Program-made: the position numbers and the translations under genes
The notes under the pieces: model-generated
What the model was told of the DNA's origin: nothing
The model's database searches: none
Seen by the model: only the letters and a program-made list of their open reading frames with translations
Shown here: piece after piece, positions 1 to 64,000 of the stretch
Position numbering within the stretch: position 1 is the stretch's first letter
Layout of the letters: each line of letters begins with the position of its first letter
DNA from: Halohasta litchfieldiae
GTDB taxonomy: Archaea; Halobacteriota; Halobacteria; Halobacteriales; Haloferacaceae
Assembly (NCBI RefSeq): GCF_002788215.1
Contig: NZ_CP024845.1
Coordinates: forward strand, 2,108,001-2,172,000
DNA length: 64,000 bases
Reading direction: 5' to 3'

Positions 1-2
1 AC

Positions 3-1916
3 CCCGAGACCGCCCTCGAAACGGGTGACGTGCTGACGATTGCGGCGGCTCCCGGCGTCACCGACGGGCGGGCCGCGGCTATCGCTCGCGGCGCGATCCA
101 GCGCCGTCACGACGATCCCGGCGGCTTTCTGGCAACTGATCGCTCCAAGTCACTGTACGACGATGCCCTCTCGCTCCTCCAAGAACGCGCCGTAACCACG
201 TACGCTACAAAACGACTCGAAACGCTGTATCCCAGCCCCCGGCAGTCCCGTATCAACGAGGTCCGCGAGTTGGTCGACCGCGCCCTCTCTCACGAGCCAG
301 ACACAGCTGTCCTCGACGCTCTCGGCGGCGTCGAACCACTCGAATCGCCCTCGGGACTCCGCGTTCGGGACCGCTGTTTGGCGACCGCCGACGCCGAACA
401 GTACGCCAAAGCCAAGAGTAAGATGCCGGAGCTATCGGCCGAAGTCGTCGACGACGCCCGAGACATCGACGAACTGGCCCGCTCGTATGCCACCGTCTTC
501 GTCCTCGACGAGTCGTTCGCCGGGATCGATATCGACGGCGACGTTCGGATTCTGCCCGACGCCCTCGACAAACCCGAGACAGTCGTCCCCGAACGCCTGC
601 TGTCGGTGTTTGCGACGAATCGCGACCGAATCATGGCTGCCGCCGAGGTTCATCGACTGGCCGGACTGGAGCCGCCGTGTGATCTCGACGCACTCGAAGA
701 CGGCCTCTCGCGTGTCGACGACGACGGTACCATCGTCGGTGACGACGAACTTCGGCGGCTCGAAGTCGCTGTCGACGATCTAGATGCGGCGGTCGGCACC
801 GCCGAATCGGTCGCCAACGACTATCTCCGGGATGCGATCAAGGAGCGAAACGTCACCATCGAGGGCCAAGACTTCCTCTCGCTGGTCGAACAGGGCGCGC
901 GCGTCGACTCGCTTCTGGCCCGCGAACTCGACGAGGATTTCGAAACCGCAGTTAAAAAGTCCCGAACTCATCTCACCGAGAGTCTCTCGCTTGCGCCCGA
1001 AGAAGCTGAACTCGCCGACCGAATTTTCGATGGCGATCCGACCTTCCCGATCAATCGACGCGAGGACGCTGTCGGTCGGCTTAAAAATGAACTCACCGCC
1101 GCCCGTGACCGCCGGGCAACCTCGTTAAAAACGGAGTTGGCCGCTGATCTCGCCGACCTTCGAGGGCCGGTCGACCAACTGGTTCGAAACGCCCTCGAAC
1201 TCGACGTGGAACTCGCTATTGCTCGCTTCGGGCGGGATTTCGACTGCGTGATGCCGGCGTTCGACGACCCCGAGACCGGTTTCGAGATCAGGGCTGGTCG
1301 GTCGCCGCTGTTGGATGTCGAGTTCGAAGACGTCGACCCAGTCGACTACGGAGTCGAAGGCGTTACACTCCTCTCTGGTGTCAACTCCGGCGGAAAGACG
1401 TCACTGCTGGATCTCGTTGGGCTGATCGTGATTTTGGCTCACATGGGACTGCCAGTGCCCGCCGAATCGGTCCGGCTCCAGCGGTTTACCGAACTGCACT
1501 ACTACGCCAAATCGCAGGGCACGCTGGATGCGGGGGCCTTCGAGAGCACGCTCAAGGAGTTCGGTGACCTGATTTCGGGGGCCGATGGGCGGCTCGTTCT
1601 GGTCGACGAGTTGGAGTCGATTACCGAACCCGGCGCGAGCGCGAAGATCATTGCTGGGATTTTGGAAGCACTGGACACACAGGGTGCGACCGCCGTCTTC
1701 GTCTCTCACCTTGCCGACGAGATTCGGGAGGCGTCGGCTGTCGATGTCGCGGTCGACGGGATTCAGGCGACTGGACTGGTCGACGGCAAGCTACAGGTCA
1801 ACCGGTCGCCAGTAAAGAATCACCTGGCGCGGTCGACGCCGGAGTTGATTGTCGAGAAGCTCGCGGGGGAGGCGACCGACGCGACGTTTTACGAATCACT
1901 GTTAGAGAAGTTCTAA
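3..1916 (+). CDS. MutS-family ATPase with N-terminal helix-hairpin-helix, 5' end outside window
   Basis: A DNA mismatch-repair type ATPase of the archaeal MutS-related group. The reading frame is open to the window edge, so the GTG at 30 is probably not the true start and the gene is cut at its 5' end. Counting from that GTG, residues 1-22 form a helix-hairpin-helix-like DNA-binding motif (APGVTDGRAAAIARG). The middle is long and helical, like the MutS lever and clamp. The C-terminal ATPase has Walker A GVNSGGKTS near residue 450 and Walker B LVLVDELES near 521, followed by an ABC-type SHLADE switch region. It lacks the N-terminal mismatch-reading domain of canonical MutS, so a role in recombination or branched DNA is as likely as mismatch repair. 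That role is inferred; the ATPase family is clear. Confidence 0.85.
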   Translation, partial: PETALETGDVLTIAAAPGVTDGRAAAIARGAIQRRHDDPGGFLATDRSKSLYDDALSLLQERAVTTYATKRLETLYPSPRQSRINEVRELVDRALSHEPDTAVLDALGGVEPLESPSGLRVRDRCLATADAEQYAKAKSKMPELSAEVVDDARDIDELARSYATVFVLDESFAGIDIDGDVRILPDALDKPETVVPERLLSVFATNRDRIMAAAEVHRLAGLEPPCDLDALEDGLSRVDDDGTIVGDDELRRLEVAVDDLDAAVGTAESVANDYLRDAIKERNVTIEGQDFLSLVEQGARVDSLLARELDEDFETAVKKSRTHLTESLSLAPEEAELADRIFDGDPTFPINRREDAVGRLKNELTAARDRRATSLKTELAADLADLRGPVDQLVRNALELDVELAIARFGRDFDCVMPAFDDPETGFEIRAGRSPLLDVEFEDVDPVDYGVEGVTLLSGVNSGGKTSLLDLVGLIVILAHMGLPVPAESVRLQRFTELHYYAKSQGTLDAGAFESTLKEFGDLISGADGRLVLVDELESITEPGASAKIIAGILEALDTQGATAVFVSHLADEIREASAVDVAVDGIQATGLVDGKLQVNRSPVKNHLARSTPELIVEKLAGEATDATFYESLLEKF

Positions 1917-1945
1917 GCCGCTGACTCCCGTACGGGATGGACAGG

Positions 1946-1953
1946 ATTTTAAG
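1946..1953 (+). promoter_or_regulatory. TATA-like promoter box of the rpl39e operon
   Basis: The box ATTTTAAG lies 26-33 bases upstream of the rpl39e ATG at 1979. This is the spacing expected for a leaderless or nearly leaderless haloarchaeal transcript. It starts the ribosomal protein/eif6/prefoldin/ftsY run. Assigned by position and AT content only. Confidence 0.5.
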
Positions 1954-1978
1954 CGGTGGGGCAGGAGAATATGCTACT

Positions 1979-2131
1979 ATGGGTAAGAAATCGAAAGCAC
2001 AGAAAAAGCGGCTGGCGAAACTCGAAAATCAGAACACGCGTGTCCCAATGTGGGTCATGATGAAGACGGATATGCAGGTCTCACGAAACCCGAAACGACG
2101 CAACTGGCGGCGCAGTAACACTGACGAATAA
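1979..2131 (+). CDS. rpl39e: Large ribosomal subunit protein L39e
   Basis: A 50-residue basic protein starting [14 protein letters not shown] and containing the family's invariant core with the PMWVM and [10 protein letters not shown] segments. L39e is an archaeal/eukaryotic large-subunit protein lining the peptide exit tunnel. The ATG at 1979 gives the normal family length; an in-frame upstream ATG at 1937 would overlap the promoter box and add non-homologous residues. It is first in the order rpl39e-rpl31e-eif6-rpl18a-pfdA-ftsY, a classical archaeal arrangement. Its positive charge stands out in an otherwise acidic proteome but is normal for this family. Confidence 0.97.
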
Positions 2132-2133
2132 CA

Positions 2134-2409
2134 ATGAGTACGAGTGATTTCGAAGAACGCGTCGTAACGATTCCGCTCCGTGACGTCCGCAAGGTCGCCG
2201 TCCAAGAGCGTGCCGACCGAGCGATGAAAATCATCCGCGACCACCTTTCGCAGCACTTCAACGTCGAGGGCGACGAGGTCCGTCTCGACCCCTCGATCAA
2301 CGAGAAGGTCTGGGAAAACGGTCGACAGAACCCGCCGTCGAAGCTCCGTGTGCGCGCAGCTCGCTTCGTCGAAGACGACGAAGCCATCGTCGAAGCCGAA
2401 GTCGCCTAA
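2134..2409 (+). CDS. rpl31e: Large ribosomal subunit protein L31e
   Basis: A 91-residue archaeal/eukaryotic-type ribosomal protein located near the polypeptide exit tunnel. It has the family pattern: an N-terminal strand (RVVTIPLRDVRKV), a helix (RADRAMKIIRDHLSQHF) and a C-terminal PSKLRVRAARF strand. The gene begins two bases after rpl39e stops, so the two are co-transcribed and probably translationally coupled. The acidic tail (EDDEAIVEAEVA) is a halophilic adaptation. Confidence 0.97.
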   Translation: MSTSDFEERVVTIPLRDVRKVAVQERADRAMKIIRDHLSQHFNVEGDEVRLDPSINEKVWENGRQNPPSKLRVRAARFVEDDEAIVEAEVA

Positions 2410-2412
2410 CAC

Positions 2413-3078
2413 GTGCTTCGCACTTCAGTCGCTGGCTCCTCGTACGTCGGTGTTTTCGCCCGCGCAACGCCGGACTGTCTACTGGTCCGCCACGACGTCG
2501 ACGACGAGCTAGCCGAATCGATGGCCGACGAGCTTGGCGTCGCAGCAGTGCCAACTACGGTCGGCGGCTCCGGTACGGTTGGCTCGCTGGCGGTCGGCAA
2601 CGAAAACGGCATGTTGGTCTCGGGTCACATCACTGACCGAGAGACCGAACGCATCGAGTCTGCCGTCGACAAACCGGTCGTCGAACTCCCCGGCAAAATC
2701 AACGCCGCCGGGAACGTCGTCCTCGCGAACGATTACGGTGCGTATGTCCACCCTGATCTCACACGCGAGGCCGTCACAGCGGTCAAGGAGGCACTTGATG
2801 TGCCTGTACTACGCGGCGATCTCGGCGGTGTCGACACGGTCGGCACCGCGGCGGTTGTCAACAACACTGGCGTGCTCTGTCATCCCAAGGCCAGCGAGGA
2901 CGAACTCGAAACGCTGGAGGACCATCTCGACGTGTATGCGGATCTCGGGACGATCAACTACGGAACGCCCCTCCTCGGTTCGGGACTGGTGGCCAACGAC
3001 GAGAGCTATCTCGTCGGCGAGGACACGACCGGGCCGGAGTTGGGTCGGATCGAAGACACGCTCGGCTTCCTCGACTGA
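2413..3078 (+). CDS. eif6: Translation initiation factor aIF-6
   Basis: A 221-residue ribosome anti-association factor that binds the large subunit and prevents joining with the small subunit before initiation. The sequence shows the repeated alpha-beta units of the five-fold pentein structure, each with a G-T-V or N-N-G turn (for example [37 protein letters not shown]). The start is the GTG at 2413, three bases after the rpl31e stop; no in-frame ATG gives the right N-terminus. Its position beside L39e and L31e is conserved across archaea and fits co-regulation with ribosome assembly. Confidence 0.96.
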
Positions 3079-3228
3079 GTCAGCGTCCGGTCGACGTTCT
3101 TTTGGGCTATTTCCCGCTTCGAGGCTTTCTCTGTGGCCTATGTCCCGTCATTCAGTTATCGCGCGGATGGCTCTCACGCCATCCCTGAGTAGGAAGATAC
3201 TTCCGGGTCGCTACCCGACCCTTTGGGT

Positions 3229-3405
3229 ATGAGTCAGTTCACTATTAGTGGTCAGTTCGACGGCCGAGATGGCCCGAGATCTTTCTCAAAGGATATCGAA
3301 GCGGTCAACGAGAACGTCGCACGCGAGCACATTCTCTCCCAGTTCGGGAGCGAGCACGGTCTCAAACGCACACAGGTCACGATTGAGGAGGTTGTCGCAG
3401 CATGA
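3229..3405 (+). CDS. rpl18a: Large ribosomal subunit protein L18Ae (LX)
   Basis: A 58-residue archaeal ribosomal protein of the L18ae/LX family, with the core ISGQFDGRDG near the N-terminus and a VARE-ILSQFGSEHGLKR segment. The ATG at 3229 is preferred over the TTG at 3223 because the family starts directly with the MSxFxxxG strand. About 150 bases separate it from eif6, so it may have its own promoter. Its last four bases overlap the start of the prefoldin gene (ATGA), showing coupling to pfdA. Confidence 0.93.
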   Translation: MSQFTISGQFDGRDGPRSFSKDIEAVNENVAREHILSQFGSEHGLKRTQVTIEEVVAA

Positions 3406-3884
3406 TGGGCGGCGGCGCAAGCAGTGGCGGCGGCGGCCAGCAGCTCCAGCAGCTCCAACAGCAGCTCGAAGCACTCGATGCAGAGATCGCCGAACTCAAC
3501 GAAGAGATCGACGAGCTCACCACCGAACGCGGAGAGATCGACGAGGCAGTCGAAGCCCTCGAAACCCTCGACAGTGGCTCGATGGTGCAGGTGCCGCTCG
3601 GCGGCGACGCCTACCTGCGCGCAGAGGTCCAAGACATCGACGAGGTCATCGTGAGCCTCGGCGGCGGCTACGCGGCCGAGCAGGACCAGGACACCGCAAT
3701 CGACTCGCTCCGACTCAAACAGGATGCCCTCGACGACCAGATCGACGACGTCGAAAGCGAGATCGACGATCTCGAAGAGGAAAGCGGTGAACTCGAAGAG
3801 CAGGCCCAGGCAATCCAGCAGCGCATGCAGCAACAGCAGATGCAGCAGATGCAGGCGATGCAGGGCGAAGAAGACGGCGAATAA
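3402..3884 (+). CDS. pfdA: Prefoldin subunit alpha
   Basis: A 160-residue prefoldin alpha subunit, a cytosolic chaperone that hands unfolded polypeptides to the thermosome. Two long coiled-coil helices (roughly residues 12-55 and 105-150) flank the beta-hairpin segment with the MVQVPLGGDAYLRAEV and VIVSLGGGYAAE motifs typical of the alpha subunit. The start overlaps the rpl18a stop. The N-terminal Gly/Ser/Gln stretch and the C-terminal Met/Gln-rich tail (repeated QQQMQQMQ) are low-complexity extensions common in haloarchaea. Confidence 0.95.
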   Translation: MMGGGASSGGGGQQLQQLQQQLEALDAEIAELNEEIDELTTERGEIDEAVEALETLDSGSMVQVPLGGDAYLRAEVQDIDEVIVSLGGGYAAEQDQDTAIDSLRLKQDALDDQIDDVESEIDDLEEESGELEEQAQAIQQRMQQQQMQQMQAMQGEEDGE

Positions 3885-3916
3885 CGCGCCGACCGACCTA
3901 GAAATTCTTTCCAGCC

Positions 3917-5134
3917 GTGTTCGATGGACTCAAAGACAAACTGAGCAAGTTCCGGAACGACGTCGAAGAAACCGCCGAGGAGAAGGCCGAGGCGGAAGAC
4001 GTTGAAGAGACCGACAGCGAGGCCGCTGCCTCGGACAGCGAGGCCGCTGCCTCGAACGCCGAGTCGGCCTCCCCCGACACTCAGTCGACACCGGAGCAGG
4101 AATCGCCCACAGACACATCGTCAACCGACGGTACAGCCACCGCGGAGACGACAGAACAGGTCGACACCACCGACTCCGGAGCTTCCGACAGTACCGAGTC
4201 GACTGAGACTGCTGAGGAGACCGACGACGAAGACGAATCGTCAGGTCCCGGCAGACTCAAGCGCGCGGCGGCGTTCGCGACAGGGAAGATCATCATCGAG
4301 GAAGAAGACCTCGAAGATCCGCTCTGGGAACTCGAGATGGCACTCCTCGAAAGCGACGTCGAAATGAGTGTCGCCGAGGAGATCCTCGAAACCGTCCGCG
4401 AGAAGATGATCGGCGAGACCCGCAAACAGGTCGACACGACCGCCGAACTCGTCGAACTCGCACTTCATGACGCCTTGGTCGACGTGATCAGCGTCGGGCA
4501 GTTCGACTTCGAAAAGCGGCTCGCCGAGGCCGACAAACCCGTTACCATCGTCTTCACCGGTGTCAACGGTGTCGGCAAGACAACGTCGATTGCCAAACTC
4601 TCGGAGTATCTTGCCGACCGGGGCTATTCGTCCGTTTTGGCCAACGGTGACACCTACCGCGCCGGGGCGAACGAACAGCTCCAGAAACACGCCGACAATC
4701 TCGACCGCAAGCTCATCTCCCACGAACAGGGTGGTGACCCCGCGGCCGTCATTTACGACGGCGTCGAGTACGCCGAGGCCCACGATATCGATGTCGTGCT
4801 CGGTGATACCGCGGGTCGACTCCACACCAGCGACGACCTGATGTCGCAGTTGGCCAAGATCCACCGCGTCGTCGATCCCGATCTGACGCTGTTCGTCGAC
4901 GAGGCGGTCGCCGGACAGGACGCCGTGATGCGCGCCCAGGAGTTCGACGACGCCGCGACGGTTGACGGCACGGTGCTGACGAAGGCCGATGCCGACTCCT
5001 CAGGTGGGGCGGCGATCTCGATCTCGTATGTGACCGGCAAGCCGATCTTGTTCCTCGGCACCGGTCAGGGGTATGACGACATCGAACCCTTCGTGCCCGA
5101 GGAGCTCGTCGACCAGCTGCTCGGCGAGGAGTAA
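3917..5134 (+). CDS. ftsY: Signal recognition particle receptor FtsY
   Basis: A 405-residue SRP receptor GTPase that docks SRP-ribosome complexes at the membrane. Residues 1-110 form a long, highly acidic, Ala/Ser/Thr/Glu-rich region; the NG domain follows. G1 is GVNGVGKTTSIAKL near residue 216, with downstream DTYRAGANEQL, GDTAGRLHTS and TKADADSSGGA motifs. The GTG at 3917 is the first suitable start, 33 bases after pfdA. The acidic region contains a perfect 21-base tandem duplication (4013-4033 and 4034-4054) encoding DSEAAAS twice. It closes the rpl39e-to-ftsY run, and its partner SRP54 lies only 2.8 kb further on. Confidence 0.96.
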   Translation: MFDGLKDKLSKFRNDVEETAEEKAEAEDVEETDSEAAASDSEAAASNAESASPDTQSTPEQESPTDTSSTDGTATAETTEQVDTTDSGASDSTESTETAEETDDEDESSGPGRLKRAAAFATGKIIIEEEDLEDPLWELEMALLESDVEMSVAEEILETVREKMIGETRKQVDTTAELVELALHDALVDVISVGQFDFEKRLAEADKPVTIVFTGVNGVGKTTSIAKLSEYLADRGYSSVLANGDTYRAGANEQLQKHADNLDRKLISHEQGGDPAAVIYDGVEYAEAHDIDVVLGDTAGRLHTSDDLMSQLAKIHRVVDPDLTLFVDEAVAGQDAVMRAQEFDDAATVDGTVLTKADADSSGGAAISISYVTGKPILFLGTGQGYDDIEPFVPEELVDQLLGEE

Positions 5135-5202
5135 CTCGCGGGACGGTACGACGCCCGCGAAATCGACCGGCTCTTATCGGGCTCGCGTTCGATGCTGTCG
5201 TA

Positions 5203-5280
5203 ATGAGTAGCGACTCGGAGTTCGAGATGTTACCGCCAACAGCAGACACCTCCATGCCGACCAGTTGGTTAAGTAGATAG
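5203..5280 (+). CDS. Possible 25-residue leader ORF or gene remnant
   Basis: A short ORF (MSSDSEFEMLPPTADTS...) between ftsY and the DICT-domain gene. The start looks like a genuine haloarchaeal N-terminus (ATGAGTAGCGACTCGGAG), but the frame closes after 25 residues with no family resemblance. It may be a leader peptide or the stump of a deleted gene. Listed because it is the only coding-like signal in the 180-base gap. Confidence 0.2.
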   Translation: MSSDSEFEMLPPTADTSMPTSWLSR

Positions 5281-5315
5281 AATGAGTTGCGTGTCGGTAA
5301 TGGGGACGGGTACTG

Positions 5316-6086
5316 GTGGACGAGTTAGCTGACGTGATCGAGGAGGTCGACGGCTCCGAGAAGACGTTATTACTAATGAACCTGACTGATACAGCAGCCA
5401 AGCCACAGATTTCGTTGTTAGACCGTGTCTTCGATGCAGAGTCAGTCACCGTCGCTGAACGACAGCTTCCGGATGGAGAGGACAATCTCGTCTGTCTCGT
5501 CGACGATGGGGAGGTCGTTGCCACATCGTCGTGGGCAGAACTCAAACGTGCGTTTCTGTTGATCAACACCGACCGATATAAAACGGGGACCAAGCAGATC
5601 GAGACCGGCTCGTTCCCGGATGTGTTGACCGGACTCAACGACATTGAATTCACGGTCCGCGGCTATCCGGACTCCAACAAGGAGAAACTGCTGTTGGTCG
5701 TTATCTCTCGGTTCATCGAGTTTCAGGCACTCTCGGAGGGTGCTGGGGAGTTCGATGCCTCCTTTCAACTGTTGTCCCGTCTCGACGACGAGTATGGAAC
5801 CAAGCGCGTCTATGAGTGGCTGGCCGACTCCGACGTTGAGACCCACGTGTACGGACTCCGGGACGATCCGACTGTCGTCGACACACTCGGCGTCACTGTC
5901 CATGCCAATGATTCGGCGGAGCTTCGTCGACTCTGGTTTGTGGTGTTTGTCCCACCTGCCGACTCACCAGCGGATCATATCGCACTTGTCGCCGAGGAAA
6001 CGGGGCCGAACGTGTGGCGGGGGCTCTGGACGTACGATCCTGACCGCGTCCGGCGTATTCAAACCTACGTGCGAGAACAATTCTGA
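5316..6086 (+). CDS. DICT sensory domain protein
   Basis: A 256-residue soluble protein resembling haloarchaeal DICT-domain proteins, a sensory module often linked to diguanylate-cyclase, two-component and light-response pathways. Visible features are a C-terminal segment with LVAEETGPNVWRGLWTYDPDRV, typical of the family end, and a central helix-rich region (VISRFIEFQALSEGAGEF). The start is the GTG at 5316. It is convergent with the response-regulator/histidine-kinase pair, so it may belong to the same signalling neighbourhood; this link is inference. The family is recognised by overall pattern rather than a catalytic motif. Confidence 0.65.
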   Translation: MDELADVIEEVDGSEKTLLLMNLTDTAAKPQISLLDRVFDAESVTVAERQLPDGEDNLVCLVDDGEVVATSSWAELKRAFLLINTDRYKTGTKQIETGSFPDVLTGLNDIEFTVRGYPDSNKEKLLLVVISRFIEFQALSEGAGEFDASFQLLSRLDDEYGTKRVYEWLADSDVETHVYGLRDDPTVVDTLGVTVHANDSAELRRLWFVVFVPPADSPADHIALVAEETGPNVWRGLWTYDPDRVRRIQTYVREQF

Positions 6087-6098
6087 GCGGGTTCGTCG

Positions 6099-6668
6099 TT
6101 AGTGGAGTCGACGGAACGCGTCGCTGAGTTTACTGTCGGAAAACCCTTCGGCCGTCTCGGCGATTTCGGTTTCCATCTCCTCCATCCGTGCTTCGAGATC
6201 GGCAAACCGGTCCTTGTTTGCCAGTTTTCTCGATGAAAACTGGGAGGTGAGCACTTCGTATTTCTCGGAGAGCTGGTTGTACTCCGCGATGAGGTCCTCG
6301 TAGTAGTCGATCTGGAACGCCCGGTTGACGGCGTCCAACAGCTCGTCTTCGGAAACTGGCTTGGTGAGATAGCCGTCACAGGGCATATCGATGATGTCGA
6401 TGTCGGGGTCGACTGCGGTCACCATAATAACCTGAAAATCCATCTCCCACTGGTCGATGTGGTCGATGACGACATCGCCCGACATCCCCGGCATCCGGCG
6501 GTCGACCAACACGAGGTCGACTTCACGCTGATCGAGTTCCATCAGCGCTGCCCCGCCGCTCAGCTCGACGATGGTCTCGTAGTCATCTTGTAAATACAGC
6601 TCGTAGGACTCGGCGACCATCTCCTCGTCGTCGACGATGAGGACGGTCTTCTCGCTCGTATCAATCAT
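6099..6668 (-). CDS. Response regulator with receiver and HalX domains
   Basis: A 189-residue two-component response regulator. The receiver (about residues 8-120) has the acidic pair in VLIVDDEE, the phospho-accepting aspartate in VLVDRRMPGMSG and the conserved Lys in GYLTKPVSED. The C-terminal 65 residues are helical and coiled-coil-like (YYEDLIAEYNQLSEKYEVL...), matching the haloarchaeal HalX domain. No DNA-binding domain is seen. It lies 37 bases downstream of a histidine kinase on the same strand, so the two form a likely kinase-regulator operon. The output is probably protein-protein interaction. Confidence 0.9.
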   Translation of the reverse strand: MIDTSEKTVLIVDDEEMVAESYELYLQDDYETIVELSGGAALMELDQREVDLVLVDRRMPGMSGDVVIDHIDQWEMDFQVIMVTAVDPDIDIIDMPCDGYLTKPVSEDELLDAVNRAFQIDYYEDLIAEYNQLSEKYEVLTSQFSSRKLANKDRFADLEARMEEMETEIAETAEGFSDSKLSDAFRRLH

Positions 6669-6705
6669 AACTACTACTGTTCACCGCCAGTAAAAATACT
6701 TTTGT

Positions 6706-7731
6706 TTAAATCATATTTAGTTGGTATATCTCGAACCGTGCCCCACCGCGGGCACTCTCAGTGACGGTTATTTCCCAGCCGAAGGTGTCGACGATTTCGG
6801 AGACGATAGCCAATCCGAGACCAGTGCCGTTCTCTGAGTTGGTGTAGCCGTACTCGAAGACGGTTTCGCGGCGATCAGGCTCGATACCGGGACCATCGTC
6901 GTCGATGTAGAGACCAATCGACTCGGTCGACGAGGTAGACCCATCGGCTGGTTCGATCACGCCGACCCGAACGGTGATCGCCTCGCCACCATGCTCGACG
7001 GCATTGCGAAAGAGGTTCTCGAACAGCTGTTGGAGCCGAGATCGTTCGGCTTCGATGCTCGGGAGTTCGGTGTCGACGTCCAGTGTTGCGGCCGTGTCGT
7101 CAGGCCATGCCGCCTCGATAACCGCCGACAGGTCGACTGGCTCCATGTCGATTGTGTTTCCCTCAGTGTCCATGAGGCCGAGGAGGTTGTCGATGAGCTC
7201 GTCCATCCGGTCAAGTGTCTCGCTGACTTCGTCGAGATAGCGACTCTCACACTGTGTTTTGGCGAGGTCGATCCCGGAGGTGGCCTTCTGAATGGGGCTA
7301 CGGAGTTCGTGGGACACGAGACTCGAAAACTCTTCGATCCGCGCCTTGGCCTCGTCATGGCTGGTCTCGGCTGGATGTTCAACACCCACGATCTCGGCTG
7401 CGATAGCCGCCGCTCCGTTTTCCAGCGTCGTCGGATCGAGATACGTCTTGGCTCCTGCTCTGAGTGCCCGCGTCGCCAGACTACTACTGCCGTCAGTCGG
7501 CGCGACGATGACCGGCATCTCGGGAGCAACTGTGTCGAGAAGCTCAAAACAGTCCTGTGCGGGTGGATTATGATCGGTAACCACACAGTTTGGCTCCGTC
7601 TCGTCGACGAGATATTCCACACCTGCTGTCGTCGTCTCTTTTATAATGAGCCGATGGTTGCCCAAGGCGGACTCGATCTGAGAACCCATCTCCGTCTGCC
7701 CAATAAACAGAGACAGATCTCGACTTTCCAT
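6706..7731 (-). CDS. Histidine kinase with degenerate receiver-like sensor domain
   Basis: A 341-residue sensor kinase. Residues 1-120 resemble a response-regulator receiver fold (start MESRDLSLFIGQTEMG, central CVVTDHN, then TYLDPTT) but lack the full acidic pair, so this is probably a pseudo-receiver sensor. The HisKA box SHELRSPIQKA gives the phospho-accepting His. The ATPase domain has N box NLFRNAVEHGG, G1 DDGPGI and G2 GTGLGLAI. The ATG at 7731 is chosen because the longer frame to 7890 runs through the AT-rich divergent promoter shared with SRP54. No membrane segment is seen, so it is cytosolic. Confidence 0.9.
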   Translation of the reverse strand: MESRDLSLFIGQTEMGSQIESALGNHRLIIKETTTAGVEYLVDETEPNCVVTDHNPPAQDCFELLDTVAPEMPVIVAPTDGSSSLATRALRAGAKTYLDPTTLENGAAAIAAEIVGVEHPAETSHDEAKARIEEFSSLVSHELRSPIQKATSGIDLAKTQCESRYLDEVSETLDRMDELIDNLLGLMDTEGNTIDMEPVDLSAVIEAAWPDDTAATLDVDTELPSIEAERSRLQQLFENLFRNAVEHGGEAITVRVGVIEPADGSTSSTESIGLYIDDDGPGIEPDRRETVFEYGYTNSENGTGLGLAIVSEIVDTFGWEITVTESARGGARFEIYQLNMI

Positions 7732-7890
7732 TGTCAGTACTGATAAGACCGGGAATAGTAATACCTCCGATAATTTAAGAATATATGACATATATTTGCC
7801 GGGGCGGCTGCCGTGGAAGTATATCCGAACCGGTTGTGCCACGCGGCGGACGAACAATGCTTTACCGGTTGGGGTTCCTACATCCGTCAA

Positions 7891-9294
7891 ATGGTACTCG
7901 ATGATCTCGGGAGTTCCCTTCGGGGAACACTCGACGACCTCCGCGGCAAGTCACGTCTCGACGAAGACGACGTCCAGGCGGTCGTCAAGCAGATCCAGCG
8001 GTCGCTGCTGCAGGCCGACGTCGACGTCGACCTCGTGATGGCGCTGTCGGACAGCATCAAAACGCGTGCTCTCAACGAGGAGCCACCGGGTGGCACAAGC
8101 GCCCGCGACCACGTCCTCAAAATCGTCTACGAGGAGCTCGTCGAACTCGTCGGCGACTCCACTGAACTCCCACTCGAATCACAGACGATCATGCTCGCCG
8201 GGCTTCAGGGGTCGGGGAAAACGACCACCGCCGCCAAGATGGCGTGGTGGTTCTCGAAGAAGGGACTCCGTCCCGCGGTCATCCAGACTGACACCTTCCG
8301 TCCCGGCGCGTACGATCAGGCCAAACAGATGTGTGAGAACGCCGAGGTCGACTTTTACGGCGATCCCGACGAGTCAGACCCCGTCAAGATCGCCCGCGAG
8401 GGGATGGAAGCCACCAGCGACGCCGAGGTTCACATCGTCGACACGGCGGGTCGACACGCACTCGAAGACGACCTGATCGACGAAATCGAGGAGATTGAGT
8501 CGACGGCCGACCCTGATCGAAGCCTACTGGTGCTCGATGCCGCAATCGGCCAAGGGGCCAAAGAGCAGGCCCAGCGGTTCGAGGAGGCTGTCGGCGTCGA
8601 AGGCGTCGTCATCACGAAACTCGACGGGACGGCGAAAGGTGGCGGTGCACTGACCGCAGTCAACGAAACGGACTCCTCGATTGCGTTCCTCGGGACCGGT
8701 GAAACGGTGCAGGATATCGAGCGCTTCGAGCCCAACAGCTTCATCTCCCGGCTGCTTGGCATGGGCGACCTCAAACAGCTCGCCGAGCGCGTCGAGCGGG
8801 CGATGGAGGAGACTCAGGCCGAAGACGACGACTGGGACCCCGAACAGATGCTTGAGGGGGAGTTCACCCTCAACGATATGCAGAAACAGATGGACGCGAT
8901 GAACAAGATGGGCCCGCTCGATCAGGTGATGGACATGATTCCGGGGATGGGCGGCGGGATGATGGATCAGCTCCCCGACGATGCGATGGATGTCACCCAA
9001 AACCGGATGCGGAAGTTCGATATCATCATGGAATCGATGACCGACGCCGAACTCGAAGAGCCCCGCGCAATCGGTGCCTCGCAGGTCGAACGGATCGCCC
9101 GCGGCTCGGGGACCGACGAGGAGTCGGTCCAGGAACTCCTCGAACAGCACAAGATGATGCGCCAGACCATCCAGCAGTTCCAGGGGATGGGCGACGGCGA
9201 CATGCAGCGGATGATGAAAAAGATGCAGCAGGGCGACGGCGGCGGCGGTGGCGGCGGTCTCGGTGGCCTTGGCGGTCCCGGCGGCTCGCTGTAA
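7891..9294 (+). CDS. ffh: Signal recognition particle protein SRP54
   Basis: A 467-residue SRP GTPase that binds 7S RNA and signal sequences. The order is N domain ([16 protein letters not shown]), GTPase with [16 protein letters not shown] near residue 105, [16 protein letters not shown] and [12 protein letters not shown], then a methionine-rich M domain from about residue 325 with [11 protein letters not shown]. The C-terminus is Gly-rich. The ATG at 7891 matches the family start; upstream in-frame codons to 7813 lie in the promoter. A TATA-like stretch (GCTTTACC) sits about 28 bases upstream. Clustering with ftsY within 5 kb ties both SRP pathway GTPases to one neighbourhood. Confidence 0.97.
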
Positions 9295-9328
9295 CGATAG
9301 ACGCTCTTTACAGCACGGTAGCCGGTTC

Positions 9329-10165
9329 CTACGGTTCGGCTTCTGTTGCTGTGCGGTTGTATTTCTCGGCTAACTCGCTGAGTTGTGGGTGTGGCTCGAC
9401 GACGGTCTGTGGGGCTTGAAACGGCGTGATGCTCACTTCTCCGTCGACCACGGCCGCGCGGTCGCTGCCCTCGGGATAGACCCCATGATAGTCGACCAAC
9501 GCTGGCTCCCATCCATCGCCCGCAATCGGTCGTGCGGCCCAGTAGCTGCTGTCGAACTCGTTGGTGCTACCGTTTGGTTTTATATCCGTCTCGTAATCAG
9601 CCAGCGGCGTCGTCAGTCGCATTCGATTCGGCGTCCGCGAGGGTATATTGACGTTGAGCAGATCTGTATCGTCATCAAACAGCTGACTGTTGAGCACTGA
9701 CTCCACGACCGTGGCCATCACCTCGCCCGCAGGTTCGAATCCATCGTCACCGGGGTAGTACGTCTCGGAATCGTAGGCCGACACTGCGATGCCCGGGACG
9801 CCGAGAAACACACCCTCGACGACCGCGCCGATAGTACCGGAGTGACCCATCAGGTAGCTGCCGACGTTCGGCCCGTGATTGCAGCCCGAGACGATGAGGT
9901 CGACCGACTCGGCCTCCGGAATCCCACGCAGCCCAACCGCCGTACAGTCGGCGGGTGTCCCGTCGACGACGTATCCCCACTCGTGGTCGGTAATCTCGAC
10001 ACTGTTCGGCCGGTCATCACCCATCCCAGACCGGGCGCGTCCAACCCCACTCTGATCCGTTTCGGGGGCAACAACAACGACATCGGTCACCGTCGACAGT
10101 CCCTTATAAAGCGCTTCGAGCCCGGGGCTCTCGATTCCGTCATCGTTCGTCAACAGGACAGTCAT
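9329..10165 (-). CDS. surE: 5'/3'-nucleotidase SurE
   Basis: A 278-residue SurE-family metal-dependent phosphatase that removes phosphate from nucleoside monophosphates. The N-terminus carries LLTNDDGIESPG with the two metal-binding Asp, and SGCNHGPNVG supplies the conserved Asn; GTPADCTAVGL is also diagnostic. The ATG at 10165 puts the first beta strand at the usual distance; an upstream in-frame start at 10189 would add eight residues and cannot be excluded. It is convergent with SRP54, with 34 bases between stops. Confidence 0.93.
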   Translation of the reverse strand: MTVLLTNDDGIESPGLEALYKGLSTVTDVVVVAPETDQSGVGRARSGMGDDRPNSVEITDHEWGYVVDGTPADCTAVGLRGIPEAESVDLIVSGCNHGPNVGSYLMGHSGTIGAVVEGVFLGVPGIAVSAYDSETYYPGDDGFEPAGEVMATVVESVLNSQLFDDDTDLLNVNIPSRTPNRMRLTTPLADYETDIKPNGSTNEFDSSYWAARPIAGDGWEPALVDYHGVYPEGSDRAAVVDGEVSITPFQAPQTVVEPHPQLSELAEKYNRTATEAEP

Positions 10166-10240
10166 CTCCCTGAGAATATCCGTCGACAAATAAAAACTAT
10201 CGCCTGATCCGTCGGTCTTCGGATGGTAGTCAGTGGCTAC

Positions 10241-10624
10241 TCAGTGGACAACGACGTCGACGGTTCGCGTTCGCGGGCCGTCACACTCCATGAACAGGAT
10301 CGACTGCCATCGGCCCAACCCAAGCTTGCCGTTTTGGACCGGGACCGTGACGTGCTCGCCGAGTAGCATCGCCCTCACGTGGCTGTCGGCATTGCCATCG
10401 AGAGCATCGTGGGACCATCCTTCGTCGGGGACGAGGGCTTCGAGAGCGTTGGCGAGGTCCTCACGCAGTCGACGCTCGTTTTCGTTGACGATCACGCCAG
10501 CAGTCGTATGCCGGACGAAGACGGTACACACACCGTCGACGTCGGCTGGTATGGTCTCGGCCACGCGGTCTGTGATATCTACACTCGTCGTTTTGGCGTC
10601 CGTTTCGACGGTGAGTTCTGTCAT
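10241..10624 (-). CDS. YjbQ family protein (UPF0047)
   Basis: A 127-residue protein of the YjbQ/UPF0047 family. The active-site-like residues are visible: VRHTTAGVIVNEN, EGWSHDALDGNADSHVRAMLLGEHVTVPV and the C-terminal GRWQSILFMECDGPR. Some family members show weak thiamine-phosphate synthase activity; the physiological role is unsettled. The length is close to the family norm. It is divergent from the Gate-domain membrane protein with a gap of about 100 bases. Confidence 0.9.
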   Translation of the reverse strand: MTELTVETDAKTTSVDITDRVAETIPADVDGVCTVFVRHTTAGVIVNENERRLREDLANALEALVPDEGWSHDALDGNADSHVRAMLLGEHVTVPVQNGKLGLGRWQSILFMECDGPRTRTVDVVVH

Positions 10625-10726
10625 GTGTCGACCACTCTCCCGGTGCTCGAAAAGCTGGTGTGTTGCGGAGTTGCTTGCTGGTCGACGGACCGACGGCCCT
10701 TTGATTATCCCGTTCGGACTGGGCGT

Positions 10727-11704
10727 GTGCAGTCTCTGTATCTTCTCCAGTCGGTCAGCGAATCACTCATCGAGGTGGTGCCGCGAGTTGTTCGCATTTC
10801 AGTGTTGATTTCGGTTGCTGTCTACATCGCCAACGTGGCGGTTGCGTTTGGGCTTGTCCAGAAGATTGCCGGGCTCTCGCGGTTTCTAACTGGTCCTGCA
10901 AACCTCCCCGACGAGGTCGGGACCGCAATTTTGACCACAACTGTGTCGACCACCGCGGGGTACGCAATGTTGGCTGATCTCCGGGAATCCGGCTTCCTAG
11001 ACGACCGGGCGACGCTGATCGCGGTCGTCATGAACACGTTCTTTGGCTTCGCCCAGCACGTCTTTACCTACTATATTCCCGTCCTTATTCCGATTTTAGG
11101 ACTCTACGTGGGCATCCTGTATGTCGCCTCACGGGCACTGATCGCACTCGCAATCAGTATCGTCGGCATCATTGCCGGTGCATTACTACTCTCCGAGGAG
11201 AACGTCGACATTGCTGCCCAGCTCGATCCGGACGAACTCGACACCGAAGAGGAGACTGTTCGCCACCGACTGCGTTCTGCGTGGGATCGCACCCGACCGA
11301 CGCTTCGTCGTCTCGTCCCTCGACTGCTCGTCGTCTACACTATCGTGACGCTGATCGTCACCCAGTATGATCTGACGTCGATCACTGGCTCGGCCGATCC
11401 GCTGACGACACTCGTCGGGCTGCCAGCGGCTGCGGTTCCCGTCATCGCGATATACACGTTCGATACGACGGCGGGTGCTGCGACGATTGCCCCGCTGCTC
11501 GGTGAGGTGTTCACACCGAAGCAAGCGGTGGCAACGCTCCTGCTCGGTGGTATTGTTTCCTTTGCGGTGTCGACGTTCAAACGTTCGATCCCGTTTCAGT
11601 ACGGGATCTGGGGTGCGGAGTTCGGGACGAAAGTAATCGTCGTCAACACGGTGCTCAAGATCGTTTTTATTTCACTGACAGTCGTCACACTGCTGGCGCT
11701 CTGA
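10727..11704 (+). CDS. Nucleoside-recognition (Gate) domain membrane protein
   Basis: A membrane protein of about 325 residues with roughly eight hydrophobic segments, resembling haloarchaeal nucleoside-recognition/Gate domain proteins. Polar turns between helices include LTGPANLPDEVGTAILTTT and ISTFKRSIPFQYGIWG-like loops. The open frame extends upstream to 10379 but that part overlaps YjbQ in antisense, so the GTG at 10727 is preferred. A hydrophilic insert around residues 160-200 is rich in Asp and Glu. Transported substrate unknown; the Gate fold occurs in nucleoside transporters and spore-maturation proteins. Confidence 0.75.
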   Translation: MQSLYLLQSVSESLIEVVPRVVRISVLISVAVYIANVAVAFGLVQKIAGLSRFLTGPANLPDEVGTAILTTTVSTTAGYAMLADLRESGFLDDRATLIAVVMNTFFGFAQHVFTYYIPVLIPILGLYVGILYVASRALIALAISIVGIIAGALLLSEENVDIAAQLDPDELDTEEETVRHRLRSAWDRTRPTLRRLVPRLLVVYTIVTLIVTQYDLTSITGSADPLTTLVGLPAAAVPVIAIYTFDTTAGAATIAPLLGEVFTPKQAVATLLLGGIVSFAVSTFKRSIPFQYGIWGAEFGTKVIVVNTVLKIVFISLTVVTLLAL

Positions 11705-11748
11705 GCAGTTGGGTCAAAGGAGTGGTGGTGATAGACGGTGACGCCGCG

Positions 11749-12012
11749 TTAGTTGGTCTGCTCGACGCGCCACGTGGTCGCACCGGTGTAGGACCAGCGT
11801 TCAATCGACAGGTCGTCGACTGACTCCTGGAGTTTGACGATCAACGCGCCGATTTCCTTCGACGAGAGGCCAACGTCGTCGGCGATGAACTTGCTTTTGA
11901 AGTACATCTCGCCATCTTCGACGCGTGCGCGAAGGTAGTCGGCAAGTCGCTCGTCTTTCGGTTTGGAGTCGCTGGTCGACGCTTCGGAAACGGATTGTGG
12001 TGTGACACTCAT
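11749..12012 (-). CDS. DUF7123-type small haloarchaeal protein
   Basis: An 87-residue soluble protein with a winged-helix-like region (RLADYLRARVEDGEMYFKSK, then DVGLSSKEIGALIVKLQE, then a C-terminal strand). The pattern matches a widespread haloarchaeal uncharacterised family (DUF7123). The helix-turn-helix look suggests nucleic-acid binding, but this is inference. It is two bases downstream of a small membrane protein gene on the same strand, so the two are probably co-transcribed. Confidence 0.75.
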   Translation of the reverse strand: MSVTPQSVSEASTSDSKPKDERLADYLRARVEDGEMYFKSKFIADDVGLSSKEIGALIVKLQESVDDLSIERWSYTGATTWRVEQTN

Positions 12013-12014
12013 TG

Positions 12015-12272
12015 TTAGTTGTGGGTGTGGCTGTGTCCAACGAACAGTGCGATCAGATTCAGCGCGAGCAGGCCAATGACGATGTAGCCGGTCTGTGGTT
12101 CGAGACCACCGGACAGGAGTGGCAGGTAGACCAGCGGCAGCAGGATCGCCGCCCAGAAGCTCACCCCTCTGATCGATGCTTCGAGCGCAAGCGTTCCCCG
12201 TCGCGCGGCATCTGTAACCGAGTCTGCTTCGACGCTCGTGTTCTGTCCATGGGTTGGTGTGAGGTTCTTCAT
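12015..12272 (-). CDS. Small two-helix membrane protein
   Basis: An 85-residue protein with a polar N-terminus of about 30 residues and two hydrophobic helices (GVSFWAAILLPLVYLPLL and TGYIVIGLLALNLIALFVG), ending in a His-rich tail GHSHTHN that could bind metal. No family function recognised. It precedes the DUF7123 gene directly, which suggests an operon of two. Confidence 0.65.
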   Translation of the reverse strand: MKNLTPTHGQNTSVEADSVTDAARRGTLALEASIRGVSFWAAILLPLVYLPLLSGGLEPQTGYIVIGLLALNLIALFVGHSHTHN

Positions 12273-12560
12273 CTGTTGGTCACCGTCTGATTACATCATG
12301 CAGCCAGATGCTCATATAATAGGTCGAGCATTGGCGTCGATTTACACTCTTCATCGGTAAAATGGGTACTACTCTAACCTTTTACAACGTCTTTAGATAT
12401 GGTTAGAAATTTTATACTGCTCTCTAAAGCCATTATAGAATTGGGTTGGACTTGTGCTAGTAGCTGCTGTTTACCGCCGCTTAGATTGGTCGATGTCGGT
12501 TTCCCGACTGGACGGACCCTCGACTGGTCTCGCGCGCACTCGGCTCCTGTGTGACACCCT
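12273..12560. other. AT-rich noncoding gap
   Basis: About 290 bases between two minus-strand genes. The left part has upstream sequence for the small membrane protein, including runs such as ATTTTATACT (near 12409-12418). No convincing ORF, tRNA or terminator was found. A short ORF starting near 12398 has no coding character and was not accepted. Confidence 0.5.
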
Positions 12561-12977
12561 TCAGCGCGATTCGGGGTCGACGGGGGTTCCGTCTTCGGTT
12601 GGTGGGGCGATTGCGTCGATAATCGCTTCGACATCCGGTTCGCGAACCCGGACGTCGACCTCGATATCGCCGAGTTCGTCGGGGTTGCCGACCGAGAAGT
12701 TGACGACGCCTTGGAACGCCGCCTGCTTTTTCAGGGCGAACGAAAACCCGTCCTCATCGGCGTGATTGAAGAACTCTCGGCGGGCCGTATCGAGGATCTC
12801 CTGTTCGTGGAGGACATCCGAAAACGGGTCGAGCGTGTGTGTCTCGGCGACGAGTTTTCCCGGTTCGTGTGTGAACTCGGCATTTGGAAAGACGGTGCTA
12901 ACCGCATCCTCGACACGATCAGTGACTTCGGTTGGCTCTACTGGCACTTCGATTCGGACGTCGATACTGTAGATCAT
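12561..12977 (-). CDS. UPF0201 family RNA-binding-fold protein
   Basis: A 138-residue archaeal UPF0201 protein. The opening IYSIDVRIEVPVEPTEVTDRVEDAV, the internal RREFF motif and FALKKQAAFQGVVNFS match the family, whose fold resembles an RNA-binding alpha-beta protein. Cellular role unknown. Its start overlaps the end of the UPF0200 kinase-like gene by four bases, so the two are translationally coupled. This pairing recurs in archaea and suggests a shared pathway. Confidence 0.88.
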   Translation of the reverse strand: MIYSIDVRIEVPVEPTEVTDRVEDAVSTVFPNAEFTHEPGKLVAETHTLDPFSDVLHEQEILDTARREFFNHADEDGFSFALKKQAAFQGVVNFSVGNPDELGDIEVDVRVREPDVEAIIDAIAPPTEDGTPVDPESR

Positions 12978-13558
12978 TGGGTTGACTCGGCGTCAGCAGG
13001 TGGCTCGCTCGTCGACTCGACAAGGAGTTCGCGCGCAGTGGTTCGGAACGCATCGAGCGAGTCGGTGTTGTCGATGCGGTAGTCGGCGGCATCCATCACC
13101 TCACCCATCCCAAAGTCGAGTTCTCGCTGGTCACGGGCTCGGAGCTGTTCTAGGTCGCTGTCGGAGCCATCTCGGCCTCGCTCGGCGAGTCGCTCGGCAC
13201 GGAGGTCGAACGGGGCCTCGATGCTCACGATCCGGAACTCGTCGCCGAATGCGTCTCGAAAGGCGTCGACTTCGACCATCGACCGGAGCCCGTCGACGAG
13301 GACGGTGTCGGTGTCAGTCTCCTCGACGGCATCTCGGACCAGCGGGAGCGAGCGTTCGGCTATCGCTGCCGGGCCGTGTTCCTCACGGAGTGCTTTGGCG
13401 ACCGTGCCGTGGTCGGTCGACGGATCGCGGCCACGGTCACGGCAGGCCTGTCGGATGACATCACCCATCGTTACGACCGAAAGTCCCTCCTCGCGGGCAA
13501 CCGCCGCCAGTTCCCCCTTCCCGCTTCCGGGCAGCCCGACAGTTCCAACTACTCTCAT
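12974..13558 (-). CDS. UPF0200 P-loop kinase-like protein
   Basis: A 194-residue P-loop protein of the UPF0200 family, related to adenylate and dephospho-CoA kinases. Walker A is GLPGSGKGE at residues 7-15; a lid-like region with RAERLAERGRDGSDSD and RDQRELDFGMGEVM follows, and LVDGLRS fits the Walker B position. The ATG at 13558 places the P-loop at the normal distance; the longer frame to 13648 runs toward the tRNA promoter. Substrate not established. First gene of a two-gene operon with the UPF0201 gene. Confidence 0.88.
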   Translation of the reverse strand: MRVVGTVGLPGSGKGELAAVAREEGLSVVTMGDVIRQACRDRGRDPSTDHGTVAKALREEHGPAAIAERSLPLVRDAVEETDTDTVLVDGLRSMVEVDAFRDAFGDEFRIVSIEAPFDLRAERLAERGRDGSDSDLEQLRARDQRELDFGMGEVMDAADYRIDNTDSLDAFRTTARELLVESTSEPPADAESTQ

Positions 13559-13655
13559 TAGACCGCGATAGTCGACAGACTGACTTACATGTGCTGTTCG
13601 CCGCCCGGCCCCGAACCCAAACGGCTTTGTACGCGATTGGTCGACCATTCGATGA

Positions 13656-13730
13656 GGGCACGTAGCTCAGCTTGGATAGAGCGTCGGACTTCTAATCCGA
13701 CGGTCATGGGTTCGAATCCCATCGTGCCCG
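13656..13730 (+). tRNA. tRNA-Arg (anticodon TCT)
   Basis: A full cloverleaf. Acceptor stem GGGCACG pairs with CGTGCCC (13723-13729) with discriminator G at 13730. The anticodon stem TCGGA/TCCGA encloses the loop CTTCTAA, giving anticodon TCT for AGA codons. The T-arm is the standard GGTTCGAATCC. No intron and no encoded CCA. The gene is a possible integration target because a T-arm copy lies about 100 bases downstream. Confidence 0.96.
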
Positions 13731-13821
13731 TTGTCTACGAACAACGTGAGTAGCAACGAAACAGGGATCGAACCTTGGAAGTCGCAGCGGCCGAGCGTAG
13801 CGAGGCCGACCGTCTTCCTCC

Positions 13822-13834
13822 GGTTCGAATCCCA
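13822..13834 (+). repeat. Copy of the tRNA-Arg T-arm sequence
   Basis: GGTTCGAATCCCA here repeats 13709-13721 inside tRNA-Arg. An inverted near-copy GGGATCGAACC is at 13764-13774. Such tRNA 3' fragments mark attachment sites of integrated elements, but 13 bases of a conserved T-arm could also be chance or a tRNA relic. Confidence 0.35.
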
Positions 13835-13845
13835 AACTCAAAGAA

Positions 13846-14013
13846 ATGGGAATAAATCGGACAGTCCGCGTCGACGACGACACGACCCAAGTGGTCGTCA
13901 ACGCCTTTGAGCGCCGGTCACGGGATGTGGGATACAACGGCGAGCAGGCCGAATCGGTCGACGAAGCCGAGCGAATGCTCGAAGAGAAAGACGCCAGCGG
14001 CTTCGGCTCGTAA
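13846..14013 (+). CDS. Small acidic hypothetical protein
   Basis: A 55-residue ORF (MGINRTVRVDDDTTQVVVN...) with haloarchaeal codon use and acidic composition, downstream of tRNA-Arg. The N-terminal strand (TVRVDDDTTQVVV) and helical C-terminus (SVDEAERMLEEK) look protein-like. The frame is open further upstream (preceding codons read NPKLKE) through the T-arm copy, so it may be the 3' remnant of a longer gene truncated by an integration or deletion event. Function unknown. Confidence 0.45.
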   Translation: MGINRTVRVDDDTTQVVVNAFERRSRDVGYNGEQAESVDEAERMLEEKDASGFGS

Positions 14014-14115
14014 CGATACTGTTTTGTGTCGGTTTGGTTTTGTATGGATCTTTAATTATCATAGAGTGAGAGACAGTGGCAAGGGGTTTTACTCGGTGCA
14101 GGATAGCTACTGTCA

Positions 14116-15195
14116 ATGGAGACGGACCACCGCGTCCATATCGGTGATTCCCGCTCGCTCGAGCGGCTTGATTCGAACTCGGTCGACCTCGTGGTCACCT
14201 CACCGCCGTATCCGATGATCGAGATGTGGGACGATCTGTTTATTTCGCTGGATTCCGATATCGAAGGCCATCTCGCCGCTGGCCGTGATCGGGCAGCGTT
14301 TGAAGCTATGCATACGGCACTGGATTCGGTTTGGGAGGTGCTCGGTGAGGTTCTCGTCGACGGCGGTATCGCTTGTATCAACGTCGGCGACGCCACACGG
14401 AGCGTCGACGGTTCGTTTCGCCGCTATCAGAACCACGGCCGCATCGTCTCGGCGTTCGACGAACTCGGCTTCGAGCCACTGCCATCGATCCTCTGGCGCA
14501 AGCCGACCAACAGCGCGGCCAAATTCATGGGTTCGGGAATGTTACCGCCCAACGCCTACGCCACGCTGGAACACGAACACGTGCTCGTGTTCCGCAACGG
14601 GCCCAACAGTCGCTATTTCGAACCGAAAGCCGACCGGCGGTATACGGCCGCCTACTTCTGGGAGGAACGCAATCAGTGGTTCAGCGACCTCTGGACTGAT
14701 ATTACTGGTCGACACCAACAGCTTACTGGGACCGAAGACCGCGAGCGGTCGGCAGCCTACCCAGTAGCCATTCCCTACCGACTTATCAACATGTATTCGG
14801 TGTACGGCGACACCGTTTTTGATCCGTTTTGGGGAACCGGCACGACGACACTCGCTGCGATGGCCGCCGGGCGAAACTCGGTCGGCAAGGAACTCGATCC
14901 GGGCTTCGAAACCGAGTTTCGAAAGCGCGTCGACGCTATTGGAGACCTCACTGACCGCCTCGTTGCTGAGCGTCTCACCGCCCACGAAACCTTTGTTGCG
15001 GAGCGACAAGCCGAGGGCAAATCAATCGAGTACGAGGCCGACAACTACGACTTTGCGGTGATGACGAAACAGGAAAGACCGATCCAACTGTTCAGAGTTG
15101 CTGGCGTCGACCGAGATGCAATGTGCTACACCGTCGACCACGAGCCGGTCGGCGTCGACTGGCGCGAGGCGCTCGGTGCAGTATCGGAGCTGTGA
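14116..15195 (+). CDS. Orphan DNA methyltransferase, probably N4-cytosine, CTAG-type
   Basis: A 359-residue site-specific DNA methyltransferase. The catalytic motif IV TSPPYP lies near residue 29, and the AdoMet-binding motif I FDPFWGTGTT near residue 234, giving the beta-class order. No restriction endonuclease gene is adjacent. The TSPPY motif (S in first position) favours N4-cytosine methylation. Haloarchaea carry a widespread orphan enzyme of this kind that methylates CTAG; the match in motif order and size suggests this is that enzyme, but target specificity is inferred. It would act in protection or regulation rather than restriction. Confidence 0.8.
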   Translation: METDHRVHIGDSRSLERLDSNSVDLVVTSPPYPMIEMWDDLFISLDSDIEGHLAAGRDRAAFEAMHTALDSVWEVLGEVLVDGGIACINVGDATRSVDGSFRRYQNHGRIVSAFDELGFEPLPSILWRKPTNSAAKFMGSGMLPPNAYATLEHEHVLVFRNGPNSRYFEPKADRRYTAAYFWEERNQWFSDLWTDITGRHQQLTGTEDRERSAAYPVAIPYRLINMYSVYGDTVFDPFWGTGTTTLAAMAAGRNSVGKELDPGFETEFRKRVDAIGDLTDRLVAERLTAHETFVAERQAEGKSIEYEADNYDFAVMTKQERPIQLFRVAGVDRDAMCYTVDHEPVGVDWREALGAVSEL

Positions 15196-15238
15196 GTAAC
15201 AGAAAGCGTGCCGAATGGTACCGCAGCCGGGTACGGCG

Positions 15239-16066
15239 TTAGTACCGTGACGGCAGGAAGGCGAAGGCGATCAACGAGAAGACAAACAGCAACGAGGTGA
15301 ACGTCACCCATCGGAAGCCAGACGTTCGCTCGCTGAACTGGTTTTGGGCTTCGACTTGAGCATTGTAGCTCGTCATATCCGACGTCAGCTGCACCGTACT
15401 GCTGTCGGGGAACAAGACGAGATACTCGGTGCTGTCTGCGAGTTCAGCGGTCCCTTCGTTGGAGAGGTCCTGCGTGTTGGTCTGGTCTTCGGTCCAGCCA
15501 ACGGTGACACCGTCGGCCGTGATCTCGTCGACAGTCACCGTCTGATTGTTATAGGCGAACTGATCGCCGACACTGAAGCTCTGTGTTGCTGGCGCGGCGA
15601 AGTACTCTTCGGCCGGGACGAGTTCCTGTCCGCCACCGGATTGGATGACGACGTACTCTTGTCCGTCGATCTCTTGAGTTTCATTCGCTGCATCTGGATC
15701 GTTTTCGAGGATTGCCTGCCGGTCTTGGACCTCTTGGAAGGTGAATGCGGTCGCATTCTCACCCTCGATCAGCACCTGCCACTCGGTGCCATCGATTTCG
15801 ACGGTATCCTCGTTGGCCCATGTCTCTGTCATCTCGACATCGGATTCGGTCCATTCGATGGTTCCCGAACCGGCTCCATCACTCTCCTCGATGGTGGTTA
15901 CGGTGTACTGTTGGCCCCCGACGGTGAACGTCTCACCCTGCGCAAGCTCGTACTCGGGGTCTTCGAGTGTTATCGTTGGCTCTTCGGCCGTCGCGAGAAG
16001 CGTGTATGACGCTGCCGCGATCACTAAAAAGAACGCGACATACACTGCCACAGCGCGTCGTTGCAT
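15239..16066 (-). CDS. Membrane-anchored extracellular protein of unknown function
   Basis: A 275-residue protein with an N-terminal hydrophobic segment (YVAFFLVIAAASYTLLA) and a C-terminal one (WVTFTSLLFVFSLIAFAFL). About 200 acidic, Thr/Glu-rich residues between them probably lie outside the cell. That middle contains three similar beta-rich units, each with a QxYVV/YTV/EYLV strand, suggesting repeated small domains. No family recognised. It is followed on the same strand by nothing, and upstream lies another unknown membrane protein, so the two may be functionally linked. Confidence 0.6.
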   Translation of the reverse strand: MQRRAVAVYVAFFLVIAAASYTLLATAEEPTITLEDPEYELAQGETFTVGGQQYTVTTIEESDGAGSGTIEWTESDVEMTETWANEDTVEIDGTEWQVLIEGENATAFTFQEVQDRQAILENDPDAANETQEIDGQEYVVIQSGGGQELVPAEEYFAAPATQSFSVGDQFAYNNQTVTVDEITADGVTVGWTEDQTNTQDLSNEGTAELADSTEYLVLFPDSSTVQLTSDMTSYNAQVEAQNQFSERTSGFRWVTFTSLLFVFSLIAFAFLPSRY

Positions 16067-16135
16067 AAGTCAGCAAACGAACAGCCGCCGTATAACGATT
16101 ACTAAGCTCTGCTCCGAAACAACCCGAATATGCTG

Positions 16136-17245
16136 TTAATCCTGACTATGTGCGGCCTCCGAAATCGGTGTCGACTGTGAACTGTAGCTCTCACCGCCAG
16201 TCCATGCCGGGTTCTCGTCGACTCCGTCGTGTTGGAGTTCGAATACTGAGCCGGTTCGGGCGTAGATAATCGGCGTCTCCTGGCTCCGGTCGAGTGTGTA
16301 GCCCAGCGGGAGCGTTCGCTCGGCAGTCGTTGGCGACAGCGTGAACGTCGACGGAACGGTTACCGTGGTCGTCGCGCCCGGCTGTAGCGTGAGGTGGGGT
16401 CCGAGCCGATAGCGCGTCCGTGTTGTGTCGGTGATCGTTGCGTTCGTCAGCCCAACGGTCTCGCTCCCGCCGTTTTTGATCGCCAATTCGATCTCGTCGT
16501 CCGTGGTTGTGGTCCCGACGATAGCAAGCTCCGTTCGCCGCGTCAGTCCCGTCTCGTATCGGTTGTAGACGATGACTGTCCCGACGAGCCAGACCAGCCC
16601 GGCGACGATCACCAACGCTGCCGTGTCGACGCCCAGAAACCAGAGTCCACCGCCGGTGGCCGCACCGATCACGAAGCCGACCAGTGAGGCAAGCGTCCGT
16701 GTCTCCAACCGGCGGAGTTCGGCATACCCACTTCGAACGGCAATCGACTCCTCGGCGGTCGATGATACTTCGGTTGGGTGCGGCTGTCGCAACACCCAGT
16801 AGGTACTGACCGGCCACGTAGCGAGGCTGACGCCTACGATCAGCGATATTGGGACTGCGTAGACGATGCCCACGGTTGCGGTGATACCACCGACGATAGC
16901 TGCGGTCAGCACACCAGTGATGATCGCTCGCGCGCGTCGGGCAAGCCCGTTCCATCGCTCGACCAGCGGGTCGACGCGGTCGCTACAGAACTGTGTGATG
17001 TCACTGCTGTGTTGGTTGAGGAGGCGTCCCACCAACCCAACCACGAAACAGACGACGAACGTTTGGAGGAAAACACCCACAAACGGCGGACCGAGCCGTT
17101 CTGGCAGCAATGAGAGTCGACGTGGGGTCCCGACCGCTCCGACAACAGCTGTCACAACTGCTGCGACAACGACCGACACAACCGTGAGCCGGAGGTACTG
17201 TGCGGCGTACTTTTTGCCTGCCTTTCGAACACGTTTGACGACCAT
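16136..17245 (-). CDS. Polytopic membrane protein of unknown function
   Basis: A 369-residue protein with about six hydrophobic segments in residues 15-235, then a soluble beta-rich C-terminus of about 130 residues (EIELAIKNGGSETVGLTNATI...), likely an Ig-like domain, and a polar Ser/Thr tail. The basic N-terminus (VVKRVRKAGKKY) indicates an inside orientation. It is divergent from the eCIS cluster across about 180 bases, so the two may share control; a role in anchoring or release of the particle is speculation. No family recognised. Confidence 0.6.
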   Translation of the reverse strand: MVVKRVRKAGKKYAAQYLRLTVVSVVVAAVVTAVVGAVGTPRRLSLLPERLGPPFVGVFLQTFVVCFVVGLVGRLLNQHSSDITQFCSDRVDPLVERWNGLARRARAIITGVLTAAIVGGITATVGIVYAVPISLIVGVSLATWPVSTYWVLRQPHPTEVSSTAEESIAVRSGYAELRRLETRTLASLVGFVIGAATGGGLWFLGVDTAALVIVAGLVWLVGTVIVYNRYETGLTRRTELAIVGTTTTDDEIELAIKNGGSETVGLTNATITDTTRTRYRLGPHLTLQPGATTTVTVPSTFTLSPTTAERTLPLGYTLDRSQETPIIYARTGSVFELQHDGVDENPAWTGGESYSSQSTPISEAAHSQD

Positions 17246-17426
17246 TTGTGCTGTTCTGGACTGGTTATCACATTTAAAATACTGTATCGATGAAAGGTCT
17301 TATTTGCGAGAGTTCCGTTCAATCACTGTGAACTGTACACATATTACTGGGTATGGGCAGGCTCTGAGAGTCGCATCGTCCTTTCCAGTCGACTGTCCAA
17401 CAGGGTCCGCACGGTAGGTGATACTT

Positions 17427-18041
17427 ATGGCCACATACACCGCGATTGCGGACGTAAGCGAGACACTGGTTGCACTGCTTCGTGACCAGTTTGCCGCCCG
17501 CGATGACGTGTTTTCGATGGGCGGTGAGTCGGTTTCGCTGGTTGCGCCCGACGCAGTCGACGAGGAATCCGAGACACGGCTTTCGGTGTCGCTGTATCGG
17601 ATCGAAGAGAACGCCTCGATGAAAAATACTGATTTGGCCCACGCGGCAGGCGATCCAACTGTCTCCCAGGAGCCGCCGCTCGCGCTTGATCTCTACTATC
17701 TGGTGACTGCCTACCCCGGTGGTGGGAGTGACGACGAGACAGCCGCGACAGTCGAACAGCAGCGCGTGTTGGGGCTGGCGATGCAGACGTTCCACGACAA
17801 CGCCGTCCTGAGCGACGATCAGCTCACCGGCTCCCTCGATCCGGACGTCGACCTGCAGATCTCGCTGGTCAGTACCTCGGTCGACGAACTCACTGGGCTT
17901 TGGTCGACGGTCCCCGAGGCCGCCTTCCAGCCATCGGCGGTCTACCACGTCGGCCCGGTACTCATTGACTCCCGGCAGCGTGAGGAGGTAACGCCGGTCA
18001 CTGATCGCGAGACGACAGTCGACCGCACGCCCGAGCGATAG
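17427..18041 (+). CDS. eCIS DUF4255 protein, tail-cap/terminator (Afp16/Pvc16-like)
   Basis: A 204-residue protein of the DUF4255 family, whose eCIS members (Afp16, Pvc16) cap the distal end of sheath and tube and stop elongation. The N-terminal helix (AIADVSETLVALLRDQF), the strand RLSVSLYRIEENASMKN, the LDLYYLVTAYPG core and QRVLGLAMQTFHDNAVL are the conserved family blocks. The ATG at 17427 is preceded by a GGTAGGTGAT purine-rich stretch and is chosen over the GTG at 17418. It opens the eCIS cluster. Confidence 0.9.
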   Translation: MATYTAIADVSETLVALLRDQFAARDDVFSMGGESVSLVAPDAVDEESETRLSVSLYRIEENASMKNTDLAHAAGDPTVSQEPPLALDLYYLVTAYPGGGSDDETAATVEQQRVLGLAMQTFHDNAVLSDDQLTGSLDPDVDLQISLVSTSVDELTGLWSTVPEAAFQPSAVYHVGPVLIDSRQREEVTPVTDRETTVDRTPER

Positions 18042-18061
18042 TCGACCTCAACCGATACGAA

Positions 18062-18069
18062 ATTTTAAA
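18062..18069 (+). promoter_or_regulatory. TATA-like box inside the eCIS cluster
   Basis: ATTTTAAA in the 138-base gap between the cap gene and the 1418-residue gene, about 110 bases before the next ATG. It may give a second promoter so that downstream genes are not only dependent on the cap-gene transcript. Assigned from AT content and position only. Confidence 0.35.
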
Positions 18070-18179
18070 CGTGAGATGTCGGCCAAAGCTACCAAGACGA
18101 TGTACTGGACCGGCACTCGGTCGACAGCCCTCGGATTGCCTCCAGCCCTTGTTAGTCCGATCTCTGTCGGTGGTCGACT

Positions 18180-21100
18180 ATGAACGGCAGCCGGTGGGAT
18201 GACGGAGCCCTTGAACCACAAGTTCGGGAGATTGCGGTCACCGAGTCCGTCAGTGACACTCTCGGGGAGTCTGATCGCGGGACTGGCGGTATCGAGACCA
18301 TCACGACTGGGATTGATTTTGACTCGAATCTCGGGTTGATAACGGTCGACGGAATGGAGCCGACTGCTGGACGCCTCGGCAATGGTGGCCTGTTCGCCGG
18401 GCTGCTCGGCCTCAATATCGCTCGCTACGACAGCCCAGCACGGCTCACGTTTCGTGACCATACGTTCGGTGTCGACGCAACCGACCCGGACTCGCCACTC
18501 GATCATCCCGCAGCTGTCCCACGTCCTGTAGATGTCCCACGTCCTGCAGATGGACCTCATCCTACGAATGGCTCACTGCAGGCGGCTGGGTCGCCAGTTC
18601 CCCCCGACATATCTGGGTCGCCGGTCGACCACGAGACGCCGATCTCGATGGCCAGTGATCCTAATCTGACCACTCGCAGCACACAGTCCGGTCCGTCGAC
18701 TGATCTTCGCCACCGATTACCGGCCGACACAACTGCGCACTCTGTCTCACCCATCGCTGCCAGTCATGATCCGCGAACGCTGGTGTCGGTTACGGGTTCG
18801 CGTCGACAGGTGGCCACTCCTGCGGACGCCGGCCCCACAGAACACTCACACGTCCCCCGACCGTTGATTCGGTCCCGTCGGCCACTGGCGGAACTACAGT
18901 CTTATTCGGCCGAGCATGACCGCTCGCGCCGTCTCTCTGCGTCGACAGTGGAGTCGGCTACGGTATCAGATGGCTACTCTGCTTCTGATCCGACCATCCA
19001 TGCGTCTGTCAATGACGCCAAGCCGTCTCGGCGTGTGTCACTGCCCGATCCTCCGGGACTGTCGACGGCTGAGACAGTCTGGCAGCCGCACACTCCGACA
19101 CCAGATCGGTCCCCCGTCGACTCGTCGGGACGGCTATCTGTCGACACCCACCGATCTGTCGACAGCTCCCAGTCGGCTCCCTCACGGAGACGGCTACCCT
19201 CCCGGCGAACGTCGACGGCGGCTGGTCGGCCTACACCCCCCGACACGACACCCCCGCAGTCGGTCAACCAGCTATCGGCAGTCGACCGTTCGCAGACTCC
19301 GACGACAAGACGTGTCTCGTGGCCACGGAGTACTGATTCACTGGCTACACAGCCCGACAGTACCCACCGTAGCCGGGCACCCTCCCGACACCGACTGGCT
19401 GCTGTCGACCCACTTGACGGTACCACACCACCGAGTGGTAGTGGAGCAATGTTCTCGGTACCGTCGGCTCGGAGACCGAAACCCCGTTCGGAGCGCGTGG
19501 GCGTGACTGTTGCTGGAGAGACAACTGATGTAGAGCCGAAGGAGGCGACACCGACCGCCACAGCAGGTCGTGGACACTACGACCGCCCATTCACCACTGC
19601 ACAGCAGTCCGGGCGGCGGCCATCATCGGGTCGACTGATCCAATCACCTGGTCAACAGAGGCAGTCCCAGCGACAGCCTTCGACTGCAGACATCTCGATA
19701 CTGCGGCCGTTCATTCATTCCGGCAGTTCGGTTGCGTCGACACCATCGACCCTTCAGCGCTCTCAGTTCGACAGGCCTCCTTCCGGGTCCGGACTCTCCA
19801 GCGACGCTGTCGAGTCGAACGCACGCGTCTTTCGGACTCTACCCAGTGCTCGCAGCGCAGTTTCGGGTCCCGAGCGTCGACTGCAACCGACACAGTCAGC
19901 CACTCAAGCTAGTCATCAGGCACGCTCTCAGCCGCCGTCGACCGTCACCGGTGGACCCACGACCAGCCGGTCGCCGACTCGACAGCACACCAGCCGCCAC
20001 AAACCACGGCAACGGCTTTCGGCGAGGGCTGCGACCTCCAACGATCAAACCGCTGTACGTGAGTTGTTCTCGACGAGCCGTCGACGGTCGGTTGTCGGCC
20101 ACCGACGGCTGCAGTCCCAGTCGCCGATGCCAGTCCAGTCGGGGAATCGATCCCGAGGCATGGCTGGCGCTCGGAACACACAGTCGACCGGTTCGGCTGG
20201 CCGCGGTACGTTGACCGAACAGCACTCTCGGCAGGACCACCGGCGGTCAACTTCTGAGACGGCATTAGCACGGACACAGGTATCCGGCGCTGCTCCCGGC
20301 ACCTCGATGGCTGTGACGGTCGACCGTGGGGCGACTCCGAGGAATGACCGCCGGCTAGCCCCGACGAATGGCGGCCAGTCAGCCAGCCACCCAGTCTCCC
20401 GTCGACAGTCACGAACGGGACAAACTCGAACGCCGACGCTGTTACCGGAAGCAACCGGTCGACGCCCGGCTGTCGATTCGGTCGGTGGCTGGGCGTCACT
20501 CACACAGCCACGACAGACCGCCGTCTCTCGGCTGTCGACTGCCTCGGTCGCCGGTCGAACTGTCGACCGGCACACCTCGGCGCTCTCTCATCGCTCATCG
20601 GTGTCGACGCCTGATCGAAACCTTCCGAATGCGGCTGACGCTCGCCAGCAGCCAGAGACGGTCGGATTGGCCATCGCGACCACCGACCGGAGCCAGTCGG
20701 CATCCGATGGTCGACGCAGCTTCATATCCGGTTCTACAGGATTCTCATCCGGTTCTCTAGAATCATCTCCGAGCGCGCACGCGGCACCTCAGACAGCGTA
20801 TGCGACTATTACCCCTCCCACGAATACGACTCCACGTGCCATCCGGTCGACTGCCGTCGGGACGTACCGATCCATTGAGACGAGTCTCGGATCGGCCGAC
20901 GATGCCAGTCGTGGGCAGTCTCACCCAGCCCTTGCTACTGTCTTCCCAAGTCGAACAGTTTCCAATGGCCCTCGTCTACGGGACACCACCGACCACGCGA
21001 CCCAGCGGCGGCCACGGCAGTCGTCCACTGAACTCAAGCGAGTTAGATCTCGTTCCGTTGGGTCTGGCTCGCCTGAATCAGCATCTAAGGATCGGGAACC

Positions 21101-22436
21101 CCACCACCGACTGACTCCGCTTCAGTCGACACCGGTCGTTGTCGAGTCGGCGATGGCTCCGGTCCGGACTGGCTCGATTGCGACACCGAGCGAGTACTGG
21201 CCATCGAAAGCCGATACGTCGAAGGCACACAGCGAACAGTCCGAACGTTTTCGACCTTCGGATCGCACGCCACGCAGAATTGGAGCCGCGTCACCGGCGA
21301 TCACCCGAGCAGACTCCTCACAGGGTGCCGCTGCCACCCGGCAGTCGACTGAGCCCAGACCACTGCCCCAGCTTTCATTGCCAGCAGGTCTCGCCTCGCG
21401 ATCTGCCGAGGGCGTCGTATCGTGGGATCGACTCGCCGACACCGGTCGACTGCGAGGGCAACACCCACCGAGTACGCTGTCGACGGCTCCCCGTTCCGAC
21501 GCCGTCTCACTGGATCGACACCAGCAATCAACACCCAACGCAGCTACTGGGCCGGCTGCGGTCGAGACACACCGTGGTGAAGCCCAGCCGGAGTCGACTG
21601 TCGGGCTCCGACACCATCGACAATCGACGGCGGGAGCGATGTCCGGCGGTGACACGGCCGGTTCGATCCACGAGCGGTCCGTCGACCGGACACGGATGTC
21701 GACTAGCTATGATGCGACTGTGCTGTCAGTGGCTGCGATGGACAGCCACCCGAGAGTCGCCGACCAAGATGACGACCGTCGACACCGTGCTGGCGGGACC
21801 ACAGCCACCGTTTCTGGTGGTGTCGACTGGACGGCCCACAGTGGCCGAAACTCCCAGCACTCCCAGCAGTCCACGGCCGCCACCGCGACCCGACCCGGCG
21901 AAACGGAGTCAGAAACGGCAATCGACTCGATGGCTCCGAAGATGGTCCCAGCGCGCTCGGGGACTGCCACGAGAGGCGCAAAATCGAACACAACCGATGG
22001 TCGACCCCAGATGACGTTCAAACAGTCATCGAGACAGACGGCTCACGATGGTGACGCCGACGCGGGCGACAGTGCCAAGCGTCGTGTCGACTCTCCCCGA
22101 CAGCGACCCGAGCGGTCCTCGGCTGGTGGCGGTGTGGCTGGTCGGGCTGACCCACAGCCAGCGTCGACGCGGCGCGATGAGACGATGGCTGAGTCGGAGC
22201 CATTCAATTCGGTCGACCGGCCCGACCATCAGCCCAAATCGAAGACGGACCAGACCCCGAATCGACGCCACCACCATCGACAGGACACTGACCGGCAGTC
22301 GGACCGGAGCGGTCTCGACGGGTCGCTCGGCGCGGAGTCACTGGCCTACGATGCCGACGTCGACCGCGTAGTCGAGACGTTGTATCGTCGGCTCGAACGC
22401 AAACTACGGATCGAACGCGAACGGACGGGATTCTAA
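18180..22436 (+). CDS. Giant Arg/Ser/Thr/Pro-rich eCIS protein with conserved-looking ends
   Basis: A 1418-residue protein of unknown function. Residues 1-100 look folded (DFDSNLGLITVDGMEP, GLFAGLLGLNIARYD, RLTFRDHTFGVD). About 1250 residues of low-complexity Ser/Thr/Arg/Pro/Gln-rich sequence follow, with very few aromatic residues and Arg far above Lys. The last 30 residues are a charged amphipathic helix (DVDRVVETLYRRLERKLRIE). It ends one base before the LysM gene, so it is part of the eCIS operon. No other long protein in the cluster could be the tape measure, making that role or a scaffold the leading guesses; the disordered composition is unlike helical tape measures. The strong positive charge is unusual for a haloarchaeal cytosolic protein. 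Confidence 0.8.
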   Translation: MNGSRWDDGALEPQVREIAVTESVSDTLGESDRGTGGIETITTGIDFDSNLGLITVDGMEPTAGRLGNGGLFAGLLGLNIARYDSPARLTFRDHTFGVDATDPDSPLDHPAAVPRPVDVPRPADGPHPTNGSLQAAGSPVPPDISGSPVDHETPISMASDPNLTTRSTQSGPSTDLRHRLPADTTAHSVSPIAASHDPRTLVSVTGSRRQVATPADAGPTEHSHVPRPLIRSRRPLAELQSYSAEHDRSRRLSASTVESATVSDGYSASDPTIHASVNDAKPSRRVSLPDPPGLSTAETVWQPHTPTPDRSPVDSSGRLSVDTHRSVDSSQSAPSRRRLPSRRTSTAAGRPTPPDTTPPQSVNQLSAVDRSQTPTTRRVSWPRSTDSLATQPDSTHRSRAPSRHRLAAVDPLDGTTPPSGSGAMFSVPSARRPKPRSERVGVTVAGETTDVEPKEATPTATAGRGHYDRPFTTAQQSGRRPSSGRLIQSPGQQRQSQRQPSTADISILRPFIHSGSSVASTPSTLQRSQFDRPPSGSGLSSDAVESNARVFRTLPSARSAVSGPERRLQPTQSATQASHQARSQPPSTVTGGPTTSRSPTRQHTSRHKPRQRLSARAATSNDQTAVRELFSTSRRRSVVGHRRLQSQSPMPVQSGNRSRGMAGARNTQSTGSAGRGTLTEQHSRQDHRRSTSETALARTQVSGAAPGTSMAVTVDRGATPRNDRRLAPTNGGQSASHPVSRRQSRTGQTRTPTLLPEATGRRPAVDSVGGWASLTQPRQTAVSRLSTASVAGRTVDRHTSALSHRSSVSTPDRNLPNAADARQQPETVGLAIATTDRSQSASDGRRSFISGSTGFSSGSLESSPSAHAAPQTAYATITPPTNTTPRAIRSTAVGTYRSIETSLGSADDASRGQSHPALATVFPSRTVSNGPRLRDTTDHATQRRPRQSSTELKRVRSRSVGSGSPESASKDREPHHRLTPLQSTPVVVESAMAPVRTGSIATPSEYWPSKADTSKAHSEQSERFRPSDRTPRRIGAASPAITRADSSQGAAATRQSTEPRPLPQLSLPAGLASRSAEGVVSWDRLADTGRLRGQHPPSTLSTAPRSDAVSLDRHQQSTPNAATGPAAVETHRGEAQPESTVGLRHHRQSTAGAMSGGDTAGSIHERSVDRTRMSTSYDATVLSVAAMDSHPRVADQDDDRRHRAGGTTATVSGGVDWTAHSGRNSQHSQQSTAATATRPGETESETAIDSMAPKMVPARSGTATRGAKSNTTDGRPQMTFKQSSRQTAHDGDADAGDSAKRRVDSPRQRPERSSAGGGVAGRADPQPASTRRDETMAESEPFNSVDRPDHQPKSKTDQTPNRRHHHRQDTDRQSDRSGLDGSLGAESLAYDADVDRVVETLYRRLERKLRIERERTGF

Positions 22437-23114
22437 ATGTCAGGCACACACAGCGGCAAACTCGAAACGGCACAGATACTCATCCTCAACGGCAAAAAGG
22501 AGGGCAAGACAATCGACTGCAAGTTCAACCCCTCGGAGTACACCGTCGGCAAGAGCGTCAACTACGGCGAACTGAAAGCCACCGGCTCAGGGGCCTCAAT
22601 TATGCAGTTCGTCGACGGCAATGCTGAGACATTATCTATGGAGCTGTTTTTCGACACCACCGACGAACTCGACGGCTCCGATCCGAACCAGCAGGCGGTC
22701 GACGTTCGGAAACAGTACACCGACATGATCGACACACTGCTGGCGGTCGACGGCGAACTCCACGCGCCGCCGGTCTGTCGGTTCGTCTGGGGCGAGGGAA
22801 TCGATTTCACCGCCATGGTCGAACACGCCGAAAAGCGGTTCACCAAGTTCCTGCCGAGCGGCGTCCCGATCCGTGCACGCGTCTCGTTGCAGTTCACCGA
22901 GTACAAGACAGCGGACTACCACAAATCCAAGGTCTCGCCGGAGTCGACCGACAAAACCAAGCGGTGGACGGTCGCCGAGGGCGATACACTCTGGCTGATC
23001 GCCGCCGAGGAGTACGGCGATTCGAGCCACTGGCGGACGATAGCCGACAAAAACGACGTACAAAACCCCCGGCAGCTCAGCGCCGGTGACACGCTCGAAT
23101 TGCCTCCACTGTAA
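22437..23114 (+). CDS. eCIS LysM-domain tube-initiator/baseplate protein (Afp7-like)
   Basis: A 225-residue protein with a contractile-system tube-initiator domain (residues 1-165; CKFNPSEYTVGKSVNY, PSGVPIRARVSLQFTEY) and a C-terminal LysM motif (WTVAEGDTLWLIAAEEYG at about 178-195, ending LELPPL). Afp7/Pvc7-type proteins connect the hub to the first tube ring, and phage gp53-like proteins share the LysM. In this setting LysM is structural rather than peptidoglycan-binding, as archaea lack murein. It starts directly after the giant protein's stop and ends two bases before the next gene. Confidence 0.93.
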   Translation: MSGTHSGKLETAQILILNGKKEGKTIDCKFNPSEYTVGKSVNYGELKATGSGASIMQFVDGNAETLSMELFFDTTDELDGSDPNQQAVDVRKQYTDMIDTLLAVDGELHAPPVCRFVWGEGIDFTAMVEHAEKRFTKFLPSGVPIRARVSLQFTEYKTADYHKSKVSPESTDKTKRWTVAEGDTLWLIAAEEYGDSSHWRTIADKNDVQNPRQLSAGDTLELPPL

Positions 23115-23116
23115 CG

Positions 23117-24136
23117 ATGAGCCCCAACCTCCAACCCAGATACTCGCCGCGATTTACCGTCGACATCGGTTCGACAACGTTTCAGGAGCCGGGCGGGCGG
23201 ATCGCCGATCTGGTCGTCGAAACCACGCTCTCCGGTGCCGACCGGTTTTCGTTCACGCTCAACTACCCCTTCGACGAGGAGTTGGGCGAGTTCAGCGGGC
23301 TCGACTGGAGCACGTTTGAGATCGGTACCGATGTCGAGATCGCAATGGGGTACGGCGGCGATGGGACGCTCACATCGCTGCTGACCGGCTCTATTCGCTC
23401 GATTCACTCGGAGTTCACTGTCGAGAAAGGGCCGGTTGTCACTATCAGCGGGTTCGGTCTCCTCAAGGGGTTGATGAACGGCACGAACTCCCGGTCGTGG
23501 GAGGGGGCGACCGTCGGCAAGGCCGTCAAAGATATTCTCTCGTCGTACCCGTTCGGGACTGTCGACGTGCAGGATGCGGATATCAAGCGCGTCAAACTGA
23601 TCCAAGACAATCAGAGTGACTACCGATTTCTTGAGGCACTGGCCGACCACTATGGCTTTGCCTTCTTTGCGGAGCGCGACACGGTCCGGTTTCGGCCACA
23701 GACGGGCCGTGGCAGCGACAGCAAACCAGTGGCCGAACTCTGGTACGGCGAGGCGTTGCACGACTTCTATGCCGAGATTACCGACACCAAATCCAATCAT
23801 CGTGTCGAGGTTCGGTCGTGGGACGCCGAAGCCGCCGAAGAGATCGTCGCAACCGCAGGCAGCACATCCGCAGACCACACCGAAGTATTCAGAGTGCCAG
23901 TTATGTCACGAAACGAAGCCAAACAGATCGCGGACAAGAAGCACAGTCGACACGCTGACGGCCGAATCGATGGCCACGGGGAAGCCGACGGCAACCCACA
24001 AATTCGGGCCGGAGCGGTCGTCACGCTCGAAGAGTTGGGTGGCCGATTTTCCGGCGACTACTACGTTACCAACGCGACCCATCGGATGGGAGGCTCCGGC
24101 TATCGGACGACCTTCGAGGCAATGGAGGTGGCCTGA
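23117..24136 (+). CDS. eCIS baseplate hub protein, phage late-control gpD/gp27-like
   Basis: A 339-residue hub protein of the phage late control gene D family (T4 gp27, N-terminal half of VgrG/Afp8). Recognisable blocks are the beta-barrel start PRFTVDIGSTTFQEPGGRIADL, the ADRFSFTLNYPFD segment, the DNQSDYRFLEALADHYGFAFFAE block and the end SGDYYVTNATHRMGGSGYRTTFEAMEV. It forms the trimeric adaptor between tube and spike. Its TGA overlaps the ATG of the spike gene, so the two halves of the bacterial Afp8 are made as separate, coupled proteins here. Confidence 0.93.
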   Translation: MSPNLQPRYSPRFTVDIGSTTFQEPGGRIADLVVETTLSGADRFSFTLNYPFDEELGEFSGLDWSTFEIGTDVEIAMGYGGDGTLTSLLTGSIRSIHSEFTVEKGPVVTISGFGLLKGLMNGTNSRSWEGATVGKAVKDILSSYPFGTVDVQDADIKRVKLIQDNQSDYRFLEALADHYGFAFFAERDTVRFRPQTGRGSDSKPVAELWYGEALHDFYAEITDTKSNHRVEVRSWDAEAAEEIVATAGSTSADHTEVFRVPVMSRNEAKQIADKKHSRHADGRIDGHGEADGNPQIRAGAVVTLEELGGRFSGDYYVTNATHRMGGSGYRTTFEAMEVA

Positions 24137-24885
24137 TGGATCACGCCGACATCTTCGACCGGTCGACCAAGAACCGAGACGGGATCAACGGAGTCCGAAT
24201 CGGCATCGTCACCGACAACGAGGACCCCAAGGATCTGGGCCGCGTGAAACTTCGGTTCCCGTGGCGCGAGGCCGACGACGAAAGCTACTGGGCCCGGATT
24301 GCGACCCAAATGAGCGGCAAACAGTACGGCTCGTACTTCCTGCCGGAGATCGACGACGAGGTTCTGGTCGCCTTCGCGGGCGGCGACGTCCACCAGCCGT
24401 TCGTCATTGGGTCGCTGTGGAACGGCAACCGCAAACCGCCACAGAAAAACAGCGACGGGAACAACGATATCCGTGAGATCGTCTCCCGACAAGGGCATCG
24501 CGTCCAGTTTGATGACAACTCCGACGATGGCGGCCACCTGAAGATCGAAACAAAGGCTGGCCACACGATCACGCTCGACGATGCGGACGGGAAAGAAAAG
24601 GTCGACATACGCGACAAATCCGGAACGAATCGTATCCGGCTTGATTCGTCGTCGGATACCGTCTCTATCGAGGCTGGAGACACGCTTGAACTGTCGGCGA
24701 AGACGATCAAACTTCGTGGCGACAAGAACGTCGACATCGGGGCCACACAGTCACTGGATCTCTCCAGCAAGTCGAAGGCGAGCCTGTCGAGCAACGGGAA
24801 ACTCGATATAAACAGTACGATGGCGATGGCCATCGAGGCAGGCGCGATTTTAAATATCAAAGGGAAGATGATTTTTCTTAACTAA
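24136..24885 (+). CDS. eCIS spike protein, gpV/VgrG OB-fold and beta-helix
   Basis: A 249-residue spike. Residues 15-100 are the gp5/gpV OB-fold (GINGVRIGIVTDNEDPKDLGRVKLRFPW, then LPEIDDEVLVAFAGGDVHQPFVIGSLWNG). From about residue 130 short repeated strands (GHTITLDDADG, NRIRLDSSSDTVSIEAGDTLELSAKTI, ...) form a triple-stranded beta-helix needle. It would sit under the gpD hub and carry the PAAR tip encoded next. Repeats of K-L-x-x-x-S type continue to the C-terminal INSTMAMAIEAGAILNIKG. Confidence 0.94.
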   Translation: MDHADIFDRSTKNRDGINGVRIGIVTDNEDPKDLGRVKLRFPWREADDESYWARIATQMSGKQYGSYFLPEIDDEVLVAFAGGDVHQPFVIGSLWNGNRKPPQKNSDGNNDIREIVSRQGHRVQFDDNSDDGGHLKIETKAGHTITLDDADGKEKVDIRDKSGTNRIRLDSSSDTVSIEAGDTLELSAKTIKLRGDKNVDIGATQSLDLSSKSKASLSSNGKLDINSTMAMAIEAGAILNIKGKMIFLN

Positions 24886-24886
24886 C

Positions 24887-25174
24887 ATGAATCCGGCAGC
24901 ACGACTCGGCGATGCGACTGCACACGGGACACCACTCGTTGGAAAGTGTAGCACGAACGTGATGATCGGCAAGAAACCAGCGTGGCGGGTGTTGGATCAC
25001 CACACCTGTCCGCTGACGAGTGGGGTGGTTCCGCACGTCGGCGGATCGGTTCTGAAGGGTAGTAGTTCGGTGTTTATCAACAAGCTGCCCGCGACCCGGC
25101 TCGGCGACAAGGTGATCGAAAACGGCCCGCCGAACACGATTGCCTCGGGCTGTCCGTCGGTCCACATTGGGTGA
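24887..25174 (+). CDS. eCIS PAAR-domain spike tip
   Basis: A 95-residue PAAR protein (Afp10-like) that sharpens the membrane-piercing spike. It opens with the PAARLGDATAHGTPL motif. The metal-binding residues are likely H13, the DHHTCPL pair, and the C-terminal CPSVHIG. The length is one PAAR domain with no effector fused to it, so no toxin is delivered as a PAAR fusion here. Starts one base after the spike stop. Confidence 0.95.
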   Translation: MNPAARLGDATAHGTPLVGKCSTNVMIGKKPAWRVLDHHTCPLTSGVVPHVGGSVLKGSSSVFINKLPATRLGDKVIENGPPNTIASGCPSVHIG

Positions 25175-25179
25175 TTTCG

Positions 25180-25578
25180 ATGAGTGAGGAGTTTTTGGGA
25201 ACCGGCTGGAGCTTTCCGGTCGACACCGACCATCGTGGCGATGTCGCGGCCTCGTCAGCTGAGACCGACATCCGTGAATCGATTCGGATCATCCTCGGGA
25301 CCGCGAAAGGCGAGCGCCTGATGCGGCCGGAGTTCGGCTGTGACATCCACAAACACCTGTTTTCGGCCGCCAACCCCGCGACGCTCAACATGATCGAACG
25401 CAGCGTCCAAGAAGCGTTGGTCCGGTGGGAACCCCGAATCGATATCGAGTCGGTCGACGCCCGGACCGACGATCAGCAGCCGAACAAGGTGTTGATTGAG
25501 ATTGACTACCACGTCAGAACCACCAACAGCCTCTCGAATATGGTGTATCCGTTCTACCTGACGGAGGGTGACGGATGA
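25180..25578 (+). CDS. eCIS baseplate wedge protein, gp25/GPW family (Afp9-like)
   Basis: A 132-residue gp25-like baseplate protein. Diagnostic residues are the helix ETDIRESIRIILGTAKGERLMRPEFGC, with the E-R-x-M-x-P-x-F-G motif, and the C-terminal strand KVLIEIDYHVRTTN. It clamps the first sheath ring to the baseplate. The ATG at 25180 is chosen; a GTG at 25171 overlapping the PAAR stop would add three residues. It overlaps the following baseplate-J gene by four bases. Confidence 0.94.
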   Translation: MSEEFLGTGWSFPVDTDHRGDVAASSAETDIRESIRIILGTAKGERLMRPEFGCDIHKHLFSAANPATLNMIERSVQEALVRWEPRIDIESVDARTDDQQPNKVLIEIDYHVRTTNSLSNMVYPFYLTEGDG

Positions 25579-28500
25579 GCCAGCCTCCGACGCTCGACGA
25601 CCGGAGTCAAGAAGAGCTGTTGGCCGAATTCACCGAGCGGGCCGACCAGTACGTCGACGGCTGGGAATCGAGTTCCGAGGATATGGCGAGCGTGTTGCTC
25701 CGGGTCGGCTCGGAGTTCGGAACGGATCTCATCGGGCAGCTCAACCGACTCCCGACAAAGCAGCGTGCGGCGTTTCTCGATACTCTCGGCGCGGAGTCAC
25801 AGCCGCCGCAGGCCGCCCGGCTTCCGCTGTCCGTTTCGGTTTCGACCGACCTTGACCGCAACGTGCCCGTTCCGGGTGGAACGCAGGTCGTTGCCGAATC
25901 GAGCGACGGTGAGACCGAACCCTTCGAGATTCCACAGGGCCGAGGGTTCGAGGCGACGCCCGCCTCGCTCACCGAGAGCTACGCGGTCGACCCCACGACC
26001 GACCGACTCCTCTCACACGAGCCGCTGACTGACGGTGACTCCCAACAGCTGTTTGCGGGTGAGAACCGCCAACAGCACGCGATCTATCTCGGCGATAGCT
26101 CGCTTCTCAGAGTTGATCCTGGCTCGGTAATCGAGATCGAGTTTCAGGGATCGGTCGACGCCTCTGCACTCGATAAGGGGTGTGTCTGGGAGTATTACGG
26201 TGGTGACGACGAGGGGACAGAGGGGTGGCACAGCGTTCCGGCAGGCGACGCCGGGTCGGGAATCGGAACCGATGACGGTCTCAGCTACCCAGTGGACCAA
26301 CAGTCGACGCCCACGCCGTCGACCGACGAGGAGCATTCAGTTCGGCTCCAGCTACCGGCTGAACTGGTCGAAACAACGGTTGGAGGGATCGAAAGCCGGT
26401 GGATTCGGTGTCGGCTCGACGAGCCAGCATCGGCTTGTTTCACGACTGAGATCGAGTCGGTTCGTGCGACGGTCGGCCAGTCGACCGAAACCGACCGGCT
26501 TACTCCCGATGCAGCATTCGCAAACGACGTTCCGCTTGATCTCGATGGAGACGGAGAGATACGACCGTTCGGACGCCAGCCACAGCCCTCGTCGACACTG
26601 TATCTCGCTGCGTCCGAGGCCCTCACTAAACTCGGTGGTCTCGTCACGCTCACGTTCGAGCCATCGACGGACACGGCCAGCGAGTCGGCGTCGACTACTG
26701 ACGGTTCGGACGATGCTAGCACCGGTACGCAGAGCCCGACAGATGTCGATTTTGGCGCACTCAGTGGTCCACCCGAGGTCTCGTGGGAGTACTGGAACGG
26801 CACCGGTTGGGCAGGGTTGGCTGTTCGATCCGACGACACCAACAACCTCCAAGCGGCTGGTGACGTACAGTTCACGGTTCCCGACGATATCGCCGAGACG
26901 GCGGTGTCGGGTCACGAAGCCCGCTGGATTCGCGGTCGACTCGTCGGTGGGAGTTACGGGCAGCCAGCGGTTGGGCTACCTGATCACGACACTGACACAG
27001 CCCAACTACCGGCGTCGCCGCAGTACGGTAGCATCTCGTTGCAGTACGAACACACTGACTCGCCGTTTGCGCATGTCGTGACCGAAAACAACGGTATGTG
27101 TGAACCAGTGGCCGAGGCGGGCGGATATCGGCCGTTCAAACGGCTTCCGGACGCACACCAGACACTGTATCTCGGCTTCGATGCTACGTTGCGGAACGGG
27201 CCGATTCCACTCTTTGCCGCGCTTGCGGAGACGACCCATCCGCAGGGGTTCGACCCCGGCGTGCAGTGGGAGTACTGCACTGATCCCGAAACCGATAGCT
27301 GGTCGCGGCTCCCGGTCGACGACGGAACCAGTGGGGTGACCGAACGCGGCATCGTCTCGCTGCAGCTTCCCGAGTCGACGACCTCACACGAACGGTTCGG
27401 GACCCACTGTCACTGGCTTCGTGCGGTCGTAACTGAGGATTCGTTTGTAGCCGACGAGGGAACCAACTCACAGCCGACACAGCCTGCGGTCGACAGTCCG
27501 GCCGAGCCGACCGCACAGCCACCGGTCGTCGAGGGGCTGTACCTGAACACGCAGTGGGCTGACAATGCTCGTACGGTCGAGGACGAAACGCTCGGCACAA
27601 GCGATGGCTCGGCCAATCAGGCATTCACGTGTGCCCATGGCCCGCTGCTCGATTGTGAGGTTTGGGTTGATGAGGCCGACTCGCTGTCGACGGCCGAACG
27701 GGCTGACCTGCGTAAGACGACCGACCGCGTCGAGATCGTTACCGACGACCACGGCAATATCGAGTCCTTTTGGGTCAGATGGACGCCCGTTGCGGAGTTT
27801 GTCGGTGTTGGCGGCGAGAATCGGATCTATCGTTGCGACCGGTCGGCGGGAACGATTCGGTTCGGTGACGGCAACAGTGGACGGATCCCGCCGCGAGGGA
27901 ACCCGGTTCGCGTGACGTACACTACCGGCGGTGGTGAGGGCGGCAACGTCGAGGCCGGCGCGGTAACACATCTTAAAACCCCAATCTCGCTGGTCGAGTC
28001 GGTCGACAACCCGTTTCCGGCCGACGGTGGTGCTGGTGGCGAGTCGATGGACGCGGTCGCATCGCGGGTGGCAGGTGAGATTCGGACGCGGGGGAAGGCA
28101 GTTACGGCTGCGGATTTCGAGCAGGTCGCGGCCACGGCCGTCCGGAAGCTTGCTGCTGTCGAATGCAAACCGCAGCTAGGCTCCGACGGAGACCGTTCGC
28201 CGGGGATCACGTTGCTGATCGTCCCCGATACGGACCACGAGCGGCCCAGACCGTCGACCGAACTCGAAGGGCGAGTCCAGCACGCGGTCAGCGAGGCGGC
28301 TCCGGCGAGACTGACCGACGGCGAGAGATCCCAGATCACCGTCCGTGGTCCGAGCTATACGCCAGTCTCGGTCGACGCAACCGTGCAGTCGACCGGCGTC
28401 ACGAGCATCTCCGGACTCAAAACCGAGATCGAATCGACACTCGCGGCGCATCTCCATCCGATCACGGGTGGATCGGAGGGTACCGGCTGGGAGTTCGGCG

Positions 28501-28703
28501 AGCCACCGACGGCTGATTCGCTGGCGTCGCTTCTCAACTCGGTTCCGGGCGTGGATACAGTCACGGAGCTGTCGACAACGGTGCAGATCGGCGACGACAC
28601 GGTTCAGCTGAGGCGGGGTTTGTCCTCGATGCAGCTACCAGTCGACGGGTTGGTCTGTACTGGTTCCCACGAGATCAGCGTTCAGGTCGGTGATGAGCGA
28701 TGA
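25575..28703 (+). CDS. eCIS baseplate J-like protein (Afp11-like), large
   Basis: A 1042-residue baseplate assembly protein. The C-terminal third (about 780-1030) is the baseplate J domain: VRVTYTTGGGEGGNVEAG near 778, MDAVASRVAGEIRTRGKAVTAADFEQVA, and a final domain with ITGGSEGTGWEFGEPPTADSL. The middle carries three to four repeats of a WEYWNGTGW/WEYCTDPETDSW-type beta unit ending in a CHWLRAVV/RWIRGRLV motif, which look like stacked sandwich domains. It is the largest baseplate part and forms the wedge with the next gene product. Insertions rich in Thr/Asp/Ser separate the units. Confidence 0.92.
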   Translation: MSQPPTLDDRSQEELLAEFTERADQYVDGWESSSEDMASVLLRVGSEFGTDLIGQLNRLPTKQRAAFLDTLGAESQPPQAARLPLSVSVSTDLDRNVPVPGGTQVVAESSDGETEPFEIPQGRGFEATPASLTESYAVDPTTDRLLSHEPLTDGDSQQLFAGENRQQHAIYLGDSSLLRVDPGSVIEIEFQGSVDASALDKGCVWEYYGGDDEGTEGWHSVPAGDAGSGIGTDDGLSYPVDQQSTPTPSTDEEHSVRLQLPAELVETTVGGIESRWIRCRLDEPASACFTTEIESVRATVGQSTETDRLTPDAAFANDVPLDLDGDGEIRPFGRQPQPSSTLYLAASEALTKLGGLVTLTFEPSTDTASESASTTDGSDDASTGTQSPTDVDFGALSGPPEVSWEYWNGTGWAGLAVRSDDTNNLQAAGDVQFTVPDDIAETAVSGHEARWIRGRLVGGSYGQPAVGLPDHDTDTAQLPASPQYGSISLQYEHTDSPFAHVVTENNGMCEPVAEAGGYRPFKRLPDAHQTLYLGFDATLRNGPIPLFAALAETTHPQGFDPGVQWEYCTDPETDSWSRLPVDDGTSGVTERGIVSLQLPESTTSHERFGTHCHWLRAVVTEDSFVADEGTNSQPTQPAVDSPAEPTAQPPVVEGLYLNTQWADNARTVEDETLGTSDGSANQAFTCAHGPLLDCEVWVDEADSLSTAERADLRKTTDRVEIVTDDHGNIESFWVRWTPVAEFVGVGGENRIYRCDRSAGTIRFGDGNSGRIPPRGNPVRVTYTTGGGEGGNVEAGAVTHLKTPISLVESVDNPFPADGGAGGESMDAVASRVAGEIRTRGKAVTAADFEQVAATAVRKLAAVECKPQLGSDGDRSPGITLLIVPDTDHERPRPSTELEGRVQHAVSEAAPARLTDGERSQITVRGPSYTPVSVDATVQSTGVTSISGLKTEIESTLAAHLHPITGGSEGTGWEFGEPPTADSLASLLNSVPGVDTVTELSTTVQIGDDTVQLRRGLSSMQLPVDGLVCTGSHEISVQVGDER

Positions 28704-30682
28704 GTATCGACGTTCCACAGCTCGATGAGGTGACCCACGAGGAGTTGGTGAGCCGAGCCAAAACGCTCGTTTCGGCACACTCCGAAGCGTGGACTGATTT
28801 CAACCCTCACGATCCCGGGATCACGATCATCGAACTGCTGGCGTGGCTCACCGAAACCCACAGCTACGAGTTGGACCAGATCACGGACTCTCACCGCAAA
28901 AAGTATCTCCAGCTGCTGGGTGTGCGGCCGACGCCACCGCAGCCAGCGTCGGTTCGGCTTGATCTGTCGACTGCCGGTGGGCAGTCAGGTCGGCTCCCTG
29001 CGGGAACCCAACTTACGGTCGACGACGGCTCGGGGAGCCACAAAGTGTTCACAACTGACCACGCGACGACGGTGACTGACGCGGACCTCGCCGCAGTCGT
29101 CGTCGACCACGACCGTGGTCACGAAACGACGACGAACGCCAACGAGACCGACGGTCTCAGCTACCGCGCGTTCGGCGACGAGCCGACCCCCGGCTCGGCG
29201 CTCGTGCTCGGCTTCGATGGCGACCCGTTCGAATCGGTCGGGGAGCTCTCGCTGTTCGTCGACTTCGACGATGCCGATCTCCCGGACCCCACGTCGGACG
29301 ATACCACGATATATACTGATGGTTCTGCAGTCACGTTTGATCCGTCGGTGGAACTCGTTTGGGAGTACTGTCGACGGTATCCTGACGGGAGCGAGGGTGA
29401 CACCGATGCAGCGTGGGAACCACTGACTGTCGTCACCGATACCACAACCAGCTGCTACGAAACGGGGTTCGTGAGGCTCGAGCGCCCCGAGACGTGGGAG
29501 CCGACAGCGTGGGGCTGCGAGGACCGTGGTCTCTTCGGCCACCAGCCGGGACTGATCTGGCTCCGGTGTCGCGTCGAGACCGCAGGCTACGAGATCCCGC
29601 CACAGTTCAACACTGTCGAGCTGAACGTTGTCGAAGCAAGCCACCGTCGACGCCACGAGGAACGCCTAGAGCCAACCGAGGGGTCGACCGACCTCGCTCC
29701 CCGAACCTACGGGTTCGACCATGCCCCCGTTTTGTCGGCAACAGTGACAGTCGACGGCGAGGAATGGACCGAAGTCAGGGACCTCGATGCCTCCGGACCC
29801 GCTGACCGCCACTACGTGCTCGATCAAGCGGTGGGCGAACTCACGTTCGGCGACGCCGAACGTGGCGCGAGACCGCCGGTCGACGCCGATGTCACCGCAT
29901 CCTACGTCTCGGGCGGCGGTCCCGATGGAAACGTGCCGGAGACCGCTCGCTGGTGGTTCAGCGATGGCGACCAGCCGCTTGGCGACAGCACACTGGCGTC
30001 GGTCGACGTCACTCCCAAATCGGCCGCAACAGGCGGTCGTGAGGCCGAATCAATCACAGCAGCCGTCGACCGCTATACCCGTGACCGCCAAACTCCGTCC
30101 CGAGCAGTGACTGAATCGGATTATACGACGCTCGCCGAACGGACCCCCGGCCTCCGGATCGCTCGGTCGACGGTCCGTCTGCCCGACACGGATCGATCCC
30201 CGATCTCGGTCGTCGTCGTTCCGTACGCGCCGCCGGACGTGACCCGACCCACACCGAGCGACGGGTTCCGTCGAGCCGTCCAGCAACAGCTCGACCACCG
30301 CCGGCTGGTGACCGACCGTGTCACCGTGGACCCACCGACATACGTCGGGTTGAATCTCACCGTTTCAGTAACTGTCACTGATAGATACGAGACTGGCGGC
30401 GGTCAGGCAGCCATCGAAACCCATCTCGAAGCCTATCTCGATCCTATTCGTGGCTTCGAGGGGGATGGCTGGCCGTTCGGTCGGTCAGTCACGACGGCCG
30501 AACTTCGAGACCAGCTCGTCGACCTCCCGGCAGTCGATCACGTCGAGGAGTGTTCGGTTCGGACGGTGGGTGGCGGCTCAGTAACGCCTGACGGGACTGT
30601 TCGGATCGACGAGGAGACACTGTTCTACATCGAGAATCTCCAGATCGATACCACCGTTCGCGGGTCGAGGGGGAGGAGATAG
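28700..30682 (+). CDS. eCIS baseplate J-like protein (Afp12-like), second paralogue
   Basis: A 660-residue baseplate protein paralogous to its neighbour. The N-terminus (QLDEVTHEELVSRAKTLV, FNPHDPGITIIELLAWLTE) is the wedge-contact helix pair. One WEYCRRYPDG-type beta unit is followed by the J domain at about 400-650 with VSGGGPDGNVPETA and SRAVTESDYTTLAERTPG. The start overlaps the previous stop (ATGA). Its end is two bases before the next start. Two J-like proteins in tandem match the Afp11/Afp12 pair of bacterial systems. Confidence 0.92.
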   Translation: MSIDVPQLDEVTHEELVSRAKTLVSAHSEAWTDFNPHDPGITIIELLAWLTETHSYELDQITDSHRKKYLQLLGVRPTPPQPASVRLDLSTAGGQSGRLPAGTQLTVDDGSGSHKVFTTDHATTVTDADLAAVVVDHDRGHETTTNANETDGLSYRAFGDEPTPGSALVLGFDGDPFESVGELSLFVDFDDADLPDPTSDDTTIYTDGSAVTFDPSVELVWEYCRRYPDGSEGDTDAAWEPLTVVTDTTTSCYETGFVRLERPETWEPTAWGCEDRGLFGHQPGLIWLRCRVETAGYEIPPQFNTVELNVVEASHRRRHEERLEPTEGSTDLAPRTYGFDHAPVLSATVTVDGEEWTEVRDLDASGPADRHYVLDQAVGELTFGDAERGARPPVDADVTASYVSGGGPDGNVPETARWWFSDGDQPLGDSTLASVDVTPKSAATGGREAESITAAVDRYTRDRQTPSRAVTESDYTTLAERTPGLRIARSTVRLPDTDRSPISVVVVPYAPPDVTRPTPSDGFRRAVQQQLDHRRLVTDRVTVDPPTYVGLNLTVSVTVTDRYETGGGQAAIETHLEAYLDPIRGFEGDGWPFGRSVTTAELRDQLVDLPAVDHVEECSVRTVGGGSVTPDGTVRIDEETLFYIENLQIDTTVRGSRGRR

Positions 30683-30684
30683 CT

Positions 30685-32859
30685 ATGGAGTTTTCCGCAG
30701 CCACGACGCTAACTACGACCGACTGGCGACAGTGGGCTGGTCGAAATACCGCTGTTAGCGGTGGCGGTATCGAGCTCGCAGCCGAGCCATTGTTGACAGT
30801 CGACCGGCTCGAATCGTCGACGATTGATATCGCGGTCGACGCTGACGGCGTCTACTACACGCTCCGGTCGTCGGCCGCGGTCTACCGCCACGACGACCAA
30901 CGGTCGGTCGAACACCGTCTCTGGTCGGCCGAGGGCAGCGATCTAGCTGCGCCGCGAGCGATCTGTGTGAGTGACGGTCGGCTCTCTGTAGTCGACGAAA
31001 CTGGGACTCTGGCAGTGATATCCACGCGTCTCCAGCAGCCGATTGGAACCATCGAGACCGACGTTTCGGAGCCGGTGACCATTGCGGCCGCCGGTGGGTC
31101 GCTCTATTTGCTCGATACTGCATCCGAGTCGGTTCAGGCGTTGCAGACCGATAGCACCACTGCAACCGTCTGTGATTCGCTTTCGCGGCCGCTCGATATG
31201 ACAGTCGACGAGCGTGGGTCGATCTACGTTCTCGAAGCTCAAGCCACCCACAAGGAGGTCGAAAAACAGGCCGCGACGGGCGAACTCCTCGCTGGCCGGA
31301 TTCTGGCGGGGCGGCAGCGCCGGATTCGGAAACTCGCTCCCGACGGCGAATGTGATCCCGGTCTGTTTCCGCTCTCGGAGTTCGAGACGGTCGACGGTGA
31401 GCCAGTGACGCCGACACGGCTTGGAACTGCGGTCGACGCGCCGCTGTTGGTGACGGGACAGACTGAACTCGATGACCAGACGGTCGTTGGTGACCTCGAC
31501 CCCGAAACGTCGACGCTTCGGGAGCGAACCCGACTCGATGGCGGCTGTCGTGTGTTTCGAACCCCGGTCGCAAACAGCGATGGCACCTCGTATGCTGTGG
31601 TCGGCGACGCCAACCGCTGTTGCAGACTTGTTCCGACCGAGACCTACACTCGCGGGGCGGGCGACCGCTATCGCGGCTGTGCCTACCGGCAGTTCGACGC
31701 CGGATCGCCGATCCAGTGGCACCGATTGACGGTCGACCGCGAAGCACCGACCGCGAGCACACGGCTCCGGCTATCGTATCTCGCCAGTGACGATCCCTCT
31801 CCGCTGGACGAACCGCTGTCGAGTGCGACCGGTCTCGGCCAGTCGCTGTTGGTCGACCACGGGATCGATACCGTCTGGGAGTTGCTCTCGTACGAACCGG
31901 CCGGACTGGCCGCTCTGAGCGACGAGCTAACGGTTGGAGATGCCGAGAAATGTCTCGATACCGCGCTGGATGCGGCCGAGACCGCCCTTTCGGGCCAGTG
32001 GCAGACCGTCGAGTCGACGTCGACCGACGTGTTGCTGTCCGAGGCAACCGGCCAGTATCTCACCGTTCGGCTCGAACTCCTCGGGACGCCGACGGCCTCT
32101 CCTCGCGTCAACTCCGTGCGGGCGTTCTGGCCGCGACAGTCGTCGCTTCAGTATCTCCCCGAGCTGTATCGGACCGACGAGACCTCTGGGACGTTCCTCG
32201 AACAGCTATTGTCCGTGTTCGATGTCCTGTTTTCCGATATCGAACGGGAAGTCGAATCGGTTACGCAGTATCTCGACCCGGCGGCCGTGCCAGCCGAGGG
32301 GCTCCCGTGGCTCGCCGAGTGGATCGGCGTCGACACGCCGACCGAGTGGCCGATTGCGGCGACCCGCGAACTACTGGCGGCTGGTCCCGAACTGCACAGC
32401 AAGCGGGCCACCAGAGACGGACTCCGCGAGATGCTCGGCATCTATCTGCGCCACCTCTCGCCGCCGAAAACGCCCCCGGCCGACTGGATGGTGCCCAGTG
32501 GATCGTCGGGGCCCAGCACTGCCGATCTGTCCGGCGTCGACCACGGGCTCTGTATTCTCGAACCACAGGATCTCGACGCCATCGAGTCGACAGTCCACAG
32601 AGACGCCTATAAGACACACCTGCCCACCCAGCGATCCGTGGCGGTCTACGCCGGACCGTTTGATGAACCTGACCACCGCGAGGCGGTCGAAGCGATCATC
32701 CGCGAGGAAACGCCAGCCCACGTCCAAGGCTCACTCGTCGAACTAGAACCGGCGTTTACACTCGGTGCCGACAGCTTCCTCGGCTCTAACACCCGACTTT
32801 CGGAGCGACAGTTGGAACTCGGTGAGACACCGCTCGGTAACACCGCTGTTCTCGACTGA
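30685..32859 (+). CDS. eCIS tail protein I-like protein with beta-propeller-like N-terminus
   Basis: A 724-residue protein. The C-terminal part (residues 486-610) is the phage tail protein I-type domain: SLQYLPELYRTDETSGTFLEQLLSVFD-like start, then PAEGLPWLAEWIGV and KRATRDGLREMLGIYL. The N-terminal 40-330 region has repeated short beta-strand units (VSDGRLSVVDETGTLAVI, ADGVYYTLRSSAAVYR, DERGSIYVLEAQA) resembling an NHL/beta-propeller, followed by a linker. Tail protein I forms part of the baseplate wedge; the propeller could present a binding surface outside the machine. The start is two bases after the J paralogue. Confidence 0.85.
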   Translation: MEFSAATTLTTTDWRQWAGRNTAVSGGGIELAAEPLLTVDRLESSTIDIAVDADGVYYTLRSSAAVYRHDDQRSVEHRLWSAEGSDLAAPRAICVSDGRLSVVDETGTLAVISTRLQQPIGTIETDVSEPVTIAAAGGSLYLLDTASESVQALQTDSTTATVCDSLSRPLDMTVDERGSIYVLEAQATHKEVEKQAATGELLAGRILAGRQRRIRKLAPDGECDPGLFPLSEFETVDGEPVTPTRLGTAVDAPLLVTGQTELDDQTVVGDLDPETSTLRERTRLDGGCRVFRTPVANSDGTSYAVVGDANRCCRLVPTETYTRGAGDRYRGCAYRQFDAGSPIQWHRLTVDREAPTASTRLRLSYLASDDPSPLDEPLSSATGLGQSLLVDHGIDTVWELLSYEPAGLAALSDELTVGDAEKCLDTALDAAETALSGQWQTVESTSTDVLLSEATGQYLTVRLELLGTPTASPRVNSVRAFWPRQSSLQYLPELYRTDETSGTFLEQLLSVFDVLFSDIEREVESVTQYLDPAAVPAEGLPWLAEWIGVDTPTEWPIAATRELLAAGPELHSKRATRDGLREMLGIYLRHLSPPKTPPADWMVPSGSSGPSTADLSGVDHGLCILEPQDLDAIESTVHRDAYKTHLPTQRSVAVYAGPFDEPDHREAVEAIIREETPAHVQGSLVELEPAFTLGADSFLGSNTRLSERQLELGETPLGNTAVLD

Positions 32860-32934
32860 TTTCAGCCGCGATCTGTCGAATAAAACGTAGATCTAAATAC
32901 GATTGTTCGGCACAGTACAGTAGGTTGTCATTTC

Positions 32935-34176
32935 ATGGTCCACGACAGCGAGCAGACCGACACGACGGGAACGAATCAGTTCGAGAAAAACCGGTTTTTT
33001 GATGGGAAGCTGATGACGGCGGGGGATATGCGGACCGAACAGCAGTACCACGCCGAACGGCTAGAGTTGGTGACCCGTCACACGACTGGGTCGGGCATCG
33101 TTCGCGGGCTGGGGGTCCGCTCCGTCGAGTCGACCGACGGTGAACTCGCTATCTCGGTTGATTCAGGCGTCGCCATCGATGGCGTGGGTCGACCCATTGT
33201 GGTCGACAGCCCGACGACGAAATCGGTCCCGGCTCCTGAGGGCGAGGAGATCCATCTGTTCGTTCGGTTCGACGAAGTCGCCCTCGAATCCGTACCCGTT
33301 CCTGACGCCGACGGCCCTCCCTCCGAGACGGAAGCGAATCGCCACGTCGAGGTATTCGAACTCATCTACCGGGAGTCTCCACCGGATCAGGAGTCGATTC
33401 CGATGGTCGATCTCGCGGCCAACACCAGTGCTGATGATCCGAGAACGGTCGCCGACCGGATCGCCGCTGGCTACCACGAGAAGTATCGGTCCGACGATGT
33501 CGACGGTGAGACAGCGGTGTATCTCGGCGGCTTCGAACGAGAGGCCGACGGCAGTTGGGTTCGTTCTCAGACTGCGCCACAGCCGGAGTACGCCTACGAT
33601 CACGACCTGCTGTATGCCACGCTTATCGAGCACATTGCCGACACTGAGAACCCACATCAAACCGAGGTTGAGGCGGAGCCACCCGAGCCACAGCTTGATC
33701 CCGCGGAGGTAGACGGTATTCACGAACGCGTCGACTACCTCCAGTCCGAACTGGCCGACGTGAAACGCCGCCAGCAGACTGCCACAACCCATCTACTGCG
33801 GAAGACGCTCGACACCACCGCCCGTCTCTTTCGGTCGACCGCCGAGATGTTCGCTGACCACAGCGGCCCAGTCAGTAAGACGGCCCGCGAGATTGCCCAG
33901 CAGGTCGACGACGCGAGTCGCGCCGAGAGCTACACTGATACCGATCAGTATCTCTCGACGCTCCGCGAACTGTATCCCTCGCTCGCTGCGTTCGGCGACC
34001 AGCTTTCCGGCATCACCAGCGAGTCGACGGTCGACCGCTATCTCGACGCGGTTGCGGAGCTTCGGGAGGCGCTCGAAGCCGATCAGCCCGTCGAAGACGT
34101 CGCTGTTGGACTCGACGGCGTTGCGGAGGCCGCTGTCGACCTCGATCTGTTGCATTCAGCCACTGCAGAATTGTAA
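32935..34176 (+). CDS. eCIS-associated protein with FFDGK N-terminal motif
   Basis: A 413-residue protein. The N-terminal motif NRFFDGKLMTAGDMRTEQQY followed by the RHTTGSGIVRGLGVR segment matches a protein type recurring in bacterial eCIS clusters near the baseplate genes. A beta-rich region follows (residues 60-150), then a coiled coil from about residue 260 (ERVDYLQSELADVKRRQ) and a helical C-terminus. It could be a fibre, a fibre-attachment or a baseplate-periphery protein. Receptor binding is a guess. The 75-base gap upstream has a TATA-like ATCTAAATA, so it may have its own promoter. Confidence 0.7.
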   Translation: MVHDSEQTDTTGTNQFEKNRFFDGKLMTAGDMRTEQQYHAERLELVTRHTTGSGIVRGLGVRSVESTDGELAISVDSGVAIDGVGRPIVVDSPTTKSVPAPEGEEIHLFVRFDEVALESVPVPDADGPPSETEANRHVEVFELIYRESPPDQESIPMVDLAANTSADDPRTVADRIAAGYHEKYRSDDVDGETAVYLGGFEREADGSWVRSQTAPQPEYAYDHDLLYATLIEHIADTENPHQTEVEAEPPEPQLDPAEVDGIHERVDYLQSELADVKRRQQTATTHLLRKTLDTTARLFRSTAEMFADHSGPVSKTAREIAQQVDDASRAESYTDTDQYLSTLRELYPSLAAFGDQLSGITSESTVDRYLDAVAELREALEADQPVEDVAVGLDGVAEAAVDLDLLHSATAEL

Positions 34177-34185
34177 ATTACGTAA

Positions 34186-34216
34186 CTATATATGTCAAAG
34201 CGACAACCGTATATTA
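34186..34216 (+). promoter_or_regulatory. AT-rich promoter region before the sheath gene
   Basis: CTATATAT at 34186-34193 and GTATATTA at 34209-34216 are two TATA-like boxes in the 94-base gap before the sheath gene. They are among the most AT-rich bases in the cluster. They would allow separate, high transcription of sheath, tube and chaperone genes, which are needed in many copies per particle. Confidence 0.5.
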
Positions 34217-34270
34217 TGTACCGTTTCAGACAGACAGTGCGGCAAACCAGAATTCCACAACGGAATACAA

Positions 34271-35977
34271 ATGCCAGAATACCAATCCCCTGGAGTGTAC
34301 GTAGAGGAAGTAGACACCGGGACCAAATCCGTAGAGGGAGCAAGCACGAGCACTGCTGGCTTCCTCGGCGAGACGGAGCGTGGTCCGGTTGAACCAACAC
34401 TGATTACGAGTTTCGGACAGTTCAAACGCACCTTCGGTGCGAGTCCCGCCTCGTCTGATCTCGATGCCGCCGTCGACGGCTACTTTAAAAACGGCGGCAG
34501 TCGGTGTTACGTCGGTCGCGTCACCGCTGCTGATCACGACGATATTGCAACCGCGAAACTTGCTGACGACAACGCGGAGTCAGTTCTCGAGGTGTCGGCC
34601 AACGGTCCCGGCGACTGGGCCAACAGCATGGCCGTCATCGTCTCGGACGGCCACGACGATTTCTTCGATCTCACCGTTCGCTACTGGTCGACCGATATCG
34701 AGAGTGTCGACCAGCCTGCCGCCGAGGAGCCGAGCCCAGCACCGGATATCGACCATACCTTCGAGGATCTGTCGGCTGATCCCGAATCCAGCCAGTTCTA
34801 CGAGAAACAGCTCGCTGGTTCGGTGCTCGTCGACGCAGAGTACCTCGCAGACGGTCAGCCGGTTGCGGGACTGACGTGGCTCTCGACGGCCAGTGACTCG
34901 GCGTCGGCAGCGACCGACGGCGGCCAGCAGACCGTTCAAATCCCAGAGGACCTCGATGAGAAAAACAAGGACGAACTACAGGATCTCAGCGAACCCTTCG
35001 AGAGCGTCGACAGCAGTCAGCTGAAGGCCGATCTGAAAGAAGATCTCGAAGCGATCCGCGACGGCGAGCAGGAGGTTGAGGTCGATGTCGCCTCGGATCT
35101 CTCCTCGAAACCAGATAGTGACGAAGTCTCGCTTTCCGATTACGAGGGCGTCGACCAGCCCGGGATGCGAACCGGGCTTGCCGGTCTCACACAGCACGAC
35201 GATATCTCGCTGGTCTGTGTTCCCGACGAGAACAAGATCACCGGACTGACTGACGCTGTGGTTGCCCACTGTGAGAACAAAGGCGACCGGTTTGCGATCC
35301 TGCAGGCCCCGCAGGTCGCCGGCGCAGTCTCGGATATGGAGACACCCGTCGACTCCTCGTATGCGGGCTACTACTATCCGTGGATCAAAGTGTCGGACCC
35401 CTTCACCAACCGCGAGAAGCTCGTTCCACCGGGTGGCCACGTCGCCGGGATCATCGCCCGCAGCGACGCGACTCACGGCGTCCATGCCGCGCCCGCAAAC
35501 GAGCCCGTTCGCGGTGCAGTCGAACTCCAACACGAGATTACGAAAGACGAACAGGATCTCCTGAATCCGAAGGGGATCAACTGTATTCGGAGCTTCCAGG
35601 GTCGTGGCATCCAGCTCTGGGGTGCCCGGACCTGTTCAAGCGACCCCTCGTGGAAGTACATCAACGTCCGTCGACTCTTCCTCTACGTCGAACAGTCCAT
35701 TGAGGAAGGCACCGAGTGGGCAGTCTTCGAGTCCAACGACAAGGATCTCTGGGCCCGCGTCCGCCAATCAGTCGAGAACTTCCTGACGACCGTCTGGCGT
35801 GACGGCGGCCTGCAGGGGTCGACTGCTGACGAAGCGTTTTACGTCAAATGTGGCGAGGAGACGATGACTCAGGACGACATTGATAATGGACGACTCATCG
35901 TGGAGATCGGCATTTCGCCGGTCAAACCCGCCGAGTTCGTTATCTTCAGAATCGGCCAATGGACGGCTGACGCCTAA
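34271..35977 (+). CDS. eCIS contractile sheath protein
   Basis: A 568-residue tail sheath protein that contracts to drive the inner tube. The N-terminus (PEYQSPGVYVEEVDTG, GFLGETERGP, SFGQFKRTFG) and the C-terminus (RRLFLYVEQSIEEGTEWAVFE, NDKDLWARVRQSVENFL, IGISPVKPAEFVIFRI) are the two conserved sheath blocks. In between is an acidic insert (residues 150-300, EEPSPAPDIDHTFED and DLDEKNKDELQDLSEPFE) that would form a surface domain on the particle. The ATG at 34271 gives the family N-terminus; the longer open frame upstream overlaps the previous gene. A single sheath gene contrasts with the several in Afp. Confidence 0.96.
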   Translation: MPEYQSPGVYVEEVDTGTKSVEGASTSTAGFLGETERGPVEPTLITSFGQFKRTFGASPASSDLDAAVDGYFKNGGSRCYVGRVTAADHDDIATAKLADDNAESVLEVSANGPGDWANSMAVIVSDGHDDFFDLTVRYWSTDIESVDQPAAEEPSPAPDIDHTFEDLSADPESSQFYEKQLAGSVLVDAEYLADGQPVAGLTWLSTASDSASAATDGGQQTVQIPEDLDEKNKDELQDLSEPFESVDSSQLKADLKEDLEAIRDGEQEVEVDVASDLSSKPDSDEVSLSDYEGVDQPGMRTGLAGLTQHDDISLVCVPDENKITGLTDAVVAHCENKGDRFAILQAPQVAGAVSDMETPVDSSYAGYYYPWIKVSDPFTNREKLVPPGGHVAGIIARSDATHGVHAAPANEPVRGAVELQHEITKDEQDLLNPKGINCIRSFQGRGIQLWGARTCSSDPSWKYINVRRLFLYVEQSIEEGTEWAVFESNDKDLWARVRQSVENFLTTVWRDGGLQGSTADEAFYVKCGEETMTQDDIDNGRLIVEIGISPVKPAEFVIFRIGQWTADA

Positions 35978-35982
35978 TACCA

Positions 35983-36435
35983 ATGCCAGATAGACACGGA
36001 CCACTCAGAGCAAACCGGTTTCGGATCGAACTCGATGGGATTCAGATCGGCGGCTTCCGCCGCGTCGAGATTCCGACCGAGCGAACCGAACAGGTTGAGT
36101 ATCGTGAAGGAAACGACCCGACCCACGACCGCGCTCTCGGCGGCAAGACCGTCTACGACGATCTAATCCTCGAACGCGGTTCCAAACAGGAAAACAGCGA
36201 TATGTTCGACTGGCGGCAGACCGTCGTCGACGGCAATCTCGACGAGGCCCGCAAGGAGATCGCAGTCATTCTCCAAGACGAACAGGGCGAGTCGCACCTG
36301 CGGTGGAACTTCACGAAGGCCTGGCCCAAGGAGTACCAGCCACCAGCGCTCAATTCAGGAGCTGGCGGTGGCGACAACGTTGCCACCGAGACCTACATTA
36401 TCACCTTCGACGAGATGGTGCGAAAAGACGTATGA
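35983..36435 (+). CDS. eCIS inner tube protein (gp19-like), first
   Basis: A 150-residue inner tube protein of the T4 gp19 type. The strand pattern LRANRFRIELDGIQIGGFRRVEIPTER, DPTHDRALGGKTVYDDLILERG and the C-terminal TYIITFDEMVRKDV match the family. It polymerises into hexameric rings forming the tube. Starts five bases after the sheath stop. A second, diverged tube gene lies 0.8 kb downstream. Confidence 0.94.
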   Translation: MPDRHGPLRANRFRIELDGIQIGGFRRVEIPTERTEQVEYREGNDPTHDRALGGKTVYDDLILERGSKQENSDMFDWRQTVVDGNLDEARKEIAVILQDEQGESHLRWNFTKAWPKEYQPPALNSGAGGGDNVATETYIITFDEMVRKDV

Positions 36436-36593
36436 CCGATAGTAAACCCTACAGCGACCGATATACGGTGTCGACCCACCACTTCGGTGACGAGAGCCGG
36501 GTTGACGAGCAGGGATATCTCCACACGGGCCGTGCTCAGCGACAGCCCGAGCGAGTGGTCGTCTCCTGCGGCACCACGGAGGGTCGCAGATGA
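36432..36593 (+). CDS. Small hypothetical eCIS protein
   Basis: A 53-residue ORF (MTDSKPYSDRYTVST...) nested between the tube gene and the chaperone gene. Its ATG overlaps the tube stop by four bases and its TGA overlaps the chaperone ATG by three bases (ATGA). This double coupling argues that it is real. The sequence is polar (HHFGDESRVDEQGYLHTGR) with no recognised family. Position suggests a small tube- or assembly-related part. Confidence 0.6.
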   Translation: MTDSKPYSDRYTVSTHHFGDESRVDEQGYLHTGRAQRQPERVVVSCGTTEGRR

Positions 36594-36991
36594 CCGACTC
36601 TGCGCTGCAGACTGAACACGAGTTCACCCTGCCGCAGGGGTACGTCGACGACGACGGAACCCTCCACAAGGAGGGTCGGATGCGACTAGCAACCGCTGCA
36701 GACGAGATCAAACCGCTGAAAGATCCGCGCGTCCAGTCGAACTCCTCGTATCTGACCGTCGTCCTGCTGTCGCGGGTCGTCACCGAACTCGGCGATCTAG
36801 AGACAGTCGACCCCGATGTGATCGAATCGCTGTTCGTTACTGACTTAGAGTTCCTCCAGTCGCTCTACGAGCAGATCAACACGCCCGATGACGCCCAGTC
36901 AGCCGTTCCCGGTGAGGCAAGCGGCCTAGAGCCGACCGGGATGGATGCGGTCGACGACGGTGAGGCGATGCCGGGAAACACGACCAGCTAA
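36590..36991 (+). CDS. eCIS tail-assembly chaperone (TAC_7-like), zero-frame product
   Basis: A 133-residue protein resembling phage tail-assembly chaperones of the E/gp41 type (Phage_TAC_7). The blocks are HEFTLPQGYVDDDGTLHKEG, RMRLATAADEI and VVLLSRVVTELGDLE with LEFLQSLYEQIN at the end of the folded part. In phages such proteins bind the tape measure and tube during tail assembly, and are made in two lengths by a -1 frameshift. The acidic C-terminal extension ends GNTTS just past a GGGAAAC heptamer, and the -1 frame stays open for 77 further codons. Confidence 0.75.
   Translation: MTDSALQTEHEFTLPQGYVDDDGTLHKEGRMRLATAADEIKPLKDPRVQSNSSYLTVVLLSRVVTELGDLETVDPDVIESLFVTDLEFLQSLYEQINTPDDAQSAVPGEASGLEPTGMDAVDDGEAMPGNTTS
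36973..36979 (+). promoter_or_regulatory. Predicted -1 ribosomal frameshift site GGGAAAC
   Basis: The heptamer G GGA AAC sits in the correct phase (X XXY YYZ): zero-frame codons are GGA at 36974 and AAC at 36977. It lies 10 bases before the chaperone stop codon TAA (36989-36991). It belongs to the GGGAAA class used by lambda G/GT (GGGAAAG) and by some retroviruses (GGGAAAC). No strong stem-loop is obvious downstream; a weak GTAC/GTAC pairing (36999-37020) is the best seen. Confidence 0.6.
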
Positions 36992-37212
36992 CCCCGCTGT
37001 ACGATCCCGACGAACTGTACGAAGAGGTTGCCTTCGTGGCCTACCATTTCAACTGGAGCCACGATGAGGTCCTGCGGATGCCCCACTGGGAACGACACCG
37101 GTGGTGCGATGAGATCAGCGCGATCAATGAGAAACTCAACCGAGATGCCGGTGGTAGATCAGCCGCCGACAGCGGCGGCATCGAGTTGGTCAACCCGGAG
37201 TTCGAGGGGTGA
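36979..37212 (+). CDS. -1 frame extension of the chaperone (DUF6760-like), predicted by frameshifting
   Basis: An open frame of 77 codons reading HDQLTPLYDPDELYEEVAFV and then AYHFNWSHDEVLRMPHWERH, ending at TGA 37210-37212. The block LYEEVAFVAYHFxW with a following MPHWERHRW resembles a small protein type found between the tube genes of bacterial eCIS (DUF6760-like). No ATG, GTG or TTG precedes this block; the first such codon is a GTG at 37036, inside it. Start by frameshift from the chaperone would give a 207-residue fusion; a CTG at 36997 is the alternative start. The real mechanism is inferred. Confidence 0.6.
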   Translation, partial: HDQLTPLYDPDELYEEVAFVAYHFNWSHDEVLRMPHWERHRWCDEISAINEKLNRDAGGRSAADSGGIELVNPEFEG

Positions 37213-37218
37213 TCGCTG

Positions 37219-37662
37219 ATGGGAACCGAAAACCCATATTCGCAGTATAATTTCGAACTCGAAGTCGACGGCAAGCCCGTCGCTGGCTTCTCGGAGGTGT
37301 CGGGACTGACGATGGAACTCGATACCGTCAGCTATCAAGAGGGCGGGGTCAACGACCACGTCCACCAGTTGCCCGGCCAGTTTGCGCACGCCAACCTCGT
37401 CTTGCAGCGCGGGTTGACCAAGGACACGACCTTCTGGAACTGGCTCCATGAGGTGATGAGCGGGACGATCAAGCGGCGAACGCTCGTGCTCAAACTCAAA
37501 TCCGGCTTCAAAGGTGAAAGCGCGTGGGGGTGGGAGTTCACTAATGCCTACCCGATCAAATGGAGCGGCCCGGATCTCACCGGCGGCGCAAACGGAATGG
37601 CAATCGAATCGATTGAACTCACCTATGAGCGGTTCGACACGCTCTCCGGCATGCCGGAGTAG
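37219..37662 (+). CDS. eCIS inner tube protein (gp19-like), second
   Basis: A 147-residue tube protein, paralogous to the first. Typical blocks are NPYSQYNFELEVDGKPVAGFSEVSG, DTVSYQEGG with QLPGQFAHANLVLQRGLTKD and the C-terminal ESIELTYERFDTL. One of the two tube proteins probably builds the main tube and the other a tube-end or adaptor ring, as with Afp1 and Afp5. Its ATG is six bases after the stop of the -1 frame ORF. It is the last recognisable eCIS gene. Confidence 0.94.
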   Translation: MGTENPYSQYNFELEVDGKPVAGFSEVSGLTMELDTVSYQEGGVNDHVHQLPGQFAHANLVLQRGLTKDTTFWNWLHEVMSGTIKRRTLVLKLKSGFKGESAWGWEFTNAYPIKWSGPDLTGGANGMAIESIELTYERFDTLSGMPE

Positions 37663-37806
37663 TTGTCGAACTCCCAGTTCGGCTAGTCGACGCTTCAACT
37701 GTCGTACTGCGACCGTATCTGAACGCTGACCGGCTCTAAACTGGACATACGTCGACAAGGATGGCCGAATACGAGCCTATTAGTCGATCCCGGCCAAGGT
37801 ATAGAT

Positions 37807-38643
37807 ATGAGCAGTCACGCCAATATTCTTTCAGATGATGCCCCGTTGGATCTCCGACTCTCGGAGTCGGAGCTGGATCGAACTCACGACCACCTCGTCT
37901 CGTTCATTCGTGAGACCGTCGACGCTGCTGGCGCGGAGGGTGCCACACTCGGCCTCTCGGGTGGGATCGACTCGACGACGACTGCCTATCTCGCGGTCGA
38001 CGCGCTGGGTGCCGATGGCTTGCACGGACTCGTCATGCCGAGTGAGGTCAACGACCCTGAGAACATGAGTGATGCCGAGCGCGTTGCCGAGGACCTCGGC
38101 ATCGAGTACGACGTGATCGAGATCCAGCCCATCGCCGAGCAGTTCTTCGACGCCGTCCCCGAGGCAGCCGACAGCCAGTTGGCGACCGGCAACGTCTACG
38201 TCCGGACCCGAGCCGTCCTGAATTATTTCGTCGCAAACGCTGAAAACCGGGTTGTTCTCGGGACTGGCAACCGTGCCGAAGCGATGACCGGCTACTTTAC
38301 AAAATATGGTGATCAGGCCGTCGACTGCAACCCTATTGGGGGGCTTTACAAACAGCAGGTCCGCCAGCTAGCCGCCCATATCGGCGTCCCTCACGATCTG
38401 GTGATGCAGACACCGACCGCAGGTATGTGGGAAGGTCAGACCGACGAGTCGGAGATGGGAGTCGGCTACGACCGGGTCGACGCGATCCTCGCGCTCCATA
38501 TCGACGGCCCGCTGTCGACGGCCGCCACCGTGCGTGCGCTGGATGGTGTCAGCCGCGAGGAGGTTGAGCGAATCGAAGAATTGGTTGCCGGGAGCCAACA
38601 CAAGCGGTCGATGCCGCCAGCACCCGAGCCGCTGGATCTGTAG
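37807..38643 (+). CDS. nadE: NAD+ synthetase
   Basis: A 278-residue ATP-dependent NAD+ synthase, making NAD+ from nicotinic acid adenine dinucleotide and ammonia. The PP-loop LGLSGGIDSTTTAYLA is near residue 48. Other blocks are LGTGNRAEAMTGYFTKYGDQAVDCNPIGGLYK and PTAGMWEGQTDESEMGVGY, all conserved. No glutaminase domain, so it uses ammonia. Independent of the eCIS cluster upstream, separated by about 145 bases. Confidence 0.96.
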   Translation: MSSHANILSDDAPLDLRLSESELDRTHDHLVSFIRETVDAAGAEGATLGLSGGIDSTTTAYLAVDALGADGLHGLVMPSEVNDPENMSDAERVAEDLGIEYDVIEIQPIAEQFFDAVPEAADSQLATGNVYVRTRAVLNYFVANAENRVVLGTGNRAEAMTGYFTKYGDQAVDCNPIGGLYKQQVRQLAAHIGVPHDLVMQTPTAGMWEGQTDESEMGVGYDRVDAILALHIDGPLSTAATVRALDGVSREEVERIEELVAGSQHKRSMPPAPEPLDL

Positions 38644-38688
38644 GCCGTTTCCAAAGGTCTTTGTTCGCTGCGATTCTATCAATAATAG

Positions 38689-39354
38689 ATGGATACTGCC
38701 GCGCGGGCTCGGGCCGAGACACGGGAGGTAGTGGCCGATATTGAGCCACAACACCTCCGTCAGGTGTTGTACGACCGACTCGCGGATTCGTCGATGGCTC
38801 CCGGTGTGCTCGTCTTCCTGAGTGCTCAGGCAAGTGATCCGGAGGTCGACCTCGACTCGCTGGCCGAACGGAGTGCTGGCGTCCAACTCATTTATGAAGG
38901 GCTTCGACTCACGCGGTCGATAGCCCACGCCGAGCCATGGACTGACACCGAAACGGACGAGATCGATGCGGATATCGATATACTCGCTGCTGACGTGTTC
39001 GTCTCGCGTGGCTTCTACCTCTTGGCGCAGACCGAAGCCTCCGCGGCCGCGGTCACCACCGTCCAGTCGTTCGGCCGTGATCAGACCTTGCGCGGTCGAC
39101 CGGATGCCGATGTCGACACCCTCGACCGGAATCTGGAAGCCGACATCTTCGCGCTGGCGGTCCGGGCGGGGTTGACGGCGGTCGACACCAACCCCTCGGA
39201 GGCTGTCCTCTCGTTTGCGGCCGATCTCGCCCGTGCCGACGGCGAGGAGCTGTCGGCCGCCGGGATCGTGCTCTCGGAGTTGACTGTGAGTCGACTGACT
39301 GAGTTGTCGAACGGAGTCGACGGGGCCGTACCCTCCTCGGCGAGCGAGGGGTAG
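38689..39354 (+). CDS. Haloarchaeal hypothetical protein, possible DUF7114/prenyl-synthase-like
   Basis: A 221-residue mostly helical protein. The helix bundle (LVFLSAQASDPEVDLDSL, AGVQLIYEGLRLTRSIAH, DILAADVFVSRGFYLLAQTEA) resembles the non-catalytic subunits of polyprenyl diphosphate synthases, but the DDxxD motifs are absent. I associate this pattern with a haloarchaeal DUF7114 family with low certainty. It lies between nadE and tRNA-Thr on the same strand. Function unknown. Confidence 0.55.
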   Translation: MDTAARARAETREVVADIEPQHLRQVLYDRLADSSMAPGVLVFLSAQASDPEVDLDSLAERSAGVQLIYEGLRLTRSIAHAEPWTDTETDEIDADIDILAADVFVSRGFYLLAQTEASAAAVTTVQSFGRDQTLRGRPDADVDTLDRNLEADIFALAVRAGLTAVDTNPSEAVLSFAADLARADGEELSAAGIVLSELTVSRLTELSNGVDGAVPSSASEG

Positions 39355-39421
39355 AAAATCGCCCGGCAGCGCCGTCAAATCGAAACGCGTAAAAGCATAT
39401 CCGGCCAACGATTGATTGCGT

Positions 39422-39493
39422 GCCTGGGTAGCTTAGCGGTAAAGCGCGTCCTTGGTAAGGACGAGAGCCCGGATTCAAATTCCGGCCTAGGCT
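39422..39493 (+). tRNA. tRNA-Thr (anticodon GGT)
   Basis: A complete cloverleaf with acceptor stem GCCTGGG/CCTAGGC (one G-T wobble), anticodon stem CGTCC/GGACG around the loop TTGGTAA giving GGT, T-arm GGATTCAAATTCC and discriminator T at 39493. No intron. Downstream lies a minus-strand esterase; no tRNA fragment repeat was seen there. Confidence 0.95.
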
Positions 39494-39539
39494 TCACGTC
39501 TTTCTCAGTGTCTTTCGTTCCGTACACCGGTTTCTGTCG

Positions 39540-40520
39540 TTATTCGAAGGCATCCTGCAGTGCCTCACCGGCACGTGAACGCACGTCGACTGCTGCCTCG
39601 ATTCCCTCGAACGGATCGGACAGTCGACGCATGTTCGCGAAGTCGTGGATCATATCGCTGTAGTGGAGATGCTCGACGTCGACGGCGGCGTTTTCGAGGG
39701 CCTCGCTGTAGGCGAACTGCTCGTCACGCAGCGGGTCGTAGCCACAGGTGACGATGGTTGCATCGGGCAGTTGGGATAGGATTCGCTGGGGTGTCCGAAG
39801 CGGTGAAGCCCGAAGGTTTGCGCCGTCGACGTCGCTCTGGAGGTAGTGGTTCCAAAACCAGACCATTCCGCGTGCGGTGAGGAAGTAGCCATCGCCGTTT
39901 TCCTCGTAGGATGGGGTCTCGAAGGCGTGGTTCGTTACCGGGTAGAACAGCAGTTGGTGATCGATCTCTGGTGTGCCGACCTCTTTTTCGACGGCCATCT
40001 GTGCGACGACTGTCGCAAGATTCCCACCCGCGCTCTCACCGGCGACCGCGAGACCGTTCTCTCCGGCGATATGGTCGGCAGTCCACTTGGTCGCATGGTA
40101 TGCGTCCTCGACAGCCGCGGGGAAGGGGTGTTCCGGCGCTTTGCGATAGTCGACCGAGACGACCATACACTCGCCCTCGGTGGCCAGCGAGCGGGCGACC
40201 CCGTCGTGAGTATCGAGGTTCCCGGCGACCCAGCCGCCGCCGTGGAAGTAGACCGTCGCTGGCAGCGCTGCATCCGGTTCGGGATCGTAGATCCGCACGC
40301 GGATATCTCGTGCTGGGGCGCGGATCTTTCGTTCTTCGACTGAGTCGACTGGTTCGGGGTCGACAGTCGGTGTGAAGAGGTCGCCGAGAGTTGCTCGCGC
40401 CTGTTCGGGTGACATCTGAGAGAGATCCGGCTCGCCCATCTCGCCGAGAGTGTCGAGAACGCCCTGCGCATCCGGATCAAGCGATTCGGCGCGCCGCTCG
40501 TCGGTTGGTGTCTGTGACAT
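39540..40520 (-). CDS. Alpha/beta hydrolase, esterase/lipase
   Basis: A 326-residue hydrolase of the hormone-sensitive-lipase-like group. The oxyanion motif is YFHGGGWVAG near residue 89, the nucleophile GESAGGN near 161, and the acid and histidine lie near TCGYDPLRDE and YSDMIHDFANM. No signal peptide, so cytosolic. The preferred substrates, short-chain esters, follow from the family. Transcribed against tRNA-Thr. Confidence 0.9.
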   Translation of the reverse strand: MSQTPTDERRAESLDPDAQGVLDTLGEMGEPDLSQMSPEQARATLGDLFTPTVDPEPVDSVEERKIRAPARDIRVRIYDPEPDAALPATVYFHGGGWVAGNLDTHDGVARSLATEGECMVVSVDYRKAPEHPFPAAVEDAYHATKWTADHIAGENGLAVAGESAGGNLATVVAQMAVEKEVGTPEIDHQLLFYPVTNHAFETPSYEENGDGYFLTARGMVWFWNHYLQSDVDGANLRASPLRTPQRILSQLPDATIVTCGYDPLRDEQFAYSEALENAAVDVEHLHYSDMIHDFANMRRLSDPFEGIEAAVDVRSRAGEALQDAFE

Positions 40521-40656
40521 GCTATGTAATACAGTGCCAACCTCAATAAACAGCTATTGCGACGTCAGTATCCGGTCGCACGAACAGATCGTCGACCGGT
40601 CGTCACTGTTCAGCGCATCCTTTAGGATACTGCCGCCGAAACCCGACTGTAAACAG

Positions 40657-41208
40657 ATGGGATTCCACACATTCGATCCGGCCGAGGCCGACCGCTTAGA
40701 GGACGTGAGTCGCTACCGCTTCTGTTCCCGCGAGGAACTGCTTGGGGCTCTGGGCGTCGACGAAGATCACCTACTCGATTTGGGAAGCGGCACCGGCTTC
40801 TACACCACCGATCTTGCCCCGTTTTTCGACCGCGTGTCGGCGGTCGACATCCAGCCAGCAATGCACGAACTCTACCGCGAGAAAGGCGTGCCCGACAACG
40901 TCGACTGTGTCGAGAGCTCGACTGCCGAACTTCCGTTTACCGACCAATCAGCTGATGCTGCGATCTCGACGATGACGGCTCACGAACTTCCGCTTGCGGA
41001 GACGCTGGCCGACCTTTACCGGGTGCTTCGACCGGGGAGTCCAGTCGTCGTGGTCGACTGGTCGGCCACGGGTCGCGGCAAGGCCGGACCACCAGTCGAC
41101 GAGCGGCATCCGATGGCGGCCGTGACGGAGGCACTCACGGAAGCAGGATTCAGCGTCGACCGGGCTGTCGAGCGGCCGGAGACGTATTTCGTCACGGCCT
41201 CGCGGTAG
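40657..41208 (+). CDS. Class I SAM-dependent methyltransferase
   Basis: A 183-residue methyltransferase with AdoMet-binding motif LLDLGSGTGFYTTDLAPF near residue 40 and acidic VDIQPAMHEL in motif II. TAHELPLAETLADLYRVLRPGS is the typical post-motif region. Substrate unknown; the UbiE/COQ5-like look suggests a small molecule. The ATG at 40657 starts the conserved part, although the frame is open from 40450. Divergent from the esterase. Confidence 0.85.
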   Translation: MGFHTFDPAEADRLEDVSRYRFCSREELLGALGVDEDHLLDLGSGTGFYTTDLAPFFDRVSAVDIQPAMHELYREKGVPDNVDCVESSTAELPFTDQSADAAISTMTAHELPLAETLADLYRVLRPGSPVVVVDWSATGRGKAGPPVDERHPMAAVTEALTEAGFSVDRAVERPETYFVTASR

Positions 41209-41296
41209 TACGCTTTTAATTGGTGTTAGACACCGCTTACTACAGCACTCAGTCAGTTGCCCCCAGTATTAACCACGCGGCCAGCCAACTCCGCCC

Positions 41297-42739
41297 ATGA
41301 TCAGTTCCGACCGTATGGCGGCCGTCGACGTCAACGCCGCCGCCCTCGGTATCCCCCGAAAACAGTTGATGGAGTCCAGCGGCAACGCCGTCGCACGCGT
41401 CGTTCGCTCCGAAGCCGACCCCGGAAGTCGAATCGTCCTCGTCTGTGGCCGCGGCAACAACGGCGGCGACGCCTTCGTCACCGCTCGATTCCTCAGCGAA
41501 TATGATATCGAAACCGCCCTCTTGGGTCGACCTGATGCCATCGGTACCCAGATCGCCCGCGAAAACTGGGACGCTCTGCAGGCTGCCGATCTGTCGACGA
41601 CGACCATTACCGACACCAGCTATCTCGATGGGTTGGATCTCGAAGCCGCCGACTGCATCGTCGACGCGATGCTTGGAACGGGCGTCACTGGCGCGCTCCG
41701 CGAACCCGAAGCGAGTGCTGCCCGCGCGATCAACGCCACCGATACGCCAGTTGTTTCGGTCGACGTTCCATCTGGGGTCGACGCCGACACCGGGGCCGCT
41801 GATGGTGTCGCCGTTGAGGCCGACCACGTCGTCACCTTTCACGACACCAAACGCGGTCTCGAATCGCTCGATACGCAGCTCACGGTCGCCGACATCGGGA
41901 TTCCCGAAGCCGCCGAACTGTTCGTCGGCCCTGGCGACGTTCGGGGCCGCAAGCGGGCCGCCGAGAGCCACAAGGGCGACCACGGCGAACTCCTCGTTAT
42001 CGGCGGTGGTCCCTACACCGGCGCACCTGCACTGGCTGCACAGGCCGCGCTCCGGGCGGGTGCTGATCTCGTCCATGTGAGCTGTCCGGAAACGGTTGCC
42101 GAGGAGATTCAGGGGTACAGCGAGAACCTGATCGTCCACCCCTTCGACGGCCAGCGACTGACTCCCGAGGCAGTCGACGCGATCCTTGACCTCGCAGGCG
42201 AGATGGATGCCGTGATCTGTGGCCCCGGGCTTGGGAGCCACGAGGAGACGCTCGCGGCCGTCGAGTCGTTTCTCGAATCGTTTTCCGGTCGCGGGGTTAT
42301 CGATGCCGACGCGTTGTCAGTTGTGCCCGAGGTCGACACCGATGCGAGCTTGATCTGTACTCCTCATCAGGGTGAACTCGTCAAAATGGGCGGCGAGACC
42401 GACGACGACTGGGAGCGACGGGCCGAGTTGGTCACCGAGTTCGCCACCGAAATCGGTCAGACGCTGCTGGTCAAAGGTGCCTACGACATCATCGCCGACA
42501 GCGAGGAGACGCGCGTGAGCCGGACCGGCAACCCCGGGATGACCGTCGGCGGCACCGGCGACGTGTTGGCGGGCGTCGTCGGCTCGCTGTTCACCAATCG
42601 TGAGCCACGGACTTCGGCTGCCGTCGGTGCGTATCTAAACGGTCGGGCCGGTGATCTGGCCTTCGAGGACGCGGCGTACGGCCTCGTAGCGACGGACCTA
42701 ATCGACTGGCTCCCCGAGCCGTTCACAACCGATGAGTGA
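41297..42739 (+). CDS. nnr: Bifunctional NAD(P)H-hydrate repair enzyme (epimerase and ADP-dependent dehydratase)
   Basis: A 480-residue fusion. The N-terminal half (about 1-215) is the YjeF-N epimerase with VCGRGNNGGDAFVTARFL and VDVPSGVDADTGA. The C-terminal half is the ribokinase-like dehydratase with GGPYTGAPALAAQAALRAGADLV and GNPGMTVGGTGDVLAG. It repairs hydrated NADH and NADPH. It overlaps moaC by eight bases, so the two are co-transcribed. The match of both halves is strong. Confidence 0.95.
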   Translation: MISSDRMAAVDVNAAALGIPRKQLMESSGNAVARVVRSEADPGSRIVLVCGRGNNGGDAFVTARFLSEYDIETALLGRPDAIGTQIARENWDALQAADLSTTTITDTSYLDGLDLEAADCIVDAMLGTGVTGALREPEASAARAINATDTPVVSVDVPSGVDADTGAADGVAVEADHVVTFHDTKRGLESLDTQLTVADIGIPEAAELFVGPGDVRGRKRAAESHKGDHGELLVIGGGPYTGAPALAAQAALRAGADLVHVSCPETVAEEIQGYSENLIVHPFDGQRLTPEAVDAILDLAGEMDAVICGPGLGSHEETLAAVESFLESFSGRGVIDADALSVVPEVDTDASLICTPHQGELVKMGGETDDDWERRAELVTEFATEIGQTLLVKGAYDIIADSEETRVSRTGNPGMTVGGTGDVLAGVVGSLFTNREPRTSAAVGAYLNGRAGDLAFEDAAYGLVATDLIDWLPEPFTTDE

Positions 42740-43226
42740 GGACTCTGAAGCAGCCGAGGAGCTAACGCATACCGACGATGAGGGATCGGTCCAGATGGTC
42801 GACGTCGGCAGCAAACCCGACACCAACCGCCGGGCGGTCGCCACCGGGACGATCAATCTGTCGGCCTCTACAGTCGAGGCCATCAAAGCCGACGAACTCG
42901 GCAAAGGCGACGTCCTTGCGACCGCACGGATCGGTGCGATTCAGGCGGTCAAACACACGTGGGAGACGATTCCGATGTGTCACCAAATTCCGATCACGAA
43001 CGTTGAGACCGAGTTTACGGTTGAGGCAGATCGGATCGAGCTCACAGTTACAGTCGAGACGACCGGCAAAACCGGCTGTGAGATGGAGGCGCTTGAAGGT
43101 GTGACGACGGGGCTCAACGTCGTCTGGGATATGTGCAAAGCCGCCGAGAAAGATAGCAATGGGCAGTATCCCTCGACTGCGATTGCGGACGTTCACGTGG
43201 TCGACAAACAGAAACGGCAGATCTGA
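42732..43226 (+). CDS. moaC: Cyclic pyranopterin monophosphate synthase MoaC
   Basis: A 164-residue molybdenum cofactor enzyme that converts the MoaA product into cPMP. The blocks are MVDVGSKPDTNRRAVATG, the HTWETIPMCHQIPITN motif and EALEGVTTGLNVVWDMCKA with the catalytic C-terminal VDKQKRQI. Starts inside the NAD(P)HX repair gene. The acidic N-terminus is a halophilic extension. Confidence 0.95.
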   Translation: MSEDSEAAEELTHTDDEGSVQMVDVGSKPDTNRRAVATGTINLSASTVEAIKADELGKGDVLATARIGAIQAVKHTWETIPMCHQIPITNVETEFTVEADRIELTVTVETTGKTGCEMEALEGVTTGLNVVWDMCKAAEKDSNGQYPSTAIADVHVVDKQKRQI

Positions 43227-43432
43227 GCCGTCTTGGATCACTCCTGTCGATGTGACCGAACCGGTTGCCACTGACTGTTCGGTATTCGGCTGTTAACGCT
43301 GGTAGGCTATTACTAATCATTACCGTCTGGGCTGCGCCTGTTGGCACAGGATTATTTTACAATCTCAGAATATGAAGAAAACTATTCACAACCAGCGAAC
43401 CACGGTACGGACTGCGGAGAAGGTGTTATCAA

Positions 43433-44599
43433 ATGTCAATGCAAGCTGTGGTCTACCAAGGACCACACGATGTAGCCATCGAAGCGGTCGACGAACCACA
43501 AATCGAACACGAAAACGATGTTGTGATCGACATCACGACGAGCTGTATCTGTGGGTCGGATCTCCACATGTACGAAGGTCGAACCTCCGCCGAGGAGGGA
43601 ATCGTCTTCGGGCACGAAAACATGGGTGTCGTGACCGAGGTCGGCGATGCGGTCAGCACACTCGAAGAGGGCGACCGGATCGTCGCTCCGTTCAACGTCG
43701 CCTGTGGCTTCTGTAAGAACTGTGAAAACGGCAAGACGGGCTTCTGTACCAACGTCAACCCCGGCTTTGCGGGGGGTGCCTATGGCTACGTGGCCATGGG
43801 ACCGTATAAGGGCGGACAGGCCGAGAAACTCCGTGTTCCGTACGCCGACTTCAACGCACTCAAACTGCCGAAGGGCGACGAACACGAGGACTCGTTTTCG
43901 CTGTTGGCGGACATCTTCCCGACGGGCTGGCACGGTACCCGGCTTGCGAACCTCGAACCCGGCGACTCGGTAGCTGTCTTCGGCGGCGGACCGGTCGGCC
44001 TCATGGCCGCCTACAGCGCCGACCTGCAGGGGGCAAGCGAGATCTACGTCGTCGACCGTGTCCCCTCGCGGCTCGAACTCGCCGAGGATCACTGTAACGC
44101 GACAGCGATCAACTTCGAAGAGGGCGACCCCGTCGAACAGATCATCGACGAACACGGCGATATGGTCGACAAAGGTGTCGACGCCGTCGGTTACCAGGCC
44201 ATCGATCCCGAGACCGACCCCTCGGACGACGCCTACGACCCGGCCCGCGAGAACCCGGCGGTCGTTCTCAACCAGTTGATTCAGGTGGTTCGACCGACTG
44301 GACAGCTCGGTATTCCCGGCCTCTATGTGCCGTCTGACCCCGGTGCGCCCGACGAGATGGCCGCACAGGGTCGACTCGGCATCGACTTCGGGAAACTGTT
44401 CGAGAAAGGCATCAAACTGGGGACCGGCCAGTGTAACGTCAAAGCCTACAACCGTGAGCTTCGAGATATGATCATCTCAGGCAAAGCCGACCCAAGCTGG
44501 GTCGTCTCCCACCGCGTTGGACTGGACGAAGCGCCCGATATGTACGAAGCCTTCGACAACCGCGAAGAGGGTGTGACGAAAGTCCTGCTCGAACCATAA
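43433..44599 (+). CDS. Zinc alcohol dehydrogenase, glutathione-independent formaldehyde dehydrogenase type
   Basis: A 388-residue zinc MDR dehydrogenase. Catalytic zinc ligands are in CICGSDLHMYEG and the GHE motif of FGHENMGVV. The structural zinc loop is CGFCKNCENGKTGFC. The nucleotide-binding motif is VAVFGGGPVGLMAAYSAD. The long insert with PETDPSDDAYDPARENPA and the end with IIS...ADPSWVVSH match formaldehyde dehydrogenases that work without glutathione. It would detoxify formaldehyde or oxidise short alcohols. Ends in a T-rich terminator-like region. Confidence 0.9.
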   Translation: MSMQAVVYQGPHDVAIEAVDEPQIEHENDVVIDITTSCICGSDLHMYEGRTSAEEGIVFGHENMGVVTEVGDAVSTLEEGDRIVAPFNVACGFCKNCENGKTGFCTNVNPGFAGGAYGYVAMGPYKGGQAEKLRVPYADFNALKLPKGDEHEDSFSLLADIFPTGWHGTRLANLEPGDSVAVFGGGPVGLMAAYSADLQGASEIYVVDRVPSRLELAEDHCNATAINFEEGDPVEQIIDEHGDMVDKGVDAVGYQAIDPETDPSDDAYDPARENPAVVLNQLIQVVRPTGQLGIPGLYVPSDPGAPDEMAAQGRLGIDFGKLFEKGIKLGTGQCNVKAYNRELRDMIISGKADPSWVVSHRVGLDEAPDMYEAFDNREEGVTKVLLEP

Positions 44600-44632
44600 G
44601 CGGTCGACCTGCTTTCCTTCGCCCAAATGTTC

Positions 44633-44639
44633 TTTTTTT
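44633..44639 (+). terminator. T-rich transcription terminator
   Basis: A run of seven T (44633-44639) 33 bases after the dehydrogenase stop. Oligo-T runs end transcription in archaea. The converging minus-strand gene stops at 44643. Confidence 0.55.
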
Positions 44640-44642
44640 ATA

Positions 44643-44786
44643 CTACCGCCGGAGCCAGAGTGTGGGGTGTTTGCCCCGGAGATGTTGCTGGTAGGCTTTG
44701 ACTAACGCAGGATAGGAATCCTTGACGACGTACCACTCACAGCGTTCGCAGTTGCCAGTCAGCATTTCGTCACCTGTGTCGACCAT
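44643..44786 (-). CDS. Small zinc-finger-like protein
   Basis: A 47-residue protein with CERCEWYVV and a later HLRGKH, giving a CxxC...HxxxxH zinc-binding pattern. The start MVDTGDEML at 44786 is chosen; the frame is open upstream to 44861 but that part lacks the family look. Such tiny zinc proteins are common in haloarchaea, and some affect gene regulation. Function not known for this one. Confidence 0.6.
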   Translation of the reverse strand: MVDTGDEMLTGNCERCEWYVVKDSYPALVKAYQQHLRGKHPTLWLRR

Positions 44787-44967
44787 AGGTGCTTCCTGAG
44801 CGATAGCTGCTGTTCGATTCGCACCGTGTGCCCGGTTACCATCATCGATTCTTCCCGCCACATCGGATGAATGTACCGGTTGTTTTCATTACGATGACTA
44901 GATGAGGTTTGGCCTGCTGGCCGCGGCCGCGAAACAATCAATAGCGGTACCGTGCTACGTCGACACA

Positions 44968-45126
44968 ATGTGTAAGTACTGTAACTACGCCATGACCGAC
45001 GGCTGGACGGAGCTGTTGGAGCACGATGACGTCTATCAGACCGCAATGGCAGACCTCCGGGGCGACCGCTCGAACTACGGCTTCAGCGAGGAGTTCGACG
45101 AACTCCGGGAAGATCTCGCTGTCTGA
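44968..45126 (+). CDS. Small CxxC protein
   Basis: A 52-residue acidic protein starting MCKYCNYAMTDGW, with one CxxC motif that could bind zinc in a dimer. The helical rest (SEEFDELREDLAV) is typical of small haloarchaeal hypotheticals. The start is the ATG at 44968. It is convergent with the CobW gene. Confidence 0.6.
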   Translation: MCKYCNYAMTDGWTELLEHDDVYQTAMADLRGDRSNYGFSEEFDELREDLAV

Positions 45127-45143
45127 CTGCGTCGACCAGCCAG

Positions 45144-46340
45144 TTACTCACGCAGCTCCGCCTTGTCGTCCGGATCGATCCGGAGCGGAAACAGCGAGTC
45201 GACATCCTGATCGACAGTTGTCTGGCTGTCGACAGTCGACTCCCGGTCGACGAGACACTCATCGAGGCGGTCGGTGATTTCGTCCGCATCGAACTCGGTT
45301 CCGATAAACACGAGTTCCGTTTGGCGGGTATCCTCGGCGTCCCACTCACCGATGGGCCCTGCCTGAATAGATCGACCGGCCCGGCTCATCCCGATGACGT
45401 TCTCAGTGCCTGCGAGATTGCAGAGCCCCTTGGCGCGGATGATGCCGTCGTCCCGCTCGTAGAGCGTCGCGGCGAACTGCGCCGGATCGAACGGTCGCTC
45501 GCGGGTGTAGACGAACGATTCAACGCCGTGGGTGTCGGCTGCGCTCTGCTCGTCGTGAGTGTGGCTATGGCTGTGGGTTGCGGCCGCACTGTCGCCGCCC
45601 TCGCGCTGTTTGTGCTCCCGGAGTTCCTGTTTCCACCCCGCAGATCGGCGGGCCTCCTCGAAATCAAATCGACCGGTGTCGATCACCAGCGAGGGGTCGA
45701 CCTCGGAATACTCGGTCCGCCGGATCGTCGCCCGCGGATTGAGTTCACTGACGACGTCGACGATTCTGTCAAGTTCGTCGTCGGGCACCATATCGCATTT
45801 GTTGAGCAGGAGGACGTCACAGAACTCGACGGACTGGACGAGGACATCGGCAAGCGGTCGGTCGGGGTCCGGTTCGTCGGCACCAGCAGGCAGCGATGTA
45901 CCTGCGTCAAACTCCTTCCAGAAGCCGTGGGCGTCACACACCGTCACCATCATATCGAGTCGGAACGCCGCGGTCGGATCAGGACCGTCCTCCCGTGGCT
46001 GGGTGAGCGTCCGGGCAATCGGCGTCGGCTCGGAGATCCCTGAGGCTTCGATGACGAGGGCATCAACATCGCGGTTCTCGGTGAGATCGACCATTTGCGC
46101 GACCAGATCTCCCTGTAGTCGACAACAGATACAGCCATTCGAAAGCTCAACGAGTCCCGTATCGGGATTCTCTCGCTCGATCAGGTCGGCGTCGACGTTG
46201 ACCTCGCCCATGTCGTTGACGATGACTGCAAGCTCGTTCCCTCGGTTATTTTTGAGTAGGTGATTGACAAGCGTCGTCTTTCCCGCACCCAGAACACCAC
46301 TGAGAACGGTCACTGGTGGTTTGTCATCCGTGGAGGTCAT
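45144..46340 (-). CDS. CobW/COG0523-family GTP-binding metallochaperone
   Basis: A 398-residue G3E GTPase. G1 is GVLGAGKTTLVNHLL near residue 14, the metal-binding CxCC motif is GCICCRL, the switch EASGISEP and the LNKCDMV G4 motif follow. A His-rich loop (THSHSHTHDEQS) can hold zinc or another metal. The C-terminal CobW_C domain has VYTRERPFDPAQF. It probably delivers metal under limitation; which metal is unknown. The His loop suggests zinc. Confidence 0.9.
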   Translation of the reverse strand: MTSTDDKPPVTVLSGVLGAGKTTLVNHLLKNNRGNELAVIVNDMGEVNVDADLIERENPDTGLVELSNGCICCRLQGDLVAQMVDLTENRDVDALVIEASGISEPTPIARTLTQPREDGPDPTAAFRLDMMVTVCDAHGFWKEFDAGTSLPAGADEPDPDRPLADVLVQSVEFCDVLLLNKCDMVPDDELDRIVDVVSELNPRATIRRTEYSEVDPSLVIDTGRFDFEEARRSAGWKQELREHKQREGGDSAAATHSHSHTHDEQSAADTHGVESFVYTRERPFDPAQFAATLYERDDGIIRAKGLCNLAGTENVIGMSRAGRSIQAGPIGEWDAEDTRQTELVFIGTEFDADEITDRLDECLVDRESTVDSQTTVDQDVDSLFPLRIDPDDKAELRE

Positions 46341-46430
46341 ACGTCGACTCGCCGAGCAGGCCGCAAAAAGCTACAGAGCCGTCGAATTCGGTGACTGTCA
46401 CAAACCCGGTATCCACCCGAGAGACCGATC

Positions 46431-47726
46431 TCAGGTCGACTCGACCGGACTGAGCGCGGCGGCCTTCGCTCGGGCCTGCTCGATGATCGAGGGGCGAGCA
46501 TCGAACTCAAGCAGGACTTGATCGGCCTCGTAGGATTCGGTCTCCACGTGGGCGTGGTCGTGAACCCACGACACGAGGCTCATCGTCTCATCTGTGATCG
46601 GCACCAGCAGGCGTTCGTGTTTCCAGTCGGGCAGTTCGGCCTCGACGCGCCGCCGGAGCGTCTCGATGTTCTTGCCGGTGCGGCCCGAGACCGGAATCGG
46701 GTTCGGCGCGATGCCCGACAAGGCTGACTTTTTCTCGTCGAGTTCCTCGGCGGAGAGCAGGTCGACCTTGTTGAAGACAGTGAGAATCGGGGCTTCGTTG
46801 CGCTCGTGGAGTGTGTCTCGCGAGGTAACGAGCTTTTCGCGCATCTCCTTGACCGGCTCGCTGGCGTCGACCACCAGCAGGACGAGATCGGCTCGGTACA
46901 CGGACTCAAGAGTCGACTGGAAGGATTCGACCAGCCAGTGTGGGAGATTCGAAATAAAGCCGACCGTGTCGGTCAACAGGATCTCTCGGCGGTCCAACTC
47001 GGCGCGGCGCGTTGTCGTGCCGAGTGTCGTAAACAGCATGTCCTGTGATTCAGCGACCGAATCGAGATCCGGGTGTTTGTCGACGTTCTCGTCGACGTCG
47101 AGTTCCGCGGCAAGTTGGCGGAGGAGCGTCGACTTCCCGGCGTTCGTATAGCCCGCCAGCGCGACGAGATCGAACCCCGACTCCCGGCGTTCGTCCCGGC
47201 GTTTGGCCTCTTTGTCGGCGATTGCGTCCAACTCGTCTTTGATGTTGGAGATCTGGGATTTGATGTCGCGTTCGCGGCTCTCGTCGTACTCACCGAGCCC
47301 CATGAAGCCGGGGCGCTCGTCGCGTTTGGCGAGGCTGGCTTTCGCCGCCGCCCGCGGCAGTTCGTACCGGAGTTCGGCGAGTTCGACCTGTAGTTGGGCC
47401 TTCCGAGTGTTGGCCCGCTGGCCGAAGATGTCGAGGATGAGCGTAAAGCGGTCGAGGACGTCGACCTCCGCAGGCAGGGTTTGGCCGATGTTGAACATCT
47501 GGAACGGCCCGACCTCGTTGTCGATAATTACCGTGTCGGCGTCCAGTCGCCTGACGAGTCCGGCGAGTTCCTCGACTTTTCCCTCTCCAAAGCAGTAGGC
47601 GGGGTCCTCTGTGCGTGTCTGTGTGAGTTCGCCGACGACGGTGTAGCCCGCGGCTGCGGCCAGCTCCCGAAGCTCGGAGAGGTCCGGCGTGCCGCTTTCG
47701 ACCCGTTTGGCGACGATTGCTTTCAT
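46431..47726 (-). CDS. hflX: Ribosome-associated GTPase HflX
   Basis: A 431-residue HflX GTPase that can split ribosomes under stress. The N-terminal domain includes DTVIIDNEVGPFQMFNIGQ and a Gly-poor helical linker. The G domain has GYTNAGKSTLLRQLA near residue 190, DTVGFISNLPHWLVESF and FNKVDLLS. The C-terminal small domain ends in an acidic helix region. Transcribed in the same direction as cobW, separated by about 90 bases. Confidence 0.95.
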   Translation of the reverse strand: MKAIVAKRVESGTPDLSELRELAAAAGYTVVGELTQTRTEDPAYCFGEGKVEELAGLVRRLDADTVIIDNEVGPFQMFNIGQTLPAEVDVLDRFTLILDIFGQRANTRKAQLQVELAELRYELPRAAAKASLAKRDERPGFMGLGEYDESRERDIKSQISNIKDELDAIADKEAKRRDERRESGFDLVALAGYTNAGKSTLLRQLAAELDVDENVDKHPDLDSVAESQDMLFTTLGTTTRRAELDRREILLTDTVGFISNLPHWLVESFQSTLESVYRADLVLLVVDASEPVKEMREKLVTSRDTLHERNEAPILTVFNKVDLLSAEELDEKKSALSGIAPNPIPVSGRTGKNIETLRRRVEAELPDWKHERLLVPITDETMSLVSWVHDHAHVETESYEADQVLLEFDARPSIIEQARAKAAALSPVEST

Positions 47727-47850
47727 CGTGGCTCCTCGTTGGTCGACTGCAGTCGTGACGGTCGACTGTGATTACTGTACAGTGTGAACCACTTCCATGA
47801 GTAGGGTTGGCCCGCCACAGTCAAGAATCCCTCGGCGATCCGGCTCACCG

Positions 47851-48576
47851 TTATCGTGTTTTGATGTCGTCTTCGTCCTTGATGATCCGCGTTTCGCCCT
47901 GCCCGCTGGTTTCCTCGTTGACGAGCTCATAAAACTCGTTTTGGAGGCCGGCGGGGAAGGTAACGACGCCGACCCACGAGCCGTCGGCCTGCCACTCCTC
48001 GCGTTCGAGTTCGCCGTACTGGCGGACTTTTGCTTGTGCACTCCCCGCATACTCGGCGGGCAGTTGGGCCGCAATCGTCACCTCGTCGAACCGGATCGGC
48101 AACACCGGTCGGAGATCTTCGAGTGCCTCGTCGACCTGCGCCGAGACCGGCTCCATCGGATCGATCCGGAATCCGGCCTCTTCGAGCGCGCGCTCGATCC
48201 GCTCGGGCGGATGGGGGGCGTCGTCCATCTGTGGGTTGACCGCGTTGCGCGTGATCGTCGTGATGAGCTGTTTGCGCTTCTGTTCTTGCATCTCACGGCG
48301 CTGGTCGGCAGTGATCTGGATCTCCCCGCGTGTGATTACTTCCGGGATGACCTCCATGGGATCGGTGGTTCCGAACACTTCTTCGAGATCGGTCTCGGCC
48401 GGGCGGTCGCCGCGCGAGGCGTTCTCGAAGACGTCCTCGGCGGCGATTACGTCCTCGAGTTCGCCGTCGAACTCCTCGCGTTTGATTGCCAGTGCGGCAT
48501 CCGGGTCGACGAGCACCTCGAAGCGCGCACCGTGGGATTCGAGGCGTGCGGTGACTGCATCCTCAAGCGATATCAT
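47851..48576 (-). CDS. Ribosome assembly factor SBDS
   Basis: A 241-residue SBDS/SDO1-type ribosome maturation protein that removes aIF-6 from the large subunit together with an EF2-like GTPase. The N-terminal domain holds ARFEVLVDPDAALAIK, and the middle and C-terminal domains PEVITRGEIQITADQRREMQ and PVSAQVDEALEDLRPVLPI match the family. The ATG at 48576 gives the usual N-terminus; the longer frame to 48753 does not. The eif6 gene, its functional partner, is at the other end of the window. Confidence 0.95.
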   Translation of the reverse strand: MISLEDAVTARLESHGARFEVLVDPDAALAIKREEFDGELEDVIAAEDVFENASRGDRPAETDLEEVFGTTDPMEVIPEVITRGEIQITADQRREMQEQKRKQLITTITRNAVNPQMDDAPHPPERIERALEEAGFRIDPMEPVSAQVDEALEDLRPVLPIRFDEVTIAAQLPAEYAGSAQAKVRQYGELEREEWQADGSWVGVVTFPAGLQNEFYELVNEETSGQGETRIIKDEDDIKTR

Positions 48577-48737
48577 ACCACAGCGTAGCGCGGCCGGTGG
48601 TAAAAACTCTCCCCGACGATGTGGGTGGTCGGCTTCGATTCTCCCACCCCGAGTGGCGCTACGCGAACAGGGCGAGCGGGCTCCGAAGCGCGGCCGCTCG
48701 GCGTCGAAAACAGTGATTGTCGACCGGTAGGCAGTGC

Positions 48738-48923
48738 CTACGCCGCCAGCCACTCGTCGTGGCAGTCGTCGCTACAGAAATGGTGGTGGACGGCGCGACC
48801 GTCTTCGATTTCGCTGACGACGCGGTGGCTCGTCGACTGGATGATTTTGCTGCTGCACTGCTCACATTCCGGCGCGTTTTCCTCCGTAACATCCTCGCCA
48901 ATATCGGACGTGGGATCGACCAT
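48738..48923 (-). CDS. Small zinc-ribbon-like protein
   Basis: A 61-residue protein with CEQCSSKI and HHFCSDDCHDEW, a CxxC...CxxxC pattern that could form a treble-clef-like zinc site. The N-terminus is acidic. Similar small haloarchaeal proteins are known but not characterised. No operon partner seen. Confidence 0.65.
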   Translation of the reverse strand: MVDPTSDIGEDVTEENAPECEQCSSKIIQSTSHRVVSEIEDGRAVHHHFCSDDCHDEWLAA

Positions 48924-48944
48924 ACTGCAACGAGAACGGTCTCG

Positions 48945-49113
48945 CTATGTTAAGGTGTCTACTCGGAGTGAGCAGACTCCTCCGGAACGCCGACCTACAG
49001 ATCGATTACGTTCGTCCCGTTCGATCAGTGTGTCGACCTCGTCGAGGGCACACGTTGTCGGCCAACGCAGTGTAAGCCGCCGACCGCTCCAGTTGCTCGC
49101 ACTGGGTGATCAT
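48945..49113 (-). pseudogene. Possible frameshifted small gene
   Basis: An ATG-initiated minus-strand frame (MITQCEQLERSAAYTALADN) has coding-like composition but closes early. Shifting by one base after the VC region restores another coding-like run (ALDEVDTLIERDERNRSV) to a stop at 48945-48947. This suggests a decayed gene of about 55 codons. Weak evidence; it is the only coding-like signal in the 258-base gap. Confidence 0.2.
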
Positions 49114-49181
49114 CTGGCCGGCTGTACAGTGGATGACGACAAATAGTTGGTTCCGTGGCAGTTGCTGGCGGTGCTACGCGG

Positions 49182-50450
49182 TTAGTCGTCTGCGGCTTGT
49201 TCGCCGAGATCGCTGATGACATCCTGATCTGTCGGCTGGCGGGCCCTGTACTTCGCGACGAGGCTATCGAGTTCTTCGGGGTCGTCGGCACCCGGAAGCT
49301 GCTCAGTCGCGGTTGTGGACTCTCCCTCGACTCCCAGCACGTCGGCGACGTGGTCGGCCGTCGCCTCGGCCATCATTCGGTAGGTTGTCAGCTTGCCGCC
49401 GACGACGCTGGCGAAGTTCTCGACGCCGTCTTGCTCGTGGTCGAGCAGGAAGAAGCCGCGCGAGATCCCGCGCTCGTTGCCTTTGCCCGAATCCTTGCTT
49501 CCGCGACCTGCTTCGTCGGGCGCGTACAGCGGCCGGACACCCCACCACGTACGATCAATATCGCGGCCTTCGATTGCCGGCATCATGTCTGCACACTCCT
49601 CGAACATCTTTTGAACCTCCCACTGTTCTTCATCGAACTCGTCGGGGTCGTCGACTGCCACGCTTGTGGTGCCCAGCACGACCTGCGTCTGGTGGGGAAT
49701 GATGATGTCGCCGTCGTCGGGGACCCGGCATCGGTTGATGACTGGTTCAAGTCCCTCGTAGTCGACGCTGACCATCACGCCCTTGGTGGGCTGCATCTCG
49801 ACGTCGACGCCAGCGAGTGCGGCACATTCGCCGGCCCACGCGCCGGTCGCGTTGATGACGTAGTCGGCTTCGATGGTCTCGTTGACCTCGCCGCCGATCT
49901 CGACACTCGAAACCGCGCCGTCGCTGACAGTGATCCCCTCGACTGGGGCATGTGTCAGGACGGTCGCACCGTGGTTTTCAGCACTGGCAGCATTGGCCGC
50001 CACGAGCCGCGATGGATAGATTACGCCGTCGGGAACGACCATTGCGCGGACGACGTCCTCGGAGAGTTCGGGGACGCGGTCGCGGGCCTCGTCGCCATCG
50101 ATGACCTCTGCGGGGATGCCGTGTTCCTGACAGCCTTCGAGTTTGGCCTCGAAGTACTCGGGGTCGTCCTCGCTGAGTTGGACGAAGATACCGCCGCTGT
50201 CGCCGATACACTCTCCGGCGATCTCACGGATGATTTGGTTTTCCTCGATACATTCGGCTGCGCCCTCGGGGTCGGACTCGGCGTAGCGTGCGCCACTGTG
50301 GAGCAGGCCGTGGGAGCGGCCAGTGGTGCCACCTGCGAGACCACTCCGCTCTACGAGGGTGACGTCGACGCCACGCATCGCGAGATCGCGTGCGGTTCCG
50401 ACGCCTGTACCGCCACCACCGATGACTAGTACGGTTGTTTGGTGTGTCAT
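49182..50450 (-). CDS. GlpA-like FAD-dependent glycerol-3-phosphate dehydrogenase paralogue
   Basis: A 422-residue FAD oxidoreductase related to GlpA. The FAD motif [19 protein letters not shown] is near the N-terminus; TGRSHGLLHSGARYAESD, GAWAGECAAL and FASVVGGKLTTYRMMAEA are GlpA/GlpD family blocks. It lacks the C-terminal bacterioferritin-associated [2Fe-2S]-like region that the full-length GlpA (54564-56306) carries, so it ends where that protein's extension would begin. It may act alone as a GlpD-like dehydrogenase or have another substrate. The ATG at 50450 is chosen over upstream codons. Confidence 0.85.
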   Translation of the reverse strand: MTHQTTVLVIGGGGTGVGTARDLAMRGVDVTLVERSGLAGGTTGRSHGLLHSGARYAESDPEGAAECIEENQIIREIAGECIGDSGGIFVQLSEDDPEYFEAKLEGCQEHGIPAEVIDGDEARDRVPELSEDVVRAMVVPDGVIYPSRLVAANAASAENHGATVLTHAPVEGITVSDGAVSSVEIGGEVNETIEADYVINATGAWAGECAALAGVDVEMQPTKGVMVSVDYEGLEPVINRCRVPDDGDIIIPHQTQVVLGTTSVAVDDPDEFDEEQWEVQKMFEECADMMPAIEGRDIDRTWWGVRPLYAPDEAGRGSKDSGKGNERGISRGFFLLDHEQDGVENFASVVGGKLTTYRMMAEATADHVADVLGVEGESTTATEQLPGADDPEELDSLVAKYRARQPTDQDVISDLGEQAADD

Positions 50451-50589
50451 GAGTTCACACCCCGGAGTCACGACGCCACCTCCACAGCCGCATCTGTGCA
50501 GGCTGCCGTGTGAAAATCCTGAGGTATGGTACAACTACACACTGAATAACCAAAAACGCACTTGTTTTTTGAACGATTGTTTTACGAGA

Positions 50590-51708
50590 CTATCTAAGCG
50601 ATGGCGTAATTTCTGCTGATAGAATCTCCGACTTCCGTGCGTCGACATTCGTCGCTGGCTGCTCGCACCCCTCGCCCACACAGACCGACTCGAAGGCTTC
50701 GGGATAGCTCAGATCGCCCGTACCCATGATTTCGATATCCGAATCCTCCCAGTCGGCGGCCGCATCCTCTCCGACATCGATAGATTCGGACTCCGTGTCG
50801 TTTCTGATCGTCACATTCCGGATAACACCGCTTCCGCCCTCGGCCTCCTCGTGGATCTGTATCGGCGCGCCAGCCGCATCGTGGCGCATGATGATCTCAC
50901 AGTCCTCGATGCGAATATCATCGCCGGGATTCCGAACCCGAATCCCCCGCATGTTTCGCTGCTCAGTTTCGCTTTTCGGTGCTGGGCCATCGTTGACGAT
51001 GAGACAGTTCCGGACGACACTCCCGCTGGAGCCAACTCGAATCGCTGCGATGTTGGTGTTGTGTGCGACACAGTTTTCGATCAGTACGCGACCGTCTTCC
51101 CCGTCGTCGTACCCCGGCGAGGAGGCGTAGATTCCGTTGTCCGAAAAGCCACTGAAAGAGCAGTTGCGGATATCGACCGTTCCGGCGTGGTCCCGTGGCA
51201 CGTAGAAGGGTCGACACTCACTTTCGTCGACTGCACCGTCGGGAAACGAGAGGCTGTCGACGATGACTGTTGCCCCCTCGTCGGTCTCCAACCGGAAATG
51301 TGATTTCTCGCTCGGTTTGCCTCGAACGGTGAAGTTTCGCAGTTCGACCGTTCCTGACTCGGCCCGGACGTTGTTCCGGAACGAATCGCCCGTTAGTTCG
51401 AGACTAACATCGCCCTGTCCGACAACGGCTGCGTTCTCTGTTGCTCCCTCGAACCCCTCGCCGTCCCATTCGTAGCTGCCCGCCGGAATGTGGACTGTCG
51501 CGCCGTCGACGAACTGTTCGTTTAGGTAGGGGTCGATTAGCTCGCCGGTAGTCAGTCCCTGCTCGCCGAGGTCGACCGTCGCTGGTGTCGCTGCGGCCGG
51601 CGTTCCGAGGCTTCCGACCGCAGCTAGCCCACCGAGTAGCCTCAGATACGACCGTCGACTGCGGCCCGATGAGTCGCCAGCACCGTCTTCACTCTGGTGT
51701 AAAACCAT
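50590..51708 (-). CDS. Secreted Tat-type right-handed beta-helix protein
   Basis: A 372-residue protein. The N-terminus has a twin-arginine signal (RSRRSYLRLLGGLAAVGSLG) near residue 21, so it is exported folded by Tat. The rest is a parallel beta-helix: repeated short N-x-x-I/V units such as VDIRNCSFSGFSDNGIYASS, RVLIENCVAHNTNIAAIRV and IRIEDCEIIM. Such folds are found in polysaccharide lyases and adhesins; no catalytic motif is certain. It sits between glpC and the GlpA-like gene, but its link to glycerol is unclear. ATG at 51708. Confidence 0.8.
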   Translation of the reverse strand: MVLHQSEDGAGDSSGRSRRSYLRLLGGLAAVGSLGTPAAATPATVDLGEQGLTTGELIDPYLNEQFVDGATVHIPAGSYEWDGEGFEGATENAAVVGQGDVSLELTGDSFRNNVRAESGTVELRNFTVRGKPSEKSHFRLETDEGATVIVDSLSFPDGAVDESECRPFYVPRDHAGTVDIRNCSFSGFSDNGIYASSPGYDDGEDGRVLIENCVAHNTNIAAIRVGSSGSVVRNCLIVNDGPAPKSETEQRNMRGIRVRNPGDDIRIEDCEIIMRHDAAGAPIQIHEEAEGGSGVIRNVTIRNDTESESIDVGEDAAADWEDSDIEIMGTGDLSYPEAFESVCVGEGCEQPATNVDARKSEILSAEITPSLR

Positions 51709-51742
51709 ATGCGATAAGAGACTATCACACAAATAGTAATTC

Positions 51743-51757
51743 CTACCAGATAGGTAG
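51743..51757. repeat. Palindrome CTACC-N5-GGTAG upstream of the beta-helix gene
   Basis: CTACCAGATAGGTAG is a perfect inverted repeat (5-base arms, 5-base centre), 35 bases upstream of the beta-helix gene's ATG (minus strand). It may be an operator or overlap the core promoter. The surrounding 51709-51964 gap has no convincing gene. Confidence 0.35.
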
Positions 51758-51964
51758 GGATACCATTACCAACGGGTAGTTTGAGAGTATTACTCTTCGG
51801 TTGGCTGTCGCTCTCTTATCAGTCGATCCACTACTCGTGGTACCGTCTGTCGACCTCGGTAAGAAAACCGAATACAGCCGTAGCACGTCCCACAAAGCGA
51901 ATACCGTCAGCCTACCAACTTCCACCGTTCAGCGTGGGATGAGTTATCGATTACTCGACGTGTC

Positions 51965-53269
51965 TCAGGCGACGGCCTTTTCGAGTAGTTCGAGGGGGTG
52001 TCGGATCTCGTAACCCGTGCCGTGGTTCATCTGCATCGCACAGGTCGGACACTCGGTCATGCCAACCTCTCCTTCTGCGTGTTCCATGTGATCGAACATC
52101 TCCGCGCCGATCTTCATCGAGGTTTCGTACTTCTCGGACTTCCAACCGTAGGTCCCCGAGATACCGGAGCAGGATTCGCCGACGTCCTCGATGTGGGCAC
52201 CGTCGAGTTCACGGAACAGTTCGACTGCCTGCCGGTCGAGGCCCTGGTTCCGGGCGTGACACGGCGCGTGGTAGGCAAACGACTGTGGGTCGACTTCGCT
52301 CTCGCGGATGGCCGCGCCCAGATCCTCGTGAATCCGGAGGAACTCCATGGCCTCGTAGGTATGTTCCGAGAGATCTTCGATCCCCTCGATGTCGAACAGT
52401 TCGGGGTACTCTTGGCGGAGTGCCATCGAACAGGAGGTACAGGAGGCAACCACGTCCGCGCCGTTCTCGATTGCCTTGCCCAGTTCGCGGACGTTGACTT
52501 CGGCCTCGCGGCGGGCGTCTTTCAGCATCCCGTTGGCGAACATCGGGGTGCCGGAACACTGCTGTTTGGGCACCAGCACCTCGTAGTCGAAGGATTCGAA
52601 GACGCGAACCATCGCCTTGCCGACCTCGGGCGTGTTGTAGTTCGAGTAGCAACCGTGGAAGTAGGCGACCTGTTTGTCCGGGTTCGTGACCTTCGAGCCG
52701 CCGCGCTTCTTGAACCACTGGCGGAAGGTCTCGGTAGCAAACTCCGGCACGTCGCGCTCGCTGGGAATACTCATGATCTTCTCGCCGAGGACGCTGGTGA
52801 TGCCCAGTCCCATCACGAAGTTCGCGAGCCGTGGGACCTTGCTCCCGATGGAGGCCAACGTCCGGTAGTTCGAGAGCATTCGGTTGCGGAGATACTCGAT
52901 GGACTTCTTGTCCATGTGTTCCTCGACGTACTCCCCGCGTGCGGTGTTGTGCATCTGGCTCAGTGGGACGCTCGACGGACAGGCGTCGTCACACCGCATA
53001 CAGTTCGAACACGAGAGGATCGAATCGTCGATGTCGACGTCCTCGCCGCGTTTGAGCCGCCACTGTTCTGGGCCCTGGAATTTGGGGCCGGGGAAGTCCT
53101 CGTCGACTTCGGCAACTGGACACGACGTATCACAGCTCGTGCATTTGTAACAGTTGTCGGCTCCGGGTCGAAGGTCCATATCCTCCGAAGAGGGGAAGAC
53201 GTCGACCGGCTCGAACTCATCTACTTGCGTCGTCGGATCGAAATCGCTTGCTTGTTCTGCGTCGCTCAT
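51965..53269 (-). CDS. glpC: Anaerobic glycerol-3-phosphate dehydrogenase subunit C
   Basis: A 434-residue iron-sulfur subunit that passes electrons from GlpA to the membrane quinone pool. Two ferredoxin-type clusters are seen: CYKCTSCDTSCPV and CSNCMRCDDACPS. Two CCG-type domains follow, with FHGCYSNYNTPEVGKAM, CSGTPMFANGM and CHARNQGLDRQAV, CSGISGTYGWKSEKYETS. It overlaps glpB by four bases. It is the last gene of the glpABC operon. Confidence 0.95.
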   Translation of the reverse strand: MSDAEQASDFDPTTQVDEFEPVDVFPSSEDMDLRPGADNCYKCTSCDTSCPVAEVDEDFPGPKFQGPEQWRLKRGEDVDIDDSILSCSNCMRCDDACPSSVPLSQMHNTARGEYVEEHMDKKSIEYLRNRMLSNYRTLASIGSKVPRLANFVMGLGITSVLGEKIMSIPSERDVPEFATETFRQWFKKRGGSKVTNPDKQVAYFHGCYSNYNTPEVGKAMVRVFESFDYEVLVPKQQCSGTPMFANGMLKDARREAEVNVRELGKAIENGADVVASCTSCSMALRQEYPELFDIEGIEDLSEHTYEAMEFLRIHEDLGAAIRESEVDPQSFAYHAPCHARNQGLDRQAVELFRELDGAHIEDVGESCSGISGTYGWKSEKYETSMKIGAEMFDHMEHAEGEVGMTECPTCAMQMNHGTGYEIRHPLELLEKAVA

Positions 53270-54564
53270 TGGTGTACCTCGTGTTTTGCCGCCTGCTCGC
53301 CAGCCCGTTCACCAGCAACCACCGCAGTTGCCAGCGAGACACCGCTCTGTGATTTTTCCGCAACCGTATCGGCACCGCCGATCACTGCACCCGCCGCCCG
53401 GAGGTTCGTGAACTCCGGGGCCTCGTCGGCGGTCAGTGGTCGCATCGTCTCGTCGACCCGAACGCCGAAGTGGGCAAACGGCTGGTCGGCGAAGGCTTGC
53501 TTGTCGAACCAGTCGTAGCGGTCCTCCGGATGGGGAATGTGACAGTCGAAAATCGGCTCGGTCACACCCTCCTCGCGTCCTGAGTCGATTCCCTTGCCGA
53601 CCAGTCCGCCCGTCGCCAGCACGAACTCGTCGGCGTGGAATGGCACCTCTCGGCCCTTGCTGTCGACGATAACCGCCGTCAGTTCGCCATCCTCGACCTC
53701 GTAGTCGACGACGGGGTTGCCGGACGAAATACGGACGCCCGCCTCGTCGACTGCTTCCTTCAATCTGTCTGCGAGCCGCATCCCGGGGTAGCTCGGTGGC
53801 CCCATCGGGATCTCGAAGACGTCGACGCCGAGATGGCGTTCGAGGTCGGTTCGCACGTCTGCGGTGTGTTCGTCGCCGAGGAACGCCGGGAGACCGACGC
53901 GTTCGGCATCACCGAGGTGTGGTTTGACCTGCTCGGCGAGCGCCTCGCGGGCACCCATTGTCCGACCCTCGTACTCGACGTCTTCGTTGCCATCGAGTCG
54001 TTTGGCCAGCCGCGTCACCCGCGAATCGTTGGCGTAGCTGCCGGGGAAGTTGCATTCGACACCCTCGGCATCGAAGGGGACGCCTGCATCCTCTAAGTGG
54101 TCGGCGAGCATCCCACCGTTGTACTCGGTCATCTCCTCGAAGCCGACGATCAACATCGGTCGCTCGTCGCTCGCGATCCCTGCCGCAGCCGCCGAAGGGT
54201 AGCGAGCAGTCGGTTTGACCGCGCCGCCGAACGTCGGGATCAGGGCGTTGGTGTCGGTATGGCTGCCCTGATAGCTGTCGCCGACAATTTCGTCGAACCG
54301 GTCGAGCCCGTCACGGATCGCCGTCTCACCGGCTACCGAGTACGGATGCTCCTCGGGCAGGTCGTCGACTGCCGAAAACGGATCGGCAATCGGGTCGTCG
54401 CTGCCGTTGTAGCCCAGTATGTCGATCAGGCCGCTGGCGTGGCGGAGGGTACTCTTTTTGTAGGTAACAAGCCGGACACTAGCGCCGGTTTCGGCGGCCT
54501 CGATGGCCGCAATCGAGCCAGCAAGCCCGCCGCCGATCACGATCACGTCTTCACGAATCGCCAT
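53266..54564 (-). CDS. glpB: Anaerobic glycerol-3-phosphate dehydrogenase subunit B
   Basis: A 432-residue FAD/FMN-dependent subunit. The dinucleotide motif VIGGGLAGSIAAIEAAETGA opens the protein; GLPAFLGD, IPMGPPSYPGMRLAD and FVLATGGLVGKGIDSG are typical blocks. GlpB links GlpA and GlpC. Starts and stops overlap both neighbours, showing tight translational coupling in the operon. Confidence 0.93.
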   Translation of the reverse strand: MAIREDVIVIGGGLAGSIAAIEAAETGASVRLVTYKKSTLRHASGLIDILGYNGSDDPIADPFSAVDDLPEEHPYSVAGETAIRDGLDRFDEIVGDSYQGSHTDTNALIPTFGGAVKPTARYPSAAAAGIASDERPMLIVGFEEMTEYNGGMLADHLEDAGVPFDAEGVECNFPGSYANDSRVTRLAKRLDGNEDVEYEGRTMGAREALAEQVKPHLGDAERVGLPAFLGDEHTADVRTDLERHLGVDVFEIPMGPPSYPGMRLADRLKEAVDEAGVRISSGNPVVDYEVEDGELTAVIVDSKGREVPFHADEFVLATGGLVGKGIDSGREEGVTEPIFDCHIPHPEDRYDWFDKQAFADQPFAHFGVRVDETMRPLTADEAPEFTNLRAAGAVIGGADTVAEKSQSGVSLATAVVAGERAGEQAAKHEVHQ

Positions 54565-56306
54565 TAGTCATCCCCCTTTCGGCCGCCGTCGGTCGCAGCA
54601 GTTCCGGCTGCGCCGCCGGAGGCACTGGTTCCCTGACCGCTGTCGAACGCCGAAAAGTCGACGACTGCGTCCGTGGTCGCGGCGTCCTTGTCGCGGTTCA
54701 TCGTCGTCGCGTGCAGCGAGTATTTGAGCGCCGCCTGCGAGAGCTGGGTGCCCCACATCGCGTGGCGTTCACCCTTCCAGCGCTCCTGATACAGTTCGTC
54801 CCACGCCTCGTAGGCGACCTCCGAGTCGTAGTCGTCATACAGCTCTGCGGCCATCCGGTGACAACAAAAGGCCCCTTGACAGTTCCCCATCGAGGCACGC
54901 GTTCGAAGCCGGGTGGCGTTGAGGTCCGATCCTGAACCCTTGATCCCGTCTTTGACCTCCGCGCGCGTGACTGCTTCACACTCACAGACGACCGGGTTCG
55001 GGCCGTCATAGTCGAGTACCTCGTCGGTTCGGGAGCCGAGTCGCTGGGCGCTCCGTCGACCGATTGGCGAGCGAATCCCGTACTGATCCATGTAGTCCCG
55101 CAGAACTGAGAAATCCTCACTGCCCGGCAGCGGCACATCCGCAGTCCGGCATTCGGCGTCGATGCCGAACTTCTCGCAGACGTGGTCGGAGATATCTTCG
55201 CCCATCATCCGGTAGGTGGTGAACTTCCCGCCGACGATGGAGGTAAAGTTCTTGACACTGTCGCGCTCCTCGTGGTCGAGCAAGAAGAAGTCCCGGGTAA
55301 TGTCGGTCGAATCGCTCGTTCCGGTTCCCGGCGGCTCGTACAGCGGTCGGACTCCCCAAAAGGAGCGAATCGTTCGGGCCTCTTCGATGATCGGCACCAG
55401 TTCCGACAGCGTGTCGATCATCAGATCAACTTCCCACTGCTCTTCGGGGTAGTCCTCTGGATCTTCGACCTCGACGTCTGTGGTGCCCAAAATTGCGGTC
55501 GTCTCGTGTGGGACGATAATATCGGCGTCGCCCTTTGGTTTACAGCGGTTGATCGCGGTGTCGACCTGTCGGGTGTTCATAATCGTCATGACACCTTTTC
55601 CGGGTCGGACCTCGATTTCCTGTTCGAGCCCGGCCATCTGGCCGATGCGGCCGGCCCACGCGCCGGTTGCGTTGACGACATAGTCCGCATGTATCTCTTC
55701 GCGCGTGCCCGGCTCGCGGTGGACGCGTTTGCCGGGGCCGGATTCGTGTTCGACCTCGACGCCGACGACCTCGTCGCCCTCCTTGAGGATGTCGACGACT
55801 GGCGCGTGGGTCTCGATGCGCGCGCCGTGTTCCTCGGCACTGGCGGCGTTGGCCACACAGAGCCGGAAGGGGTCGACTGCGCCGTCGGGTACCTTGATCG
55901 CGCGCTTGATGTCCTTGGCGAGGTAGGGTTCGATCTCGCGGGCCTCCTCGGCCGAAAGTACCTCTGCTGGGATGTCGCACTCCCGACAGCCCTCCAGTTT
56001 CTTCTGGAAGTACTCATCGGAGTCTTCGGGCCGCTGGACGAACAGTCCGCCGGTCATCTCGACACAGTGGCTGGCGATGTCCCGTAGTACGCGGTTTTCT
56101 TCGATACACTCTTTCGCACTGGCCTGATCAGCAACAGCGTACCGACCGCCGCTGTGCAGCAACCCGTGCATCCGTCCTGTCGTCCCGTGAGTGAGGTTCC
56201 CCTGTTCGACGAGAGTGACCTCGACGCCGCGCATTGCGAGGTCGCGCGCAATCCCGCACCCCGTGGAACCCCCTCCGATGACGATAACGTGTGGCTTGTT
56301 ACTCAT
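54564..56306 (-). CDS. glpA: Anaerobic glycerol-3-phosphate dehydrogenase subunit A
   Basis: A 580-residue FAD-dependent catalytic subunit that oxidises sn-glycerol-3-phosphate to dihydroxyacetone phosphate. FAD motif [19 protein letters not shown], and [18 protein letters not shown]. The C-terminal part has a bacterioferritin-associated [2Fe-2S]-like region ([13 protein letters not shown] and [12 protein letters not shown]). The ATG at 56306 is preferred; an upstream ATG at 56327 would sit in the promoter. First gene of the glpABC operon, divergent from glpK. Confidence 0.95.
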
Positions 56307-56332
56307 CCGTTCAGTCGGATTTTGCACTATAG

Positions 56333-56374
56333 TAACTTTACTTTACCCCTACTCTGCCGATAGGCGTAAAGTTA
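56333..56374. promoter_or_regulatory. Inverted repeat TAACTTTAC / GTAAAGTTA upstream of glpA
   Basis: TAACTTTAC at 56333-56341 and GTAAAGTTA at 56366-56374 are perfect inverted 9-mers spaced by 24 bases, beginning 26 bases upstream of the glpA ATG. This fits a regulator-binding operator on the glpABC promoter. The neighbouring 9-mer GGCGTAAAG (56363-56371) reappears at 56543-56551 near glpK. Confidence 0.5.
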
Positions 56375-56492
56375 TTATGTCCACAATTCAACATGAATAC
56401 TCTACAACCAGATTGAGACAAAATCTACACTCAAATCATGATAAACCGTACCAAACTCCCATGTATATTCAGGACAATTATGGGTACAAGAG

Positions 56493-56509
56493 TAACATTT
56501 ATCATGTTA
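56493..56509. promoter_or_regulatory. Palindrome TAACAT-N5-ATGTTA in the glpK promoter region
   Basis: TAACATTTATCATGTTA is a perfect inverted repeat (6-base arms) in the AT-rich stretch about 95-110 bases before the glpK ATG. Its position suggests that it overlaps the core promoter of the glpK-glpX operon. It could be an operator or part of the TATA region. Confidence 0.45.
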
Positions 56510-56529
56510 TTCCATAGTGTTTACCCGTG

Positions 56530-56582
56530 GTCAGGGAACCGGGCGTAAAGAACGGTTCCTAGACCAGGGGGATCGACCCCCA
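56530..56582 (+). promoter_or_regulatory. Two hairpins in the predicted glpK leader
   Basis: GGTCAGGGAACC (56530-56541) pairs with GGTTCCTAGACC (56555-56566), 10 of 12 positions complementary. GGGGG-N5-CCCCC follows at 56568-56582. The ribosome-binding purines AAGGAG begin at 56583, just after the second hairpin, and the ATG is at 56603. If transcribed, the structures could affect translation or mRNA stability; as DNA they could be operator sites. Confidence 0.5.
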
Positions 56583-56602
56583 AGGAGTGTGGTGAACACA
56601 TA

Positions 56603-58138
56603 ATGTCAGAAACATACGTTGGTTCCATCGATCAAGGGACTACAGGAACGCGGTTCATGGTCTTCGACCATGGTGGTAACGTCATCGCAAACGCATATGA
56701 GAAACACGAGCAGATTTATCCGGAGCCCGGTTGGGTCGAGCACGACCCGATGGAGATCTGGGAGAACACGAAGTCCGTAATCAACACGGCTCTCGAACAG
56801 GAAGGCCTCGACGCCGAGCAGCTCGACGCGATCGGTGTCACCAACCAGCGAGAGACCACAATCGTGTGGGACGCCGAAACCGGCAAACCAGTCCACAACG
56901 CGCTGGTCTGGCAGGATCGACGAACCACCGACCGTGTCGAAGAGATCCAGGAGATGGGCAAAGTCGAAGATATTCGAGAGAAAACGGGTCTCGAATGTGA
57001 CGCCTACTTCTCGGCAACGAAGACCGAGTGGATTCTCGACAACGCAGATCCGATCAAACTCCAGCGATCCCGACCACAGGATGTTCGAGAGCGAGCCGAA
57101 CAGGGTGAGCTCCTGATGGGGACCATCGACACGTGGGTTATCTACAACCTTACGGGTAACCACATCACGGACGTTTCCAACGCATCGCGGACGATGCTGT
57201 ACAACATCCGAGAGCTCGAGTGGGACGACGAACTCCTCGATCTCTTTAATGTTCCAAAATCGATGGTGCCGGAAGTCCGACCTTCGTCGGACGACGAGAC
57301 CTACGGGTCGACGGACGCAGACGGCTTCCTCGGTGCCGAAGTGCCTGTCGCAGGCGCACTCGGTGACCAGCAGGCCGCCCTGTTCGGTCAGACCTGTTTC
57401 GACGCAGGCGACGCCAAGAACACCTACGGAACCGGTTCGTTCATGCTGATGAACACCGGCAACGAGGCCGTTCCATCCGAACACGGTCTCCTCACCACGA
57501 TTGGCTTCCAGCGCTCGGGTGAGCCAGTTCAGTACGCCCTCGAAGGCTCGATCTTCATCACTGGTGCCGCCATCGAGTGGCTCGAAGACATGACCCTTAT
57601 CGAGGACGCCGCCGAATCCGAGAGTCTCGCACGCAGCGTCGACTCGACGGACGGCGTCTACGTCGTGCCCGCCTTCGCCGGTCTCGGTGCCCCCCACTGG
57701 GATCAGCGCGCACGTGGTACCATCGTCGGCATGACGCGTGGTACCCGACGCGAGCACGTCGTTCGTGCAACCCTCGAATCCATCGCCTACCAGACCAAAG
57801 ACGTCGCCGAGGCAATGGTTGAGGACGCAGACATCGATCTGGCCAGCCTCCGTGTCGACGGTGGGGCCGTCAAGAACAACTTCCTCTGTCAGATCCAGTC
57901 CAACATCATCGGGACCGAAATCGTCCGACCAGTCGTCGACGAGACCACCGCGCTCGGTTCGGCCTACGCCGCTGGCCTCGCGGTCGGCTACTGGGACACG
58001 GTTGACGAACTCCGTAACAACTGGCAGATCGACCGCTCGTTCGAAGTCGACGAGGACGCTAACATCGAGGTCAACTACGACCGATGGAAGGACGCCGTCG
58101 AGCGTGCTGAAGACTGGGCACAGGACGGTGGTGAATAA
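56603..58138 (+). CDS. glpK: Glycerol kinase
   Basis: A 511-residue FGGY kinase converting glycerol to sn-glycerol-3-phosphate, the main use of environmental glycerol in haloarchaea. Blocks include SIDQGTTGTRFMVFDHGG, TNQRETTIVWD, ALVWQDRRTTDR, FGQTCFDAGDAKNTYGTGSFMLMNTG and the ATP-site region DGGAVKNNFLCQIQSNIIG. The ATG at 56603 is preceded by AAGGAG. First gene of the glpK-glpX operon, divergent from glpABC. Confidence 0.97.
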   Translation: MSETYVGSIDQGTTGTRFMVFDHGGNVIANAYEKHEQIYPEPGWVEHDPMEIWENTKSVINTALEQEGLDAEQLDAIGVTNQRETTIVWDAETGKPVHNALVWQDRRTTDRVEEIQEMGKVEDIREKTGLECDAYFSATKTEWILDNADPIKLQRSRPQDVRERAEQGELLMGTIDTWVIYNLTGNHITDVSNASRTMLYNIRELEWDDELLDLFNVPKSMVPEVRPSSDDETYGSTDADGFLGAEVPVAGALGDQQAALFGQTCFDAGDAKNTYGTGSFMLMNTGNEAVPSEHGLLTTIGFQRSGEPVQYALEGSIFITGAAIEWLEDMTLIEDAAESESLARSVDSTDGVYVVPAFAGLGAPHWDQRARGTIVGMTRGTRREHVVRATLESIAYQTKDVAEAMVEDADIDLASLRVDGGAVKNNFLCQIQSNIIGTEIVRPVVDETTALGSAYAAGLAVGYWDTVDELRNNWQIDRSFEVDEDANIEVNYDRWKDAVERAEDWAQDGGE

Positions 58139-58140
58139 CG

Positions 58141-59121
58141 ATGGTACTCGGAACACAGCTCGGTGACCCAACGTTCTGGATTGCCGCCTTCGCAGGCGGT
58201 GCCTTCGGTGCTGCAATCGGTGCACTGCCAGCGTTCATCATGACCGGCTTCGCAGTCATCGCCGGTGAAGCACTCGGTATTGCCGGCGAGTCGATCGTCG
58301 ACAGTGGTAGTTCGATTACGAGACTCGTCGGCTTCGGTCCGGTCTTCGGTCCGCACATTTCGTTCGCAGGTGGTGCCGCAGCGGCCGCATATGCAGCCAA
58401 GCAGGGCTACATGGACGACGGAAAGAACATCCTGTGGGCCGCCGGAACGAACCACATTGACGTGCTGATGGTCGGTGGTATCTTCGGTATCTTCGGCCTC
58501 GTCGGGACGAACCTGCTGAACTTCATCGGGTTCCCGACTGACAACATCGCGATGCTGGTGTTCATCTCGGCAATCGTTCACCGTGTTGCCTTCGGCTACA
58601 GCGTCATCGGTGAGGTCACCGGTAACGGCCTCTTCGATGTCGGTCCGTGGGAGCGCGACGAGGACGAAGCACCCGGCATCTGGCTGCCGTGGCAGTACAA
58701 GTGGGCTAACGTCGCTCTGATCGGTATTATCGGTGGTATCCTCGGTGGATTCCTTTACCAGGCGACCGGCAGCACCACGCTCAGCTTCGGTCTCAGCGCA
58801 GCTAGCCTGGTCTTCCTGCAGGCGGGAACCGACAACATCCCCGTCACTCACCACATCACGCTGCCCGGCTCGGTCGGTGCACTGGGTGCAGCCGCAGCGG
58901 GCTACAGTCCCGCTCTCGTGCTCATCTTCGGTGGACTGTTCGGCCTCTTCGGCGCAACGATGGGTGAGGTCTGTAACCGTGTGTTCTACATGCACGGCAA
59001 GACCCACGTTGACCCACCGGCGTTCGGTATCCTGATGTCGGGGCTGCTCTCTGCAGTCCTGACCGCCGCCGGTGTGCTGGGTGGCACGTTCTGGGCCCCA
59101 ATCACCGCACTGCTGGGCTAA
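58141..59121 (+). CDS. glpX: Putative glycerol facilitator membrane protein (haloarchaeal GlpX)
   Basis: A 326-residue membrane protein with about nine hydrophobic segments rich in Gly and Ala (FWIAAFAGGAFGAAIGAL, NHIDVLMVGGIFGIFGLVG, LIGIIGGILGGFLY). It begins two bases after glpK. In Haloferax the gene after glpK is described as a putative glycerol facilitator called glpX; order and composition match. Note that bacterial GlpX is an unrelated fructose bisphosphatase. Transport of glycerol is inferred, not shown. Confidence 0.75.
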   Translation: MVLGTQLGDPTFWIAAFAGGAFGAAIGALPAFIMTGFAVIAGEALGIAGESIVDSGSSITRLVGFGPVFGPHISFAGGAAAAAYAAKQGYMDDGKNILWAAGTNHIDVLMVGGIFGIFGLVGTNLLNFIGFPTDNIAMLVFISAIVHRVAFGYSVIGEVTGNGLFDVGPWERDEDEAPGIWLPWQYKWANVALIGIIGGILGGFLYQATGSTTLSFGLSAASLVFLQAGTDNIPVTHHITLPGSVGALGAAAAGYSPALVLIFGGLFGLFGATMGEVCNRVFYMHGKTHVDPPAFGILMSGLLSAVLTAAGVLGGTFWAPITALLG

Positions 59122-59276
59122 GCCTACACCAACCACTCCTTTCTCACCGCGTTGGTGAGGTGGAGCCGCTGACACTCGTCTTGTGACAGTGTTGGCCGAC
59201 GCTTTTTGCGGTTTTCAGTATACGAACGCACGTTTAGTACCACAGCCACGACGCCGTTTGACACTACAATCCACAG

Positions 59277-60446
59277 ATGAATATCGAAGAGCGGATCCTC
59301 CGTCGCCAGCGGACCGACCACGAACCACAGCTGGTACGGGAATCCGACGCGTTGAACCCGATTGCCCACCCCTCCGAGCCGACCGGTCGCGGACTCGTGA
59401 TCGAGCAGTTGCTCGACCTCCTCGATCCGATCTTCGACGGTCGACCACCGGACGATTGCTACGTCTGGGGACCGAAAGGAACCGGCAAATCCGCCGTCAT
59501 CCGCGCGGTGTTTGCCCGTCTCGACCGACTGATGGGTCGCTCTACGGGTCAAATATACACCACCACGCGCGCGCAACCAACCGCCGACGTCGCATTCGTC
59601 TACGTCGACGGCCGCCAAGCCAAAACCGAGTTTGCCCTGCTCCATGCGGTGCTCAACAGTCTCGCTACTGATCCAGTCCCGAAACAGGGCGTGAGCGTCG
59701 ACACCATTCGGAGCCGGTTGGCCGCCCGGCTCGACGGCGACCAGTGTGTCGTCGTCGCGGTCGACCACATCGAAGAACCGGAGACGCTGTCGATCCAAAC
59801 TGTCTGTGAACAGTTTGAGCCCCTCGGCTCGTCGGTGACGCCCGTGCTCTGTGGCCAGCTCGACCCGGCGGAGGCCGAGACCGACGCTCTGGATGCCCCC
59901 AAAACGGTTCGGTTCGATCCCTACCGTCGACACACACTCATCGAGATCCTGACTGGTCGACAGACCGACGGGCTGATCAGAGCCGCCGTCAGCCACGAAC
60001 AGCTCCGGGAGCTGGCCAACTGGGCCGACGGCGATGCCCACGACGCGCTGGCGGCGCTGTTCAGTGCGGGACTCATTGCCGACGACAACGGCCACGACGG
60101 GATCGAGGCGGCCGATCTCACTGACGGAATGGCCGCGGTCCCACGGCCCTGTGTCTCTCTCGGACGCGTGTTGGCGCTGCCCGAGAGTCGACAACAGATC
60201 CTGTCTCGACTCACCGAACTCCCCGAAACCGACCGCAACTCCGTACGTGCGGCCGCCGATGAGATCGCAGACGGCGGCGTCGACCTCTCGCGGGCGACTA
60301 TCGAACGCGTGCTCTACGAACTCGCCGAGGCTGGTGTCATCCGACGCCTCAAAGTCGACGACGCCAAACAGGTCGGCCGCCCACCCTCCCGACTCGAACC
60401 GCGGTTCCCCACGCTCGTCTTTCGCCACCTCTCTGCTGTGAACTGA
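59277..60446 (+). CDS. Orc1/Cdc6-like AAA+ ATPase with winged helix
   Basis: A 389-residue AAA+ protein of the haloarchaeal Cdc6/Orc1-related group. Walker A is WGPKGTGKSAVI near residue 63. The Walker B position reads VVVAVDHIEEP, with His where the canonical DE glutamate would be. The C-terminal 80 residues (RNSVRAAADEIADGGVDLSRATIERVLYELAEAGVI) form a winged helix. It resembles replication initiator relatives, but many haloarchaeal copies have no nearby origin and none is seen in this gap. A regulatory or DNA-binding ATPase role is possible. Confidence 0.75.
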   Translation: MNIEERILRRQRTDHEPQLVRESDALNPIAHPSEPTGRGLVIEQLLDLLDPIFDGRPPDDCYVWGPKGTGKSAVIRAVFARLDRLMGRSTGQIYTTTRAQPTADVAFVYVDGRQAKTEFALLHAVLNSLATDPVPKQGVSVDTIRSRLAARLDGDQCVVVAVDHIEEPETLSIQTVCEQFEPLGSSVTPVLCGQLDPAEAETDALDAPKTVRFDPYRRHTLIEILTGRQTDGLIRAAVSHEQLRELANWADGDAHDALAALFSAGLIADDNGHDGIEAADLTDGMAAVPRPCVSLGRVLALPESRQQILSRLTELPETDRNSVRAAADEIADGGVDLSRATIERVLYELAEAGVIRRLKVDDAKQVGRPPSRLEPRFPTLVFRHLSAVN

Positions 60447-60495
60447 CAATATGGTTCTCAACTGATGGGTGGAGTTTCATATACGATAATTTGAA

Positions 60496-60501
60496 ACACA
60501 A
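60496..60501 (+). repeat. Target-site duplication, left copy (ACACAA)
   Basis: ACACAA immediately left of the IS terminal repeat; the identical hexamer is found at 61571-61576 right of the element. It is a direct sign of transposition. Confidence 0.8.
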
Positions 60502-60516
60502 GAGGGTGTCATAGAA
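60502..60516 (+). repeat. Left terminal inverted repeat of the IS
   Basis: GAGGGTGTCATAGAA, identical to the reverse complement of 61556-61570. Confidence 0.9.
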
Positions 60517-60550
60517 AGCGTCACACACGAAGACGCAGGATGTTGGAACT

Positions 60551-61549
60551 GTGTCTACGAGCGCCAGCATCCTGCAAGAGGAGACTTCTATCGACGAGTT
60601 CTTCAATGTAATGGCGACCGAGACGCTCGCGTTGTTCGAGCATCTTGAGTTCGACTTTCTCGAAGAATTCGATGTGTTCGCCCCCGCTCGCCGGGGGCGA
60701 ACACGAGATCATCACCCACCAGCACTCTTCCGAGCGTTCCTGCACTGCTACTACAAGAACGTCTACGGCATCCGTCCAGTCACGCGAGAACTCCAGAACA
60801 CGGTCGTCTGGCTCAGCTGTGGCTTCGATCGACCGCCGTCGAGAGACGCGGTCGATCGCTTCCTCACCGACCTCGAACACGTCGTCGACGAGGTCTTCGA
60901 CCGCCTCGTCGAGCAGGCCGCCTGCCGCGGCCTGCTCGACTTGACCTACTCCATCGATTCCACCGACGTGAGGACGATGCCCGCCGACCAAGACGCGTCG
61001 AAAGGCTACGATCCAACCGCCGAAGAGTACTACCACGGCTACGGCTGTACGATCGTCTCGACCGGGCAAAAGATCCCGATTGCCGCGGAGTTCACCGAGA
61101 GCAAGCAAGCGCCAGAGGAGACGGCGATGCGCGTCACGTGTGACGCGCTCGCCGTCGAGAAACCGATCTGGATGCTTGGAGACAGCGCCTACGACACGCT
61201 CGGCTGGCACGACCACCTGCTGGCCGCAGGGGTCGTGCCAGTCGCTCCGTACAACGCACGAAACACCGACGATCCGAAAGACATCGAGTACAGGGTCGAA
61301 GCCCGCATCGACGAACACAGCGAGGACGTTCAGCTGAAGCAATCGACGCTAGACGAGACGTACAACCGCCGGAGTGGAGTCGAACGAACCAACGACGCCG
61401 TCAAGGACTGCGGCCTCGGGCACGTTCGCGCCCGAGGCCGCGTCCACGCACGAGCACAAGTGTTCCTCGCGCTGTGCCTTCGTCTCGTTATTGCGATCAC
61501 CAACGACGAACGCGGAGACAATCCAGGAAGCACCGTCATCACGCTATGA
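60551..61549 (+). CDS. DDE transposase of the IS element
   Basis: A 332-residue transposase with a probable DDE triad: Asp in the YSIDSTDVRT segment, Asp in WMLGDSAYD and Glu in NRRSGVERTND. The N-terminal helical part (LFRAFLHCYYKNVYGIRPVTREL) precedes the catalytic core. It starts at the GTG 60551, 34 bases inside the left repeat, and stops seven bases before the right repeat. The frame is intact, so the element may be autonomous. The group is IS4/IS5-like; closer naming needs database comparison. Confidence 0.9.
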   Translation: MSTSASILQEETSIDEFFNVMATETLALFEHLEFDFLEEFDVFAPARRGRTRDHHPPALFRAFLHCYYKNVYGIRPVTRELQNTVVWLSCGFDRPPSRDAVDRFLTDLEHVVDEVFDRLVEQAACRGLLDLTYSIDSTDVRTMPADQDASKGYDPTAEEYYHGYGCTIVSTGQKIPIAAEFTESKQAPEETAMRVTCDALAVEKPIWMLGDSAYDTLGWHDHLLAAGVVPVAPYNARNTDDPKDIEYRVEARIDEHSEDVQLKQSTLDETYNRRSGVERTNDAVKDCGLGHVRARGRVHARAQVFLALCLRLVIAITNDERGDNPGSTVITL

Positions 61550-61555
61550 GAACTA

Positions 61556-61570
61556 TTCTATGACACCCTC
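61556..61570 (+). repeat. Right terminal inverted repeat of the IS
   Basis: TTCTATGACACCCTC, exact reverse complement of the left repeat. Confidence 0.9.
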
Positions 61571-61576
61571 ACACAA
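61571..61576 (+). repeat. Target-site duplication, right copy (ACACAA)
   Basis: Second copy of the 6-base target duplication. It also restores the purine-rich CACAAG stretch before the TATA-like box of the next gene, so the insertion may leave the basal promoter intact. Confidence 0.8.
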
Positions 61577-61577
61577 G

Positions 61578-61586
61578 TTTATTTTA
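61578..61586 (+). promoter_or_regulatory. TATA-like box of the transducer gene next to the IS
   Basis: TTTATTTTA lies 24-32 bases upstream of the ATG at 61610, ideal spacing for a leaderless archaeal promoter. It begins 8 bases from the IS right end, so only the upstream regulatory region has been displaced. Confidence 0.55.
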
Positions 61587-61609
61587 ACCATGGGGTTACT
61601 TTCGACAAC

Positions 61610-64000
61610 ATGCGCGAACACTTGAGAGTCATTCACACTGTTGGGCCGTCCGCTGTCAGTCGGCATCGGATCCGGCGCGGCGGTGTCGGTATCGGACTTC
61701 TTGTTGCTTTTCTCGGTGTGAGTAGTCTCACGGATCTCTCACTGGCTGCTGGCGCAGCCGTCGGCTTTTTCGGGCTGTTTTCGAAGCCGGGAGACGACGA
61801 CGAGTCGACGGCGGCCGACGATAGCGAGCCGTTGGCCCCCGACGAGGGCGGCAGTTCGGCAGTCGAGACCGATTCGGCCGTGGATGCTGAGACCGAACCG
61901 GAGTCGGGTGGGACCGAAGACAGCCAGCCGGCAGTCGACAGTACACCGTCGGATAAGGTGACGACCTCCAATGAGGTTGCGGCCTCCAACGAGGTAGCGG
62001 CCTCCGATGGCGGTGAGCCGGTGGCCGCCGAGTATTCGTCCGACGACGGTGGCTCTCAATCGTCGGCCGTCGACTGGCAGCATCTCTCTTCGAAGCTCTC
62101 GACGGCAATGCAACAGTGCGCCGAGGGTGATCTCACTGTCCGACTCGACGTCGACCACGACGACGACAACGCCGCCGAGGTGGCACGGTCGTTCAACCAC
62201 ATGCTCGATGAGTTCGAGGACACGATCCAGACCGTAGACGAGTTTGGCAATCAGGTCGAGGGCGCGACCGAGCGCGTGACCGGCCGCGTCGACGAGGTCA
62301 AATCCGCGAGCAAGGAGGTCAGTCACTCCGTGTCGGGCATCTCGGACGATACCGCCAAACAACACGAGATGGTCGACGATCTCTCCAACGAGATCCGGTC
62401 GCTGTCGGCAGCCACCGAGGAGGTCGCCTCCTCGGCCAACGAGGTCGCCGAAGCCTCCGAAACTGCCGCCCAGCGCGGCGAGAAAGGCCGCGAGCTGGCG
62501 ACAAACGCCCTGGCCGAACTCGACGAGATCGATACGCGCACCAGCCGGACGCTGGAGGCCACCGAGGAACTCGACGAGCTAATTGGCGAGATCGAGGACA
62601 TCGCGGAGTTCATCGGCGAGGTCGCCAGCCAGACCAACATCCTCGCGCTCAACGCCTCCATCGAGGCCGCCCGCGCCGGGGAAGCTGGCGAAGGGTTCGC
62701 CGTCGTCGCAAACGAGGTCAAAAGTCTCGCCGAGGACGCCGAGGAGGCTGCCGGCGACATCGAGAAATCGATTGGCAACGTCCGCGAACAGGCCGACACC
62801 ACCGTCGACGAGATGCACGAAACCCGCGAACGGATCGACGCCGGTGTCGACACCATCGAGGGCGCAGTCAAAACGTTCCGCGAGATCGCAGACGACGTCG
62901 AAGAAACCAACGTCGGTGTCCAAGAGATCAGCGAGGCGACCGACAGTCAGGCGAACTCGCTGCAGGAGGCCGCTGCGATGGTCGACGACGTGGGCGATAT
63001 CTCCGACGAGACCGCCGAGCGGTCGGTGACGGCGGCCTCGGCGGCCGAACAGCAGACCACCGCGCTGGCCGAAGTCTCAACCGGTGTGACGACCCTCGAC
63101 GAACGGGTCGACACACTCGACAAACTGGTTAACTCCTACCAGACCCGTGATACCCGCTCCAAGACGTCCGTGGACGCGAACGTCACCTCCATCGAGTTCT
63201 GGCACGCGATGGGTGGCGAAAAGGGGCTGCTGCTCGAAGAGCTGATCCGGGAGTTCGAAGAGCAGGCCGACGGGATCCAGATCAACGCCACCTCGAAAGG
63301 CAGCTACCGCGGTACCTTCCAGTCGACGCTGTCGGCCGCCGAGAAGGGGTCCGGACCGGCGCTGGCCCAAATTTACGAGATCGGGACCGCCCAAGCCCTC
63401 GATAGCGGGGCGTTCACCCCCGTCGAGGGTGTCCTTCCTCGTAGCGTTTCGATGAGCGACTATGTCGACCCCGTGTTGAGCTACTACCGAACCAACGGTA
63501 CGCTGAACTCGATGCCGTTCAACTCCTCGGTGCCGATCCTCTGTTACAACGAGCAGGCCTTCGAGCGGGCCGGACTCGACCCCAACAACCCGCCGACAAC
63601 GTTCGCCGAGGTCACCAGAGCGGCCGAACAGATCGTCGACAACGGCGTCGCCGAGAAGGGAATCACCTTTGCCAACTACTCGTGGTTCGTCGAGCAGTGG
63701 TTCGCAACCGCGGGCCAAGAGATCGTCAACAAACAGAACGGCCGAGCCGGAACGCCCGACGAGGCCTTCTTCGACAGCGATGCGGCCAAGGAAATCTACA
63801 CCTGGTGGACCAACCTCGACCGAGAGGGACTGTATCACAACCCCGGCATGGAGGCCCGCGGGAAGGCCAAATCGGCGTTCTACGAGGGAACCGCGCCGAT
63901 GGTCATCGCCTCCTCCTCATCGGTGGGCGGAATTACCGACGAAGCCTCCTTCGATGTCGGTATCAGCGGCCACCCGACGCCCGGTCAGGGCGAGGGACTC
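61610..64000 (+). CDS. Chemotaxis transducer fused to an ABC-type solute-binding domain, 3' end outside window
   Basis: A continuous frame of 797 codons with no stop before the window edge. Residues 25-60 are hydrophobic ([29 protein letters not shown]), one or two membrane helices. About 85 acidic linker residues contain a duplicated SNEVAAS. A HAMP-like region ([16 protein letters not shown]... [11 protein letters not shown]) is followed by an MCP signalling hairpin with tip [20 protein letters not shown] near 337-356. From about residue 520 the chain enters a family-1 solute-binding protein ([53 protein letters not shown]), resembling UgpB and maltose-type binders. No membrane helix separates the two parts. 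The frame reads straight through the junction. Confidence 0.85.

Follow-up and report, generated by a model that had tools for sequence, protein, structure and literature searches.

How is a conserved protein domain expressed when its reading frame has no usual start codon upstream of it? The question is raised by a gene pair in the haloarchaeon Halohasta litchfieldiae, which lies within a 64,000-nucleotide stretch of contig NZ_CP024845.1 (hereafter, the window) and consists of a short open reading frame (ORF) followed in the −1 frame by a second, overlapping one. The original prediction, made from the window alone, was that a tail-assembly-chaperone gene of an archaeal injection system undergoes programmed −1 frameshifting here. 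Comparative evidence now backs this proposal, and we suggest that the pair is very probably a cellular counterpart of P2 E/E+E′, in which a contractile injection system uses programmed −1 frameshifting.

Architecture of the locus

Re-reading of the sequence confirmed the ORF coordinates and the exact X XXY YYZ phase that had been given for GGGAAAC (Table 1). The zero-frame ORF ends in GCG ATG CCG GGA AAC ACG ACC AGC TAA, in which 9 nt separate the heptamer G GGA AAC from the stop codon. It is the only in-phase X XXY YYZ heptamer of this ORF, and eleven other ORFs of the window (4,768 codons) hold four in-phase XXXYYYZ heptamers and no GGGAAAN. The −1 frame is open from position 36964, directly after a TGA (36961–36963), to 37212, and therefore spans the slippery site, which lies in shift phase within the overlap of the two frames. 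The earliest usual start codons in the −1 frame, which was correctly described as having no ATG, GTG or TTG upstream, are GTG 37036 and ATG 37078 (that is, inside or past the conserved block), and upstream of GTG 37036 there are only CTG 36997 and CTG 37015. Both predicted product lengths (that is, 133 and 207 residues) are likewise right, and the junction of the predicted trans-frame product reads ...GEAMPGN-HDQLTPLYDPDELYEEVAFVAYHFNW, with no Lys or Arg close by.

Table 1 Features of the chaperone/DUF6760 pair and its neighbouring genes in the window
Feature	Position	Strand	Evidence
Cis2 sheath gene	34253-35977	+	PF04984 and PF17482
Cis1-type inner tube gene	35983-36435	+	PF06841 E=1.6e-30; best NCBIfam match CIS1_fam, below cut-off
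Zero-frame ORF, predicted short chaperone form, 133 aa	36590-36991	+	PHROG_508 E=3.4e-9
GGTGA, Shine-Dalgarno-like, possible stimulator, 9 nt upstream of heptamer	36959-36963	+	Sequence
Slippery heptamer G_GGA_AAC, zero-frame phase	36973-36979	+	Sequence; kept in 47/53 other haloarchaeal loci
Zero-frame stop TAA	36989-36991	+	Sequence
−1 frame, DUF6760 domain, 77 aa + stop, predicted C-terminal extension of 207-aa long form	36979-37212	+	PF20546 E=8.7e-29
Cis5 inner tube adaptor gene	37219-37662	+	NF053770 CIS5_fam E=1.5e-83, above cut-off

Conservation of the frame relation and the predicted shift site

Homologous loci were gathered from haloarchaea, methanogen-type archaea, bacteria and plasmids, near-identical ones were dropped, and the chaperone frame was placed by homology. 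With the window excluded, the 53 haloarchaeal loci form 34 clusters at 85% nucleotide identity, a clustering that is the sole correction for relatedness. DUF6760 lies in the −1 frame in 86 of the 88 loci (haloarchaea, 51/53; methanogen-type archaea, 8/8; bacteria, 27/27), and none of the 88 carries an in-frame fused homologue. In L002, L009 and other loci, where the −1 frame is open over a long stretch, an apparent in-frame fusion was considered and rejected, given that the chaperone ends at its own stop.

An in-phase GGGAAA followed by T, C or G (25, 20 and 2 loci, respectively) occurs within the last 16 chaperone codons in 47 of the 53 other haloarchaeal loci, and in 36 of these 47 its distance to the stop is exactly 9 nt. 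Shuffling the codons of the tails gave a mean of 0.37 such loci and a maximum of 3 (2000 trials), and redrawing the codons with the proteins kept gave 3.2 and a maximum of 9 (500 trials), against the 47 observed. Where Gly-Asn occurs in other long ORFs, the coding that the heptamer requires (a preceding G and GGA) was found in 1 of 39 cases. AAT is also enriched at the heptamer (25 AAT versus 20 AAC) relative to the rest of the chaperone genes (45 versus 259). The alignment check that had been proposed, on whether the heptamer and the −1 overlap are kept in homologous clusters, thus gave a positive answer in nearly all loci.

Outside the haloarchaea the slip signal differs and its position is the same. 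GGGGGAA occupies the same place in 7 of the 8 methanogen-type loci (0.07 expected), and a run of five to seven G lies in the last five codons of 25 of the 27 bacterial loci (0.5 expected), each of these G-runs beginning with the last base of a zero-frame codon (that is, in shift phase). The feature is therefore not confined to archaea: bacteria and methanogens carry a G-run instead of GGGAAAY. One bacterial locus, L064 of Streptomyces flaveus, has DUF6760 in the −1 frame but neither a G-run nor a start codon, and only GCGGGCAGA is found near the stop.

With regard to possible stimulators of the shift, Shine-Dalgarno-like matches of at least 5 nt within 22 nt upstream of the heptamer were found in 32 of 48 haloarchaeal loci, versus 12.9 ± 3.0 in codon shuffles. 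A search for a 3′ stimulatory RNA structure yielded nothing convincing (mean z of −0.5; RNAalifold z of −2.1 on 73 nt and −0.4 on 123 nt).

Families of the two halves

The −1 block, which had been noted as looking conserved, matches DUF6760 over residues 5–66 of the −1 product, and this match begins upstream of any usual start. A structure model of DUF6760 is a helical domain, for which Foldseek returned nothing. When the DUF6760 profile was compared with P2 E′ (as a single sequence), hhalign gave E=9.5e-5 and a probability of 59%, and PHROG_10636 is common to P2 E′ (2.2e-5) and 30 of 66 DUF6760 proteins (best, 9.7e-6). Together, the shared PHROG_10636 family and the hhalign match indicate that the −1 half is related to P2 E′ beyond merely working alike (that is, homologous to an extension known to be made by frameshifting), and DUF6760 is most likely an E′-type extension.

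The zero-frame protein has no Pfam match and belongs to PHROG_508 (‘tail assembly chaperone’), a family matched by all 58 of its relatives; by this family membership it is classed as a tail assembly chaperone. One relative matches PF10109, the P2 E/Mu 41 chaperone family (E=6.9e-5). Given that direct comparison of P2 gpE with the chaperone profile detected no similarity, the link of the zero-frame half to P2 is drawn from PHROG_508 and this one PF10109 match. The structure model of the chaperone has a confident fold at approximately residues 11–100 and a disordered tail that carries the shift site; its best Foldseek match, YqbN (3klu; E=0.45, probability 0.69), is not significant, and sequence searches of the PDB gave nothing useful. 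Most chaperone relatives possess a CPxC zinc-ribbon-like motif before the C-terminal tail, which is absent from the window and its closest relatives (L028, L032 and L033).

Start codons and alternative explanations

The relation between start codons and the slip site bears on how DUF6760 is expressed. Among the 48 heptamer-bearing haloarchaeal loci (window included), 30 chaperone genes end in TGA and 18 in TAA or TAG. An ATG or GTG overlaps the stop in 26 of the 30 TGA loci, because the last codon ends in G or A (for example, GAG or GAA) and is read in the −1 frame; the 18 TAA or TAG loci have no stop-overlapping start, and 12 of them, the window included, have no start at all. All 15 start-less haloarchaeal loci carry the heptamer, and all six heptamer-less ones (L031, L040, L068, L071, L072 and L074) carry a start codon, DUF6760 being a separate ORF after the stop in L071 and L072. 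When the other groups are included, start-less loci nearly all have a slip site, bacterial L064 being the exception. That heptamer and start codon replace each other suggests that both serve the expression of DUF6760, with frameshifting as the usual route. Homologues that have a normal start but no heptamer, which the original prediction had named as evidence that would speak against it, thus amount to only 6 of the 54 haloarchaeal loci and are complementary to the rest.

These data also bear on the possibility that DUF6760 is a separate protein, produced through re-initiation or translational coupling at a nearby start (often a stop-overlapping ATG or GTG, or CTG 36997 or CTG 37015 in the window). 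Such initiation could add to or replace frameshifting in the 26 TGA loci with an overlapping start, and it is consistent with the presence of a start in all six heptamer-less loci, with the separate ORFs of L071 and L072 and with RefSeq, in which DUF6760 is annotated as its own gene in Haloferax larsenii and others; moreover, the two chaperones of T4-like phages reportedly arise without frameshifting (Vladimirov 2022, as cited in PMC13222765). However, an overlapping GTG is a mechanical result of GAG preceding TGA, and no ATG, GTG or TTG lies between the slip site and the conserved block in the window, 14 other haloarchaeal loci and more than 20 methanogen and bacterial loci. In the window the first usual start comes only after the PF20546 match has begun, and separate initiation leaves the fixed-phase conservation of GGGAAAN unexplained. 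We therefore consider separate initiation unlikely as the account of this locus.

Slippage of the RNA polymerase, by which a minority of mRNAs would join both frames, could in principle be permitted by the runs of five to seven G in bacteria and methanogens; yet the homopolymer runs of GGGAAA are too short for it, and the X_XXY_YYZ zero-frame phase is what tandem tRNA slippage needs, whereas a polymerase is indifferent to phase and codon boundary. Phage relatives show the identical phase at T_TTT_TT, and we regard this explanation as very improbable. Still less credible is that the overlap reflects gene disruption or an error in the assembly: a one-base difference between two frames can give such an overlap, but the −1 relation is repeated in nearly all of the other archaeal and bacterial loci and no in-frame fused homologue is found, which already contradicts it. 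Programmed −1 ribosomal frameshifting remains the explanation that we favour.

The surrounding injection-system cluster

The pair follows the sheath gene and lies between the Cis1-type tube and Cis5 tube adaptor genes, in a cluster that also contains baseplate, spike, Cis7, Cis12, Cis13 and Pvc16-type genes. Because genes for tube, sheath, baseplate and a Pvc16-type cap stand together, the cluster is classed as a phage-derived contractile injection system. Downstream of the tube gene, the pair is followed by Cis5 and not by a tape measure gene. Of the earlier designation ‘archaeal eCIS’, the contractile injection system stands and the eCIS class is not established, given that the experimentally studied haloarchaeal systems act as membrane-bound T6SS (PMC11566945); a T6SS-like machine may be encoded here instead.

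Several neighbouring features deserve mention. Beside the cluster, a 369-aa ORF (16136–17245, − strand) has, by eye, the look of a multi-pass membrane protein that ends in a soluble C-terminal domain; it is a candidate for a membrane anchor of the Hbor_38620 type, as known from archaeal T6SS (PMC11566945). Between the Pvc16-type gene and Cis7, a 1418-aa ORF (18180–22436, + strand) is rich in Ser, Arg, Thr, Ala and Pro and has no Pfam match; similarity to its C-terminal 25 residues (DVDRVVETLYRRLERKLRIERERTG) is seen in ORFs that follow the pair in bacterial L054 (E=5e-5), L130, L056 and L064, and it may be the missing Cis6 or a tape-measure-like component and is a candidate scaffold for the chaperone. 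A 53-aa ORF (36432–36593, + strand) between Cis1 and the chaperone, which overlaps the chaperone ATG by 4 nt and is kept in most haloarchaeal loci, has a motif (RVDEQGYLHTG) that resembles YVDDDGTLHKEG at the chaperone N terminus. The injection-system cluster is flanked by tRNA-Arg(UCU) (13656–13730, + strand) and tRNA-Thr(GGU) (39422–39493, + strand) and could be an island.

Proposed mechanism and its implications

How the frames are arranged, how far the signal is conserved, which families the two halves belong to and the kinship of the −1 domain to P2 E′ are read directly from the sequences. From here, we infer slippage and its efficiency, as well as a stimulating role of the Shine-Dalgarno-like element, as follows. 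The majority of ribosomes would terminate at TAA 36989 and yield the short chaperone, and a minority would slip back by one base at G_GGA_AAC, enter the DUF6760 frame and produce the 207-aa form. In this slip, tRNA-Gly(UCC) on GGA would re-pair on GGG and tRNA-Asn(GUU) on AAC would re-pair on AAA with a wobble mismatch; the host encodes tRNA-Gly UCC, tRNA-Asn GUU, and tRNA-Lys UUU and CUU. Because AAG is read by the CUU tRNA, shifting at A_AAG, the site favoured in bacteria, may be inefficient, and this may explain why T or C is the last base in 45 of the 47 heptamers. On mammalian ribosomes, G_GGA_AAC ranks among the sites most prone to shifting (PMC5009743). By homology with P2 gpE and gpE+E′, the short form would coat an elongated assembly scaffold, and the C-terminal domain of the long form would bring tube subunits to this scaffold while tube and sheath are built. 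We consider a −1 frameshift at this locus very probable, and it is almost as probable that the locus encodes a two-form tail assembly chaperone by this means; the part of the frameshifted product in assembly, for which P2 and lambda serve as the analogy, is likely.

A broader conjecture, which we put forward tentatively and think somewhat doubtful as a whole, is that a conserved −1 module derived from a P2-like contractile phage is general in the phage-derived contractile injection systems of archaea and bacteria, that haloarchaea use in it G_GGA_AAY, a type of site that mammalian ribosomes favour, with enrichment of the rarer AAU, and that injectors without a classical tape measure regulate their assembly or length through the proportion of short to long chaperone.

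Tailed phages are known to frameshift in their chaperone genes, and the same has been predicted for haloviruses (PMC5009743, PMC7911831); known −1 recoding in archaea is scarce, fucA1 being the one gene that a 2021 review lists as demonstrated, alongside predicted cases (PMC8211752). The main texts of the haloarchaeal, Streptomyces and Algoriphagus system papers that we examined do not mention frameshifting, and our literature search, which covered mostly open papers (so that an earlier description is possible), found no frameshifted chaperone described in injection systems, in agreement with the statement in the original prediction that no case was known from archaeal eCIS. If the proposed mechanism is true, contractile injection systems, including archaeal T6SS-like ones, hold an overlooked two-form assembly chaperone, the long form of which is invisible to ordinary annotation, and DUF6760 gains a function. 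With dozens of conserved sites, haloarchaea, a group amenable to genetics, would also allow direct tests of archaeal −1 frameshifting, and the question arises of which scaffold the chaperone serves where no tape measure is recognised.

Comparison with known systems

Searches of 50,697 phage records with DUF6760 and the chaperone (tblastn) gave no match, and relatives on phage contigs emerged only through an alignment search of IMG/VR. In six such contigs (L137, L140, L141, L142, L144 and L147) a related chaperone ends across T6 or T7 in T_TTT_TT phase, after which a DUF6760 relative occupies the −1 frame (E=1.1e-21 by profile comparison), with no start codon between the two in L141, L142 and L147; in L140 the gene order is sheath, tube, chaperone and PhageMin_Tail tape measure. 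The chaperones of L137, L140 and L147 also match PF12322, a T4 base plate protein (E of about 1e-7 to 2e-7), and those of L137 and L140 also match PHROG_150 (baseplate hub).

The parallels with lambda G/GT and P2 E/E′ that had been drawn at the outset gain weight from the relation of DUF6760 to P2 E′. As in the window, P2 encodes sheath, tube and a chaperone (gpE/gpE+E′; PF10109 Phage_TAC_7 and PF06528 Phage_P2_GpE) with a −1 extension, in the same direction and phase, and its −1 frameshift is annotated at TTTTTTG. By contrast, the P2 site T_TTT_TTG is followed by the tape measure gene T and the window site G_GGA_AAC by Cis5, and the zero-frame proteins lack direct similarity. Lambda gpG/gpGT likewise yields two chaperone forms from one gene by a −1 shift, at a G_GGA_AA. 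heptamer (PMC5009743), but for a noncontractile phage tail. Haloviruses are predicted to use G_GGA_AAC, G_GGA_AAG and G_GGA_AAT (PMC5009743, PMC7911831), and the HF1 group would require a +1 shift (PMC7230728); the chaperone pairs of HVTV-1, HCTV-1/2/5 and Hardycor1 are virus genes that adjoin the tape measure, whereas the pair in the window belongs to a conserved cellular injection system. GGGGGAA, the motif of the methanogen-type and many bacterial loci, was seen by the PRFect authors in about a thousand annotated actinobacteriophage frameshifts (PMC10885494), which concern phage chaperone genes, and the haloarchaeal site is instead GGGAAAY. Among cellular systems, a chaperone-like, Mu-gp41-like ORF was noted in 2014 in some bacterial phage-like translocation clusters (PMC4122934), but it was said to occur in no more than a number of bacterial genomes, with neither a frameshift nor a −1 domain described. 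The Halogeometricum borinquense system shares the cis gene set of the window and, like it, lacks recognised cis6, cis14 and cis19; no tape measure is recognised in H. borinquense, and the main text on that system speaks of neither a chaperone nor frameshifting (PMC11566945). Set against these systems, the proposed mechanism is a known one in a new setting, namely a cellular injection machine of both archaea and bacteria, in which the shift site takes its own form in haloarchaea and no adjoining tape measure is recognised.

Follow-up and report, generated by a model that had tools for sequence, protein, structure and literature searches.

The window, a stretch of 64,000 nucleotides (G000:C1:2108001-2172000) from a source chromosome of 3.33 Mb, ends inside a gene that joins a chemoreceptor to a solute-binding domain. 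Its plus-strand frame is open from the ATG at 61610 to the end of the window, and the stop lies 399 bases beyond (L009:3610-6399). The last 132 amino acid residues and the stop, located outside the window, complete the binding domain. The genes and features of the locus are:

51965..56327, minus strand: glpC-, glpB- and glpA-like genes (anaerobic-type glycerol-3-phosphate dehydrogenase), named from their sequences and gene order
56603..58138, plus strand: glpK, the glycerol kinase that makes glycerol-3-phosphate (TIGR01311, 710.7 bits, cut-off 590)
58141..59121, plus strand: membrane protein of 326 aa beside glpK, with no Pfam or NCBIfam match
59277..60446, plus strand: Cdc6-like AAA protein (AAA_16, Cdc6 lid, weak HTH matches)
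60502..61570, plus strand: insertion sequence with the inverted repeats GAGGGTGTCATAGAA / TTCTATGACACCCTC and ACACAA on both sides
61578..61587, plus strand: TATA-like box TTTATTTTAA, about 28 bases before the ATG
61610..64000 and 399 bases past the window end (G000:C1 up to 2172399), plus strand: fused chemoreceptor gene, 929 aa
61682..61783, plus strand: N-terminal hydrophobic stretch, aa 25-58, with basic residues at both ends
61784..62074, plus strand: acidic linker, aa 59-155, fast-evolving and modelled with a pLDDT of about 30
62093..62218, plus strand: HAMP domain, aa 162-203 (Pfam PF00672, E 5.8e-7)
62165..63133, plus strand: antiparallel helical hairpin of the MCP type, helices aa 186-356 and 361-508 (full-length model; PF00015)
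62633..62653, plus strand: hairpin tip core TNILALN, near-invariant in an alignment of 27 fused proteins
63176..64000, continuing past the window end, plus strand: UgpB-type solute-binding domain, aa 523-929

The fused protein consists of a short hydrophobic N-terminus, an acidic linker that is probably disordered, a HAMP domain, a signalling hairpin and a C-terminal solute-binding domain. The MCPsignal match (PF00015) covers aa 294-463 with an E-value of 1.5e-41; the core of its tip is, by family knowledge, presumably the CheA/CheW-binding site. Two Pfam families, SBP_bac_8 (aa 544-845, E 1.5e-41) and SBP_bac_1 (aa 542-832, E 3.2e-27), match the C-terminal domain. The UgpB model NF008211 of NCBIfam was found at aa 523-900 with E 3e-70 and 237 bits, a score below its cut-off of 411. 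The full-length structural model (pLDDT 73, below 50 at the N-terminus and the junction) was used only for helix boundaries. The initial annotation had read membrane helices, HAMP, MCP hairpin and solute-binding domain in one frame; the frame and the last three elements were recovered, while the membrane helices reduce to one hydrophobic stretch (around aa 25-58) that is not clearly composed of helices. The remaining 3' sequence was also read for a further membrane helix, and the last 132 residues contain none.

The insertion sequence is delimited by 15-base inverted repeats, and its right end has 31 other matches in the source genome. It was inserted upstream of the TATA-like box, and 39 bases separate its end at 61570 from the ATG of the fused gene. 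The sister species L040 has the uninterrupted insertion site. The box recurs upstream of the orthologue in L040 and is less closely matched in L041, and the promoter may be of the leaderless type. That the insertion sequence truncates the gene was ruled out by the alignment of the ATG region and the TATA-like box with L040: as both the frame and the promoter-like box are common to the sister species, the fused gene is complete. The insertion sequence is not part of the receptor. Its insertion just before the TATA-like box might affect expression of the fused gene.

The solute-binding domain was searched in 391 haloarchaeal genomes and matched in 128 of them; 70 loci with a likely fusion, including the one described here (L009), were fetched. 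The same architecture, an MCP and a UgpB domain in one open frame, was found in 67 of the 391 genomes, distributed over 14 genera and three families according to the labels of the search. Named carriers among the matches listed are Halohasta, Halonotius, Natronocalculus, Halorubrum, Haloferax, Haloarcula, Halomicrobium, Halapricum and Natrialbaceae, and the nearest named relatives among these matches are Halohasta litorea and H. salina. Of the three fetched loci without the full frame, L206 and L207 start at a contig edge and L205 is degenerate. The reading frame of L066, counted in the 67 with part of its MCP in frame, is interrupted close to the tip, and in L119, a named record outside the 70, the break comes earlier in the hairpin. 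These interrupted or degenerate copies (L066, L119 and L205) belong to single Halorubrum, Halapricum and Haloarcula-type genomes and represent either draft errors or recent losses.

A sequencing error at the junction or a missed stop, which the initial annotation had named as grounds for refutation, was ruled out by its presence in one frame at 67 of 70 loci. Homologues encoded as two separate genes did not account for it either, since the fused domains form one clade apart from the stand-alone genes. A maximum likelihood tree was calculated from 61 solute-binding domains, namely 31 of the 67 fused proteins (with the long-branch row L078 kept), 22 stand-alone proteins and eight bacterial sequences. 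All 31 fused rows clustered in one clade within the haloarchaeal UgpBs (support 100/99). Hence, as far as this tree shows, the fusion seems to have arisen once and to have been kept thereafter. Between Halohasta species, dN/dS was 0.065 and 0.147 for HAMP and hairpin, 0.125 and 0.165 for the solute-binding domain and 0.43-0.51 for the linker. The recurrence of the same one-frame fusion in 67 genomes together with low dN/dS in both halves argues for more than a chance joining. Outside the haloarchaea, 16 bacterial loci (L162, L165-L179) among the best 80 had frames of 439-586 aa, a length that cannot accommodate the fusion, in a contig alignment scan that does not prove its absence there.

The neighbouring genes point to glycerol. 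Genes of the glp or dha type were present in the fetched flanks of 29 of the 67 fused loci and glpK in those of 27, or 28 counting the locus described here, whose glpK lies in the window and outside L009. At 20 of the 67 loci the start of glpK lies 132-230 bases beyond the solute-binding match on the same strand; loci with glpK directly downstream are mostly of the Haloarcula/Halomicrobium type and have glpABC upstream in divergent orientation. The gene series in Halohasta, Halonotius and Natronocalculus runs glpK, the predicted glycerol transporter, the Cdc6-like protein and the fused gene, followed in Halohasta and Natronocalculus by ptsI and dhaLK. The assignment of the 326-aa membrane protein as a transporter is a prediction: it fits an unnamed glycerol transporter family predicted in the literature (PMC3102087). 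The Cdc6-like AAA protein, encoded at 27 of the 67 fused loci, may regulate the glycerol genes. No glp or dha genes occurred in the flanks of the other 38 loci (Halorubrum, Natrialbaceae, Halapricum and most Haloferax), a finding that weakens any strict operon argument. Two further glycerol kinase genes are encoded in the source genome (G000:C1:662959-664476 and 935193-936719), 97% and 82% identical to that of the window.

At the level of whole genomes, a match to the CheA dimerisation domain was present in 67 of 67 genomes with the fusion and in 314 of 391 overall, and a GlpK match in 67 of 67 and 341 of 391, respectively. The Fisher values of 1.2e-7 and 7e-5 overstate the evidence, as both genes are widespread in any case and the genomes share ancestry. 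UgpA- and UgpE-like permeases were encoded in the fetched flanks of none of the 67 fused loci versus 16 of 17 stand-alone loci, the calls having been checked with Pfam on examples. In one Haloferax genome a glycerophosphodiester phosphodiesterase (GDPD, L081:8378-9079) adjoins a stand-alone UgpB and its permeases, suggesting glycerophosphodiesters as the transported substrate of that system.

UgpB is the glycerol-3-phosphate (G3P)-binding protein of the ABC importer UgpBAEC, with structures from Escherichia coli (PDB: 4AQ4 and 6X84) and Phaeobacter (9LFF). Residues 525-906 of the fused protein match E. coli UgpB with bound G3P (4AQ4) with E 6.6e-60. A model of the solute-binding domain alone reached a mean pLDDT of 90.6, and its best structural match was UgpB: 6X84 with Z 52.8, an rmsd of 1.4 over 402 residues and a Foldseek TM of 0.93, compared with Z 48.1, 3.0 over 406 residues and 0.86 for the ligand-bound 4AQ4 and Z 47.4, 2.7 over 399 residues and 0.87 for 9LFF. 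In the published description of UgpB, the hydroxyls of glycerol-1-phosphate (G1P) and G3P are contacted by E88, G303 and R393, the phosphate by Y64, S143, S266 and Y342, and the ligand is clamped by W188 and W191 (PMC12718374). These pocket columns were mapped through the alignment with 9LFF (chain number equals paper number plus 20). Eight of the nine positions, Y64, E88, S143, W191, S266, G303, Y342 and R393, are kept in 43 of 43 fused proteins. The exception is W188, replaced by Asn in 35 and by Thr in eight. With this pocket the fused domain likely binds glycerol phosphate. The stand-alone proteins L080, L093, L095, L096 and L097, one of them from the source genome, lack E88 and R393 and probably bind a different ligand; this group of five rows is the nearest stand-alone group in the tree.

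The pocket also bears on the most serious alternative, a cytoplasmic receptor for another metabolite, such as dihydroxyacetone phosphate, the lipid precursor G1P, or a glycerophosphodiester, or one that senses the PTS/DHA branch, the genes of which adjoin it in Halohasta. The position following W188 holds Tyr in all 43 fused proteins versus His in 16 of 17 stand-alone haloarchaeal UgpBs, and the replacement of W188 together with this adjacent, fusion-specific Tyr indicates that the ligand specificity may have shifted. UgpB itself takes G1P besides G3P, and relatives accept glycerophosphocholine and UpG (PMC12718374); moreover, ptsI and dhaKL are adjacent at five of the 67 loci. On the other hand, all four phosphate and all three hydroxyl contacts are kept, 17 of 17 stand-alone haloarchaeal UgpBs already have Asn at position 188, and glpK is the commonest linked pathway gene (27/67). 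Another ligand is therefore a possibility to be taken seriously, with perhaps one chance in four.

A further explanation, that the domain no longer binds a ligand and serves as a structural or regulatory add-on in oligomerisation or partner docking, appears unlikely. In its favour, the broken copies L066, L119 and L205 show that some lineages carry the gene in interrupted or degenerate form. Against it, eight pocket residues are invariant in 43 of 43 fused proteins and the dN/dS of the domain is low (0.125-0.165).

The initial annotation had placed the binding domain on the cytoplasmic side or else invoked an unusual topology. The homologues favour the cytoplasm. N-terminal hydropathy, calculated as a 19-residue Kyte-Doolittle mean from the first possible start codon, had a maximum of at most 1.04 in 61 of 67 fused proteins, which puts the whole protein of these members, together with its sensor, presumably in the cytoplasm. 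Values of 1.28-1.31 were obtained for two Halonotius copies and of 1.8-2.4 for four others (the copy in the window, L040, L041 and L048). No membrane helix was found between the hairpin and the C-terminus, where the hydropathy maximum was 1.57, reached once and inside the solute-binding domain. None of the 41 fused N-termini inspected has a Tat or lipobox export signal, and 17 of 17 stand-alone haloarchaeal UgpBs carry a twin-arginine (Tat) lipoprotein signal. The location of the sensor domain of the fused family in the cytoplasm is thus well supported by sequence; for the copy in the window, it is predicted from these relatives, most of which have no membrane segment.

Hydrophobic N-termini are confined to one nested group of the tree (support 99/97) formed by Halohasta, Halonotius and Natronocalculus, a group that includes L053, truncated at its N-terminus by the end of the contig. 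This confinement suggests that the soluble state is ancestral and that the N-terminal anchor was derived later in a small subclade. In this group the stretch is flanked by basic residues on both sides (FSK, FSRPW, FWR), a pattern that would suit a short hairpin or in-plane anchor whose two ends stay inside the cell; that of the copy in the window is probably a membrane anchor or such a short hairpin. A single pass or signal anchor that places binding domain and hairpin outside the cell would find an argument in this copy, with its one stretch (KD19 1.83) preceded by basic residues and followed by an acidic linker. Such a topology is very improbable: 61 of 67 relatives have no hydrophobic N-terminal stretch, those that do belong to a single nested group, the basic residues occur on both sides of it, and the CheA-binding hairpin, the best conserved part of the protein, would be exported.

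MCPsignal (PF00015) was matched in 27 of 27 fused members and HAMP (E<=0.001) in only six of these 27. The two alignments comprised 27 (A1) and 25 (A2) of 41 fused proteins. The distance from the tip to the start of the solute-binding domain is 183-188 residues in 65 of 66 fused proteins. All 66 also have a methylation-type motif that precedes the tip by 76 residues and makes receptor adaptation plausible; after the tip a motif was present in 18 of 66. Pfam scans of the copy in the window and of the 27 members gave no match to a Cache domain. The source genome encodes 11 MCP frames, eight archaellin matches and one CheA match, and with archaellins and a single CheA match, a working receptor whose Che-like output controls something else than swimming, such as gene regulation, is the least probable of the alternatives.

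The reading we prefer is a cytoplasmic chemoreceptor that reports internal glycerol phosphate made by GlpK through a UgpB-type domain at the C-terminal end of the hairpin, to which we assign a probability of about 0.58. The sequences speak for it through the fusion and the single origin of it, an intact pocket, the context of glycerol genes, the presence of CheA and, in most fused members, the lack of export signals and membrane segments. Against it count the 38 loci with no glp or dha neighbours, the replaced W188 and its adjacent Tyr, the UgpB score below the cut-off, the hydrophobic N-terminus of the copy in the window, the few members with a HAMP match and the poor full-length model at the N-terminus and the junction. 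The intracellular sensor of an imported solute that had been suggested for this gene thus keeps its location, as judged from the homologues; the imported solute gives way to glycerol phosphate, the likely ligand of the UgpB-like domain, made inside by GlpK.

For such a glycerol-phosphate receptor we infer the identity of the ligand, lobe closure, signal direction and tethering as follows. Glycerol would enter the cell and be phosphorylated by GlpK, and sn-glycerol-3-phosphate, or a close relative such as glycerol-1-phosphate, would close the two lobes of the UgpB domain. As the hairpin is antiparallel, its C-terminal end adjoins the HAMP end of the four-helix bundle, the usual place of input in receptors, and the constant distance between tip and solute-binding domain (183-188 residues) gives the latter a constant position at the bundle base. 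Lobe closure may act there on the hairpin helices as HAMP movement does in ordinary receptors and, passed on to the tip, change the activity of CheA. The cell would be steered by the flux of glycerol in use and not by external glycerol. In Halohasta and its nearest relatives, the short hydrophobic N-terminus may tether the receptor to the membrane.

The fused domain resembles UgpB in its fold over the whole domain (Z 47-53), in 30-31% sequence identity and in all ligand contacts but W188. Unlike UgpB, it is predicted to lie inside the cell, lacks an export signal and permease neighbours, is joined to a chemoreceptor and has Asn or Thr in place of W188 with an adjacent invariant Tyr. As export signal and permeases were absent where tested, the fused protein is not a UgpB transport protein. 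In the systems BasT/BasB and CosT/CosB of Halobacterium salinarum a separate extracellular binding protein informs the transducer; in contrast to these pairs, the fused family has both functions in one predicted cytoplasmic polypeptide (one frame, 67/70 loci). TlpD and other soluble receptors carry at their C-terminus the CZB domain, a small, helical zinc-binding domain. The fused family shares with TlpD a sensor on the C-terminal end of the hairpin and differs from it by a two-lobed solute-binding fold instead of CZB.

Solute-binding proteins have been described as working outside the cell (PMC9602780). The text of a survey of archaeal receptors lists SBP_bac and C-terminal domains among receptor domains, and its class V of cytoplasmic chemoreceptors likewise has a soluble MCP, in some cases with a sensor after the hairpin (PMC9680633). 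The copy in the window has one hydrophobic stretch, and 61 of the 67 family members have no membrane segment. That text names neither the UgpB family nor the ligand, the glycerol gene context or the single origin, and supplementary Table S5 of the survey may hold members (PMC9680633). Supplements aside, no description of a UgpB-MCP fusion was found in the open-licence literature. The fused family is a variant of the cytoplasmic archaeal receptors with a C-terminal ligand domain, for which no prior description was found. A functional parallel is offered by sCache_PC3/PacP, chemoreceptors with which plant-associated bacteria perceive glycerol-3-phosphate; they were presented in 2025 as the first evidence that receptors bind phosphorylated compounds (PMC12395807). 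The fused family would share with them the sensing of phosphorylated C3 compounds including G3P, but sCache_PC3/PacP perceives external G3P with a bacterial Cache domain (PMC12395807), whereas the fused family would use an unrelated UgpB domain inside an archaeal cell.

In the fused family a solute-binding fold appears to have been moved inside the cell and wired to the hairpin of a chemotaxis receptor with its predicted pocket intact. Glycerol is an algal osmolyte, and glycerol-3-phosphate is the first product of its use. In brines, glycerol is a main food of haloarchaea (PMC3102087). That haloarchaea on a single occasion took the domain over from extracellular transport to serve as the sensor of a cytoplasmic chemoreceptor, and that the cells navigate by internal glycerol-3-phosphate, has slightly better than even odds. 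If so, metabolic taxis would proceed through a dedicated receptor for an internal metabolite, and the fused proteins would add to the chemoreceptors for phosphorylated C3 compounds a second family, unrelated to the first. The family is present in culturable Haloarcula and Haloferax species and hence directly testable. With the ligand confirmed, it would illustrate directly, at the molecular level, how taxis in archaea can depend on metabolism, in this case that of glycerol.
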